Source of the DNA: Fennellomyces sp. T-0311
Taxonomy: Eukaryota > Mucoromycota > Mucoromycetes > Mucorales > Lichtheimiaceae
Assembly (NCBI GenBank): GCA_025266875.1
Contig: JALLLT010000012.1
Span: forward strand, 1-64,000
Direction: 5' to 3'
Length of the DNA: 64,000 nt
In this document: one piece after another, positions 1 to 64,000 of the stretch
Layout of the letters: each line of letters opens with the position of its first letter
How positions within the stretch are numbered: the first letter of the stretch is position 1
Made by a program: the position numbers and the translations under genes
The notes under the pieces: model-generated
Told to the model about the DNA's origin: nothing
The model's database searches: none
Seen by the model: only the letters and a program-made list of their open reading frames with translations

Positions 1-438
1 CACGTTCTTGACAATGGCAAATGGCAATGCTGCAGACACAATGAACAGGCAAAGCAGCCTGCGGAAGAGCTCAGGATCGAAAGGCTGGAAGCTCGCCGTG
101 GCATTTGATAGGTATCCATGGAGCATATTTCCCTGTGGTGGTGCATTGCGGGCCGTGTCCTTGTTAACGCCATGTTTGGACAAGTGTTTGGTCAATCCAG
201 TAGTTGTTCCCTTCAGATCCTTGAAGCGTACACCATAGAGTCTCTTGCCCAGCGGGTATTGGCAGTAGAAGTACGTGATGGCTGTCGTAGCATCTTGCTT
301 CGCCTCGAACCACTGGTACACCCAGCTTTTGCATGCTTTTACCCCTTTTCTGGTGGCCTGGTCTTGGCTCGAAGTAGGCGCAACAGAATCAGCCTCATTG
401 CTGGTGTCATTATCTTCGTTTTCGAAATCAGTCGACAT
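1..438 (-). CDS. hAT-family transposase, N-terminal part (runs off window)
   Basis: The minus strand is open from an ATG at 436-438 to the window edge, 146 codons. The protein begins with an acidic stretch (MSTDFENEDND), then reads SWVYQWFEAKQDA and a histidine pair in TTGLTKHLSKHG. This layout (aromatic W.WF, a Cys region, then GT..L..HL..H) is that of the BED zinc finger at the N-terminus of hAT transposases. After it come GYLSNATASFQPF and FRRLLCLFIVSAALPFAIVKN, matching the start of the hAT core (..LL..fI......F.iVen). Only one of the two expected BED cysteines is visible (YCQYP), so the finger may be degraded. An acceptor-like CTTTAG lies just upstream (about 498-503), so an earlier exon is possible. 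The dimerisation domain and catalytic residues would lie outside the window. Confidence 0.62.
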   Translation of the reverse strand, partial: MSTDFENEDNDTSNEADSVAPTSSQDQATRKGVKACKSWVYQWFEAKQDATTAITYFYCQYPLGKRLYGVRFKDLKGTTTGLTKHLSKHGVNKDTARNAPPQGNMLHGYLSNATASFQPFDPELFRRLLCLFIVSAALPFAIVKNV

Positions 439-1941
439 GGTGGAAAGCTGGCAGTCGATGGACATAGAGCTGCCCTCTTGCTCGTTTATCGAAGAGTCCT
501 AAAGGAAATGATGAGAATATGTTAGAGCAGGTAATTCAGGATGTACTTATTGGCAGCACAGGACAATTTACTTCTTGGGCAAGTACGTTATCATCACGCG
601 TAGTTGAAGTGCGCTTACCGAGGATAGAGAAAGCTGGTGGATTTATCGTAAAAGTTGGATGCCTGTTGGGAGGAATTATGTCAGTAAAGAAGGTATGTGA
701 TTGAGTACACGAAAGAGGATGCAGTTGTTGGATGTAAATGCAAAGTCTCATACTGTAGTGAGGAACAGTAATAAAAAGGAGTGTATTCAACTTTCAAACA
801 AATTGCTCTTGAGACCTTATATAGCTTTGTTCAGCTTAGTTTTTATGAGCCATTGCCAATATTATGGATCAGCTAGACATAACCTGATGATAGTGTTCTT
901 CCGGTGTGCCATAAGATAGCTATCATCCTTCGAAAGAAGTCGCACAAAGGTTATCATGAAGATCAGGTTGAGTATTTTTTAAAACATACAACCCTTTTAC
1001 TAAATTGAGCAGCCTACTGCGATTGGAGTCTTCCGAATGGTCAATGTTATCAATGATAAAATGGTTTGCATAATAGAGCTCAGCATTCACATATAGTGAA
1101 CGAGCAACTTACGGATCGTAATAGATCGTGAACCTGTCTTTAGCATATTGTTCCGGCCATGTATATACTACATCATATCTCTGAAAGCACTTCTATCTCC
1201 TTTCCAGAAATACTTTAGCTTGATTACCATTAGCATGATAACGACACCACTGACTCTGGAATGAAACAGCTAACAATCGTAATATCGCTGCACAAGGAGC
1301 ACATAAGGCTACACACTCATTATCTTCTGTATCATCAACAGAGAGCTTGGATGGATACAACTCTTGCTGAACATGCGAATGCATATTAATTAACAATGCT
1401 GCTTGCAAGCTAGAAAGCCCTCTACTTTTTTCACTATAGTTTGCGATCCTTATTACCGCCCATTATAATTCAATCTTCCATCCCTAGTTAATTTCGCTAC
1501 AGCATCACAGCAGATTATGTGATGGTGCACATCTTTTTTTTTAATAAACCCTTCTCTTTTATATTGCTCTCTACTCAAAGTAACGGAATATGTTTATGTT
1601 ATATTCACCTTATATATTCTTCAACACTTTTAACAATGCTGTAATTACCAAGTCAACGACAAATTAGCTATGTAAAATAAAACGGATCAAATGGATCGAT
1701 CCAGATTGCCACCTTCAGATCTGTTTTCAATCCGGATCGTCAAAAGCTCAATCCAAATCCATTTTGATCTGTGAAAGTACTAATCCGAATCCGTTTCATT
1801 TCAATTCGAAACGGAACAGATCGAGCAATCTGGATTTTATGCAGAACTCTATACTCTACTCAATCAGTTCCTCAAACCCTAAGAAAATTTTATCATTTGA
1901 AACTAGAATGACTGTAGCATTATCTTTGCTACTCCCAGTAA
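439..1941. other. No gene recognised; short inverted repeat
   Basis: AT-rich DNA without a convincing reading frame. The 5' leader or an upstream exon of the hAT gene may occupy about 500-700. At 1,681-1,850 there is a patch rich in GGATC/AATCC motifs, bounded by CCAGATTGC (1701-1709) and its inverse GCAATCTGG (1825-1833). It could be a small MITE remnant, but I see no target-site duplication. Confidence 0.4.
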
Positions 1942-2163
1942 TGAGTAGATAGATGATGCTTTATTCCAATAAACTATGCTGATATTTATACTGTTTTCTA
2001 ATATTAAAAATATATACAATTATGCTGTGGCACACAGTAGAGACAATCGGTCTTGACAATGAAAGGAGTAGACAGCTGCACATTATGTCAAGACATATTG
2101 CTGTGCACTGCAGTAGACAAAGTATTATTAGCAATATAATTTACCGAACAATGTGCTATGACA
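1942..2163 (-). repeat. Solo/partial LTR of the gypsy-B family, copy 1
   Basis: This stretch aligns over its whole length to 3819-4036 and to the LTR halves at 40771-40859 and 45906-46032. Shared blocks include ATATTTATACT, a CAGTCTTGACAA-like block, AGCATATTGCTG and CTATGACA. In element orientation the LTR starts TGTCATAG (here at 2163, reading left). No internal retrotransposon sequence adjoins it, so it is a solo LTR or fragment. The 3' limit (near 1942) is approximate. No clean 5-bp duplication is seen (right flank ATATT). Confidence 0.72.
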
Positions 2164-3818
2164 ATATTATTAACCATCTGTACCATAAGGAAGTCCATAT
2201 ACCTACCAGAACAGGTTTATAAAATTTCCAAAAAATAAATCAAAACTTTTCAACTAAACACTAATGAGGGATCTTAATGGATATCCATATCAGTTCCCTA
2301 AAATATCAGTAAAAACAACATGCCATCTATAGTAACATCCAGCGCCTTGACGAACCATGTGGTATGTCCGGTACCCTCGCGTTCATCACTTCCACGCAGA
2401 AAATCGCAAAAACATACAATAGCGGAGCAAATTATCTCAAAAATAACGTTGCCGAATTGGCAAAGATGCCCTAGTAGCCTCAAGGTTACCGCAGACGCCG
2501 CTCAGGCAGCGCAGGGGTTATCAGCTAGCCAAAACTTTTCCTATAATGCCGCGCATACGGGTCAGCGCCAGCAAAACCGACATACTCGGGCCCGCGTCCA
2601 ACGCCGCCCCGAAAATTATAAACGAAAAGACAGCGATACACAGTATACCCGCAGAAACGCTTGCGTCAGCAAGGTCAGCGGCATAGGCCATGCGGATGCT
2701 AATACGAGAAGTGTTTTTGTTTGTGTACCGCACAACGATGTACCAGTAGCCAGGTGCTTATCTGGCCTACCATCCATACCCACTGCTGCTTCACAGCTTA
2801 TACCGCCTGGCAGCTGGGTAGGTGCAAGCGATCAGCTAGTGTACTTGTTGTTCCGCCCACCAGTGTATGTACTGGTGCTTGTGTAAATGTAATACCGCCA
2901 GGGTCGTACATTGGCATAAATTACCATATATAGGCGGTATTGTCTTACTGTTTATAATAATAGTAGCCATTTCTTTGTAAATATAAAATCTTGAGGTCCC
3001 AGTGGGTCCCTGAAAATTTAATTCCCACAAGCAAGTTTCTAGTGATATAAGCAGATATCATTGGTCAATAGCAATGATATATTAAGATATCATTTATCTA
3101 GGTCCTAGAAAACCTATATAGTTAGGGACCTTTCCAGAATATCAAAAGGCATGTCAGCATTTTAAGTCAACATTACTCTATAGGATGTAAAGAATTTGTA
3201 GGCAGATTGTCTAATTGTAATAACATAACCTGCTCATGGGGGCCAGTTCGATTCTGCCATCTTTTGGAGGTGTTAAGGCAATTTGGCATCTAGTATGTTA
3301 CAGGAACAGCTTCATCAATTTTACACTTGTCAACAGGTTTCCATAATTTCATGGATGTGTCATCTTTATAATTGCTTTGTAACAGTGCAGACCACAGTAT
3401 ACTTACAATTGAGTGCGTTGCTGTAGGTCAGACAATGTTATCAGTGAGACCCGAAGGTGGAACCGTTATATGAGAGTATAAATGATGAGGATTCCTGTAT
3501 CTAGGAATCCTGCTTTATATATATGTCCGATATTAGGGGGTAATAGCTAAGGCATCTATGATCTACAATCTACGAATTCCATCTAAGCTATACGTAATCC
3601 TAATATCCTTATCCAACCATGCGCCATATGAGTTGTTGCATGCTACGTCTATCAATACGGTATATGGATACTGCATGGCGATCAACCAGGTTGCAGGTTG
3701 GATAACGTCTGTAATGGACACACCATTACATGCTTGAACCACAGAGAAATGGACGACCCACGAAGAATAAGACCACAAAGGTAAGTAATCACAAAGGTGT
3801 ATGACTATGAAGAATATA
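2164..3818. other. Unassigned stretch between two solo LTRs
   Basis: No recognisable gene. The part at 2,300-2,900 is more GC-rich than its surroundings and is open for 188 codons on plus (2320-2886) and for 70 on minus (2733-2521, with a hydrophobic segment). Neither product resembles a family I know, and no intron or promoter pattern supports them. A hairpin-prone pair ATACCGCC (about 2891) and GGCGGTAT (about 2933) lies just downstream. It may be part of an unrecognised element. Confidence 0.35.
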
Positions 3819-4036
3819 AGCAGATAGATGATGATTTATTTATTAAACTGTGCTGATATTTATACTATTTTCTAACACTAAAATTATATACAATACGCTG
3901 CAGTGCATAGCAATGGTAATCAGTCTTGACAACAAAAGAGGTAAGTAGCTGCGCATTACGTCAAAGCATATTGCTGCGCATCGCAGTAGACGAAGTGTTG
4001 CCAGTAATAAGAATTGCGGAATAATGTACTACGACA
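3819..4036 (-). repeat. Solo LTR of the gypsy-B family, copy 2
   Basis: Close homologue of copy 1 (1942-2163) and of the split LTR at 40771-40859 plus 45906-46032. The inner sequence GTGCATAGCAATGGTAATC gives the unbroken form of the site where CACTA D inserted in the other copy. In element orientation it begins TGTCGTAG at 4036. GATGA follows immediately (4037-4041), and a GATGA is also found at 3827-3831. Copy 1 has the same GATGA at the equivalent internal place, so I do not count it as a proven target duplication. Confidence 0.75.
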
Positions 4037-4127
4037 GATGAGCCACCCTCTGATTTTGATTTCCGACAGTATACAACTAAGATTTTTTTTATGAAAGCAA
4101 CAGATTGCTCACCCTTTACTCTTTACT

Positions 4128-7100
4128 ATGGAAACATCAAAACTACTCATGTGCTCGAACTGCAGATGCTATCATCCAGTTGAGCTTTTCAGGGGAAATT
4201 TTGAGAGCTACAGTACTTGTTCCATTTGCCGTCGCAGACAAAGCCAGGTGGGGCATGGTGCTTCTGATTTTGTGACAATATTAGTGTCATATTCCCGACA
4301 TATACTATCATCTATAGTTACATGCTTTTCCTTCTTTATGCTACATCCGCTGTCATTACGACATCAACAACTGTACAGTTTATCGATTGCCTTATTTGCT
4401 CTTATGTGCAACCTTGATTCGGGTTTACCGATTGTAAGGCAACTCCTTTAACTTGGTTCCATATGTTCTTCGGCTCCTTCATCTATAAGGCAAGATTATA
4501 TGAAAGTTGGCAATAACATGGATCACAGGCTTATTAGACAAAGCATTTGCCTTCTTTGTCCCGAACTCATCAATAGTATAAATAGAGAGCAGTTTTCTGC
4601 AATAAAACATTATCTTATTTTGGTCTCATCATTCGAAAGCCTTTTCTCATTTAAGCGATACCACAATTAGATGAAGTGCTTGAATTCATCCCATCGCCCA
4701 CAGAAGGTATGAAGAATTGTAACAAAAGAGACTTTACTGATATCCGAGCAAATGCTTTAGAAGGTGTATTTTATGTATATGATGGCGACATATTGATTGA
4801 AGGAGCCATGGCAGAACTGGATGATGATTGCACTCTTATTCTGTATATCATCAGTTGAATCGAGGCATGAAATGGTTACAGGTACTATCTAAAGTACATA
4901 ACCAGCCTGAGAAAACGACGCACGACTGCGTTTAAGTACGTCTGCTGCCAAGACACTGCTGTGCAGCGTCAAGTACCTGACGATCAGCGAAATCACCTGA
5001 TTTACCGAATGAAAACTTATTTTTGTGGTGGTCAAATCTCGAGATACATCGACTGGGACAATAAGTACATATATGTGAAGCTTCTGCATCCTACTGCCCA
5101 CCCTCCTCCAGAACAACCAGAGTTTATTGGGACTGAGATGCCACAGGAGGTTCGGCAGTACATAGTGGATAATGCAGATGAGTTTAATGCTCAATCGCTG
5201 TACTGCCGTATTGTTACTCGTTTTCCTACTGCTGCTGGTATTGTTACGCAGCCACAGGTAAGTTAAAGCTGCTGATATGATGCCGATACGATGATGGAGT
5301 GGTAGGTATACGCGACATGGTCTCAGCAAGTCGAAGGGTGATATAAGCTGCATGAAAACCAGCTTACCTCAGCTGTCATGCACATTAATAGAGGTACCAA
5401 TGGGATCTGTAAGGTATGTGTAAGATAACCATATATGCATGACCATAGCTTTCTTTGTGATGATTACTATGCAACAAAAATGGTAGACAATAATAAAGAG
5501 TTCATACATATTTATAATGAATAAAATACAGATTTTTTATCGAAATTATGATGATGTTGTTGGTTTCGGTTTTGTTACCGAGTTTTTTTATTTCGGCATG
5601 TTCTTCCCCTCTGGTACGAGAATTCCATGTCGATTCTACGTATAAGACGAATAGAATGGGATATGAGCTCTTTGGTGTCGCAGTGAATTTTAATGGATGT
5701 GGTTTCCCGATTGCATACATGTTCTTAGGCGATAGCCAGGGGCATGCTTCAGGAAATGAGAGAGCACCAATGTGCCAGGAAATGATACGTCATTTTTTCC
5801 GTACCCTTCACACCCATGGGCTTAGGCCAACTTTCCTGTTTTCGGACAAGGATATGGGCCAGATTAATGCTATCGAGTCAGTTTTTGGCTGGGATACAAT
5901 TCACCTGTGCTTATGGCACTTGCAGCGAGCTGCGAAGCTATGGCTCGCAGAAGATAAAGTGAAAGACCCGCGTTATGATGCACAAGATGCTCGCACACAA
6001 TTTCCTTTTGTTTCACTGCGCTTTGTCCCACCGGAAGACTGTAGCAGAAAACTTTGCCCCAATGTGGAGTGCTGTGATGAAATTGTGGCCATGATGCGTA
6101 GGCACTATGATATGCATCTGCATATTCCATTCCCAAATATTAGGGGGTTTCAGAGTTGAAAATGTGGTTGCATATGCAAAAAATTTACATAAACTATTCA
6201 TTTCCCGATGGCCAATAAGATTTTATGTCATTTTTTCAACTCTGAAACCCCCATGCATAAACTTGCCATAAACTAGACATAAAAAAAAGCGCTGTTTACA
6301 AAATGATTACACAAACTTTTTTCTTTCTTCTTCGGAAACAGTTTGTTGTGTAGAAGGCATGGGCAGCTTATTTACACGTTCTTTTAATAACTCGCGTTTC
6401 AAGTGAAGCAATGATAGAAGGATATGTCACAACTGTATGAAGCAAGCACACAAATTATTTGTCATTTATATAGCTGTGTAAAAGGTTATCACATCTTATT
6501 TTCAAAGTCTATGTTACTCTCAGTTGTTCACAGATTCTGTTGGCTGCAACGCGATGACAATCGTGAGTCACTCGCTTCTATTCTATGTGAGGACTCATCA
6601 ACGCAATGTCAGTTCAATATATCATGAGTCATGCCTTCTTCATTGGGCCAGATTTTTCCATCAGCATGATCCACTTTGTGCTCTACGATCCTGTTGGCTC
6701 GATGACCACACTGACCCTGAGTCACCTCTGACTTCCACCTGTGATATCCCATTACCGCTCGTATTATATTGGATGAGTCATTCTCAGTTTGTCCACTCGG
6801 TAGTACGAAATGTCCGCTTGTGATACCATTGACTTTATGTCAACTTTTGCATATGCAAAAAGTTTGCATAAACTTTCAGCCAATCAGATTTTATGTCAAA
6901 AATTTTATGCTTTGCATATGCAACCCCATTTTCAACTCTGAAACCCCCTATTATGTTATGAAGATCGACTTGTGTAAAACATAGGGTATGTTGTTAATAT
7001 GGATTTAGTTGGCCGTAAAGATGAACGTCAGCTTCGTCAAGATGCTGGTCAGGAAATGTACGAGTATTATGTTCGCCATGACCTTCCAGACATATGGGCA

Positions 7101-7802
7101 TACATGTACAACCGCTGGTATGAATAGGTATGGTGGCACCGATGGTCTCGCAGCAGCCGTCCTGACAACATTCCCATGGCAAAGATGACAATGATGATCG
7201 AGGTGCAGTGGAGAGTTTTAAAGAGGGATTTTCTTTTGAATTGCCCTTGCTCTAGACCTGACATGTTGATCTGGATCATCACGAATCAACAGCTCCCGCT
7301 TATCCGAGCAAAGTTTGAGCTTAAGTTTAGAAATCGACGCCAGCTATTAGACTGGGAGATGGAGTTTGCAAGGACATGGCGGGCCATAACCAAGGGGTAT
7401 ATGCGATGGAATCATCGAGAACGTGCGGATGCAGACCAGGTGTATATGCCTTCGTTGGAAGACTGGACGTGCGGCTGCCCTTCTTTTGCCAACAACAGGT
7501 TTATGCTTTGTAAGCATGTGATCAAACGTTTCAACGATAACGTTAGACGAACGAAAAATGCTTTTGCTGCACTTGAAGTGTATATTGAATGCAAAGATAC
7601 TGCACCATATATGCATGTTCATCGAAATGTATGCTTACCTATAGAAAGTCGGCATATCAGTTTTCTAATGTAATTCAATGCACACGTAGCGTGGATTATA
7701 TCTCTACTGCCTTATACAGCTTACTCCGCTTCCTCCCTTGCTCGATGAAGAATCTGATATACCATCAGTAGATACTGTCGATACAGACTTTGCTCACCCT
7801 AC
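4128..7802 (+). pseudogene. MULE (Mutator-like) transposase gene, interrupted twice
   Basis: Fragments in order on the plus strand: a Cys-rich N-terminus at 4128 (CSNCRCYHPVELF, then CSICRRR); a FAR1/MULE-like N-terminal region at about 4900-5266 (HDCVKYVCC...YIDWDNKYIYVKLLH...PTAAGIVTQPQ) followed by an intron; the MULE DDE domain at about 5540-6137 with HVDSTYKTN (first Asp), FSDKDMGQINAI (second Asp) and LCLWHLQRA (the C/W-H block); and a SWIM zinc finger at about 7440-7530 (TCGCPSF...MLCKHV, pattern CxC...CxH). A final exon seems to start about 7730 after a TACAG acceptor (LPPLLDEESDIPS). The gene is broken by the MITE at 6143-6948 and ends abruptly where CACTA B begins at 7803. I did not find the remainder elsewhere in the window. 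Exact exon borders upstream of 4900 are uncertain. Confidence 0.72.
6143..6948. mobile_element. 806-bp MITE-like element in the MULE gene
   Basis: The element starts GGGGGTTTCAGAGTTGAAAA and ends with the inverse TTTTCAACTCTGAAACCCCC. It is flanked by TATTA on both sides (6138-6142 and 6949-6953), a perfect 5-bp duplication; a TA-only duplication is an alternative reading. A third copy of the terminal motif (inverted) sits inside at 6233-6252, so 6143-6252 is itself a 110-bp mini-element nested at the left end. The interior has repeated GCATATGC palindromes and no coding capacity. It lies in the MULE catalytic region and disrupts it. A second copy starts at 63791. Confidence 0.82.
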
Positions 7803-7864
7803 CACTGTGCAAAATTAGAAGTATCTGTAACTTTCAAAGGTTACAGAAAGTTACAGATAGTTGC
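7803..7864. repeat. CACTA B left terminus with inverted CTGTAACTTT motifs
   Basis: CACTGTGC is followed by TATCTGTAACTTTC, then GGTTACAG and AAGTTACAGATA. The first and last blocks form an inverted pair around a short spacer. Paired subterminal motifs of this kind are where CACTA TnpA-like proteins bind in plant elements. Here the binding partner is inferred, perhaps the accessory protein at 19783-21021. Confidence 0.6.
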
Positions 7865-8673
7865 AGTACGGATGGGGCCTGTAAGAATGTACGGGGACCC
7901 CGAAATTTTATCATGATGGATGTTGATTAGAGTACAAAAATAGACAATGTCAATATCGGCAGCAGTATTCCGAAGTGTAATGTTCAAAAGTGCAACCAAA
8001 AAAGCAAACGGCTGAACCTAGTTTGGGCAGGAGCACTGTAATTTTCTTTGCAACAACAAGGCTGCTTGGAAATTGTCGGCAGGGCAAGAGCACAATGATT
8101 ATTTATCTTTAGTTTGCTTAGAAATAAAAATACATTGGGAGAGAAACGGAGTATGCTGCGTTGTAGTATAAAAAGGTAGCTGATTTTTAAGCAATGGCGT
8201 TGGAAAAATGGTTGTAATGAAGTTAATTCTTCAATGGCAAGACAATCACATGGGTAATCCTTAAGTTAATGTTATACATACAAAGTCAACTGTTCTTAAA
8301 ATGCCAAGGACGCACATATGCTTAAACTTCTAGACGCGTCCTTGAAATGAAAAAGTGTCATGCAACTCTATATTATGCAGCTTACTATTTTTACTGACAG
8401 TTTGAATGTAGGACAGCATCCAAAACAGGCAATCTATTGTATTGAAAAACGTGATAGTAATGTGTATTAAGCTGACGTCTAAGGGATCAAGCAATGCCGC
8501 CAAGAGGATGACAGATGGCCAAGAGAAAGACATGCTGCCAAGGAAACATGTTCGTAGCGTGCATGTATTTGTAGGGACGTTTTGTTTATGTGAAAAGATA
8601 TAAAAGCAGAATAAGAAGGCTGCCAGAAAAATCTACATTAACATCTCCTTTACAACACCCACCCATATCATCG
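7865..8673. other. 5' region of the CACTA B Tnp2 gene, no gene seen
   Basis: Between the left subterminal repeats and the first Tnp2 codon lies about 800 bases of AT-rich sequence with no recognisable coding. A TATA-like GATATAAAAG lies at about 8598, some 75 bases before the proposed ATG, which suits a promoter for the Tnp2 gene. Confidence 0.4.
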
Positions 8674-9641
8674 ATGCCAGGACAACCCACTTACCTATGT
8701 GTGTGTACACGCTGCACTGGCAGAAATCGGCCAGGGAGGTATGTGACAGATGAAGTATACTGCACTCACTTTGAGCAACAAGTTGCTTAAAGACTCAGAC
8801 GTTGTAAGTCGAAAAAATGGCATAATGGAATCGATGATATTAACAGTTGTATAGTCACCCCACCTACTACCACTGCTGCCAGCCATCAGACCGAAGATCA
8901 ATCCGAACCAATGGCTATCGATGACGAAGTTGACAACGATGGTAGGTCTGAAACATATCACTGAAAGATAGCTTACTGATGAAAAATAGAAGCTTCGCCT
9001 CGAAACTGGGATGTAGGTACAGCAGAGCCTACTCTGGAGCCGCTACTGCAAGAGTCATTTGACGATCCGATCAACCAGGATCAAACCGAAATCAATGAGA
9101 ACATGGAGAACCAGTTCAATTCTTTGCTGAATGGCGATGAAGGCGATGAAGGCGATGACCAAGGTTGGTTAAGAAGATGCTAAACAAAAAAGCCGGTCAT
9201 TAATAAGAAAATATCAGATATGTCCATTGACAGCCCAGCTACTATGGTAGCCCTACGCCTAATTGATATGATCCCACAGCCATACCTTTTGGTCTTCATG
9301 TTCATCGTCCTCTTCCAGCTCCATTACCTCTCGGAGCGAACGACCGCCATCCTGATCACCTTCATCGTGACCTTGCTTGCCACCCTTCCTATCCCTGAAA
9401 GGTTCAACTTCCCTGAAACCTTGGCCACCATCTGCCATTATGTGGGCTTCGATCAATTGACGGATACACTTACCATGTATGTTGCTTGCTCCAAATGCCA
9501 TGCCATATATCTCCCGGAACGTGCTCGAGATACATACACTATCACGGCTTTGAATGGAAACGTATGCGGAAATGCCTTGTTCAAGATATCGACTGTCGGT
9601 GGGCGTTGTGTCCGTGGGGCTTCACTTAAGCAGTACGCATA

Positions 9642-10070
9642 CTGTATTTCTCATTTGACTTTGGACAGATTTGGGGGGATTATGGAAGATTAAAATAGAT
9701 ATATGGAATAATTGTGGGGGATTAGAAACCTCTGCTGTCGTACAATAGAAAGGCTACGAATCTATATGGACATACTCTGGGTGTTTGTGAATAAGTGTGC
9801 TCTGTTTTAGGGAAATGTACGACGCCGCTTTTTAGAATAAAATAATCCAGTACTATAGAAATCGTCATCTGCTTCTTGGAAGTCGTCAATCAACTTCTTG
9901 GAAATCATCATCTGTTTGTTGGAGATCATCAATTGGCTTTCTGGAATTCTGATCCAGCAGATTGGGCATCAGCTTTATAACATTACACATCAGTAACAGT
10001 CATAATGTAATTTATTCACACGAAGCAAGACATCGCCAACAACCATTACTGGAATTGTTTGGTCCTAAGG
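9642..10070 (+). repeat. Element E left terminal inverted repeat
   Basis: About 430 bp, matching the inverse of 17172-17600 with scattered substitutions. At about 9858-9945 it holds four near-copies of an AAATCATCATCTG..CTTCTTGG unit at alternating 21- and 22-base spacing, about two helical turns. This is a likely transposase-binding array. Confidence 0.88.
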
Positions 10071-10268
10071 TTACAACTTTTGTCAAAATAGTTCCCAAGG
10101 AAATCGAAGCATAATTGATAAAACAAAAGCATGAGCAAATTGTATAATATATATTGAAGCACACTTTATTCCTACTTATATTTACAATATATACTCTCTA
10201 CGCAAACATTTACCAAAAAATGATTCAGAATGTTTAACCCAACCATTACAGTCGTTACTGGTAACTGT

Positions 10269-11583
10269 TCATGCTGCTTCTTCAATTCTTGTGACAATAT
10301 CTCCTCGACCTTCAAGAGAAATATTCTTGGTGTAGGACTTCATCTTGGACCAGCATTCCTCGATTGGGTTTAAAAATGAAGAGTACAGAGGAAGAAAAAG
10401 TTCATGATGACTGGCACTTCTGATAATGTCGATGACCTCGTTACCCTTATGAATATTGCAATTGTCCATTACAATATACATATTACACATATTGAGGTGC
10501 CCGAGAGTTTTGACAACAAGCCTTATAAAATTCAAGAAGTGAATTCTCTTTGTTCCGTGAGCTACTCCAGTTGCAGTTCCTCTTCGCTTCCGACTTGGTT
10601 CTGGAATAGTTTGCTCGACTTCATCTGGTGGAGCTTGACGAGCAAGGGCAATAAGCCCACGAGAAGACATGCATCTAAGAACACTGATATTTGGACCACG
10701 ATGTGTTGGAACTGTTGTCGTTGCTGGTTCGCCTCTTTTAGCCCAACCCGTAGAACGAACTTGGTGAACCGCAAATCCACTTTCGTCGATGAAAACGCAA
10801 CGTCTACGATAGTCGTAGTCATTGGATACCACACTTCTGACGAACACTGATCTTTTGTGCAATGTCAATGGTGAATTATGACTGATTACGAGACGTTTCA
10901 AATGCTTGAGAGTAAGTTCCAAGTCATTAGCCATGTGACGGTGTATAGATGATGGATGTATCTTCAGATCTATGAAAACATAAAATAAGCATAACGAGTC
11001 GAAATAAACTAAAAGCAGGAATAATACCTGGAAACTGCTGTAAAAGCTTTCTGTGGATCTCCTTCACAGTTATCATTGCGTTATTATGAACTAGAGTGGC
11101 TATAAATTGCGAATGTTCTTGTCGGATCCGTTGATTGTTGCCCACACGAGTTTGCTTCAGCTTGTATCCCGGTAGCTTAGAAGGATCCATATTCGACTTC
11201 CTCACCATCTCGTAAGCTGATGATCTTAAGATGCCGTTCTTGATTGCTGCTGCTAAAAGTGGAACGTCCTTGTTCTTGTGACAATCCAGAAAGCGGAAAA
11301 CTTGAGATGGAAAGTATCTTGTGCTAGTCCAAGTAAAGTCATCTATGGTCGTTGTTTGGTATGGTTCTTCTTCAATGATGCTTCCTTGGCTTGTAAACAA
11401 GTCTTCGAAAGATTCTTCATATACATCTGGGATCGACGTTGCACGGTACAAAACACGAATAGCCGTATCTGCTTCTGTAACAGGACCATCTAGTTCAAAA
11501 TGTCCATGTTCGTTTTCGTTATCCAAGTGGTAAAAGGTAATAGGAGTGGTATCGTTCATAGAAGTAAAAGTAGTGTCGTTCAT
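10269..11583 (-). CDS. Element E transposase 1 (IS630/Tc1-mariner type, DDE intact)
   Basis: Two exons on the minus strand: 11583-11028 and 10969-10269, with an intron GTATTATT...TTTCATAG (phase 1), giving 418 residues. Residues about 1-85 are a variable acidic region. About 90-230 is helix-turn-helix-like (LAAAIKNGILRSSAYEMV, then TVKEIHRKLLQQFPDLKIHPSSIHRHM). The catalytic domain follows: RRRCVFIDESGF (first Asp), CNMYIVMDNCNIH (second Asp) and LNPIEECWSKM (Glu), in the order and context of Tc1/mariner-type transposases. A basic RKRRG may serve nuclear entry. It ends about 200 bp inside the left TIR and reads toward it. No stop or frameshift interrupts it, so it may be functional. Start chosen at the first of two nearby Mets; the second (MNDTTPIT) is possible. 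Confidence 0.88.
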
Positions 11584-11877
11584 AGCAAAAGCAGTAGAAG
11601 ATGTGATGTTAAGCGATGAAATTATAGATGTGGGTGCACCATTTTAAATGCCTGAATCAATTAAGCACAAAAATATGCATGATACTATCCTTACTGTAAT
11701 CGTGTCTTGGCGTAAAAACCATAGTGAGCAATAAAGCGCTGCATAGCATTAACCACAGTAAAATCATTTTTGAATTACAGTGAGCATGATATGTGTGATG
11801 GCTAATAAAAACAACTGAATTCATGTGGACATGAGCATCCAATAAAGCAATACTGCCAATTGAATCAATGTAAACAC
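11584..11877 (-). promoter_or_regulatory. Spacer between transposase 1 and the central repeat
   Basis: Probable 5' region of transposase 1, holding its promoter by position. It shows no clear TATA box or further gene; partial traces of the 45-bp repeat run into it. Confidence 0.3.
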
Positions 11878-14664
11878 AAGAACGATGACTAATATGAGAC
11901 GTAATTGGATCAGATTGAGTATGAGTAACAGTAACTATGATGGAAGCATATGAGTTACATACAACACAAGTATTGAATGATATGAATAAATCAATTGAAT
12001 CAGTGTAAACACAAAAACGGTAACAACTATGAAAAGTAATTGGATCAGACTGAGTATGAGTAATGGTAACCATGAAGGATTCATGTGAGTTAGAACAAGC
12101 ACGAGTATCGGCGGACACGATAAAGTCAATTGAATCAGTGTAAGCACAAGAATGATGACGAATATACGAAGTAATTGGATCAGAATGAGCATGAGTAACG
12201 GTAACCACAAAGGGCGCGTATTAGTTAGATCAAACACGAGTATTGGAGGACCCGATTAAGTCAATTGAATCACTGTAAACACAATAACAATAACGAATAC
12301 GAGAAGTAATTAGATCCGAATGAGCATGAGCAACGGTAACCATGAAGGATCCATGTGAGTTAGATCAAACACGAGTATCTTAAGATACGATAAAGTCAAT
12401 TGAATCAGTGTGAGCACAAGAACGATGACGAATACGAAGCGTAATTGGATCAGATTGAGTATGAGTAACGGTAACCATGATAGAAGTGTATGAGTTAGAT
12501 ACAACACGAGTATCGAACGATATGAATAATTCAGTTGAATCAATGTAAACACAAGAACAATGACGAATCCAAAACGTAATTGGATCAGGATGAGTATGAG
12601 TAACGGTAACCATAAAGGATTCATGTGAATTAGCTCAAGCACGAGTATCGGAGGACACGATAAAGTCAATTGAATCAGAGTAAACATAAGAACGATGACG
12701 AATACGAAAAGTAATTGGATCAAAGTGAGCATGAGTAACGGTAATCACAAAGGGTGTGAATGAGTTAGATTGAATATGGAGAACAAATGTCGCAATAAAG
12801 CCGAGTAAGTCAGCATGAACATGAGTAACGGTAGCCACAATAGGACTTTATGAACCTGAATGAACAATAGTAGCACAGGACACTAAAGAACTTTAGGCTG
12901 GAATGAACGCAAGTTGCACAGACCATCATGGGGGAAAAGGGAAGTACATTAATCAGAAGTGGCACAGACCATCTTGAAAGCAAAGGAGTCAAAGTGGATC
13001 ATAGTAGGATAATGGATATTGGAAACAAAAGAACCATAATAAACACGTTGTCGTACAGAGCATAAGCAACAAGAGTGAATAAAAGATTTTTAAGTTACAC
13101 ATACAGTCTTTGAAAAGCAGGTATCGAAGTAAATGGAAATGCCACAGACCATGTTTAAAACTAAAAAATATGAGAATGCAGAAGTTACACACCGTAAATA
13201 AGGTCGAGTGAAGCAGAGTAAACATATAAGACTACAAAAACTCGTGAAACAGAAGAAGCATATGTAGTACAGGTTCTGTCGTGTTTTCATTTTCTTGACG
13301 CGTTAAAGCATCAATATTAAGTTTGTACTAATTTTTTTGAACGTGCTCTGTGCCCTTTCTGGCGAAAGCGTCCTCTGCGTATATTGTACTATTTGTGTGA
13401 CTACGAACAATTTTGAACCCTTTGTGTGCAACATGATCTGTGCGAGTTTCTGTTGATCTGACCTTAATCATTCAAATATACTTTGTACTACTTTATATCA
13501 CAACAATCCAAGTGTTTCAAGCACTTTTTGCATTCCATGTGTTTCTTATGTTTCTTTTGCTCCTAATATGCACTGTGCTACACATATGCTTTATGAACCC
13601 TTTTCTCCCATGATGGTCTGTGCAACTTGCGTTCATTCCAGCCTAAAGTTCTTTAGCGTGTCCTGTGCTACTATTGTTCATTCAGGTTCATAAAGTCCTA
13701 TTGTGGCTACCGTTACTCATGTTCATGCTGACTTACTCGGCTTTATTACGACATTTGTTCTCCATATTCAATCTAACTCATTCACACCCTTTGTGATTAC
13801 CGTTACTCATGCTCACTTTGATCCAATTACTTTTCGTATTCGTCATCGTTCTTATGTTTACTCTGATTCAATTGACTTTATCGTGTCCTCCGATACTTGT
13901 GCTTGAGCTAATTCACATGAATCCTTCATGGTTACTGTCACTCATACTCATCCTGATCCAATTACGTTTTGGATTCGTCATTGTTCTTGTGTTTACATTG
14001 ATTCAACTGAATTATTCGTATCGTTCGATACTCGTGTTGTATCTAACTCATACACTTCTATCATGGCTACCGTTACTCATACTCAATCTGATCCAATTAC
14101 GCTTCGTATTCGTCATCGTTCTTGTGCTCACACTGATTCAATTGACTTTATCGTATCTTAAGATACTCGTGTTTGATCTAACTCACATGAATCCTTCATG
14201 GTTACCGTTGCTCATGCTCATTCGGATCTAATTACTTCTCGTATTCGTTATTGTTATTGTGTTTACAGTGATTCAATTGACTTAATCGGGTCCTCCAATA
14301 CTCGTGTTTGATCTAACTAATACGCGCCCTTTGTGGTTACCATTACTCATGCTCATTCTGATCCAATTACTTCGTATATTCATCATCATTCTTGTGCTTA
14401 CACTGATTCAATTGACTTTATCATGTCCACCGATACTCATGCTTGATCTAACTCACATGAATCCTTCATGGTTACCGTTACTCATACTCAGTCTGATCCA
14501 ATTACTTTTCGTAGTTGTTACCGTTTTTGTGTTTACACTGATTCAATTGATGTTATCATGTCCGCCAATACTCATGCTTGATCTAACTCATATGCTTCCA
14601 TCATAGCTACTGTTACTCATACTCAATCTGATCCAATTACGTCTCATATTAGTCATCGATTATG
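11878..14664. repeat. Central palindrome of element E on a 45-bp lattice (135-bp higher-order repeats)
   Basis: Left arm 11878-12942 and right arm 13598-14664 are near-identical inverted copies, with a 655-base loop. In the left arm the GTAACC-like mark recurs at 12066, 12201, 12336, 12471, 12606, 12741 and 12831 (steps of 135, the last 90). In the right arm the matching mark recurs at 13709, 13799, 13934, 14069, 14204, 14339, 14474 and 14609. Each 135-bp unit is three diverged 45-bp subunits sharing a TGATCYAATTRAC-like core. In the loop, CTGTGC recurs at 13348, 13438, 13573, 13618 and 13663, all multiples of 45 apart. Unit lengths stay divisible by three, so long frames with a 15-residue period (LTLIQL-like, or THTHSDPI-like) are open across parts of it. 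Stops in some units argue against one long protein. Transcription would give a 1-kb hairpin RNA. Confidence 0.93.
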
Positions 14665-14802
14665 TGTTAATTCCAAGCCTACTGTGCTATCCGTGAGATG
14701 TACTACGTTCTGCTGCGAAAGTTTTTACAGCTATTGGTTCTTGACTACACTGGAGTGTTATCTAAGTGCATGAGCTTTTCGCGTAACATTGAGTACTTTA
14801 CA

Positions 14803-14816
14803 GATATATAAAAAGG
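14803..14816 (+). promoter_or_regulatory. TATA box of the small element E gene
   Basis: GATATATAAAAAGG lies about 50 bases upstream of the ATG at 14865, just outside the right palindrome arm. The spacing fits a short leader. Transcription from here would run away from the palindrome. Confidence 0.55.
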
Positions 14817-14864
14817 AAGTGATTGAAAGTGTGGTGGATTTAATCAACATAACGAGATAACAAA

Positions 14865-15568
14865 ATGAGCACTAATGGAAACACAAAGTACACCGTCAAG
14901 AAGAGCAAGAGTAGCAAGGGGAGCATAAAGAATAAGGCAACCATGCGGGTTGTTAAGAAAACGTCATCGAAAAAGACCAACCAAAGTATATATTTAATGA
15001 ATTGCAGATAGTTTATACAATATTAACATCAATTATCTACGTAATAGTCATGGATGCAGCGATGGAATCCTACTTTAAGGAGAAAGACATCTAGGTGAAT
15101 GAAATGTCCGAGTACGGCATTGCTGGATTCGAGACAGAGCATGAAATGGAGCAGTTCGACAACCTATTGGCCACCACCCAGCATCGAAAGCGCGCAATCA
15201 TTACAGAGACAATCCAGAGTAGGGTTTTGCGCATGTACAACCCTGCAAGGAATACATACCGACAAGTTGCCCAACGTGTCAAGATTTCGCCTGCCACTGC
15301 CAGGTGTATTGTTCTCAACGATATCCAGAAGTATATGAAGGACCAAAGGAGGGAAATGGACTTGGAAATAGCAGCAACAACAGCAGCAAGGATAGCAGCA
15401 GCTGAATCAGAGAGATTAATGTCGCGTGGCGAAGGTATGGACTGCGTCGATACAGAAGATGAAAGCGACGACATGGGCTGCAACGATATGGAAGACGCAG
15501 CAAAGGTATTCGAGGGTTCGACATCGGAGTCGGATGAGCTTCAGGATTTGGCAAAGATGCAATTGTAG
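14865..15568 (+). pseudogene. Small basic/acidic protein of element E with HTH-like region; one in-frame TAG
   Basis: Exon 1 (14865-14985) encodes a Lys/Ser-rich start (MSTNGNTKYTVKKSKSSKG). An intron GTATATAT...TAACATC...AATAG ends at 15047. Exon 2 (15048-15568) continues in frame (IMDAAMESYFKEKDI), meets a single TAG at 15092-15094, and continues (NEMSEYGIAGFETEH) to 15568. Without the TAG the product would be about 213 residues. The middle part RNTYRQVAQRVKISPATARCI looks like a helix-turn-helix. An Ala/Glu-rich helix and an acidic tail (DTEDESDDMG) follow. CAG to TAG by one change would explain the stop; translation from the Met at 15104 or stop readthrough are alternatives. I do not recognise a family. 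Its place between the palindrome and transposase 2 suggests an accessory DNA-binding or regulatory role. Confidence 0.6.
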
Positions 15569-15854
15569 TTTACCGAAATTGTTTTGTTTACGAGTTAAAC
15601 ATAATTCATAGCTAATACATATGATTTATCTCACCATATTCTTTACCGTAGCAAGTGTCGTAAATTGCGATTTCCTTCACGTGCCATACTGGTACAACAG
15701 TCTATTACCCGATTAAAAGAAAGTGTGTACAGTTTGTGGCACATGACCTATTGTCAAGCAATCTCTGGATAATATATAAGAGTGCTTCTGTTTCTTATGT
15801 TTTTTAACTTTCTTGTGTCTTTTAATTCTATTTTCTTATTCAATTTTCAATACC
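15569..15854 (+). promoter_or_regulatory. Promoter and CT-rich leader of transposase 2
   Basis: An AATATATAAGAG box lies at about 15771. It is followed by a long T/C-rich stretch up to the ATG at 15855, the pattern seen before other starts in this window. Confidence 0.5.
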
Positions 15855-17127
15855 ATGGAGCACGCTGTATACTATTATGCACTGGGTGATGGCTATTACC
15901 GTGAAACACCGATTCAAGCAATGGAAGATGTTGTTTCTGATATTGTTTCTCAATCTGAGCCCAGTAACCAGGATTCAGTTTTAAGTGGCTCATACGAAAC
16001 GACCAAGCAGCAAGAATTGATTTGGGGTCCCACTCTTTACCAACGTGATGACGTTTCCAAATTTGTGAACTTGCGCACGATCAAAGGCATGAACATACAT
16101 AGAGCAGCAAAGGATGCAAAAATTGGTAAATCAAGAGCCTATCAGTTTGATCTCGAACGACGACAGAATCCAGAAGTTCTCCTGGGTGTCCGTGTGAAAG
16201 GGTATCGGTCAAAATCAGCGAAACTGACTGATGAGCAAGTCAATTATCTTGTCACTTTGGTCAGCAAGCAAAATCCCTATTTTACGATGACTGCAGTAAT
16301 GGAAGATTTTAATGCAAAGTTCAAAGGTTTGTAAGGCAGTCGCTATAGCTTTCGCTGTTCTATTACTAACATCACTTGTAGATAGCTCTGTAAGCAAGAC
16401 CATGGTCCAAACTTTCATCAAAACGAATCTTGCTTTCAGGCTTACGATACCACCACTGGATCAAGAAGAGCTACTCGACAACAATGCATTCAGAAAGCTA
16501 GTGGATTATCTCGCACAAAAAGGTTTCGATTACAACAAAAATTGTGCATTCATTGACAAGTGCAGGATTTACAAGACTGGCCTTAACCCTGTGTCTCAAT
16601 TACCCAAAAGAGTTCCTGCTGGTAACACTTTTCCGTTTGATGTCTTTTGCTGCATTACGATTCAAGGACTCCATGCAATTTCGCAGCAAGGAATGCTCTC
16701 TGATTGCAAGAAAAAGGCTCGGAATGTTCAGAAGTTGCTCACGGCACACAAGAAAACCATCTGGACCTCAGCTCATCATTTTCTTCTGTTTGTGATGAAT
16801 CTGGTCAAGTTTTTCAAGGATTCCGAAGCTACCAGGATAGCAATCATCATGGAAGATACAGATATGCACCGCAGCGAATTGGTGGTCAAGGTGATCAAGG
16901 ATGCTGGCTTCTACCCAGTATATATCCCCAGTAGCTTAGTATCGTTGAATCCAGCCAAATCCATGTGGAGCAGTCTCATTCATCGCGTAAGAGTAAACGC
17001 TATATCGGAAGATGACGATTTGGCAAATCGGATTACTGAGGCATCCAGGACCATCACTAAAAGAGAATGCGAAGAATGGATATCACAATCAAGCTCTTTG
17101 CTCAAGATCTACGACGCACAGATCTAA
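15855..17127 (+). CDS. Element E transposase 2 (homologue with degenerate catalytic residues)
   Basis: Exons 15855-16326 and 16382-17127, joined by an intron at the same place and phase (1) as in transposase 1; 405 residues. The N-terminal half has the same layout (LIWGPTLYQRDDVSKFV, HRAAKDAKIGKSRAYQF, YFTMTAVMEDFNAKFKD). The catalytic blocks align by position but are altered: CAFIDKCRIY keeps the first Asp, IAIIMEDTDMH has Glu where transposase 1 has the second Asp (VMDNCNIH), and LNPAKSMWSSL has Lys where the Glu belongs (NPIEECW). The frame is nevertheless fully open, with a good promoter and leader. Either it is recently dead, or it is a maintained non-catalytic partner such as a repressor or a TIR-binding subunit. 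I favour the second because no stop or frameshift has accumulated. Confidence 0.85.
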
Positions 17128-17171
17128 AATTTCAGTTTCTACAATAGTGTAGTATTTTAATAAAAGTGGTA

Positions 17172-17600
17172 ACTACGCACCAAGCAGTTCCAGTAATGGT
17201 TGTTGGCAATGTCTCGCTTTATGTGAATAAATTACATTATGACTGTTGCTGATGTGTAATGTTATAAAGCTAATGCCCAATCTGCTGGATCAGAATTCCA
17301 AAAAGCCAATTGATGATCTTCAACAAACAGATGATGATTTCCAAGAAGTTGATTGATGACTTCCAAGAAGCAGATGACGATTTCCATAGCGCTGGATTAT
17401 TTTTTCTAAAAAGCGGCGTCGTACATTTCCCTAAAACAGAGCACAATTATTCACAAACACCCAGAGTATGTCCATATAGATCCGTAGCCTTTCCATTGTA
17501 CGACAGCAGAGGTTTCTAATCCCCCACAATTATTCCATATATCTATTTTTATCTTCCATAATCCCCCCCAAATCTGTCCAAAGTCAAACGAGAAATACAG
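17172..17600 (-). repeat. Element E right terminal inverted repeat
   Basis: Inverse counterpart of 9642-10070 with the same 21-22-base repeat array (about 17300-17385). It begins about 45 bases after the transposase 2 stop. Confidence 0.88.
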
Positions 17601-19782
17601 TACTACAAGCTAGGGCACAGCCTCAAAAGGCTTTTCATGCGCGACGGTTTTGAGGACAAGATCATCGAATGGAGACAGGATCTCTTCAATGGCACCGAGT
17701 TTTGCGACATTTACCATGGTTTGAAATGGAACAGGCTTAAAGATGCAAACCGCATTCCTTTTGTTGCTGACGATCACTCATTGATGCTCACGCTCAATGT
17801 CGACTGGTTCGCACCTTTTGACAGCGGTTACTCTTGCGACGCTATATACCTTACGGTCAATAACCTACCTCGTGCGGATCGATTCAAAACGGAAAACGTC
17901 ATCCTTGTGGGTGTCATGCCTGAGCCACGCGAACCAAAGACCTACGAAATGAATAATTATTTGGAGCCTCTCGTGGATGATCTTCTTGCCTTCTATGCGG
18001 GTGTTCATATGAAAACTTTCAAGTACCCAAGAGAAACCATGGTATGTGCCGCTCTGTTGAATGTCACTTGCGATATCCCGGCCAGCCATAAGGTGTGCGG
18101 CTTCACGGCACATTTCAGTACACGTGCTTGCAATAAGTGCAACCGCGAGTTTGTCACCAATCAGGAGACTGGCAATATGGTCTACGCCGGTACGGACATT
18201 CCCCACACAAGCTTGCGAACCAAACGAAGCAATCGTATTGCAGTCGACAATTGGAGAAACGCAACGACCCAGGCTGAGCGGCAAAGACTTGAACGAGAGC
18301 ATGGCACCCGCTGGTCACAACTTCACAGGCTTAGCTACTTTGACCTAGTACGATGCACCATAATCGACCCTATGCACAACCTTTTCCTTGGCACAGCTGC
18401 TCGTACGGTCAAAATCTGGAGGACCCGGGGCGTCTTCACGGAATCGGTGCTCAAGAATATGCAAGAGATTACTGATCGTGTTGTGTTGCCCTCTGGGATG
18501 CTGACACTTCAGCACAAGATCGAGCGAAAATTTGGCTTTATGACGGTGGATGATTGGAAGGTGTGGACCTTGGTGTACTCCCCTTACGTGCTCCATGACG
18601 TTTTGCTCCCAGACTATTACGAACACTGGATGCTGTTTGTCGACGCCTGTCGATTGTTGGCGCAAACGAGGATCACGTATGACAATATCGCCGACGCACA
18701 CCAGAAACTTGTCGAATTTGTAGACAACTGTGTGATGTTATATGATGATTCCATTGTGACGCCCAACATGCACCTCCATCTCCACCTCCGCGAAGTTCTG
18801 CAAGACTTTGGCCCCATCTATGCGTTCTGGTTGTTCAGTTTCGAGAGATACAATGGGTATATGAAGGATGCTGATACCAACCAGAAGGATTGCTTCGAGG
18901 TCACGTTTATAAAGCGATTCATTGAAAAGACTGGTGCCATTGATTTCGTTCAGGTCAAGGCTGCTCGCTTTGGGAGGAATTTGGCCAAGTTCAGGATGCT
19001 GCTACAGATTGCTGGACAATCTTCTCGTCACGTACTGCAGCAGGGTCCAAGTACCTTTGATTATGAAACGTTCATCAGCTACTCTATGAATCCAAGTCTA
19101 TCCACCAATGTCACTGGATCTGAGCCGCTGCCCCCCTCGACTGTGATCACCATGAGCGATGGCGTTGACGCAAACCTTAGCGAAGAACACCACGCACACT
19201 TGCTTGAGTACTATGCATATACGTATGGTATGGCTGTTTTGCCTGCGAGTGACGGGATTCCAGCTCATGCGTTTGTCAAGCGGAAGGCTGAGAAGTTTCA
19301 GACGATTGAAATCTTTGGGTAAACATATCGATCAGCAGCTGCAGCATCCTCGCACGGATCCTACATTCAGGTTGTCTATTGGCGCGGTGAGCAACCTGGC
19401 GCGTACACCGGCCGTGTGCAGTATTACTTCAAGCATCCACTGGTTGTCAATGGCACATCGGTCATCCACCGTCTCGTTTTCATTCGTTGGTACTGCACCG
19501 TACCGGAATCCCACCAGCGATTCACTTTAGGTGGCCTTGAAGAATGGCTATGGCAATTCACAGATGAACGCTATGATTGTATCATACCTGTTCACCGCAT
19601 CCACTCACAAGTCGCTGTTGTTGCTCATGGGCCGCAAGATGACGTGCAAACAGCCAGGATGGTTGTGATTCCGTTGCCAAAACGGATTACTGTTTAAGAA
19701 AATAAAAAATTGTTCTTGACAAAGGTCCAAAACTTTACTCAAAAATTGGCTACTAAAAGAAGCAGGAAAAAAAAGGCTTTTA

Positions 19783-21021
19783 TTATTGCTGAGGTCGGCG
19801 TACAGCCCACGGAGGCAGCCTGCTCGCCAGCTCAGGTGTCAACACGAAGTTGCACTCGAGGTCCACTGGTTTACGCTCGATCCTACCAGTGGCACTTCCA
19901 CGACCAGTGCCCACTCGACGTCGCACGTTGCGACCTTCCTTGACAGAGTTGCCATTGTCGTTGCTGTCGCTTCGGCTGCGGCGGCTTCCTGCTGGATGGC
20001 GGCGCCGGGTTGCCAACTTCCTCACTGCTGTGAACTGATCCAGTTTCTCGAAGTACTGGACAGCCTACATATGCATACAACTTCGTGCTTAAAAACAATA
20101 CCCTTTACTTAAAAATTTGGTTACCTGTTGGGAGCGATAGCCCACCTTGTAGACGTTGACAACCTTATCACTTCCGTCAGCTTCGTCATCTGTCAACTCT
20201 GGAGACATGCACTTTCGAGCGAGAAGTGCACTCCCGCCTTGGAACGGGGATCCCTCTGCATCGAGCAAGTCCACATTATCAGCATACGACTGACAGCGCG
20301 CATCATGCTTCTATATATGACCAGTTTTTCTTTTTAAGTGCCACCTTCCTTGTTGAAAATCGCTTATAGGCTCTAACCTCTCGCACACGCTGGTACCGGC
20401 ACTTGTCGTCGTTTTGCTCCTCCTTGTGCTTTTCGCTCATGCGTGCATCATCACGGCGGGAGCGGAAAATGTTATGCACCTTTTCGCGCACAGTCTTTTT
20501 GTCCACCTGGCAGCTTGGTCTGCCACAAACCCAGTTGACCACTTCCGTGGCCAGCTGGTTGTTTGGTGCCCTGTTGAAGTACACACCCAGATCGAATTCT
20601 CTAGGTGACTCTTCCTTGGCAAGCGACTCCAATTTCTGATGGATGAGATCCTATGTCACTACGCGTATCAGGCCAAAGCAGTATCAGCATTGCATTATTT
20701 TTTTATTACTTTTGCGTGCTTGATCTCTTCATCAGTATATGCTCGGACAGCAGGGGCAGTAGGCGCACTGACTACAGGTGCGGTGGGTTGCACGCTCTGG
20801 TGTGCACCATACAGGGCGCTTAAGTCTCGCAAGCAACCTTCATATTCCTCCTGCCTGGCTTGCACATGACGGTACTCACCCAAGAGATATCGCAACTGGG
20901 CCTGAATATCATCAGGCACACCAGTTGCTTGGTGCAGGGTCCGGCGATCGTTGAATGACAGCTCCTCATCACTGCTATCGCCACTGTTGCTATTGCCAAG
21001 AATGAAGTTAAAGTTGGACAT
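19783..21021 (-). CDS. CACTA B accessory protein (four exons)
   Basis: Exons on the minus strand: 21021-20710, 20650-20345, 20289-20125, 20064-19783. Every intron has GT-AG ends and phase 0, and the joined frame is open for about 354 residues. The N-terminal 110 residues are acidic and then coiled-coil-like (QAQLRYLLGEYRHVQARQEE). Next comes a charged region with VDKKTVREKVHNIFRSRRDD and EKHKEEQNDDK. A conserved block follows (CMSPELTDDEAD...VYKVGYRSQQAVQYFEKLD). The C-terminus is very basic (RKLATRRRHPAGSRRS...RRRVGTGRG) and ends ELASRLPPWAVRRP. It is homologous to the gene at 26078-27221 in CACTA C, with the same exon number and phases. It lies tail to tail with Tnp2, 85 bp apart. By analogy with plant CACTA elements it may bind the subterminal repeats, but that is inference. 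No stop interrupts it. Confidence 0.78.
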
Positions 21022-21192
21022 CTAGACTATGCGTAAGTATAAGTGTTCATGTAAATTAAACAGCGAATATTACAGTAATTGAGGCGAGCTGAGGCAAGAT
21101 AAAGCAGTATGAAATGGATACTTTCCAACACGGTGTTTACACTTTATATATTTGGTACTGCCGCCACGTTAGGTGGCAAGCGTCGCAATGGC

Positions 21193-21755
21193 TATAAAAG
21201 TCGACTACCGAGCTCGGGTTCTTTTCTCTTCCTTTAACTTTTTCCCTTCAGTTTTATCAATATAGTCCATGGGTGCCAAGGTAATAACAGTGCTGTTTCC
21301 TCTCTGCTGCCTCCATATAATCATTGACTTTTTCCAAAGCACAGCATTACCGATTGTATTCAAGGCATTATCCTCTCTTTTCGTTGACACCGGAGCTTTT
21401 CTGGCCAGAACACCGAGCATATCACAACATGGTAAGCACCCTCTCAAAGCTTGGTCTGTTGTACTTTTCTTAACAGCATCTCTTCCTTTGCAGCCATCAC
21501 TCCATTTCGCAAACTAAATCAATCAAGGTGCGTATAATTCGTAAACTACATTGCAAGTGAACTAATAAAATCTTAAGAATAGGCTTGCCCGCACTCATAT
21601 TATTTCAAAACTGTAAGGTAATCTGCTTAGTTTTCTCCACTGTACATGTTTTCTAACTTTCTCGATTCTAGTTACTGTTATGCCACCCTTTTCTCTGGAG
21701 TTCTTTACTCCTTCTGGTGTTCCTTACGCCGTCCATCGTTATTTTCCTGGTTGAC
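21193..21755 (+). other. Possible small spliced transcription unit (weak)
   Basis: A TATAAAAG at 21193 is followed by a CT-rich leader and ATGGGTGCC at 21269. Several plausible GT-AG introns follow (for example GTAATAAC...CACAG and GTAAGCAC...TTGCAG), ending in MPPFSLEFFTPSGVPY and a stop near 21752. I could not fix a single coherent protein. It may instead be the divergent promoter region of the accessory gene. Confidence 0.25.
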
Positions 21756-22089
21756 TAGTCGCTAGTGATTTATGTAGACAGATAGAAACTTCACCCATTG
21801 TATACTCCTTTCTGAAAATAAAAATGCCTTGCTGCTATAATCATAATTACCACCACCAATTTTGCCAGTTGCGCAACTAAAATTAGCGATACTATTGCTG
21901 AAAAAAATATGCTATTCAACATCGGATGCTTCTTCCAAAATCAATAAGCAACGTCCCAGTACCCCCATCTGTGTACCACACTACAAAAAAGCTTCTAACC
22001 GGTCGGTGCATTACACAACGATTAAGGTTTACCGCATGGTTGCTAATGCCTTTTACAGCAAAAAATACAACACGCCCGATTGGCTGTTG

Positions 22090-22255
22090 CTTACAAGTAT
22101 CTGTAACTTTTAAACTTACAGATACTCGATAATAGTCAGTTTCGTTACAAGTATATGTAACTTTTGAAAGTTACAGAAAGACAAACATATACCTGACTAT
22201 CTGTTTGTTTCCCTGTAACTTTTTTACTTACATATTCTTCTAAAAATGCCCAGTG
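22090..22255. repeat. CACTA B right terminus and subterminal motifs
   Basis: Three blocks of CTGTAACTTTT/AAGTTACAGA with spacers lead to the terminal ATGCCCAGTG. They mirror the left end at 7803-7864. Confidence 0.65.
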
Positions 22256-22380
22256 TTTATAGGAGAGATTTATTCCGGAAAAGAGAGAGAGAAACACAAA
22301 TTGAAAATAGTCTATTCTTAAGCTATCGCATGTTACACCAGATACAACTCATTTGTCTCCCGATACTACTAGATACGACA
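22256..22380 (-). repeat. 3' LTR of gypsy A (125 bp)
   Basis: Differs only at a few positions from 40646-40770, also 125 bp. In element orientation it starts TGTCGTATCTAG at 22380. The low divergence suggests a fairly recent insertion. Its end at 22256 is directly joined to the end of CACTA B. Confidence 0.88.
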
Positions 22381-22398
22381 TGACCCTCCCCCAGGCTT
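22381..22398 (-). promoter_or_regulatory. Polypurine tract of gypsy A
   Basis: On the minus strand CCTGGGGGAGGGTCA runs straight into the LTR start TGTCG. This is the expected primer site for plus-strand DNA synthesis and fixes the LTR boundary. Confidence 0.8.
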
Positions 22399-22458
22399 GA
22401 CGCCGGTATAATAAAAGTATCCTTTGAGGGGTATTATCTATGAAATGGGTAGGTCTTA

Positions 22459-24906
22459 TTATAAGCGTCGTTTCTTATTTACAGAAGCTGCATGTCTAGC
22501 AGGTTGTTTCCGTTTTCCCTTTTTAGGGCCTGTTGGCTCTTTTTGGCCAATCGTTTTCCAGTAGTCACTGATAGTTTGCACATCATCAAAACTCTGTGGA
22601 GGTTCCCATGTGTCTTCATGAGGACCATAGCCTTTCCAACGCACTTTGTATTCATACATTTGGTTCTTGCCTTTTCTGTGTGCTACGATTGCATGCACAA
22701 AATAAGCTCTATCCTTACTAGTCATTTTCCTTGTGGAAATGGCTTCTTTCAGCTCATAAGCTTTATAACCCTGCAATTTCAGATCTCCTTGAAGATCTCT
22801 GAGAATGTAGGAATCTCCATCTGTGCGTCTGACCACTTTGTAGGGTCCAACCCAGGTGGGATCAAGCTTTGACTGGCGTTCCCGATTGCATACCATAACA
22901 TGACTGTTAGGAGGATAATCAACCATACGATGACTTTTGTCAAACTTTTCTTTGCATTTTTTGTTGATCTGCTCTGTTTTTTCGTTTATCGCTGGAAAAA
23001 CGATATTTGCAATATGGTCGATATGATCATCGATTTCTTTATTAGTGAGCGGAACCAACGGCATGTCTTTCCGATAATCTTTAAAGTTATTCGGAGTTCG
23101 GGCAAACATCAGTGTGAAAGGTCGGGTATTGTGCCTTTCAGACACTTTGTTGTTTAGACTAAGCTGTACGCTTGGTACGAAGGCATCCCAGTCTGTAGTT
23201 GCTCCTTGCATAGCCTTTTTAATGCCACGTATAGATGATTGTACCCAGCGCTCTGCGGCACCATTGGCACTGGCATAATAAGCAGTGATCAAGCGCTGTT
23301 CAAAACCTGCTGCATCTGCAAATCTGCTCATAACGTCATTGACAAATTCGGTACCATTGTCGGATTGTACAATGCGGGGTAATCCAAAATCGCAAAAGAT
23401 TTGAACTAAGCATTGAGTGATTGTAGCAGCTGACTTATCTGGCAATGGTCTCAAAATGCAGAATCGTGTGCAAATGTCAACCAAAATAAGGAGATAGGAG
23501 TTTCCAGACTTTGAAGTGGGAAATTTTCCAGCTGTATCAATAGCCCAATGATCACCTGGAATAGCGCTGGAAATTGGTCGTATGGGATGATAGCCTTTGG
23601 TAGCTATATTGAATTTTTGACACTGTGCATATGATTTTACCAGCTTTAAAGCCTCTTCCTTTAAGGAAGGCCGGTGTATCTCTTGAGCGTGTAAGTCTTT
23701 CACAATTGCGGTTGCACCGAAGTGTCCTAACAAATGTGAAGTTTCCAGAAGCTCTTGGCGATCTGCTTTCGGTGGTACAAGCAACTCATCTGTGTCTATA
23801 ATTGCTGCCCGGTTGACATTTAAACTATCCTGTTGATGCAGGTCATAGGTGTCAGGGTAATCGTTCTTGGTAATCATATCAGTTTCACCCCCCTCCAGTG
23901 GCTGATCCACTGGGAAAAGGCGCGATAAACGATCAGGCAAAACATTTTGAATGCCTGGCAGATGGATGACTTCAAAATCGTAAGAGACAATACGATCGTA
24001 CCATTTGAGAAGCATATGATTTAAGTTCTCCTGTTTGTGGATGTAAATCAGGCTCTTGTGATCAGTGTACAGTTGGAAGAAATTTTGCCAAATGTAAACA
24101 TGGAAGCAGTTGAGTGCAAAAATAACACACAAAAGTTCTCGCTTGGTTACACAGTAGCGTCGTTCAGCGGCAGTGAGCGCTCTTGCTTGGAAAGCAATAT
24201 GACGGATCTTGCCATCGATCTTCTGAAAAAGCACTGCACCAATTCCGGTATTGCTTGCGTCAGTGGCAATGCAAAAACGATGTTCAAACGAAGGTACATA
24301 AAGAATGGGACGTTGTGTGAGAACGTATTTGAGCTTATTGAAAGCGAGCATGTGAGTCTCGGTCCAAATTGGGGTGAGATCTCCGCATTTGCGAAGTGCA
24401 TCCAAGGGTGCAGTAAGCTGTGATGCATTAGGAATGTGTTCCCGAAAGTAATTGATCACGCCCAGAAATCGCTCAATGTCTTTTCCTGTTCTTGGTACAG
24501 GCCATTCTCTAACATTTGCTACCTTTCGGTCGTCTGGAATTTTCATGCCACGCTCCGCAATATGGAATCCCAGTAAATAAATAGATCGCATGCTAAATGC
24601 GCATTTTTTGGGTTACAGAGTCAAGTTAACTGCGGTAAGTCGTTTTAGAACTTCAATAACATGTTTTTGATGTTCTTCCATATTGGAGCTAAAGATCACC
24701 AGATCATCGACAAACACAGCAGTAAAATCTTGAAGATCGCGGATCAAGGTAACCATGCAGCGTTGAAACGCAGAACTTAAAAATTTGATACCAAAACATG
24801 AACCAATATGGTAATAGGCTTTGCCATCTGGAGCCTGAAAAGACGTTTTGATTGCGTCTTCAAATGATGCTAAAGGCATCTTGTTAAACGCGGCTGTTAT
24901 GTCCAG
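22459..24906 (-). CDS. Gypsy A pol, 3' part: RT core, RNase H, integrase, chromodomain
   Basis: Begins at the CACTA C border with DITAAFNKMPL (RT motif A), then FGIKFLSSAFQR and AVFVDDLVIFS (the catalytic Asp pair as FVDD). A single TAA at 24613-24615 (NLTL*PKKCAF) interrupts the frame. The rest (24591-22459, 710 codons) is open. It contains RNase H (FCIATDASNTGIGAV), the integrase zinc finger (HLLGH...CAQC), the integrase core (WAIDTAG, QSDNGTEF, NGAAERW: D, D, E) and a C-terminal chromodomain (YEYKVRWKGYGPHEDTWEP). A basic tail, PKKGKRKQPARH, ends it. A chromodomain after integrase defines chromoviruses, which direct insertion to particular chromatin. Continuous with 37873-40582 once CACTA C is removed. 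Confidence 0.9.
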
Positions 24907-24918
24907 CACTGGGCAACA

Positions 24919-25056
24919 AGGCATATATCAAGTACTTGATATATGCATAAAAATGCTTGATATATGCTTTGATATACGTATATCAAGTACTTGCGATATG
25001 CAGCAAAAAAAGTACTTCCTTGCCGTATATCAAGTACTTGATATATGGACCTGGGT
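24919..25056. repeat. CACTA C left subterminal palindromes
   Basis: A perfect 24-base palindrome (ATATCAAGT/ACTTGATAT core flanked by CAT/ATG) occurs at about 24921-24944, with partial copies at about 24955-24995 and another long copy near 25027-25048. The right end of the element has the same palindrome at about 37831-37854. Likely binding sites of element proteins. Confidence 0.72.
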
Positions 25057-26077
25057 GCCTACTAAAAACGGGAGCTTTAGCGTGCATAAAGCTAACAGCA
25101 CTTTGCATAATGCAAGTAACTGCCTTCTGCGCATATGTACGAAATTTTCCACATGACGTTTGAAACTATAATGTACATACATCGCATTACATACTTTTAT
25201 CGTGCATGGTGGGTCATATACTGATTGGTGGATTATTCAACGCGTATTTTTATAGCAACCGTAAAATCATATAGAGATTGGTGGTAACGAATTCAATTTT
25301 ATTCATTGCAATTTAAAAAAGCTATAATCTATGCTATATATATGAAAGGGTCTAAAGCAGCTATGCTAGATGAAAGCAGAGAATGGTATAGTGGCTAAAA
25401 GTGAAAAGAAGCTAGCAATGATAAAATGAGAAGCCCAACAGTCGTCATAAAGACCGCTCATGGCAGCATATAACAGGAAAAGCTCTACATGCTTGTGTAA
25501 GAACCGCAAGTGATGAAAGAAAGTACCTTCAGTAAAATAATACGCCATCTGAAAAGTGCAATTGGAAGTTGTTTCAGATTGGGTTGGAAATGAACAACAG
25601 GCGTAGTGAGATGCCTGAATGTCCGCTATGGAAGGAGCAATGAGTTAGCAAAAGAGACTTTGAAAGAGTGTTAGGAAAACATTACGTACTTTCATATCGG
25701 CAAATCGCGCACGGCTTAATACATTTTCGTTAGTAAAAGTAACGTGGCCAGTTTTCATATAGCATACCTGATGACGATAAAGGGTACAGCCTTGGGAATA
25801 GATTTGTTAGTGAAGAAGAACCGGCAGCAGTGAATTGTTACCTGAGCTTTTGAAAGGGCCAGTGGAAGATTGAAAAAAGTGAAAGAAAACGGAAAAAGAA
25901 GCGGCAATAACAGTTTGCAGCAGAAACCAGAATATATGTGTAACTATGCATCCGCTGGAAATAAAAGGCCCTACCGCACCTGATGCCTTCACTTCTTTAT
26001 CCACCTATTGTATCCAAGCCAAACGTAAGTTTATCAGTAGTTTTGCGTGTGTTAGCTGTTTACAAGTGGTACTATAG
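25057..26077. other. No confident gene; 5' region of accessory gene C
   Basis: About 1 kb without a recognisable product. Short open stretches on the minus strand (25366-25548, 25807-26004) look like intron-bearing or chance frames rich in Phe/Ser. The accessory gene starts right after it. Confidence 0.35.
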
Positions 26078-27221
26078 ATGCCTCGCTCTTCTGCTCCAAC
26101 CACTCACCCTACCACCACCCGTAAAACGACCACCACCACCCAATTCGTCCGCCCTGCTATGGATGAAGAGCGTTCTCAGAAGCGCCTTCGCCGAGTAGAG
26201 GCGGAAAATGCCGAACAGGAGCGTTTGCAGCTTCAGGACCGCGTCTGGCAGTTGGAGGCGCGAAATCTCGCTCCAGAACGGCGAGTGGATTCGATGGGCG
26301 ACGCGCTTGCTCGACAGTCCGTATTGCTTACCACCGGCACTGTTGTCCTGTCTGGTGCTGTTGTCCTGCCTGGTGCCGCTGTTCCGCCTGCCTTTGCGGT
26401 CCCGTCCGGTGGTGCTACAGTACCTGGATCCGAATTGCTGTGGCTGGACGATTCGAAAGTCTCCGTAAGAAACTGTTAGACTTTATAATAAGTGTGAATA
26501 GTAACTTACTGGAGAATAGAAACTAATACGGGAGTATCACGATGAGACTTTGCCAGCGGACCAGCAGTTTAGGTTCCTTGCTGAGCCCTTCTCATCTCCT
26601 CATAACAAGGAGGTGAGAAGAAAGCTCACAAAGTATATCGAAGACTTGGCGAATGTCCAGATAACCCCGGCAGCGCTGAAGTTGAAGATCTGCAGTTTCC
26701 ATGGCAATAGGTGTACCAGGCTGCGTACAACCGAGGAGAAGGCTGCACGTAAACGACGGTCAGATCGTCGGGCGAATCGCAAGAACGCCGTAAGAGTTTT
26801 GTGAATGAGTATATAGAAATGGTGTTTTGATTGAAGTACTTAGAATTCTGAACGTCGTTTATGTGAGTACCGGAAGCATGCTGCCGAGCTTTCGGCATAT
26901 CCGAACGCCGAAGTTCTTCTGGCGCGTGTTGACTGCATGTCTGATGAAGAAACAGACATCGACCAGCCCACAACCGGCACAAAGTATGTGACCGCAAAGG
27001 TGCCCAAGTGGCGTAATCGTCAGGTGAATTTGTCTTTTTAAATTTCATTATATCCCTTGCTTATTCAGCTGCAGGCAACGGATCTTATACGAACACTTGA
27101 CGGATATCGTCCTTCAAAGGATTCACATCCTGGCCAACTGGAGCGACGATATATCGATGTCGATGTTCCCATGCCTGATGATGCGCGCACAGCGTTGATG
27201 GACTGGATAGTTCATGAATAA
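26078..27221 (+). CDS. CACTA C accessory protein (four exons)
   Basis: Exons 26078-26464, 26520-26789, 26844-27023 and 27075-27221, all introns GT-AG and phase 0; about 327 residues. The N-terminus is Thr/Pro-rich, then a coiled coil (RSQKRLRRVEAENAEQERLQ...RVWQLEARN) and an Ala/Val/Pro linker. Exon 2 has a helical charged domain (NKEVRRKLTKYIEDLANVQ, ALKLKICSFHGNRCTRLRT) ending in a basic run (KAARKRRSDRRANRKN). Exon 3 has RVDCMSDEETDID and KVPKWRNRQ; exon 4 reads ATDLIRTLDGY...ARTALMDWIVHE. Exon 3-4 parallels CMSPELTDDEAD...GYRSQQAVQYFEKLD in the CACTA B gene. No stops. It is convergent with Tnp2-C, about 70 bp apart, as in element B. I know no named family; a subterminal-DNA-binding partner of Tnp2 is the best guess. 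Confidence 0.82.
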
Positions 27222-27292
27222 ACAACCCCCCAATGGGGGAACCTTTTCTGTAGGGTAAAAAAATATTGAGGCACTATTTTATTTTTTTTAGT

Positions 27293-30200
27293 TTAAGCCA
27301 GTTTCTTTTTATGTAAAGGAATCACAGTAGTTCTCGCGCCACGATTGCCTCCGGCTGTATGTTTAATGACCGCAACTTGTGTATACAGCCGATGGACAGG
27401 CAAGATGCAATAGAAATCTGGTTGGGTATATTCGCTCGACCAAGTCTCAATGTATTGATCGGTGTATTCGTGGACACGATCCTCAGCTTCTTGAAGGTAA
27501 CAGACAAAGGCAAAGACGTGGTGTATGGGCCGGCCATCAATAAGAAGCGTATGTCTGAAAAAGTACTGGATCTCACAGGGCCAGAAGATGACATTCCGCG
27601 GGCCTGTTGCGAACAAAACGAGAGCGTGAGCACCTCTACGCGACCGTGCTGCAAAGCTTCGGTACGTCTGCCCCATAAGCGTGATCGTCGCCATCACCTC
27701 GATCAAGTTGCTGACAAGTACCCCTTGGCCGGTCTGATTTTCTACATCGTCCAGCAGTATGGCAGGATACTGCGTACGATAAAACGCCAACAAGCAACGG
27801 TAATCATCGAGCGTCATGCGAGACGAGGGTTTGACTTTTAATGGATAGGCATCTGGCGGCAGTAGCTCGCTTCCCTTCACACTGCCAATGGCATCGGTAT
27901 CTGTGGAAAGTGCGTAGAACGTGTGGATGTCGAAGTTCAGTGGCAATTCGGCAATAGTGTCCTGGATCGGCTGGACCTTATCCATAAAGCGGTTCAAAAA
28001 TTGAAGATACACAGGAGCGGCACCAAAACGAGTTGCGAACGAATTCACGAAGTCGCGAACACCTGTCTTTTCCTGGAACTTTCTCATGAACGTGGCCTCG
28101 AACGAATCTTTCTGGTTGGTGTCGATGTCTTTCAAATAGCCATTGTACCTCTCAAAGCTAAACAACCACCAGCCGTACAGAGAGGAGAAGTCCGCGATTG
28201 TCTCTCGCAGATGCAAGTGGAGATGCATGTTTGGTGAGATGAACCGGGCATCGTAGTTCACCTGGACTCCATGGCAAAACTGGACCAGTTCTTTGTCTGC
28301 AGAAGCAATCTCATCTTCAGTAATGGATGGCCTAACCAAAGTACGACAGGCATCGACAAAGTGCAGCCAGTTGCGAAGTTTGTCATGAGGGAGGCGACCG
28401 TTCAGCACAATCGGCGAGTATATAAGACACCACGACTTCCAGTCATCCGCTGTCATAAATGCAAAGCCATTCTCGATCTTCCGGTTCAGCGAGACGTAGT
28501 CCGGAGGAGGTACAATGGTGTCAGCGATCTTCTGCATTTGTCGCAGATCTCTGGTTGTCAAGTCCCAGTCAGAGAGCCACTTCTTGGCCATACGTCTCGC
28601 CATGCCGAGAAACAAGTTGTGCATAGGGTCAACGATTGTGCAGCGGATTGGATCAAAGTAATGCAGGCGATGGAGCTCAGAGTATCGAGCTCCATGATCG
28701 CGTTCAATTTGGCGGCGAGCGTCTCTTGTTTCGGCGTCACGCCATGATGTAGCTTGAGTTCGGTATGTGTGAGGATCCCGAGGAACCCAGGTACTAACGT
28801 CAAAGCCAGAATAGTCAATGCGGCCGGTATCGGGAAACGTTGTAAACTGTCGATCACATTTATGGCATGCGTTGCGGCTCGCATGGGAGGTAAATCCACT
28901 GACTTTTCGAGCGGCAGGGATATCACAGGCAACGTTTAGAAGAGCGACTTGGACATTCGCACCAGTTGGTACCTCAGCGGTGGCAATGTTAAAACCTGTG
29001 TATCATTCCACCAAGTCATCTGTCAAGGGCCTCAAGTAATGGTTCAAGTCTGACGTGCTTGCTTCCTTTGGCCCGGGCATTACACCCACAAGAATGACAT
29101 TCTCCGTTTTGAAACGGTCGGCACGAGGCAGGTTGTTGATTGTAAGGTAGATGGCACCGCAAGAGTATGTCGAATTAAGGTATGGTGAAAACCAATCAAC
29201 ATTGATCGTCAGCAATAGAGATCGAGGCCTAGCAACAAAAGGTTGCTGGTTGGCGTCTTCAACGTTTCGCCACATGTCACCGCCATATATATCCGAGAAT
29301 GTCCATGCCATACGCCGACGGTGGGTACGCCAGTGCTTCAACTTCGCCTCGAACCCGGGACGCTTGAACATCCTCTCAAGTGAGGCTCTGAGTGGCTGAT
29401 AGACAAATGTCTTCACTGGGGTGCGCTGACCTGCAACGTCTTGAAACAATGGTTTGCCACAACGACGATCGTATCGGATGTCATTGTTGGTACATTCATC
29501 CGAGATGGCAGGTTGTCCTGGTCCAAGACGATACAGGTAGTGGCATCGAGGACAAGATACGTAGGTGCGCAGGCGATCGGTCAATGAGGAGAAGCCAGTA
29601 TATCGACGCAATGTTGCAAGTGACCCTGGCAGCGAAAACGTTGGGAATACCTCTGCAAGCACAATCGTACAAAAGTCGATCAAAATGGTAACCGCCCGCT
29701 CGGAAAGGAAATGTAGTTGAAAAAGGACAATGAATACCACAGTGAAAGTGAGTAGCAGCGGGACGGTGTTCATCCAGGAAGTATTCGCATGACGAATTTG
29801 CGTAAGTTCTACAGTCATGTACAATGTGAGGATAATGCAAATATGTATAATAAACTGCTTCTTAACAACTAACCTTCCTCGTTGACTACCTCTGTTGCAT
29901 TGTTCACTTGTTGCTCTTGCATTGCGAACTCGACATCCAAAGCATCCATTGCACCGCCAGTATCACTACTACCATCGCTATCACTTGGATCGGCATCATC
30001 GTCATCACGCATGTATTCATCGTCATTGGCATCAGAAACGTTATCGCCATCATCTTCGTCGTCATATACATCGTCATCCGAAGAGATTAACTCTTCCAGT
30101 GGTTCACCATCCATCTCTACTATATGAATTTTAGTAAACGCTATGCGATATACAGAATGAGCCGTTACCATCATCATCTGCAGGACGTATTGGTGTTCCT

Positions 30201-30454
30201 TGTCTACGCATCATCGGTGCTGGATCGGCAAACTGCTGCTGTCTCTCGAATCGTGCCACAACTGCACGCACTGTAATGTTAACATTATTATTATTGGTTC
30301 GTTCTTTCAAGCATTCCAATAAAGAAATACCATCATCTCTAGGTCCAGCAAACGATCGCTCATAATGTCTTTCGCGTGCTTCCCGCGATATCATCCGGAA
30401 TCCAAGGTTATTCTGTGCACTGCACACGGAACAATAACAGGCCACATCGTTCAT
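27293..30454 (-). pseudogene. CACTA C transposase (Tnp2/Transposase_21 type), one nonsense codon
   Basis: Reads on the minus strand. First exon from 30454: MNDVACYCSVCSAQNNLGF, a CxCxxC motif with a downstream His, similar to the Tnp2-B start. An acidic exon follows (about 30130-29880, DDDVYDDEDDGDN). After an intron ending near 29806 comes the body: ELTQIRHAN, a hydrophobic segment (TFTVVFIVLFQLHFLSERA), a Cys pair (SCPRCHYLY), TINVDWFSPYL (Asp), TIVDPMHNLFLGM (Asp) and LFSFERYNGYL (Glu), and a C-terminal domain ending HKKKLA. One in-frame TGA at 29003-29005 (DDLVE*YTGF) is the only break; TGG to TGA would explain it. Otherwise the protein is complete and aligns throughout with Tnp2-B. Confidence 0.86.
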
Positions 30455-31665
30455 TGAAGTGATAGAGAAAAGGTTTAATGAGAACTGCTCTTTTATACAC
30501 TTCGTATCTTATTAACGCGCTTATATTGGATAAGCAAGCCATATTAAAAACACATGGCTTAATGAATTACAGGCAACTTTTACAGAACAATAGCACTATT
30601 GTGCATGATATAATTAATGCAGCTGCAACAGCTTGCAAGACTTTGCTTATGCAACCCCAATGTGACGCGTGGCATTACAGGATATTGAGTGATAAATTTT
30701 TAAATTGCTTTTTGTCCTTGGTAACGCCTCCAAAAAATAGCAAAACTTGCTCTCTCAACTGCTGAAATTTCTCCAGCGGCGAGCTCTCGATTCTTTTCTT
30801 CGTACGATCGATCGCCAATACATCCGTTCCTTCATTAGCTCTCCATTGATGCAACTCCTCATCGATCCCGTTCTCTTCCTAATCAAAATAGTGGTGGAAC
30901 AATACCACCTCCTTCGCCTTCGGCTCATACAGTGCTTTAATGCTAGATAAAAAGAAAGCCTCCTAATTTAGAATAATGCAGCAGTATACATGATGCGGGT
31001 TTAGTACATACAGTACTTTCTCCCTCGAGAACGACGGGCGGAGCACGACCAGAGCACTGCGGCCATCATCTGAGGCACAGCACGTCGGATCAATGCAGCC
31101 GTCGTTGGACAGCTCCCTTTTCAGCCCCTGGTACCCTTGCTAATGCTGCTGCTGTTTGATGCTTACATATCCAACAACTGGTATTATTAAAAAAATGGGG
31201 TCGAAAACTACCTTCCTTTTTTGTAAATTACGCTGGGTTTTTTTCATTGCACCCATTTCTATTTGTTCCTCTGCTCTTGAAAAAAGTTTTTCGGTTATTC
31301 CGCAAGAATCATATTGGACGACCTCAAAAAGTTACAAAAGTATGTCTGTCTGGCAGGTTTTGCTACATTTTTTTATTACTATGCTTACATGCAGTTTTTT
31401 TGGGATCAATCCAAAGAGCTTATGGATCTTTGCCAATGTTTACTTTTTTTCGTATCACTGAGATGTCTGTGAGCCCCAGGCCGTGTTTTTAATTTTCTTT
31501 TACAGTGGCTGCCTTCACAAACCACAGCAATGGAATTCTATAATGTAGTTGGCTATAGGCATATACACCTTTCATACAGCGAACATATTGGATAAAATCG
31601 ATCGTGTTACATTACTGTCAAATTTTTCTTGCTTTTTCTTTACCGCTTTTGTATTGTCTGTCAAA
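30455..31665. other. Upstream region shared by Tnp2-C and the Helitron; no gene
   Basis: Promoter region of Tnp2-C on the left and of the Helitron on the right. A GC-rich patch at 31,020-31,145 contrasts with AT-rich flanks and might mark the Helitron 5' end. I could not identify a convincing TC start next to an A, so the left Helitron border is open. Confidence 0.35.
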
Positions 31666-34600
31666 ATGCCTTGCCCTTCGTGTGGAAGCACAACACATTC
31701 CAGGAGAACCTTTGCCGGATGCCCGGCAAACCGCTCCCAAACAAGAAATAATAGTTTATTTCTGTTTGAGGATGCTGCCGGCGTTGCTTCCGTTGAGGTG
31801 CCTGAACAACGGGCCGGAAATGCATTGGATTCGAGCATTCACCGACGCAGCTATGATGAAGCTTTTGAGCAGACACCTGAATTGCAACTCGAGTATGTTT
31901 ATATGTCACTATGTCGTTTATCCACCCATGTTCGCTATAGCTTCCGTTTTCTCCATATAGACCCTCATCTGCTCCTCTACGCACACGCCGTCGCACAGCT
32001 GGCCCTCGCTTTGCTGCTCGGCAGCTCCCTGAGCAATATGTTCCACGTGGAAATCGACGTTCCAACATTCAACCCAATGGTCGTCTGGATATTGGTGAAA
32101 TGAATATCGTCTGTAGTACATGTGGTGCAAAAATGTGGATCAAGGAAAAAAGCGCAGGCACCAATTCAGCACCTTTGTTCAGTTTTTGTTGCAACAAAGG
32201 CAGTGTATCCTTCCGCTTGCCTCCTCCTCCTCCACATACTCTTCGCTCTCTTTTGACCAATCAAGATGCGCCGTCTAAGAAATTTCGAAAGGATATACGC
32301 CTTTACAATTCTGCGTTTGCTTTTGCTTCGATTGGTGTTGAGGTGAATAGGCGAGCTTGAAAGTCGTTTATAAGTTCAGATCATTAATATTTTGCTTCAG
32401 CTTGATGAAGAATTGGCAAATGGAACACATGGCGTATATACGTTTCGAGTCAACGGTGTGATTAGCCATCGTATAGCTCGCTCACTACAACCACCCGAGG
32501 GTACCCAGCCCGGGTTTTCGCAGTTTTACATTTACGATACTGAATCGCAGGTTAACTACCGCACCGGTCTTATGGGTGGGTTGGATCGAACCATTGTACG
32601 TTCTCTGCAAGCAATGCTTGATGAAATCAACCCGTTGGCTATCACATACCGTAGTGCTGGCCAACAACTGCGCGACCATCCAGACGATGAGTTTTCTGTC
32701 GTCATCCACTCTAACCGGAGCCCATCCAGAGGCCATTATGGTCAATATCTGCGGCCTGCTACTGCTGAAATTGCTGCAGTCGTTCCTAACTTCGGTTCTA
32801 CTAATGCATATCGCGAAATTGCAATTGCATCGCATGGAGGCGGACTAATGTATATCAACGAACAACATCCGTTATACGATCCATTGCATTATGTGCTTCT
32901 ATTCCCTCGCGGCGAGCAAGGATGGGCTCCGCCTTCGCCTAATGGCGATCAAAATAGTGGCCGTAAGTTCTTTTTTTGCGCAAGCTTGAAAAGGCATTTT
33001 GTTCTGCAAATGTATTTGCATACTTACTTTGCAAATAGGCATTGTCCATGACGATGGTGATGATGAGACCGGGACTGCTACACCTATGCGCTATTATGCC
33101 TATCTACTCCATGATCGGGATAATTATTACATCTTACATTATCAGCGGCTGTTACACCAGTTCGCTGTTGATATGTGGGTCAAGATTGAGACACATCGTC
33201 TTCTGTACATACGCTCCAACCAGCAATCACTTCGTGCTGAAATGATGGGCGGCTTACGCGATGCTGTTGATGGTGAAATAGCACGCAATATTGGCAACTC
33301 GGTCCTGCTTCCATCATCCTTTGTTGGTGGGCCACGGGACATGCATAAGCGGTACCAAGATGCTATGGCCATCGTTCGCCAGTTTGGAAAGCCTGACTTA
33401 TTTATTACTTTCACTTGCAATCCTACCTGGATTGAAATCACTCGCGCTCTTAAGCCAGGCCAAAAAGCGACTGACAGGCCGGATTTAACTGCACGTGTAT
33501 TTCGTATAAAGGTACGTTTTTGCATTTTGTCATTGTCTTTATACTTACGATTATGTTCTCAGCTCGATGCTTTGATGAATGATTTGACAAAAAAGAATGT
33601 GCTGGGAACCGTTGCTGCTCATATCCAGGTGGTAGAGTTTCAAAAGCGCGGTTTACCGCATGCCCACATTCTACTTATTTTGACGCCTGACTGTAAGCCT
33701 TCAGGACCTGCTGATTATGACCAAATCGTATCAGCAGAAATTCCTGACCCCACGCTCCATCCTGCTGCTTATGCCACAGTAACAAAAAATATGATGCATG
33801 GACCCTGTGGTGAGCAGTATCCAAATTCACCTTGCATGGAGAATGGTCGCTGCTCCAAACGGTATCCGAAGGAGTTTGCTGATGAAACCTCTGATGCCGA
33901 GGCAGGTGGGTATCCGATATACCGGCGTCGGGATAACGGTCGCGTTTCGCAACGATCCGAAGGAGCACCACGACTCGACAACAAATGGGTAGTACCCCAT
34001 AACATCTTTTTATGCACGAAATACGACGCCCATTTGAACGTGGAGATTTGTACCAGCATTCGCGCCGTCAAGTACCTCTATAAATACGTATACAAAGGCC
34101 ATGACCGCGCAATGATGTCTATGCGATGCAACCGCAATACCAGCAGCGCTGCTGGAAACCAAGAAGACATCGATGAAATCGCCATGTACCAAGATGCTCG
34201 ATATGTTTCCGCTTCTGAAGCTTTCTGGCGAATTTTCAGCTTTTCACTTCATTCTCGCTCGCCATCTGTTCAATCTTTGTGTCTACATTTGCCTGGACAA
34301 CAGCATGTATACTTTCGTCCGAATCAAACTGTCCAACAGGTTATAGATCGTGCACAGACCAAACTAACTCAATTAGATGCATTTTTTCAATTGAACCGGT
34401 AAGTACCTTTTATCAAAGCTTTTTTGCATTGTCTTTGACTTTTTTTGTTATGATGCTTATGTAGCGACGATACATCTGCCAATGACTTATGTTACCATGA
34501 GGTGCCATCGCGCTACTCCTGGAACACGTCTGGGGATCGTAATCGTTGGGTGCGTCGCACCAACTCTGCTTCTGCCGTGGGACGTGTTGTTTTTGTTTCC

Positions 34601-36763
34601 CCTGCTGACATGCAGCGTTATTGCTTGCGTCTCCTTTTGCATCATACTCCTGGACCAACAAGCTTTGATGACTTGCTCACCCATGAAGGACAAGTATACG
34701 AAACCTTTCAGGAGGCAGCTGAGGCACGCCTTTTACTCGAGAGCGATGAAGAATACGACCTCTGCCTTGGTGAAGCGATATCTGTTATTACATCTGGCTC
34801 ACAGCTTCGCCAGCTTTTTGTCACGTTACTTTTGTTTGCCAATCCAGCAAACCCAGGCACCCTGTGGCGAAAATATGGTGAGCATCTATCCGAGGATTAT
34901 CAACACCGTTATCGCGTGAATGATCAAGAGCCCAACATGGAGCGTTGCAATGTCCAAGCGCTATTTGACATCAACAACCTCCTTTCTGTCCATAATCGCT
35001 CGCTTTCTGATTTTCCAACTCTGCCGCCCTTACCCGATCTTACTGCTTTCGACGATATTCCAGAATATCCAGAACCTACTGTTGAGAACGCAGTTGAAAC
35101 TGTTGGCGGCTTTGCTCGCATAGCAGAAGACTCGATCGAAAGACTCAACGCTGATCAACGTGTTGCATTTGATGCAATCGTTGCTGCCATTGACGATGCC
35201 ACGATCCAGCAACGCGTTTTCTTCCTTGACGGTCCCGGTGGTTCAGGAAAAAGTTTTGTGTATAACACCCTTATTGCATATGTCCGCTCCCAAGACCAGT
35301 ATGCTTTAGCAGTTGCGTCCACCGGTGTTGCTGCATTGTTGCTTTTTGCAGGAACTACAGCTCATTCACTGTTTAAGATACCCGTCGAGAACTTGAATGA
35401 GTCGTCCTCATGTAGCATCACAGTCCAGAGTGAAAGGGCACAGCGTATCCGTGATGCATCGTTGATACTTTGGGATGAAGCACCTATGATCCATCGGTAT
35501 GCTGTTGAAGCTGTGAATCGCACGCTCCAGGATATCATGGGCGTAGCAAACCCAGCTTTAGCGCGCCTTCCATTTGGTGGAAAGGTCGTTGTTTTCGGTG
35601 GTGATTTTCGCCAGGTTCTTCCTGTTGTCAAAAGAGGCTCGAGAGGCGATTGCGTTGACGCAAGTTTGGTTAAATCAGACCTGTGGGCATCCATTCGTAT
35701 ATACCGTTTGACGATCAACATGAGATTGCAGGCGCTTGACGAAGGTGAACATGCTACACACCAAAGACAATTTGCTCAAGACCTTTTGCTGATTGGTGAT
35801 GGTCAAAAGCCCAAAGGTAACATTTGTACTATTTTAGATTTCGAATTGCTAAGCGCTAGGGCTTTTTTTGATAGCACGCGCCAATTCGGAGTATATATTT
35901 CTTGATCGCAGTAGGTGCTTGCGCGGCGACAATATGCATAACATCATCAATGTGATCTATCCAAATTTGGATACACTTACCGATGTCGATGCCGATTATT
36001 TCGCTCAACGCGCAATCCTTGCTGCAAAGAATGATACAGTTGATCGCATCAATGGCATTGCTACTGATCGCTTTCCTGGGGACCACCACGAGTATCTCAG
36101 CACAGATGCAGTGTGTGACGAACGACATGCCGGCCAAATGCCCATTGAAGTTTTAAACACATTATCACTATCAAGTTCATATACATTTACTCGCCATTAT
36201 GGTGTGCATGTAAGTATGACCACCAAACTAATATTTTCTCTCACTCTACAGGCTTTCCTCCACACCAGCTTCGCTTAAAGCGCAACATGCCAATTATTCT
36301 CTTGCACAATCTAAATCCGAGTGAGGGCCTTTGCAATGGTATCAAGCTTATTTGTCGAGCATTGCATACACACCTTATCGAAGCCGAAATCGCAAGTGGC
36401 AGTCATGTCGGTAATCGTGTGTATATACCGCGTGTCAAACTTATTGCTTCTCCAGAATTTTCTGGATTGCCATTTGAAGTTTCTCGAAAGCAGCTCCCTG
36501 TGAGACCAGCCTTCTGTATGACTATTAACAAGTCGCAGGGGCAAACACTTACGTATGTTGGTGTATATCTTCCTGAGCCAGTGTTTTCGCATGGCCAGCT
36601 TTATGTTGCATTTTCGCGTGTTACTGATTACAGGAATTTACATATTATGTGTGAGTGGGACCGTCAATTGGACCACCCGATTACCAAGAATGTTGTCTTC
36701 ACTGAAATCTTCTCTACCCGTAATAATATGAACAATGATAGCACTACCCCTCTTTACCAATAG
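31666..36763 (+). CDS. Helitron Rep-helicase (HUH Y2 replication initiator plus PIF1-like helicase)
   Basis: Multi-exon gene with introns near 31890-31940, 32360-32400, 32965-33035, 33512-33561, 34400-34464, 35817-35877 and about 36200-36252. Order: an N-terminal zinc-knuckle-like [32 protein letters not shown]...FSFCCNKG; the Helitron N-terminal domain ([29 protein letters not shown]); the Rep domain with the two-His motif GLPHAHIL and the two-Tyr motif [11 protein letters not shown]. Then a PIF1-type SF1 helicase: [13 protein letters not shown] (Walker A), LILWDEAPM (motif II), [23 protein letters not shown] and LYVAFSRV. All key motifs are intact and the exons join in frame, so the element may be autonomous. 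Exon borders near 31.9 and 36.2 kb are less certain. Rep nicks and religates DNA while the helicase unwinds it during rolling-circle-like transposition. Confidence 0.9.
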
Positions 36764-37165
36764 AAAATAGACCTCTCCCCTGTTTTATACATTTCGGCCT
36801 TATTGCTCTTACTATCTGTGCTTTGCATTCATCTGCTACCAAGTAAGAAAGATTTACGACACATTGGTATAGTAGGTTTCGGGTAAGGTAGGGTAGGTAT
36901 AAATTGGTTCAGTGTAGCACTTAGGATTTATACTTTCGTCACCCATAGTTACTATAATTTGGCGGCAAAACTACTACATGAGTCAGTTTTGTTAAAAAAC
37001 AACGGATTCAACCTTGCGTGGAAGGTGAGAGGGGGGTTTGGGGGGCTTGCCCCCCAATGTGGGGGTCAAGGGGGTTTCCCCCTTGCGACGCGATTTCCGT
37101 TGAATGACACGAAGCGAAGCGGAGGGGCTCATTCAGCCGAAGCGAAGCGAGGCAGGAAGCGCTAG
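36764..37165 (+). mobile_element. Helitron 3' end with GC-rich hairpins and terminal CTAG
   Basis: After the stop comes an AT-rich 3' region, then hairpins GGGGGGCTTGCCCCCC (37040-37055) and CAAGGGGGTTTCCCCCTTG (37067-37085). Next is a GAAGCGAAGCG-rich tail ending GCGCTAG at 37165, followed by T. A hairpin-bearing end closing in CTRR before T is the Helitron hallmark. The hairpins are farther from the end (about 80 bases) than the usual 10-15, so the boundary is probable, not proven. Confidence 0.6.
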
Positions 37166-37869
37166 TTTTACAATAAAAATTTTGGTATATAAAAGACGAA
37201 TGGATAGCATGCTGTCCTTTTAAGTATGATATATACAACCAGCAGTTGCATTTCACATATAGCAATTACACAAGACAGTATGCATCCTATCATATTCTGT
37301 TGCTTTGGTGCTCTTATCGTGCAGCAAGCTTCCTCCCCCACTGTTAGCTCCCCCGACCCGGTGCAGTTTATCCATACCCTGCTCAATCCACCGTCATTTC
37401 TTTACACAAAATATATGTGCATAGTGCATACTCTTGCAGTAGTTGCCAATTTTTTTATGCTTACATCTCTTCTACTATGCATAATGCCGCATATAACCCC
37501 CATTCAATCGCTTTCTTTCACTATAAATCTTGGGGTACCGTCTAGTAACCTCTCCCCCAAATAGTGCCTATTCCGGCAGCAACTATCATCTTCAAAGGAT
37601 TTCTTTCGTAACCATAATACTGTAAATTATATCTGTGCATACTTTTGGGTGTTTTATGCCGTGAAAGTGAAACAGCTATCACAACTGGTACTTTTTAATA
37701 ATTCAATGCATACATATTGTTCTGTTATAGTAATTCTACAAGTCTGCTTTGCATAATTATTGCATATATACTTTATTTAGTAATTGGGGGCCATCATTTT
37801 TTTTCAAAATCAGGTTGGCATATATCAATGCATATATCAAGTACTTGATATATGGGTTTTCGCGCAGTG
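37166..37869. other. Right end of CACTA C, no gene
   Basis: About 700 bases after the Helitron end without a coding frame I can support. It closes with the CATATATCAAGT palindrome (about 37831-37854) and the terminal CAGTG at 37869. Confidence 0.5.
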
Positions 37870-37872
37870 CAG

Positions 37873-40582
37873 CGTTGTATACACATTTGCTTTTGCCATG
37901 CCAATCTTATTATAGATATTAGAAATAAGCGGCAATCCATGATAGTCCTCGGGGAGCAATAAATTCAAAGCCCGCACGTCAAGGCAAATTCTGTGCCCAA
38001 CTTTCCTTCCGAGAGCGTCTTTCTTAGGTGCTATGGTAAGAGGATTATTCCATTTTGGTCCAGGTACGTTCCGTGGAACCTCGGCAATAATTCCATCAGC
38101 GTTCCATTTGTCAATGGCTTGCTGTACAATAGGACGATCATGATATGCCAAGCGGTATTGTTTACAGTAAACAACTTTACCCTCAGGTGTGGGAAGATAT
38201 ATTTTAGCTTCAGGTAAGGTACAAAAAGCATTAGGCGGTATGGCCACGTTTTCATCCAAGTATGGTTGAATGGCCGCCATAAAAGCTTTGTGCTCCGCAG
38301 GTGTGCCTGCAGGTGAAGCATTTGGCTGTGGCAAAGCGTGTTCTGGGTCTGGTGCTTCAAACCAATCAGGTTTGTCAAAGCTAGTGGCAAGATTTGTAAA
38401 TCCAATACCAAATTTTCTCATAAGATCATGGCCGATGGAAGCTGCATGACCTCTAGCTAAGGGCATAACCTCAAAGCTGTAATTAATGAAAACTTCCTGT
38501 TGGTATTCCACTAATAATTCCTGTGTGTAACCAGCTCTGCAATCTGTGATAGTTCCATCTGCAAGATAGATTGGTTTAGCATCCTTAGATGGTTTATTTA
38601 TGATGATTCCTTGTTCTTTGCAGAACTCGGGCGACAACGACAAAAAATTAGCCCCTGGATCTAGTAGACAGTGGACCTCAGTATTCTGTATGATGACCGG
38701 AATTAGTGTCTCATCATCGTGAATGACAGAAGGTCTGATTTTGGTAGTGTTCCTAAAACCGGCCATTCGGGAAAACTTACAGGGTGAAGAGGATGGTTCG
38801 CCTCTCTCAGCATCTTTCCTTTGCTGGTCCCGATTTTTCTTTGCCTGTTTGGCAGTGTGATTGAAGTACGCTCGGCTGGCAGAGCTGTGCCAAGGCTTCT
38901 TGTCCTTGTTGAACTTTGGCCCGTTGCCTCGGACTTTCTTGGTGTCACCACCGCTGTTCCCAGGAGCGGAGTGCTGTTCCTGCACACGTGAAGGATCGTG
39001 GTGACTTTCCCTATCATACGGATGATGACAGTAGTTGTGCGACTTACGGAATGAATGCTGGTGCTGTCTTTCGCCTCTGGGGGTACTCAACGCAATGATG
39101 TGAGGAGCAACCTCATTGATATCAGAGGGCCAGTTGTTGCTGTACTCCTTGGAAAGCCATTTATAGGCCTCCTGGCGTGAATCCTCTTGTATATGAACAA
39201 GGAACGTATCAAACACTACTTGATTAGCAGGCGAATATTCACTTGCTGCTACAAGTTCGAGGAAGCGCTCAATGTACTCCGCGAGACTTTCTGAATGCTT
39301 TTGATAGCACTCAAGAACCTGCTCATTATTGTAACGTCTTTGCACTACGGTGTCGAACAAGATCGCCATGCCTTCTTTGGCTTGCGCCCAAGTTGGCTCG
39401 GACGAAGGATAGGTGTCCTTCAAAAAAGTTGACAACCATTCATGCTGGGAATGGTCGAGTGCGAAGTAAAGCAATCTCTTCCAATAGTTCTCTACATCTA
39501 AGTTATGAACCTTGATAGAGGATTCAAAAACTCTCGCCCAATGGACGGTGGTAGGATAACCTTTTTCCTTGGAGTCCCTGCTGTTGTTACGCGACGAGGG
39601 CAATGTATTCAAGATTAACTTAGGCAACCCACTAGGAACGGGTGCCATAACCTCAGCTTTAGCCTGTACGGCCTCCCGTTTTGCCATCTTTTGAGCTCTT
39701 TCATTCTTTATCTCAGGAGTCCAGAACTCAGGCTCATCGGGGTGATCCATATGATAGCCTAAGCATACGGAGAGAAGTCTACCGCGCATGGCATCGCACT
39801 CTTTTTACGAGTTCATCAACCAAGGTACGTCCCTCAAGAGAAGTTGGTGTGCCCTGTGCAGTCAATCGGGCAACGCGCGTTGTAAGAGCATCATGCTCCT
39901 CCCTGAGATGCTTAACACTCTGGACCTTCAAGACCTTTGGATCGGCATGAATTGAATGAAGAGACGAACTCAAGGGTGCAAGCGGCATATCGACATCCAT
40001 ATCCGCAACCTGATGGTTTTGGACTGGCGTCGTAACGGTGGGTCCAGCACCGTGGGGAATGTGCGCTGCGTTCACGGCAATGTTCAAAGCGTCCCCATCC
40101 CCATTCAGGTTCAGGTTCTGCATCAACGGTCGCAAATTGCTAACCATCGTAGCCTGGTTGGCTTGCTGCTGGAGCTGCTGGAGCTGCTGCTGGAACTGTT
40201 GCTGCTGCTGTAGCTGCTGTTGGGCGAACTGCTCCCAAGCGGGTTGCTGTTGTAGCTGCTGTTGCACAAACTGCTCCCAGACGTCATGGACGACTTGTGA
40301 GTCAGTTGTTTGCTGTTGCAACGGTTGCTGTTGAGGCGACGATTGCGGCGAGGCTTGCTGCTGCTGGGTGGCCTTCTGCCCACCAAAGTACATTGGTTGC
40401 TGTACCATGGATGGCAAGGCAGTGTTGAGGGAAAACTGCCCAACAACGAGTGGGGTGGCGACCAAATTGGGGGTGCCGTTGGCGTGGAAACCGTTGGCAT
40501 TGTTGGTGTTGGCGGTGGCAGGAGTGTTGATCAGATCGTTGACGTTCATGTTGGTATGGCGAGTTGGAGTGAGAGAATTCAT
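37873..40582 (-). CDS. Gypsy A gag, protease and N-terminal RT
   Basis: ATG at 40582, about 64 bases after the LTR. The first 268 codons to 39779 are Gln-rich (CAG/CAA tracts, about 40140-40330) and end at a TAG. A second frame (+1 relative to the first, overlapping from 39789) carries the rest: a capsid-like region (WARVFESSIKV...QYEYIERFLELV-type helices, roughly residues 65-230), the protease motif HCLLDPGANFLSL, and RT up to NVYTTL at the CACTA C border. The protease active site reads DPG where DTG/DSG is usual; gypsy B has DSG. I see no CCHC knuckle. The frame change could be a programmed +1 shift, separate translation, or an indel. Continues at 24906. Confidence 0.82.
40140..40335 (-). 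repeat. CTG/CAG-rich tract encoding poly-Gln in gypsy A gag
   Basis: Imperfect CTG repeats (GCTGCTGGAGCTGCTG...). On the coding strand they give runs of Gln interrupted by Leu/Phe (QQQQFQQQLQQLQQQ). A plausible low-complexity assembly region, and prone to length change. Confidence 0.7.
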
Positions 40583-40645
40583 GAAAAAAAATGAAGTGTT
40601 TGGTGTGGTTATGTGTGTGTGTGGACGAAGTAATTCGTGAGACTC

Positions 40646-40770
40646 TTTATAGGAGAGATTTATTCTGGAAAAGAGAGAGAGAAACACAAATTGAAAATAG
40701 TCTATTCTTAAGCTACCGCATGTTACACCAGATACAACTCATTTGTCTCCCGATACCACTGGATACGACA
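40646..40770 (-). repeat. 5' LTR of gypsy A (125 bp)
   Basis: Partner of 22256-22380. In element orientation it starts TGTCGTATCCAG at 40770 and directly abuts the gypsy B LTR fragment (40771-40859), so gypsy A landed in or next to that LTR. Confidence 0.88.
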
Positions 40771-40859
40771 ATAGATGCTGGTTTATTTAATAAACTGTGC
40801 TGATATTTATACTATTTCCTAATACTAAAATTATATACAATACGCTGTGGTGCATAGCA
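40771..40859 (-). repeat. Gypsy B 3' LTR, distal part (left of CACTA D)
   Basis: Matches the 5' half (plus orientation) of the solo LTR at 3819-4036 and stops at GTGCATAGCA, where CACTA D begins. Its continuation is at 45906. Confidence 0.86.
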
Positions 40860-41247
40860 CACTACGGAAAATTTAACCCGGGAAGTCACTGAATTCCTCA
40901 CAGTTATCCCTATACACGGGAAAGCCCATCATGTAACTGAAAATACTTCTCGTTATACGCATTAACAACAGAAATTAATACAGAACCTTGACATTATATA
41001 ATAAAACTATATCCATGGTTACTGATATATGACAGAGTCCAGTACTACGACGAGAGCGCTGGTCTGCAAATGATTGTTTATGCAACATAATTTACTCCGA
41101 GAACAAGCTTTTTTCGCTATTTTTCTCTGTCATCATCTCAATAGTTTGATTTAACAATCTTAACGTTTGAATACCCCTCAAGTAAACTATTTTGCTTTTG
41201 ATTTCTTGATGAATTACAAATAATAAGAGGGATGCATTTAGCTTGCG

Positions 41248-44157
41248 ATGACAAATCTACCGCGTACGAAATTCAAATGCGTACAATGTGGTAATATTTT
41301 TAAAAGAAGCGAAATCAGTGAAAGAATGCACATGGTGCAGTGCATGAAAGCTTCGGAACAAGAAAGACACGAGTTTGGCGTGACTGTCGAACGAGTACGA
41401 AGGCGATTGAGGCTGGACTCGTGGAATGGTGCAAACAGGTCCGATAAGCACTTTTAAAACTGAGAGTTAGTTTACGTGCTAATAGTTTTAATGGCAGTTA
41501 TGAAAGTTCGCAGCGCTCACAAGGGCCACAGGATAATGCACAGTATGTATAAATCGTCGTATCATGTTCAATTACTAACCAGGCTCAATAGATATGCGGT
41601 ACAACGGAATAGCAGTCCAGGATCTGATATGATGTACGACTACAACCCAGGATTCGAAGATGACGACTGTCCAATAGGAGAGGAAGTTGGTGTCTCAGGA
41701 AATGGAGAACATGAAGCAAGAGAGGACCTTGACGGTTCCAACTATGGAGAAAATACAACGGGAGGGACCATTCGTGATTGTGACGCCGACTCTCATACAA
41801 CCACACAATGCCAAAATACGGCTTCGACCTTGACTTATGAATATGATGGTGATGGGTGCTTAGATGGTGAGAATGTCGACAGTACCAGCAAGCACTTGTT
41901 TCAACTTTCAATTCAGCATAGGGTTTCAAGAGCCTTCTATGAGAGCATGACAAAAGTGTTCAACAAGTATGTTAACGGAACAAACGAGCCGTTACACAGC
42001 TATTACAAGTCCAAGAAGCTTTTGCAGGACGAATATCCTGTGAAAACTGTTATGTATGATGTATGCATTAAGGGATGTATGATGTATGAAAAATCACAAG
42101 ACTTGACTTATTGCTTAATTTGCAACCGGCAACATTTTTCAAGCAAGCGCAATCGAGATGGAAGCAAAAGACCCCGAGCAACCATGCTTCAGTTACCACT
42201 TGCAGCCCAATTAGCCTCACTTGTTCGAAATACGATTACCCGCGATGATATGTTGTATCGCTCAATGCTAGCAGAACGAACTGCAGAAACATACGCAGAC
42301 GTTTTTGATGGCGATGTGTATACTACCCTCAAAGATGAAGGTTGTTTCCCTGGCGATTTGGACATTGCACTAGCTCTATACACGGATGGATTCACCGTTA
42401 AGAACAAGCAGCTTACGATTGTGCACATTGTGATACTCAATCTACCGCCGACCATTCGATATGAAAACAAAAATATGATTCAGTTATGTGTCATCCCAGG
42501 TCCACGCGCACCAAAAGATATATTCAGCTTTCTGAAACCCATGATGGACGACTTGGAATCTTTGCAAACATCGGGGATGCGAGTCAAGGCAGACGATGGC
42601 AAGTTTTATTATGTCCGAGCACATCTTTTACTATGTACAGGAGATATTCCAGCGACTGCCAAAACGATGTGTCATGAGGGACATAATTCAATGTATGGCT
42701 GCCGTCAGTGCGAAGTGGAAGGTGAATCAGTCGCGGATGCTACAGGAAAGCGCAGAGGAATGTTTTTCATGCCTAAGAGATATCTAAAGCCGAGAGCGAG
42801 ATCTGTGCAATCTACCAAACGCGGAGAGAAGGTCAAAGGTATGACGGGACGACCTCTCTTTGTAAATCTTAAAAGTTTTAAAGGCGCAAGCTTTTTCGGT
42901 CTTGATGTCATGCATCTTATGGGTCCAGGCGTCGGAAAGGCGTTTTGGAAGTTAGTATGCGGCAAAAAGTACAGAGCAAAAGGTAACCCCTTGTACCTGG
43001 AGCCCAAAGTCAGAAAACAAATCGGTAGCGCCATAGCACAGTCAACTGCAACAATACCTTCATCGTTTAGCTCGTGCACACTCGATCTTTCACATCAGGC
43101 TGGATTACTAAAGTCAGTCGACTGGATCGACTTTATGAGATATGTTGTGCTGACGATCGTCCTCGAGCATATCAGAGACCATGACGCTAAGGAAGCAGCA
43201 TTCGCACTTAGCCAAGTGTATGACATTGTTTTCAAATCAGTGATCAAAGATGGTGATATTAGGCGACTCGTCATGAACGTGTGGAAATGGCTCAACTTCC
43301 TTCAAGGTTGCGTCCAAGCAGGGAAAATCAAGAGTACTGTCTTTACCATATCCCAACATTATTTACAACACTTAGCCGAAATGATTAAAGCAATGGGGCC
43401 ACCGCGCTTCTATGCTGCATTTGCTATGGAACGCGCGATCGGTGATATAAAGCGAACAATCAAGTCACCATCTGCGCCAGGCATTAACGCTGGCAATGTC
43501 ATGGTACAACTAGCTGCTCAAAGATATGCTGATCGAATGGAGCACTCTTCAAAGAATTCATCAACAAAAACAGTACTGACAGCTGAAACACAATCGAATG
43601 CTGCAGAAATATGGAGCCCTTTTTGGCCCGGCACAGTCCAAGATTACAAAGATTACAACCTTAAGCATTTACTCGCGAGCTTTTGGTCTATACATATCAA
43701 AAAGGTAGGCCGAATTAACCCGATCGTTGAAGCTGGTGCAAGACTGTGGATCAGCGAAGCAGAAATCATTGGAAGTTCGTACCGACAAAGGGATTCCTCG
43801 CGTCGCGAAGACTTCCACATGCGAATGATTATCGATGTTCATAACAGAAGCCGCGCAACATGTAGGCGACAAGAAAAGTTGTACTTCGGTAAAGTCGTGC
43901 TTTACTTCCGTCACGCACAGCAAGGGCACACGAGGCTTCTGGCGCTTGTTAATATTTGGAATGTTTCGTTAGACGAAAAGAGGCAGCCATATCTCCAGCT
44001 CAACTGCGAATCGAAGCTGTGTGTCATCTCTGCGGGGGATATACACTCAATCATAGGCATTTACACAGCACGGTCCGAGCGACGATATCTTGTTTGGTCG
44101 GGCAAGGAGGCTTTGAAGAAGAAAGATCTGGGTAGTATTTCCAATTTAGATTGCTAA
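41248..44157 (+). CDS. CACTA D transposase (Tnp2/Transposase_21 type), apparently intact
   Basis: Exons 41248-41438, 41486-41542 and 41583-44157 (introns GTCCGATA...CTAATAG and GTATGTAT...ACTAACCAG), 940 residues. N-terminus: a C2HC finger, FKCVQCGNIF...RMHMVQC. An acidic linker follows to about residue 200. The transposase body contains YDVCIKGCMMY...LTYCLICNR, LALYTDGFTVKN (Asp), VILNLPPTIRYENKNMIQL, a Cys pair in YGCRQCEVEGE, FFGLDVMHLMGPG (Asp) and YAAFAMERAIGDIK (Glu). These are the Tnp2 hallmarks in the same order as in elements B and C, though the sequence is distant from them. No stops or frameshifts, unlike Tnp2-B and Tnp2-C; with clean TIRs and TSD, this element may be the youngest and possibly active. 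Confidence 0.9.
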
Positions 44158-44235
44158 TGGTCGACGTGGCTCCGAAACTTTGTATCTTTTCTTGCTTCCA
44201 AAAATAACTAATCAGTTTTCTTGCTTCACGCAAAT

Positions 44236-44907
44236 ATGGCTTCTAATCACAACGATTCTAGTATGTCCGAGATAGCTCTTGCTGTTTTGCGGATGGAGCG
44301 CAACCAGGAGACACAGATGAGTTCAATCAACGGCGAGCTCAAGGAATTAAAGGAATCAGTGAAGGATCAAACCGCTCTGGACAGGAGATTGGTGAACGTA
44401 CTAGAAGCAAACTCAAGTAGCCACACGCCACATCAAACTGTGCTAGCAGATGCATCAGCCACAGATGCCCGTTACATCAGACATCCAAAGGAAAGGAAGA
44501 ATGATTGCGAGAAAGAAACGTTGATAAAGTTCTCGTGGTCGTTGGTTAAAGATCTTGTCAAGCATCACAGAGAACGCGAAAGGCTGCCTGCATTAACCGA
44601 CGCGGAACTTAGTTCGAGAGTGGACGAAATGAAGAAAATACAACAAGCTGTCGTGCTACATTTCAAGATAATCCATGGCTTCAGTGACACGATCAAATGG
44701 GGTGACAGATCAGTCAAGGCTCATCATCATGCTATGGCTGTTAAACTTGAAGAAGAAGTGGGGTCACTTGCTCCTTGCCGCTACTGCGTTGGTAACTGGT
44801 TGGCCACCTACTGTCTCGCCAAACATTGGCAAAATGTTGAACAAGGCAACAGTAGAAAAGCAAAGGCGTCAGCAGCAAATCTACGCAATGGTGACGGCGC
44901 TAACTAG
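44236..44907 (+). CDS. CACTA D accessory protein 1 (coiled coil plus Cys/His C-terminal region)
   Basis: Single exon, 223 residues, starting 79 bp after the Tnp2 stop. Residues about 10-60 are a coiled coil (SEIALAVLRMERNQETQMSS, INGELKELKESVKDQ). The C-terminal two thirds are helical and charged (ETLIKFSWSLVKDLVKHHRE, ELSSRVDEMKKIQQA), then HAMAVKLEEEV and LAPCRYCVGNWLATYCLAKHW, a CxxC...C...H pattern that may bind metal. I do not recognise the family. It takes the place that TnpA-type DNA-binding proteins have in CACTA elements. It has no visible homology to the accessory genes of B and C, although all combine a coiled coil with a basic region. Confidence 0.75.
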   Translation: MASNHNDSSMSEIALAVLRMERNQETQMSSINGELKELKESVKDQTALDRRLVNVLEANSSSHTPHQTVLADASATDARYIRHPKERKNDCEKETLIKFSWSLVKDLVKHHRERERLPALTDAELSSRVDEMKKIQQAVVLHFKIIHGFSDTIKWGDRSVKAHHHAMAVKLEEEVGSLAPCRYCVGNWLATYCLAKHWQNVEQGNSRKAKASAANLRNGDGAN

Positions 44908-44934
44908 CATGCTTTAAAATAATCTAACACTAAC

Positions 44935-45621
44935 ATGGAACGTGTATTAGATATCAATGCACTTCAGATGGAAGACCGAGAAGAATCTCTAAGGTTTTGT
45001 TGTGTATATTAGCAGGTGATTATACTAACTACGGGTTCTTAGCCGTCCCCCTGTCACTGACAGTGCATACCAAGGCCAAGCGTTCCATGGTTCAGAGAAT
45101 CAAAATATGAGCAATGATGAGAAATCGGACGAAACCGGTGATAGCAACGCAGGGAGCACCGATGAGAGTGACACCGATGATCATAGCATGAGCAGCAGTG
45201 AATCTGACGACGATAATGATGATGAGGAGCAGGAGGGACCATTTAAGCCGATTGCATACGAAGATCTTGAGCCGGAACTTCAAAGGGTCGTGGATGTGCC
45301 AGCTCCTGATGATCAATTCCCAAAGAGGGTACGTTAAGAATCGAAAACCAGCATGAATGACTAATGATAGCGTTGGTTTAGGCTCTGGAAAACGAACAAG
45401 ATGGACGCATAGCACAGGAAAGTGAACATGAACTTACGAGACAGACACAGACACAAACACCGAAAAGAAAAAATCCAGCTCCAGCGCGTACACAACGAAA
45501 AAAGCAAGCACTTGCAGCAGTTAAAAATATCCAGTCGCGCCCAACAGTGGGAAAAGGATCCAAGACCAAAACTTCTGTTTCACCACGCCAATCAATCCCA
45601 CGATCATGTAAGAAACACTAA
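44935..45621 (+). CDS. CACTA D accessory protein 2 (acidic N-terminus, basic C-terminus)
   Basis: Exons 44935-44993, 45043-45328 and 45382-45621. The first intron has a textbook ACTAAC branch site; all joins keep the frame, giving 194 residues. The protein starts MERVLDINALQMEDREESL. It then has a long acidic stretch (SDETGDSNAGSTDESDTDDH...ESDDDNDDEEQEG), a short conserved-looking block (FKPIAYEDLEPELQRVVDV), and a Lys/Arg-rich tail (TPKRKNPAPARTQRKKQAL...KGSKTKTS). It ends just before the right subterminal repeats. The acidic-basic layout recalls chromatin- or DNA-associated factors, but no function can be assigned. Confidence 0.7.
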
Positions 45622-45905
45622 GAGAGTTTGTTTAAGTAGCTCTATCTTGTAAATAAATAAAATATATCGTTGACATGTGTGTTGTATATGAACTATAATT
45701 GCTTTTATGTTACTCAAATAATAATATGAGCGCAGAGTAATATTCACCCTATCAATAGTTGCCATAGAGGCACGGGAAATCACTGGTAATCCCTGCAGAG
45801 CCCCAAACACTGCAAAATACTGAAACTGTTAGAAACAGGACTTACCCGTGATTTGGGCTTTGAAGTTCTTTGCAGTGTTTTGCAGTGCTAGAATTTCCCA
45901 TAGTG

Positions 45906-46032
45906 GCAATGGTAATCGGTCTTGACAACAAAAGAGGTAAGTAGCTGCACATTATGTCAAAGCATATTGCTGCGCGCCGCAGTAGACGAAGTGTTGCCGG
46001 TAATAAGAATTGCCAAATAATGTACTATGACA
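45906..46032 (-). repeat. Gypsy B 3' LTR, proximal part (right of CACTA D)
   Basis: In element orientation it starts TGTCATAG at 46032, right after the polypurine tract, and continues to the CACTA D border. With 40771-40859 it makes an LTR of about 213 bp. Confidence 0.88.
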
Positions 46033-46047
46033 TTATCCCCCTCCTAG
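46033..46047 (-). promoter_or_regulatory. Polypurine tract of gypsy B
   Basis: CTAGGAGGGGGATAA on the minus strand, ending at the LTR start TGTCATAG. Confidence 0.82.
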
Positions 46048-46189
46048 ACGGTTGATCGTCCTCGAGCAACAACAAGGAAGAATGGTCTTGAATGTGTAAC
46101 CGGTTCGCAAAACGAGTAGCAACAGAGTCCTATCAAGCAGAAGTGGGTGTTTTTTGAAAGTGGGTGGGGCATAGGCGGTCAGTATGTAC

Positions 46190-49100
46190 CTAAGATTTGT
46201 ATGCTTTACCCCGCATGTCGAGTAACTGATAGGTATTCGTGTTTAGGTTTCGGTCAGCTACCTTGTAGGGTTCCTTCCAGTTGTACTCCAGGTTTCGCTT
46301 CTGCTCGTGGCGTATCAACACGTGATCACCCACTGCGAAAACTTGGTGTTGCAGCGTTGCGTCCCAAAGGGCTTTGTCGCGTTGTGCATTAATTGGCAAC
46401 CGTTGTTCCGCCTGAACACAGGCTGCACGTAACTGCCATAGGGACGATTTATGATTGGTAGCAGTGGTATTGGACGCCGGAAGTACTGAAGGCCATAAAA
46501 TATTGCCAGATAATCGCAGTTCGACACTGTAAACCATGAAATATGGACTCATACCTGTTGTGTGATGTTTACGGATTTGACAAGTGAACACAGCAGACTC
46601 CAAGTAGTCATCCCAGCGGTCTGTGGCACCATCAACGTACTTGCGTAACATTTGCTTCAGGATACTGTTCATGCATTAGGCTTTGCTGTTTATGCAGGGA
46701 TGGAAAGCAGATGTCAACTTGTGATGGATCTTGACACAGTCCAGGTACAGCTTTCACACATTGGTCATGAAATTCACACCGCGGTCAGTCAAGATCTCGG
46801 CTGGGCGTGAGAAATGCATCACAATTTCCTCAAAGATGAAATCAGCAATGGCTTGACTGGTGGCGTCAGGTACTGCACGAGCAATCGTCCAATTGGTTGC
46901 GTAATCAACCGCGACCAAAATCCAGCAGTTGCCATGGATGGTAGCTGGTAGTTTGCCGATAAAGTCCAAGTGCCAACGTGAGAATGGAGCAGGCACGTCA
47001 AGTGGTCGCATGGGTGCGTGATGAATGTTGCGATCAGCATTTGCACCCAACTGGCATTGCAGACAGCTGCAGATCCAGTCTTGAATGTCATCTTTCATGT
47101 TAGGCCATCACCAACGCTTCTTGATGATATCGAGTAGAGTTTCCCTACCAGCGTGACCAAAACTGGTATGGAAATGTTCCACAAGATCGGCGCGTTGTGC
47201 AAACAAGGCGAAGCAGATTTCTTGCTCTTGGGATCCAATCTTGACCCTGCGGAAAACTTCATTGTTGTGGACGACAAACTTGTCTCGATGCTTCTGCAGC
47301 ATGTCCATGTACAATTTTGGCCACTCGTCCTCAGGGAGTGTGTAGAATTTTGGCCAGTCAGCTTCTTCGACAGATTGCATAGTATAAAGATAGTCAGGTT
47401 CCATCGATTTTTCCTCCGCAACACAGTCTGGTCCATCCCTTCGAGACAGTAGGTCGGGAATATAGTTTTCCTTTCCACTCTTGTACTGAATTTCTGGGTC
47501 ATAAAGTTACAGCTCGGCTATCCATCGAATAAGACGTGGTGGTGGTGGTGGTTTGCCCTTAGTCCGGAAGTACATCAACGGATGGTGATCGGTGCGTACG
47601 ATATAAGGGCGGCCATCAATGAAACAGTGCCAAGTGCGGAGTGCATGCAGGATACCGAGCAACTTGCATTCCTGTGCAGGGTAATTCCATTCCGCTGACA
47701 ACAACTTCTTGGACTCGAACACAGCTGGATGCATCTCACCATCCTTCCCTTCTTGAAGTAATACCGCACCCACAGCAAAGTTGCTGGCGTCGGTTTCGAG
47801 GACATATGGGAGGTCAGGTGAGGGTGGCTGAAGGATAGAGGCTTGCGTCATGCGGGTCTTGATTTCTTCAAACATGGTCTGGCATTCTGGGGTCCACACA
47901 ATTGCTCGCTTCTTTGCCCCCGTTCCTTTTGTCAATTCGGTCAGTGGAGCAGCAATCGACGCGGACCTGCAAATGAACCGCCAGTAATGTGACGTCAATC
48001 CAACAAACTGACGGACTTCTTGGACATTTGTTGGCACCAGCCAGTCTTGAACAGCATGCACGTTCTCACGCGACAGCAAAATCCCAGTACCTGAAATATG
48101 GAACCCAACAAATTCGAGCTCGGTCTTGAAAAACTCGCATTTCTTGACGTTGGCTATGAGCTGATGTTCACGGAACTTGTCGAGCATGTGGCGTACGTCC
48201 CGGTCATGCTGCTCCTTGGAATCACTGAACACCAGGCAATCATCAAGATATATCATGACGCAGCGATCTAGCAAGTTGGCACCCACACAGCAGTTCATCA
48301 TAGACTGGAATGCTGGAGGACTATTACAGAGCCCGAAGCTCAAGACCAACCATTCAAAGGAGCCGTAACGTGTATTGAAGGAGGACTTGGGAATGTCGTC
48401 CTGGTGAATGCGTTGCTGATGATATCTGGACTTGAGGTCGATCAGTGAGAAGTACTTCTTGCCACTGAGGCGTTCCAGAGACTCGTCGATCCGCGGAAGA
48501 GGGTGTGTATGGCGCTTTGTTGTGGCATTGACGGCGCGGTAGTCAATACATATACGCATAGAGCCATCCTTTTTACGCACAAAAAGAACAGGTGATCCCC
48601 ATGCAGAAGTGCTTGGCCAGACGAGACCGAGGTCGAGGAGTTCCTTGAGTTGTTTCTGCAGCTCATCCAATTCGCGAGGGCTTATCTTGTAAGGAGGGCG
48701 GTTGATTGGTGCAGCATCTCCCGTGTCGATGATATGTGGTACCTCACGCATTGGTGGCAGGCCGGGGAGCTTGTCTTGAAAAACGTCTGGGTATTCTGCT
48801 GTGAGCTGCTGGAGTTTGTCTTACTAGGGTTGCTCCTCCCCTTGGCTATCGTCTGGTCATACGAAGCACACAAACAGCTCATCGACTTGCTTGCCCTTGG
48901 TCAACTTGGCGACTTGTTTATAGGAAATGAGGTAAGTGAGATCGGGAAGAGGACAGTCGAATTTAGGGCGTAGGGTGTAAACCATTTCATTGACTGTGAT
49001 TTTCCAGGTGTCTCGATCCCAATCAGGTACTGGCTTTATATGCTTGATCCAGTCACGGCCCAAAATCAAGTCAAACTTGGTGTCGAACACATAGGCTGAA

Positions 49101-50021
49101 ACTTCATGAGTCAAACCAGCAGCATCCAAAGAGAGTGTGACAGCCTGATCGATAGTAAACTTGTGGCCGCCTGCGGTTTCAACTTCCCAATCTGTCACAG
49201 AGTGTATAGGGCAACCAGCGCCTAAGCGTGGCGCGACATATGTACAAGTAGCACCGCTATCAAGCAGAACCTCAATCGGTTTCCCATTACAGACCATCGA
49301 GTACAAAGGCAAGTCAGTGTTCTTTATTGAGTACAAAGATTCAACGTGTCTAAAATTGGCTTGATGCCCACTATCATCCTCCTCCTCTCCACCAAATGGA
49401 GTATTACTAGAAAAATCGATCAGTGGCATATCAGAGGAGACTGGCACCTGGCCTAGTGACTCTGATGACACAACGACGGCTTTCTGACTCCGGTCTGGAA
49501 CCTCCTTGGTTTCGATCACGTTAAGGGATGGAAACATGCATGAAGGGACTCCCTTTAATCCCAATGCGCCTTGCCTTTTAAATCGCTATTGAACGACTTG
49601 AGAGGCGTGTGAGCAACATCACCACGAGGCGATGGACAATCCCGAGCGATGTGGCTGCACCCATCACAGTTGTAGCAACGACGCAGACGAGGTTAGCGAA
49701 CGCGTAGAGCATCCAAATCCATTGAAGTCGAGCCATCGGCAACTGCAGGAGTTTGGGTAAGTGCTTGTGGCTGGTATACTTGGAGACGACGGACGGCAGA
49801 TTCGTTGGTGCCATGTGCATACTCTTGGAGGCCTTCATATTGTTCTGCAGAGTTGTACGTCGCAAGTAGCGAGGAGTGATCCATCATCAGAACCGGCATA
49901 TGAGCATCCTCATTCAGACCATGGATAAAGATATGAATGGCATCCTCGTCGTACATGCTTGGTAGATCGAGCATGATATTTCGAAACTCAATGACATACT
50001 CGCGAATGGTCCCAGGATGCT
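46190..50021 (-). pseudogene. Gypsy B gag-pol, decayed, 5' truncated
   Basis: Minus strand. The gag fragment starts at the Harbinger border (PGTIREYVIEFRNI) and has the CCHC knuckle CYNCDGCSHIARDC. A change of frame leads into protease (VLLDSGATCTYVAP), RT (FSLIDLKSRYHQ, VMIYLDDCLVF), RNase H (YVLETDASNFAVGA), the integrase finger (HTSFGHAG...CLQC) and the integrase core (WHLDFIGKLP, ILTDRGVNF). In-frame stops sit at about 49693, 48857, 48821, 48818, 47507, 47106, 46754 and 46673; many fit CAA, CAG, CGA or TGG turned into stops by one transition. The 5' LTR and gag start are missing, cut near 50,022 by the Harbinger element. No chromodomain is evident. Dead, and older than CACTA D. Confidence 0.85.
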
Positions 50022-50307
50022 CTCATTATGCTCTGAACAGAGAATCCCATTTCCAAAATTGATGATGGGAAATAATTTTTCCATTCCACCTTCCAAAATT
50101 AGAGTTCGTGGATGTCTCCTACTTTGGTAACTGCTTCTCGGTGGAAATACCACCGCGAAGACTCGCTCGGATCGATATAAAAGGAAACTGTGACTTCTTC
50201 TGTGCTTTAAAAACGCAATCAGAGTATTACAAAATATATGCCTCTTGTTTCTCATTGTCTCTCTATCTTCTTCTACTATTTTTTTTTATTATCAACATTT
50301 CTTTACC

Positions 50308-51759
50308 ATGAACAACAACGGCATTCCACCGCCAATTCTCACCCAACGTCCCAGACGTAATAATGCTGCAGAAAGAAGATGCCGTCGAGCAGCATTTATG
50401 CAATGGCTAACTGAACTTATTGCGCCATCAGTACAGGCTATCTGCTTTATTGATGCGAGCATTGTTGCAGCTTTTGCAAGCTCACCTCACCACTTTCGTG
50501 CAGCAAAAGTTAGCCGAATGCATGGTGCGCAATTCTGGACATTGACGCATCCACACCTGAATGACGACGATGGCTATGACAGTTACAGATGGCATTATCG
50601 CATGAAGAAGTCAACTTTGGAATGGCTTATCAGTACCTTGTCAACGCACGAAGCATTTGCCTCGGACTCTCCTCAAATAACCCCAGTGTACATTCAAGTC
50701 TGCTGTGCAGTGTGGCGTTTCGCAAACACTCATGTTGGATACCGCATGTTCGAAATGCAATTTGGTTTGAGCCAAGGATCGTATCACAACTTCACGATGA
50801 AATTCCTAAATGCCATCTGTGACGTTCACCGGCAACAGATCAGATGGCCAAGCACACCAGAAGAAGCACAGCAAGATGCCCAAGCGTTTTCGGCACCTAC
50901 TGGGCTGGCGAGCACCAACGATGTAGGCAGAAGATTACAAGGAGCCATCGGAGCCATGGATGGCAAACTCATTGTAATCCACAAGCCTGCTAGCAATGGA
51001 CAGCGCTTCTGGGATCGTAATTGCACCATTCCATCAACTTACTTGCTGTTTGTACTGCTGATGGGAGATTCTCATATATAGAAGCTGGTCAATCAGGTAT
51101 TGTCAATTATGTATTATAATATCGATATATTACTCATTCTAATGTATTTTCAAATCAATCTATAAGGTCGAACCCATGATGCACGTACGTTTGCCAATAG
51201 CTCCCTCAATACGAAGCTAATAAACGAAACTGAACAATGGTGCCCAAATGGAACATATATCCTTGCTGGTTAGTATTTCAAGCATTCTGTGCTTTAATGA
51301 ATATTACTGACATGAAGCTGTTTGTACTTGAAAGACTCTGCGTATCCACTACGACCCACGATAATAGTGCCCTATTCACGGACAGCAACAGATCTTGCCG
51401 AGAAGAAGTTCAACTTCGTCCACTCTTCCATGCGTATGGCTATTGAACGAGCCTTCGGTTGCCTTGTTTCTCGTTGGAGATTCCTGCGCCATTACCTTTA
51501 TCTTAAGGATCATGAGCGATTGACATTGGCAATATATGCATGCTGTATATTGCACAATATCTGCATCGAACGGCATGATCCTCATTCCAATGAACTTTTT
51601 CCATTGAATACGGAAGAAGATGAAGGCACAGGACGCATTTCTGTAATGGGTTCAGGACACCAGCGCGGTGCTGGAGGCACTGCGTCATTGCGTCAGCAAG
51701 GTGTCACAGTACGCGATAGATTAAGAGATGAATTGTATGAAGCCAGTCGTAGATTGTAG
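50308..51759 (+). pseudogene. Harbinger transposase, DDE motifs present, one frame break
   Basis: Starts MNNNGIPPPILTQRP after a CT-rich leader; a TATA-like GATATAAAAGG lies at about 50,175. Exon 1 covers the N-terminal helical domain (WLISTLSTHEAF...CCAVWRFANTHVGYR, FGLSQGSYHNF) and GAIGAMDGKLIVIH (first Asp). Near 51,040 the frame must slip by one base to read NLLAVCTADGRFSYIEAG, the expected continuation. Introns then lie at about 51,105-51,165 and 51,268-51,335, giving GRTHDARTFANSS, TYILADSAYPLRP (second Asp) and RMAIERAFGCLVSRWRFL (Glu), ending SRRL at 51,759. The slip makes this copy a probable pseudogene, or marks a sequencing error. Confidence 0.78.
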
Positions 51760-51810
51760 TAAAATAAAACAAACATTATAAAAAGTTAAGTAGAAGTTAA
51801 ACAAAGTCAT

Positions 51811-52698
51811 TTATTGATCATCATGATTATCGACTTGCTCTGCTTCAGTACCGCTTGTGCTTCCATTGTTTGGCCCACCACTGTTGCCAGGGCGACCAAA
51901 AAGTTCCCTCAGTGTCTGAAGGTACTCCAAATGACGTCGGTTTTCCACTGCCTCAAAATCTCGTGCACGACGGTCCTCTGCCTCCTCAAACTGACGGAAA
52001 GCCTCGCCAATACTAGCTATCAGACGATCCATCTGCTGGTTAGCATTCTCAAGAACCTGCTCTTGGAATGCGGTGGTTCAGCGTCGTTGTACTGGCCGCT
52101 CATTCACTCCATCCTTGTCGTTGCGTTGTCTGTCCCGAACAAGGCCACTGATGGAGTCCATGGTGGCCGGTGGAACAATTACTGGATCGCTACCAACAAT
52201 TCTATCTATGTCATTATAATGCTCCCATCGCTCTTGACCAGGAGGGCCATTCTCGCCAGACTGGTCTTGCACTACAGCTCGGACATCACGGTAGATGTCT
52301 ACCAAGTCACCCCACTTCTTCTGCAAAGCTTCTTTTGAGCGGCCCACACGATCGGACTGCATATACACTTGCTCGATCTGGTCCCAGATGGCTCCCTTGG
52401 CACGGGTTTCGATCGTGTTTATCAGTATGTCATATTTGGCATTGACAGCAGCTATCAGTGCTTCGACATGACCACCTTCCCATCTGCGATTGGGTGCTCT
52501 TTCAGTGGGAGCAGGAGTACTTGATGATGGTGATGGCGCTTCTGTAGGCTGCTGCTGCTGCTGCTGAAGTTGAGGTCGTTGCTGCTGCTCTTGCTGCTCT
52601 TGCTGCTCTTGCTGTTCCTGACAGGGATTCCACATCACAATGTTGAAGGTGGGATTGGTGTTGTTGTTACGCATGTTAAAGATCACAAAAAAGTTCAA
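51811..52698 (-). pseudogene. Harbinger Myb/SANT-like protein, one in-frame TGA
   Basis: Starts near 52,671 (MRNNNTNPTFNIV). Then come a poly-Gln region and a Myb/SANT-like domain (RRWEGGHVEALIAAVNAKYDIL, IWDQIEQVYMQ, EALQKKWGDLVDIYRDV). A single TGA at 52078-52080 (VQRR*TTAFQEQ) interrupts the frame, which then continues through a coiled-coil C-terminus (MDRLIASIGEAFRQFEEAEDR) to 51,811. CGA to TGA would explain it. In known Harbinger elements this partner binds the element ends and helps the transposase enter the nucleus. Its gene converges on the transposase gene with a 51-bp gap. Confidence 0.75.
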
Positions 52699-52870
52699 AG
52701 AGATGGATTAAAATAACTTTATTCGACATTTTCATAGCTCCACACCTTTTGTATGCAATCGGACGAGTCAATGCTTAAGGAAAAGAGAAAAAAGACGCAT
52801 ATTCATTCATTGATTTGGTTGATGTACAGAAAAGGAAAATCTCTCTGTTCGGTGCACCTTTTTGGATGAT

Positions 52871-53072
52871 CCACCCTGGGTGCCATAAATTTTCGCCTCA
52901 TTTACACACCGCAAGGCCTTTAGTGCAACGGGGGGTACTGCTTAAAAGCTACCCCCTTTACTTCGCTCCTCCAATTTCTACTATACAGGCCCGCCTCCAC
53001 CCCCCATTTTATTACACTGCAACCTTCACAGCATTTGTTGTCACGTATCGTCGCGTAAATAATACCAGCACT
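52871..53072 (+). promoter_or_regulatory. 5' region of the unassigned gene, duplicated at 62.8-62.95 kb
   Basis: The stretch from about 52,900 through the first 130 coding bases is repeated, inverted, at about 62,635-62,935 with few differences (GCAAGGCCTTTAGTGCAAC...). It includes a pyrimidine-rich leader (TTACACTGCAACCTTCACAG) before the ATG at 53,073. Confidence 0.55.
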
Positions 53073-54380
53073 ATGGACTCTACTTCGCACAGAAATATCC
53101 CAAACCTACCTAAAGCAACCAGAAGAAGCAGCAAGTGGAATGTCTTTGTACATCTCGCTTTCAATGGCACAGATGAGGAGCAGCGATGTCGGTTACAATG
53201 GTGGTTAGATGCTTTAACTAACGAAGCTCTGAATGTAGATTGGGGCTCTCTGATCAACGTGTCCAGACCAGTTGCGGGTGCCACGGACAGCGAGGTTCAA
53301 CAGGCTTATAAAAGTCTCAGTAGAGAACAGCAGGATCTTTTGCAGCAGAAGACGGACCAGATAAATAGTGAGAGAGAACGCGTGCCAAATAACCCTGAAG
53401 AGAGAAGAACGCTGGCAGACGCGTGGCGAAAGATGATTGAATCAAAAGTCATTATGATGAGCACCATGTTTGAATACGACGCTTGTCTGTTGGTGTCTCC
53501 TCGTCGACAGGATGACTGGGATGCAGAAGCAGTTGTGAGCTCTACTGGTATAGTTATGGTGTACCTTAAAGTGTAGTACCGTGAATGGACTTTAAAGCAG
53601 GACAATTACATTATAGAGTCTACAAACTATGCGTTATCCAAAATGGGAGGAATCACAGCATTTAGTAGATTCTGCAAAGGTAAGGTACAATTCCGAGCTA
53701 ATGACGACGCAGCGCGATGACTGAATTATAATGTATAGAGTATGAAGAAGGAGGTAAGCATTGATATACCAATGAACCTAACAAAGTCAAAATAAACTAT
53801 TGAAACGCATGCATATTTATTTTCAAATGAAAGTGATCGAGCCTGGAAAACAGAGTAGAAAAGAGTCGGCATTTAAACGGAAGGAGCATCATACCAGACA
53901 TGATATAGCCGAATACTTCAAAAAGGAGCTCTGTGAGTTTATAATAGACAGTCGGTTTTTTTTCAGTTAAGGAGTACTTGCTGACCATATGAACTTATTT
54001 CTTATAGCTGGTCTACTCAATAAGCCTCCTATGGCTAAATTCGGTTGGGGTGGCTTCAAGCGAACAGATATCCAAGGTGATCTAGGAGAGAAAAAGTACA
54101 TCTATCGCAATCAATGAATGGGTGTAGATCTTGTAGGCTTCAACTACAAGACGGATGTAGCGATGAAGCCAGATGACTTCAAAGTGCACAATCCCGAAGC
54201 TTATAAGCAGTTCCATAGTGCGGTTATAGAGAGCATTAACATTGCCGAGCCTCAACTGAAAAAAGTAAAGCTTATACACAGCGAGGGTCTGTATGTAACA
54301 AAGGAAGTTATTGAGTACTTGAAATTAATATATAATGTATTTAGGAATCGAAGTTCCGAACTTGACAGCACAGCAAACTG
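53073..54380 (+). CDS. Unassigned multi-exon gene
   Basis: Starts MDSTSHRNIPNLPKATRRSSKWNV... in an exon of about 150 residues: WNVFVHLAFNGTDEEQRCRLQWWL, a helical stretch (EQQDLLQQKTDQINSERERV) and RTLADAWRKMIESKVIMM. Likely next exons: about 53,570-53,680 (YREWTLKQDNYIIESTNYAL, SKMGGITAFSRFCK), a short one near 53,740 (EYEEG), and about 54,008-54,380 (LLNKPPMAKFGWGGFKR, FNYKTDVAMKPDDFKV...), with a TGA at about 54,117 between YIYRNQ and MGVDLVG. I do not recognise a family. The two-copy 5' end suggests it belongs to a repeat family, perhaps cargo or an ORF of an unknown element. Confidence 0.5.
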
Positions 54381-54710
54381 ATGTACAATAAGCTGAACAG
54401 GAATAAATCGATTCAAACGCATTCACAGCTTGATCATTTCACTAGCTACGGTTTATGTATAATGGAACCAAGTTTTAGACTACCCTTCTTTACATAATAT
54501 CATAATAAGTGGGCATATGGCATCACGTATCTACTCAAATAGAAACGAAATGGCATGAAGATTACACGAGGACCTTTCCTTATTAACGAAAACAATAACG
54601 TGAACATATGCTGAAATATATTGTTATAGTAATATACTTTAAATACTTTTCAATACAATATATAGTATCATTCCTTTCACCGCTTATTTTCATTTTATAA
54701 TTCTTTTACT
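54381..54710. other. Spacer, probable KDZ promoter
   Basis: AT-rich, no coding. It ends in a T/C-rich leader before the KDZ start at 54,711. Confidence 0.4.
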
Positions 54711-57700
54711 ATGGCACCATCAAAAAGACGAGGTATCAAGCATCGCCCAAAAAGAAATGAGCTTCGACACCAGCCTCCTAGTTTGGGGCAACCTCAACTG
54801 CAAGAGCAACAACAGCAGCAACAACAGGAGAGCGGTGCGCTGCAAGTAGGTGCCAGTGTCGCTATTCCCAAAGCTAGGGCACCCTCGTCAAGTGCTGAAG
54901 ATGGTAGCTGCTCTCCATTAAGAAAGCGAGCGCGTCTCGACGAGATAGTTGATTACGGTAAAGCTAATAAACATTGTCAAACTTCATTTTCTAATTTCTA
55001 AATATCATGCATTTCACAAATGTAATCAAATCTTAAGATATTTGGGGCTCTCAGCAAGATATCGGTGATAATATTACCAAAAGTCAGGGTGGTATAGCCA
55101 TTACAAACGGTAATTAGTTTCATTAATATAACTAGATGTCAATAGAGTAAGCCACTGAAACTTAATACTAATAATGCAAAAAAAAGCACTAGTATTAGTT
55201 CCTATGGGGCCATCTAGTGAAATTGAAAATGATGGAAGGAATATAGAAGCAGACGGCACAATCGACCACGAATTTCGTCGGCAATATGGTTCTCGCCATC
55301 CTGATTTAACTGGCAAGCCACAAGAAGATGAGTACCGTAAAAAGGTCAATAATATGCTGAAAAACTGGGAAGACATACTGCCGTCATTACAAAAAACGTA
55401 TATCGAGTGCTTTGCCAATGGCGGACCTGAGTTTGCTAATTGCAACTCTGCGGAAGTCACCGATGCATGTTGCTGCGATAATCAAACCAGTAAGCCAAAG
55501 GAAGTAATTTGTGTATTTTTGACATGTGAGTTGTCGTATCTGTGTTGTGCGATAGGTGATTCCTTTTATCTGATAAACAACGAAAGGTATAAAACGAATT
55601 ATGTTTTGCAAGTGCCGTCGCGAGCCTTTGGCTCTATTACGTAGCCATCTTTTTCCTGCCACACCTGTCGAACCCAATATCGCGTTTCATTTGTCAATGT
55701 TGGAGTTCTATTCCGAACTACGCAGCGAAGGACATCTATCGGTTCATGCGTTCATCAATGTTATGACTAAGTTACATAAGTTTCAGGTCAGTACAATGAT
55801 ACCCACTTATTATTACCATCAAGTTGATATTTAACACTTTATTTTGCTACATACACTTTATTCATTATTATTGATATGCATCATATACTTATATATGTAG
55901 AACACCGACGCTTTGCGAAAAGCACTTGGAAACGTCTTCTTTATGTATTATCGCGTAACTGAAAATACAGAATCCGAGATTCTTGGCCAGTTATCGGACA
56001 GTGCAATCGGCTGTCCAGCATGTCCATCAAAAGAAGACCAGGTAGTGTATCTTGAAAAGTCACAATTACATTACCATGTGGTAGGTTGTACACTAATACG
56101 CTTAAATTTCAAAAAGGACAATATGTTCATGGCCATGGATGGAAACTTCCAGCTTCGTCGCCGTAAGCGAAAAGAAAATGACACAGAGAAGCCAACACCA
56201 ATGAGGTTCTTCACTGCTGACGAGTATCAAAAGGACTTCAACAGCGAAGCTGTTGAAGCCATTTTGAGATCGGAACCATCAGACTGCACAAGTGACTTCG
56301 ATGCAGCATCGAAAGCAGTTACATCGCGCACTCAAAATGCATATCATGAAACTGGAGTATTTGGAAGCGCATGTAGACATGATATCCCATTGGAGTTCAC
56401 TAATATTTTTATCTCTGGAGAAAAGTGGGTGTTTTTTATGTTGCAGATACAGATAACTGCGATACTTTATATATAACTAACAATTTTTTTGATGAAGATT
56501 TATGTACCCCTTGGCAGTCGTTAAAGCACTTACTGAAAAGTATGGTTATCGAATCAATATTATGTATGATATTGCATGTCGATTTCGAAAACTGTTAGAG
56601 GTAGTTCTGACACACCCCATTTTGCATGCTATAACGTGTGATAACTCACAAAACGTCATACATATTTTGCTTAGACGACTTTTCCGGAGATAAAGGACAG
56701 CGGGTATAATATGGCTATAGGAATCTTTCATGCGTATGCGCACATCATGAAATGTCAGGTCAAATACAACCCTCGCTATGTTGAAGGCTATGGTTTGACA
56801 GATGGAGAAAGTATGGAAAGAATCTGGTCGTACTTGGGAGGCTTTGTCTCCATGATTAGACAGATGAATCCTAAACGACGCGTCCTCACCATCTGCCACG
56901 TTCTGAAGCATTTGAAGTCAAAACAAATTGCGAACCTCCGTAAGATTAAATAGCTGCGAAAAAATATTTATGCTGGCAAGATCATGTACTGATCCACTAC
57001 TGGGTTTACTTAGCAACAGCACTCAGATTGCGTAGAAAAAAAGCTACTGCAATGGAGCTCGAGGCTGAAGCATTTATTACTAGCTATAACCAAAGGTTAA
57101 CAGATAGTGTATTGCATCGCGAATGGACTCAGTTCTATAATGAGGTTACTGGTGCCAGCAGCTCCACAAATGGTAACAGAGATACTGCCATCAATACTGC
57201 CATCACTACCGCTCGGAAAATCCAGTATGCTTGGGCTCTACATGACTTCTATGAAGCTGAAAGGTTTGGCTTATATAAATTATTAACTAAAGCTATATCA
57301 TCAATTCTTTTTATCATGATAGTTCCCCTACGGGACCTTCAGAGTCTCTGAGAAAAAATGTTGACCGTCTTGAAAGAGCTCTCAGAAGAGATGGAATATT
57401 ACAGCAGCGTTGGGAAAGAGACGACGACGAGTATAAAGTGGCAGTTCGACAAGGATGGGAGCGCGAGCAGGAAGCAACAAAGTCGCAGCTTAAGTCACTT
57501 ATAGTAGAAAGAACAATGTTAAAGTACCAGTTATATCGTGTGACGCAGCTCGGTAAGTAGCAAACGTGCTTAATAATGTCAATGGCGGTACTGATGTCAT
57601 GAAAGGACATAAAACCAGCGTACGTTTGAGTCAAGCAATCCAAAACGTCAAGAAGGCGGCAGAGCCCCTTAGAAAACGCTACAATACAGCTTGTGAAAAG

Positions 57701-58350
57701 CTAGAAAAGCCAGAACTGAACGCCCCTAGTTACGACATCATTTGCGATCTCAAGCACAACTTTTGGAGCATTGCAATGCATGGAGTCGATTTTCATGTAC
57801 TAGAAAAGTATATAATAAAACTTCGGGCAAAGGAGGAGCTTGACTTGTTGACGGTACAGTACTCCTTATTGTTTCTAAGCTATTGCATAGATTTAACTTA
57901 CTATTTCATTATTGATGGTCATAATATTTCTAGAAAGAAGAAAAGCGCTTGAAGGATTATGCAGAACATAGGTGTGAGTTCTTGCAGAACGCTGTAAATG
58001 ATGTATCTCGATACAGCGAAGGCCACAGGGTGCTCTTATATCAGTACTTTTTGGATGCAGAAGCCTTTTATCTCAACGTCCATGGTAGACTATGGCTACG
58101 CGCTCCTGTTTTATTCGTACCAAATGCTTGCAAAATGCCAGATGACATTGCAGCGGATCCGCCGAATACTGGTGCTGAAAGCAGCAACATTGTGTCGATA
58201 GAAGACGAAGGTGAAGCAGTGGATGACGGTGAACCGGAGCAAGGTGTGGCAGTTATAATTCCTGACACTGCTGGTGTTGAAGAAGAGTATTCCAGGATCG
58301 AGAACGAGGAGGTACCTGTTGGTAGTGAGGAAGAGCAGCACGTATTTTAA
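54711..58350 (+). CDS. KDZ (Kyakuja-Dileera-Zisupton) transposase with CxC-type N-terminus
   Basis: Multi-exon. Exon 1 is basic with a Gln run (MAPSKRRGIKHRPKRNE, LRKRARLDEIVDY). Then EFRRQYGSRHPDLTG...NCNSAEVTDACCCDNQ and FCKCRREPLALLRSHLFPATP...FHLSMLEFYSEL, the Cys-cluster region that accompanies KDZ transposases. The catalytic core follows: MFMAMDGNFQLRRRKR (Asp, about 56,125), NIMYDIACRF (Asp, about 56,555), an intron GTAGTTCT...GCTTAG, then GYNMAIGIFHAYAH..C and GLTDGESMERIWSYLGGF (Glu, about 56,815). The C-terminal third is helical, resumes after an intron ending at 57,016, and ends in an acidic tail. The exons I could join keep the frame, so it may be functional. In some fungi KDZ elements sit beside TET/JBP dioxygenase genes; none is visible here. 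I did not identify the element termini. Confidence 0.85.
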
Positions 58351-58383
58351 AATTTTCAGCCGAGGGCTTTGCCTGAAGGCTTC

Positions 58384-58640
58384 CTCTTATTATTCGAGGT
58401 TGACGCTGAAGCAGATTGTGTATTCATTTTTTCCTTTATTGGCCGAAATCCAAAGAAATAAAATGCTATACTAGTTTATACAAATACGATATCATATATG
58501 AGCGAATGGAATAAGAAATATGGGCGGGAGGGAAGGGACAATCTGCTTCAGCGTCAACCTCGAATAATAAGAGGAAGCCTTCAGGCAAAGCCCTCAGCTG
58601 AAAATTTTATTATTCTTCGGTAGGTGACGCTGAAGTAGAT
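58384..58640. repeat. DIRS left ITR and internal complementary region
   Basis: 58353-58425 and about 58538-58608 form a long inverted pair (AAAATTTTCAGC...GACGCTGAAG). The following stretch, up to 58640, copies the outer edge of the right ITR. Such complementarity is thought to template the circular intermediate of DIRS elements. Confidence 0.8.
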
Positions 58641-59641
58641 TGTGGATTCAGAGTAACATCCGTCGGTCCCAACGGGAGAGCCATCCTTGTAAAGTTCGTT
58701 GCCATGTCTCGTGAGAGTCGATAATATGTGTCAAAAACGGAAGATGACACCCAGGACCCGTGAACCAAGACGTCTTCCAATGAAGCGCCGGCAAGAACGG
58801 CAGCTGTTGATCCAAGTGCGCGAGCCTTGGGAATGGATGTTCCCTCCGGTTGTGGAATCATACGAAGCAAATGTTTGATATGATTGCTGATGCGTCCGGA
58901 GCCAATCAGGAGATGATTGTTGTGAACTGCGCGGACTAGCTTGTGGACAATGAGGCGGGGACCATTGCAACTAGGATAACGTCGCACGCAGGGTTCTTGG
59001 CAAAAACGTGTCTTGTAGGTCTCGTATGCTTGAACAGGGCAGAGATAGTCGACTTGATGACGTTGCAAGAAGATGACTTTTTCAATTCGTTGCCCATTTC
59101 GTTTTTCCTTAGGGCGTACCACTACCATTCGTAGCTCTTTTGGGTTGACCGTTGTGCGTGCATCGTCAATGCGTTCGATGTCGGATGGTCGCATGAAACT
59201 GGTGATGGCTAGCAGGAAGCAAAGCTTTCTGGTGAGGTCAATTGCGCGCATCGTGTGGTTGCTTCCCAGGTCACAAAGATGTTGGATGATCGGTTGAATA
59301 TCATACTGAGGTTTGTCGAATGAATGAATTGTTTGTTCATTAAGTGCGACAAAAAATTCGTGGTATGTATGATTGCTGGTGATGATGCTGCTGTCGGGAT
59401 ATAAGTCGAGAATTGCTGAGCGGTAATTCTGGCAAGTGCCGGTGGACCAACCCAGATGAACGCGACCATATGCCAGGAAGTTGACGAGATGAGTTGGGTT
59501 GGCGGTCAATGGATCAATTTGATGTTGTGTTGCCCAGGCAATATATCGATGTTGAATGCCTTGATAGTGCCGATTTTTGTGTTGATTATGTTCAGGATCC
59601 AACAGAATCGATGATGCGTCTTGGTTGATACCTGTGTCCAT
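58610..59641 (-). CDS. DIRS tyrosine recombinase
   Basis: Minus strand to the stop at 58,610. From the Met at 59,641 (MDTGINQDASSILLDPEHNQ) the protein shows a phage-integrase-like N-terminal SAM-like domain (YIAWATQHQIDPL...VNFLAYGRVH). The catalytic region follows: LAITSFMRPSDIERI (Arg), PKARALGSTAA (second Arg block), VLVHGSW (His/Trp) and VFDTYYRLS (nucleophile Tyr), about 344 residues. All key residues are visible. The same frame stays open far upstream, through the whole RT region, so the true start is unclear; overlap with the RT end is likely, as in other DIRS elements. It would insert circular DNA copies without duplicating the target. Confidence 0.85.
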   Translation of the reverse strand: MDTGINQDASSILLDPEHNQHKNRHYQGIQHRYIAWATQHQIDPLTANPTHLVNFLAYGRVHLGWSTGTCQNYRSAILDLYPDSSIITSNHTYHEFFVALNEQTIHSFDKPQYDIQPIIQHLCDLGSNHTMRAIDLTRKLCFLLAITSFMRPSDIERIDDARTTVNPKELRMVVVRPKEKRNGQRIEKVIFLQRHQVDYLCPVQAYETYKTRFCQEPCVRRYPSCNGPRLIVHKLVRAVHNNHLLIGSGRISNHIKHLLRMIPQPEGTSIPKARALGSTAAVLAGASLEDVLVHGSWVSSSVFDTYYRLSRDMATNFTRMALPLGPTDVTLNPQSTSASPTEE

Positions 59642-59676
59642 CAATCGTCGCCGCTTATATTCCAGGCGATCAAACG

Positions 59677-61374
59677 CTAATGCGGGTTCTTGGTCATCAG
59701 GCTCTGGTCGTGGCCTGGTGTCGCCAATACTGCTGCCTTCGGTACAACGCGTGGTTTGCTGACACTCAACTGTTGTAGAGTCGGGTACCATAGTGCACTC
59801 GGCCAACGTGGTGTGATGATGGTTGCTTGAACATGTTCTTGTTGTACTTTGCAGACGACATGTTGTAATAGGTTCCAAGGTGGACACAGGTAAACCCGTC
59901 GCCAAGGTTTCCATAGATGGGCCAGAGTGTCCGTCGCGACTGCTTGACGTTCCAGCTGCCAACTCATGTACTTGGGTACCTTCGTATTCTGGTAGGTTGC
60001 AAAGCAGTCCAGAAAATGAGGGCCCCATACTTGGTTGAGTTTGTGAAAAAACGCTGGTGAAATGCTCCACTCGAGCTGTTCTTGTAGTTGGTGAGAAGGT
60101 GGGTCGGCAGGGTTGAACTGGGACGGGACATACATTAGCTGGAGGCGAGTGCTCGTTCGAAGGCATTTGTGCCAAATGCTGGTCGCCAGTTGCATCAATG
60201 TTGATGAACGGGTCCTGCCAAATTTGTTGATGTATGCGATTGTCATGGTGTTGTCGCAGTATAAGCGAATCGTCTTGCCGCGAAGTGCTGGTTGACGAAT
60301 TGCATGGCGAATTGTCAGCAATTCCTTGAAGTTGATGTGTTGACGACGTTGAGTAGGTGTCCATTGACCCGAAACTGTCACGTCGTTGAACACAAGTCCC
60401 CATGCGTTGTCCGATGAATCGGTATAGACCTCGACTTGCAGTGTTGTCGGTAGGAAACCCTGGCCATTCCAGGTTTGGAGATGGTGTACCCACCATTGAA
60501 GTTCCTTGCGTGCTGACACCGAGATGGAAGCTTGACTGTTCCAACTGAGGCCTTTTGCCAATAGGTGATTTTTCCATGATAGAAGTTGGCGAGTGTAGAG
60601 GCGAGCTGGAAGTACTGCTAAAGAGACTGCTTGGGCTTTCCCAACAAAGGATGCGAGACGCCGTACCGTGACCAACGGTTGTTGAAGGAGCTTGCGGGCT
60701 TCGCGTCGCAGGTCGCGAAGTTTGCGCGGGGGAACTGATAGGCACATCGTGCATGTGTTGATTGTGAACCCCAGGTGTTCGATTTCCTGTGTAGGGTTCA
60801 GGTGAGATTTGGCTTCGTTGACAAGAAAACCCAGGCTGATGAGCTTGTCTCGTACCTGTGACGTATGCTTGGCTGCCAACGTTTGAGTTCGTGCAGCGAT
60901 AATGCAATCGTCTAGGTATATGGACATGCGAATGCCCTTGGACCTTGCCCAGGTCGTGACCGGTTTGAGAATCTTTGAAAACACGAATGGGCTCAGACTG
61001 AGGCCAAATGGAAGACACTTCCATTGTAGCACGTGGCCGCGCCAAGACCATTGGAGATACTTCCGACTGGATTTGTGATTCATAGTTTCCATCTTGAACG
61101 GCTTCTTGGGAACAAACCGGTTGAGTGGGCGTAGATTGAGTACGGGACGCCAGTCTCCAGTTTTCTTGGGGACCAAAAAGAGATGTGAACGAAAACCGGG
61201 TCCGGGTGGTGCGTATTCGATGGCGTCTTTGGCAAAAAGTGAGTGGACTTCCTTGTCGATGATTTCTTGTGTTGACGATGGGTGTTGAGGTGGTTGTTGT
61301 TTGATGGAATGCGGACGAGTAGGGGGAAGAGAACGAAAAGGTGTTGAAAACCTGTTTTTTACGACAGACAACAC
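59677..61374 (-). pseudogene. DIRS reverse transcriptase/RNase H with internal deletion of RT motif A
   Basis: Open for 565 codons. RT begins EIIDKEVHSLFAKDAIEYAPP and FLVPKKTGDWRPVLNLRPLN. It then jumps from KPFKMETMN straight to HKSSRKYLQWSW. In the family, about 25-30 residues including motif A (the L-D-L-x-D-A-Y/F Asp) belong between these. The frame is kept. Downstream motifs are present: GLSLSPFVFSKIL, MSIYLDDCII (Asp pair), then RNase H (EVYTDSSDNAWGLVF, INFKELLTIRHAI). Without motif A the polymerase lacks one catalytic Asp and should be inactive. The C-terminal methylase-like region of some DIRS elements is not evident. Confidence 0.85.
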
Positions 61375-61430
61375 CTATGAAGAAGAGGAGAAGCGTTGCC
61401 AAGTGGTGAAGAAGTGTTGTAAACGTCCAC

Positions 61431-62306
61431 CTACTGGTCGTTGCAGTTTGTTGTTCGGCGTCGGCTGGTGTTTCTCCCACGCAACGGAAAACCTGATTGG
61501 CCTCGAGTGTTTTGTTGATGTGGGCGTTCAAACGCCCTTGTTTGTTGTGCTGTCCTATCAGATGACTGATGTGTTGGTGTTTCGATAGTTCGACCGGCGT
61601 TCGGTCGATGGGTTGTCTGTGGACGACGTGTAGCACAGCGCAATGCTTGAGTGAGCTGAGTCTGCTCCAACACCCGAGTGGCATCCAGTAATAGTGGATT
61701 TGGAAGCTGTGAATCTTGGACTGGTGTAGAAGCAAGGCCAACATCGCGACAAATACTATCGGTTCAGGTCTGTGTAACGACGGACGCCACATCGGATAGT
61801 AAAGCATGGATAGTGTTTGCAAAACGTAAAGCAGTAGAGATGGAAACTTGATCTGTACGCAGAACGTCATGAACAAACAAGTCGATAGGTCTGGTAATAC
61901 CAGACAATCGGTATTGGATAGCGCGGAGTTGGCGATCCATGTGTTTTGCGCGCTCACTGACATCAATGTCATTAAGGGGTAGTGGTTGGTACTGGCGAGC
62001 GGTGTTACGAGGACATTCGTAAAGGAAGGCTCGTCGAGTATCATCATCCATGATGGTTCGGAAAAAGTCGGTACCCATGCTGGGCAACGCTTCGAGAAAC
62101 CCAGGGTACGGCGTGAGAAGCATGGTCGGTGCTTGTTCAGAAATGTGAGGGTCGTCATTGAACTCCATGGTGTCGTCACCATCTGCCATAGGAGGGACAT
62201 TTGGATGTGTGACCTGTGCAGTTTCAAGGGCGGAAATGCGTCGAACCAGTTCATTGAGAGCAGTAGAAACATCCAAAGTAGCGGTGGTCTCATGAGACAT
62301 GATCAA
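61431..62306 (-). pseudogene. DIRS ORF1 (gag-like), one in-frame TGA
   Basis: Starts MSHETTATLDVSTALNELVR, a short coiled coil (LVRRISALETAQ), then a helical gag-like region (FLEALPSMGTDFFRTIMDDD, AKHMDRQLRAIQYRLSGITR, LRFANTIHALLSD). A TGA at 61764-61766 (VVTQT*TDSICRD) is the only break. The frame continues through a Gln/Arg/Thr-rich tail (ATRRPQTTHRPNAG, GRNTSRRRTTNCNDQ) to 61,431. CGA to TGA is the simplest cause. Confidence 0.72.
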
Positions 62307-62485
62307 ATTATGGATTTCGACGGATGTGTTCCAGGAGCGAAAGAAAAAATGATATCGTATTTGTATAAACTAGTATAGCATTTTATTTCTTTGGATTTCG
62401 GCCAATAAAGGAAAAAATGAATACACAATCTGCTTCAGCGTCACCTACCAAAGAATAATAAGTATTATACCTATGTCTACATACT

Positions 62486-63007
62486 TTATCTATGCCTTTT
62501 TCCCCAAATTATGACTATGTGACCCATCATTTCCTTAAACTTGTTCTCCATATAGCTCTGTTGAATCATTAATAGTGTATCTACATATCCTGCTAGTTTA
62601 TTCGTATGTAATTTTCCATTATGCAACCACCATTGTAACTGACATCGCTGCTCCTCATCTGTGCCATTGAAAGCGAGATGTACAAAGACATTCCACTTGC
62701 TGCTTCTTCTGGTTGCTTTAGGTAGGTTTGGGATATTTCTGTGCGAAGTAGAGTCCATAGTGTTGGTATTATTTACGCGACGATACGTGACAACAAATGC
62801 TGTGAAGGTTGCAGTGTAATAAAATGGGGGGTGGAGGCGGGCCTGTATAGTAGAAATTGGGGGAGCGAAGTAAAGGGGGTAGCTTTTAAGCAGTACCCCT
62901 GTTGCACTAAAGGCCTTGCGGTGTGTAAATGAAGTCAAAAATTCAGTCGCATGAGGTGGGATGATCTGACCAGAGAGGACTTTAAAATAGTTTGAATCCA
63001 TTTTCAT
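62486..63007 (-). pseudogene. Truncated copy of the unassigned gene at 53.07 kb
   Basis: From about 62,935 to 62,635 (minus) this matches 52,900-53,205, including the start MDSTSHRNIPNLPKATRRSS and LAFNGTDEEQRCQLQWWL. It then diverges (HNGKLHTNKLAGYVDTLL...) where the first copy reads DALTNEAL. Only the leader and first 45 codons are shared, so this is a broken or chimeric copy. The downstream part is unrecognised. Confidence 0.65.
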
Positions 63008-63045
63008 TTCTCTGTTCGGAGCATAATAGAGAGTTTAGGGCGTTC
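63005..63045. repeat. Sequence resembling the Harbinger left end
   Basis: TTCTCTGTTCGGAGCATAAT resembles the inverse of the element end at about 50,028-50,055 (TTCTCTGTTCAGAGCATAAT). It may mark the end of a related element, whose gene follows at 63,243. Confidence 0.5.
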
Positions 63046-63242
63046 TGAAAAATCCATTTTTCAGAATGCTCTTCCAAATTGGGAACATCGTCTGTCTTCG
63101 AAAAAAAAGTGATGAACGTTACTGACATTGTAATTGCTGTAACACAAGTCAGTTGAAATACTAAAGTGACAATAGCTTGTAAACTGCTTTTTTTTGCACA
63201 CTTTTTTCTGCTTGTTCTTTCTTTCTCTTACCATTATTATCG

Positions 63243-63790
63243 ATGTCACTTCTCTACCAAGCTGCCCAGCAATACTTGGCCGCACATGCCCGCCGCCTAG
63301 TAGAAATCGGAACGGATCAACACAGAGAGACATTTGACCTTACCAAATACTCGACTGAAGAGTGTCGATTCAACTTTCGGTTTACGCATCACCAAGTGTG
63401 CTGTTTAATTACTATGTTACAGGACTATATAGGTTATATTCATTCAGTTATATTTTTTAGCTTCGAGAAATTATGGAAGTGATGGAGCTCCCTCATGAGT
63501 TTTCTTTCTGGGAAGATGAAAATGGTACCAGACACATCATTCGTGTTTCTCGCGAAGAAGCGCTATGCCTTTGTTTGCGTCGATTAGCATATCCATCGCG
63601 ATATAGCGACCTGAAGCAAATGTTCCATCGCCCTCCGTACACTTTATCTGTTATCTTTAATGGAGTTATAGATTATATCTATAATAAATACGCCGGTCTG
63701 TTAGAGTTTACAGACTCTCAGTTTACCAAGGAGCGTATGCAGTACTTTGCTGATGCCATTCACGCAAAAGGTATGAAAAACAATTCATTA
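63243..63790 (+). pseudogene. Second Harbinger/HARBI1-type transposase, N-terminal part, cut by MITE copy 2
   Basis: ATG after a strong CT-rich leader. Exon 1 reads MSLLYQAAQQYLAAHARRLV...FNFRFTHHQVCCL; an intron lies at about 63,434-63,463. Exon 2 reads LREIMEVMELPHEFSFWED and VSREEALCLCLRRLAYPSRY, SDLKQMFHRPPYTLSVIFN, GVIDYIYNKYAGLLEF. The run ..EEAL.L.LRRLAYP.R..DL...F.R....LS.IFN...DYIY..Y is typical of the N-terminal domain of fungal HARBI1-like transposases. The gene stops at 63,790 where the MITE begins; the catalytic domain would lie beyond the window. Confidence 0.7.
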
Positions 63791-64000
63791 GGGAGTTTCA
63801 GAGTTGAAAATGGGGTTGCATATGCAAAGCATAAAATTTTTGACATAAAATCTGATTGGCTGAAAGTTTATGCAAACTTTTTGCATATGCAAAATTTTTT
63901 ATGTCACCTGGAAAATGACATAAAAAATTTTTTGCATATGCAAAAGTTGACATAAAGTCGATGGTATCACAAGCGGACATTTCGTACTACCGAGTGGACA
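63791..64000. mobile_element. MITE copy 2 (continues past the window end)
   Basis: Starts GGGAGTTTCAGAGTTGAAAA after CATTA and matches the inverse of about 6765-6948, including the GCATATGC palindromes and the ACCGAGTGGACA motif. Same family as 6143-6948, again inside a transposase gene. Confidence 0.82.

What the first reader, a model, noticed from the sequence alone, without database searches (positions are those of the whole stretch)
9642..17600. Element E: a large, two-transposase, palindromic TA-inserting transposon
The 7,959-bp element is bounded by long TIRs and TA. Removing it with one TA rejoins a Tnp2 frame (KQYAY|YKLGH) that aligns with the intact homologue in CACTA C, so its borders are exact. 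It carries two outward-reading homologous transposases, a third small gene and a 2.8-kb inverted satellite. Tc1/mariner elements are normally 1-3 kb with a single gene, so this architecture is, as far as I know, not a described type.
Basis: partly seen in the sequence, partly recalled or inferred. Interest (0 to 1): 0.92.

Follow-up and report, generated by a model that had tools for sequence, protein, structure and literature searches.

The report
Transposon pairing live and dead transposases
This fungal jumping gene carries two related transposase genes, one that looks able to cut DNA and one that has lost its cutting residues yet is strictly preserved, and several distinct families in the same genome share the arrangement, so the dead copy probably does a necessary job.

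Summary
Element E (9642-17600, 7,959 bp) is a multi-copy TA-inserting transposon: four full copies and nine single ends all abut TA, and nine near full-length uninterrupted CACTA copies span its empty site. It is not a one-off fusion: eight elements read end to end and two mapped by coordinates, in four families, carry two outward-reading transposases.

The left transposase has an intact D-D-E triad. The right keeps a Tc1/mariner fold but lacks the second and third catalytic residues in 7 of 7 families or subfamilies compared. Yet between subfamilies it is under strong purifying selection (dN/dS 0.10-0.14), no weaker than on the live partner in the one pair of elements where both were compared (0.10 against 0.16). 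The seven right-type proteins form one clade whose main split matches that of the four left-type.

Of the elements read, E, C32 and C177 have the inverted satellite; C165 and C4 do not. Host: almost certainly Fennellomyces sp. T-0311 (Mucorales). Best reading: a Tc1/mariner lineage with a two-part (catalytic plus non-catalytic) transposase. Biochemistry is untested.

The parts
9640..9641 (.). TA target-site duplication, left
   Evidence: one TA at nine near full-length uninterrupted paralogous sites
9642..10090 (+). left terminal inverted repeat (about 449 bp), begins CTGTATTTCTC
   Evidence: contains a 22-bp tandem array at 9858-9910
10269..10969 (-). left (live) transposase, exon 2, RNase H domain with D-D-E triad, DDE_3
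   Evidence: Pfam DDE_3 2.8e-24; triad in 4 of 4 copies; DD34E spacing; Foldseek best hit Sleeping Beauty 5cr4
10970..11027 (-). intron of left transposase (predicted)
   Evidence: GT..AG, 57-59 nt in four copies
11028..11583 (-). left transposase, exon 1 (N-terminal, presumed DNA-binding part)
   Evidence: only a sub-threshold Pfam HTH_32 match, 0.022, reaching into exon 2
11857..12770 (+). left satellite arm, about seven 135-bp units
   Evidence: matches found only in E copies and related elements
12771..13770 (.). central spacer between the two satellite arms; its outer parts also pair as inverted repeat
13771..14657 (-). right satellite arm, inverted copy of left arm
14865..14985 (+). third gene, exon 1 (predicted)
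15048..15568 (+). third gene, exon 2; helix-turn-helix-like protein, 213 aa in the other three full copies; this copy has an in-frame TAG
   Evidence: weak Pfam HTH_23 0.0035, below cut-off
15855..16326 (+). right (dead) transposase, exon 1 (N-terminal part, alignable with the left protein)
   Evidence: no Pfam helix-turn-helix match of its own in this part
16327..16381 (+). intron of right transposase (predicted), at a place equivalent to the left gene's intron
16382..17127 (+). right transposase, exon 2: RNase H fold without the second and third catalytic residues
   Evidence: Pfam DDE_3 1.1e-8; triad table; Foldseek best hit Sleeping Beauty 5cr4 7.9e-9
17152..17600 (-). right terminal inverted repeat
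   Evidence: 21-bp tandem array at 17296-17386
17601..17602 (.). TA target-site duplication, right

Best explanation
Element E belongs to a lineage of Tc1/mariner (IS630-type) DNA transposons that encode a two-part transposase. Shown by sequence: TIR-bounded TA insertion; a left transposase (L) with a complete D-D-E triad; a right transposase (R) of the same fold lacking the second and third catalytic residues in the seven families or subfamilies compared; strong purifying selection on R between subfamilies; matching main splits in the L and R trees; a small open frame next to R. Inferred: L cuts and joins at TA; R, which keeps the RNase H scaffold and aligns with L along the presumed DNA-binding part, binds the ends and/or L and assembles, positions or controls the cutting complex, as the non-catalytic PgmL proteins do for Pgm in Paramecium; the third protein is a DNA-binding accessory. 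Also inferred: where present, the inverted satellite is a mirrored array just upstream of both divergent transcription units, kept alike by occasional arm-to-arm gene conversion.
For: TA at both ends of 4 of 4 full E copies and at 9 of 9 single ends, and at both ends of C32, C165, C4 and C177. Triads: L is D-D-E in E, C32, C165, C4 and C177; R lacks D2 and E3 in 7 of 7 rows, while 23 of 24 non-R rows (19 of the 24 being my pick from the 120 proteins listed) show D-D-E and the 24th is unaligned at D1. R dN/dS 0.133-0.138 (E copies vs C27; Fisher p 9e-40 for C130 vs C27) and 0.104 (C32 vs C177, p 3e-49), low in all four protein regions; for the C32/C177 pair L is 0.162. R clade support 100; L and R trees both split (E,C32) from (C165,C4). 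R fold matches Sleeping Beauty, SETMAR, Mos1. A small open frame precedes R, same strand, in the five read: E, C32, C177, C165, C4. Arms 99.2% alike within C177 but about 69% between C177 and C32. PgmL precedent: PMC6143343 (passages).
Against: No expression, binding or transposition data; complex formation is analogy. R has no Pfam DNA-binding match of its own, and L's is below cut-off. R-type proteins were found only in this genome: none; one, evidently the host's own. By my manual tally (capped lists) only 12 of about 34 R loci and fragments have a live-type partner in outward orientation; many others are truncated or at contig ends, but C13 has a complete-looking R frame without L, and C163 and C171 have the nearest L on the wrong strand. 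L-only loci also exist. The comparison of constraint on L and R rests on one pair, with L exon 1 near saturation (dS 1.96). Among the E copies dN/dS is higher for both (R 0.22-0.65, L 0.18-0.56). The estimates are simple NG86. The R model was built from an alignment made mostly of live homologues. Arm conversion: among the four E copies only C1 shows it clearly; in the other three, same-side TIRs of different copies are mostly closer than the two TIRs of one copy. Third-gene homology between C165/C4 and E is not shown.
Confidence: 0.6

Rival explanations
1. R is a self-encoded regulator: a catalytically dead transposase that binds TIRs or L and limits transposition (dominant-negative or repressor), kept because over-active copies harm the host.
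For: R keeps the RNase H scaffold and aligns with L over most of its length but lacks the triad; few copies of each family were found; poisoning by inactive subunits is known for mariner-type enzymes (recalled, no call).
Against: A repressor should be dispensable to a single copy, so selection on it is expected to be weaker; R is constrained no less than L in the one pair compared (0.104 vs 0.162) and over its whole length. This does not exclude it.
Confidence: 0.25
2. R still cuts DNA with a rearranged active site (first D kept, an acidic residue at or next to the second position).
For: First D invariant in 7 of 7 R rows; E or D at or beside the second position in the E, C32 and C165 families.
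Against: The third acidic residue is K, R, Y or I in the seven R rows, and the second position is E or P.
Confidence: 0.05
3. One-off fusion of two neighbouring single-transposase insertions, with R a decaying passenger.
For: Close live relatives of R include an ordinary single-gene element, C151 (1.95 kb), so an ancient capture or fusion is plausible as the origin.
Against: Ten complete two-transposase elements in four families; R dN/dS 0.10-0.14 between subfamilies; one R clade.
Confidence: 0.02
4. R has become a DNA-binding protein for something other than transposition, for example transcription of the element through the satellite or TIR arrays.
For: In E the satellite arms lie 274 bp and 208 bp from the two start codons in mirror orientation; TIRs hold 21-23-bp tandem arrays in E, C32 and C177.
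Against: C165 and C4 show no satellite and no TIR tandem array yet keep R; R keeps the whole RNase H domain under constraint.
Confidence: 0.1

Closest known systems
Tc1/mariner (IS630-Tc1-mariner) transposons, including C151 in this genome
   Same: TA target, TIRs, DD34E transposase with RNase H fold; C151 shares CAGT-type ends with C32, C165 and C4
   Different: ordinary members have one gene and are short (C151 is 1.95 kb with 203-bp TIRs); here a second, catalytically dead transposase and a third gene, 5.2-8.4 kb, TIRs 200-450 bp
TBE, Tec, Sardine, Thon and Anchois elements of ciliates (PMC4724952 and PMC3464196, passages read)
   Same: multi-gene Tc1/mariner elements; TBE has three ORFs under purifying selection and a roughly 200-bp tandem-repeat region; Sardine is about 6.7 kb with 425-bp TIRs
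   Different: their extra ORFs are a 22-kD protein, a zinc-finger/kinase protein, a tyrosine recombinase or hypothetical proteins, not described as a second DDE transposase; Sardine TIRs are themselves palindromic; TBE duplicates ANT
Pgm/PgmL of Paramecium (PMC6143343, passages read)
   Same: one catalytic transposase plus paralogs lacking a complete triad that are required for efficient, accurate TA-bounded excision
   Different: domesticated host genes of the PiggyBac superfamily, not part of a mobile element; works-like, not a member
Galileo / Foldback elements (PMC3688188 abstract; PMC3573991 search listing)
   Same: long TIRs with internal tandem repeats (Galileo: multiple transposase binding sites)
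   Different: P-element superfamily; in E the large array is internal, between divergent genes, with only a short array in the TIR
KolobokP (PMC9587614, abstract) and RAG1L/RAG2L elements (PMC7204232, search listing)
   Same: eukaryotic DNA transposons with a transposase plus a second protein
   Different: the second protein is a homing endonuclease or RAG2-like, not a transposase paralog

Membership tests
Tc1/mariner superfamily | insertion at TA with TA duplication | tested here: met
Tc1/mariner superfamily | terminal inverted repeats | tested here: met
   200-450 bp, 92-99.5% within the eight elements read
Tc1/mariner superfamily | DDE/D transposase, Tc1-type DD34E | tested here: met
   left protein only: Pfam DDE_3, triad, 34 residues between D2 and E3; the right protein does not meet it
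Tc1/mariner superfamily | catalytic-domain fold | tested here: met
   models of exon 2 of both proteins best match Sleeping Beauty 5cr4
Tc1/mariner superfamily | N-terminal helix-turn-helix DNA-binding domain | tested here: inconclusive
   left: HTH_32 0.022, below cut-off; right: no such match
Tc1/mariner superfamily | cut-and-paste activity | not testable with these tools
   no assay; insertion into a CACTA copy with empty relatives shows past mobility only
Ciliate Tec/Sardine type | tyrosine recombinase gene in the element | tested here: not met
   none among the three gene models of E by Pfam; transposases of the other families were not scanned for it
Ciliate TBE type | telomeric-repeat TIR and ANT duplication | tested here: not met
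   TIR starts CTGTATTTC, TA duplication
Pgm/PgmL-type heteromeric transposase | non-catalytic paralog of the catalytic transposase, preserved by selection | tested here: met
   (analogy of function, not kinship: different superfamily)
Pgm/PgmL-type heteromeric transposase | physical association of the two proteins and requirement for cleavage | not testable with these tools
   needs expression and pull-down or excision assay
Foldback/Galileo-type element | P-element-type transposase with THAP domain | tested here: not met
   Pfam finds DDE_3, no THAP, in the E proteins

The most novel reading that the evidence does not exclude
A long-lived lineage of eukaryotic DNA transposons whose mobility depends on an obligate heteromeric transposase, one catalytic and one catalytically dead paralog encoded by the same element and co-diversifying over several families: a mobile counterpart of the Pgm/PgmL machine.
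Probability: 0.45. Interest if true: 0.9.

Novelty: new variant of a known kind. Interest (0 to 1): 0.8.

Why it matters
Transposases of the Tc1/mariner type are textbook single-protein machines and widely used tools (recalled). A natural lineage that keeps a dead paralog under selection no weaker than that on the live one would show that these machines can become heteromeric while still mobile, a step so far seen (in what I read) only after domestication in ciliates. It makes testable how catalytically dead transposases gain necessary roles, and it offers an element whose extra genes can be left out one at a time. It also offers large inverted satellite arms that stay alike inside single transposons while diverging between families.

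Tried and rejected
Rejected: one-off fusion (ten complete elements in four families); decaying passenger (dN/dS between subfamilies); the satellite as a host repeat that the element captured (40 matches, all in E copies, in C4:17.0-18.6 kb next to a left-type gene 63% identical to E's, or, one short match, at C172 next to an E-like third gene); the satellite as a defining part (not found in C165, C4); the satellite as coding (no continuous long frame in C32; not tested further). The E and C32 satellites show no similarity beyond chance, while C32 and C177 share about 69%. Led nowhere: phmmer search with the C130 right protein (none at E<=1); Pfam on the third proteins (only sub-threshold helix-turn-helix hits for E and C32, no relevant hit for C165 and C4); first automatic splice models for several loci (one search gave none for L_C32, L_C165, L_C4, R_C122, R_C171, R_C117, R_C180, and a frame-broken one for R_C172; L_C165 and L_C4 were modelled, L_C32). 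Finding the host by ribosomal RNA did not complete. Related fungal genomes could not be searched at DNA level. Muszewska et al. 2017 (PMC5751038) is not held, so I have not seen it. That the two-transposase layout is not in print rests only on searches, of which I saw listings (65 listed 12 of 1,355 papers, 43 listed 8 of 12, 52 listed 6 of 7, 83 listed 12 of 21, 15 listed 5 of 6), plus passages or abstracts of the eight papers I opened.
Full report
What is there. Element E is exactly bounded: window 9642-17600, 7,959 bp, TA on both sides. Its TIRs, compared over 449 bp, are 94.2% identical. Joining the flanks with one TA restores a 713-aa Tnp2 frame that aligns across the junction with another Tnp2 in the window, 45%. 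The 400-bp joined site is found uninterrupted, nearly whole, at nine other genomic places at 90-96%; two shorter matches also span the junction. So the borders and the TA duplication are secure at DNA level.

Copies. In the window's own genome (G000, 45.6 Mb, 182 contigs) the TIR has 18 matches, this copy's two included. Three further complete copies are co-linear with E: C130 (8,227 bp), C1 (8,352 bp), C166 (7,016 bp); their long aligned blocks are about 94-97% identical outside satellite size differences. All four full copies and all nine single ends examined abut TA. Length differences lie mainly in the satellite: blast counts of units of more than 90 bp in the left/right arms are 7/6, 7/8, 8/7 and 4/2 in C24, C130, C1 and C166.

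Host. The one public protein that the R-family profile found, P0121, is from Fennellomyces sp. T-0311 and lies on a contig of 58,418 bp, the length of G000 contig C171, whose R gene reads the same. I take the host to be this fungus (Mucorales, Lichtheimiaceae).

Two transposases. The left gene (spliced 418-428 aa) has D-D-E in all four copies, with 34 residues between the second and third. Its top database hit is a Lichtheimia protein, 39%. The right gene (405 aa in C24, 402 in C130, 403 in C1; broken by a stop in C166) is homologous to the left (23%, E 8e-27), has an intron at the equivalent place and matches DDE_3 (1.1e-8), but its second and third catalytic residues are gone. A phmmer search with it found nothing at E<=1.

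A family of such elements. Searching G000 with the right protein gave 106 matches and with the left 106, both lists capped. Assembling further loci gave C32 (6,840 bp, TIR about 400 bp 92%, satellite arms 90.6%), C165 (5,232 bp, TIR 200 bp 98.5%) and C4 (6,023 bp, TIR 216 bp 99%), each with a live left-type and a dead right-type transposase reading outward, and TA at both ends. C177 (6,875 bp, TIR 99.5%, arms 99.2%) has the same layout as C32 and E. C149 and C178 are complete by coordinates of TIRs and both proteins, not read. That makes ten complete elements, eight read, in four families (C32 and C177 counted as one). No satellite was found in C165 and C4. By my manual tally there are about 34 R-type loci, fragments included; 12 have a left-type partner in outward orientation (C24, C130, C1, C166, C32, C177, C165, C149, C180, C4, C178, C57). 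Many of the others are truncated or at contig ends; C163 and C171 (35.2 kb) have the nearest left-type gene on the wrong strand; C13 has an R frame without L. Left-type loci without R also exist.

Dead but preserved. In a 31-row alignment, all 7 R rows lack D2 (E or P there) and E3 (K, R, Y or I there), while the first D is invariant; 23 of 24 other rows show D-D-E, and the 24th (P0061) is unaligned at D1. Nineteen of the 24 were my pick from the 120 proteins listed. NG86 dN/dS for R is 0.13-0.14 between E copies and C27, 0.104 between C32 and C177, 0.209 between C165 and C4 (dS 1.86, near saturation) and 0.247 between C4 and its close copy at C177:37 kb; it is 0.06-0.16 in each of four protein regions for C130 vs C27 and C32 vs C177. 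Within E the pairwise values are higher: R 0.22-0.65, L 0.18-0.56, third gene 0.07-0.34; these mix decay after insertion (in C24, 48 of 102 private substitutions are CpG transitions). For C32 vs C177, L gives 0.162 (exon 1 dS 1.96; exon 2 alone 0.157) and R 0.104. So the dead protein is constrained no less than the live one in the single pair where both were compared.

History. A tree of 27 proteins (401 columns, LG+F+G4; I dropped four rows, P0005, P0006, P0031 and P0061, as short or partial; the C177 left protein was read later and is not in it) puts the 7 R proteins in one clade (UFBoot 100), split into (E,C27),(C32,C177) and (C165,C4,C117). The four left proteins are separated from the others (96), with E+C32 (99) and C165+C4 (100). 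R joins the clade of C151 and Lichtheimia/Circinella/Parasitella proteins with support 85; with long branches this is tentative, but it suggests that R was captured from a second Tc1-like lineage rather than copied from L. C151 itself is an ordinary 1.95-kb single-gene element with 203-bp TIRs, TA and a live triad.

Third gene. A small open frame lies just upstream of R, same strand, in E (213 aa in three copies; TAG in C24), C32, C177, C165 and C4. E, C177 and C32 versions are related (C177 3e-8, C32 2e-4) and look like helix-turn-helix proteins, but Pfam hits are below cut-off. The C165 and C4 versions resemble each other by eye; their kinship to E's is not shown.

Satellite and TIR. In E the arms flank a roughly 1-kb centre and end 274 bp and 208 bp before the two start codons. 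The E and C32 satellites are unrelated in sequence, C32 and C177 about 69% alike, yet the two arms inside C32 and C177 are 90.6% and 99.2% alike. Among the E copies, C1 has arms 98.8% alike over 1.4 kb and TIRs sharing variants not seen in the others, whereas in C24, C130 and C166 the two TIRs of one copy (94.2-96.0%) are mostly less alike than same-side TIRs of different copies (96.0-98.7%), and the two arms are 90.0-95.3% alike. I infer occasional arm-to-arm gene conversion, shown best by C1 and C177. TIRs of E, C32 and C177 hold 21-23-bp tandem arrays, plausibly transposase binding sites, as reported for Galileo (PMC3688188, abstract).

Structure. The catalytic halves of R and L (window exon 2 of each; pLDDT 83 and 79) both match Sleeping Beauty 5cr4 best, then SETMAR or Mos1. 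The alignment for R was mostly live relatives, so this supports a retained fold but not independently of them.

Mechanism and rivals. Most likely L is the catalytic subunit and R a non-catalytic partner that binds ends and/or L. The printed precedent is Pgm with five PgmL groups lacking a complete triad, each needed for efficient excision (PMC6143343, passages). A self-encoded inhibitor is the main rival. Nothing here tests binding or activity; R's DNA binding is presumed from its alignment with L, not from a domain hit.

Literature. TBE carries three ORFs under purifying selection (PMC4724952 and PMC12242761, passages); the latter calls accessory proteins surprising for Tc1/mariner. Sardine/Thon/Anchois: PMC3464196, passages. 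[quoted passage not shown] PMC8354472: one passage. In what I saw of the papers listed (titles, abstract starts, and passages of those opened) no mobile element with a live and a dead transposase was described.

Noticed in passing
window 1851-1924: 86% match to the TIR region of the C165 family: perhaps a remnant of a second two-transposase family in the same window.
   Followed up: no
G000:C13:981909-983240 (no locus id): A right-type (dead) transposase of the C165 family, 69-77% identical, open frame of 445 codons, with no left-type partner found near it and a weak TIR match beside it; truncated element or possibly a host-recruited gene.
   Followed up: no
L063:471-941 (C4 family, about C4:34.5-35.0 kb, minus strand): The C4 element has an extra ORF with a cysteine pattern like a Zn2Cys6 cluster (by eye; Pfam found nothing).
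   Followed up: partly
L052:881-2830 (C151): Ordinary 1.95-kb single-gene Tc1-like element, TIR 203 bp, live triad, TA ends: the normal form beside the two-transposase form.
   Followed up: yes
window 9642-17600: This copy has decayed mostly by C-to-T/G-to-A change (75 of 102 private substitutions, 48 at CpG), suggesting methylated CpG or a related process.
   Followed up: partly
L024:1094-9195 (C15): A fifth E copy has an inserted stretch about 8 kb long within its right TIR; no left-type gene was found in it.
   Followed up: no
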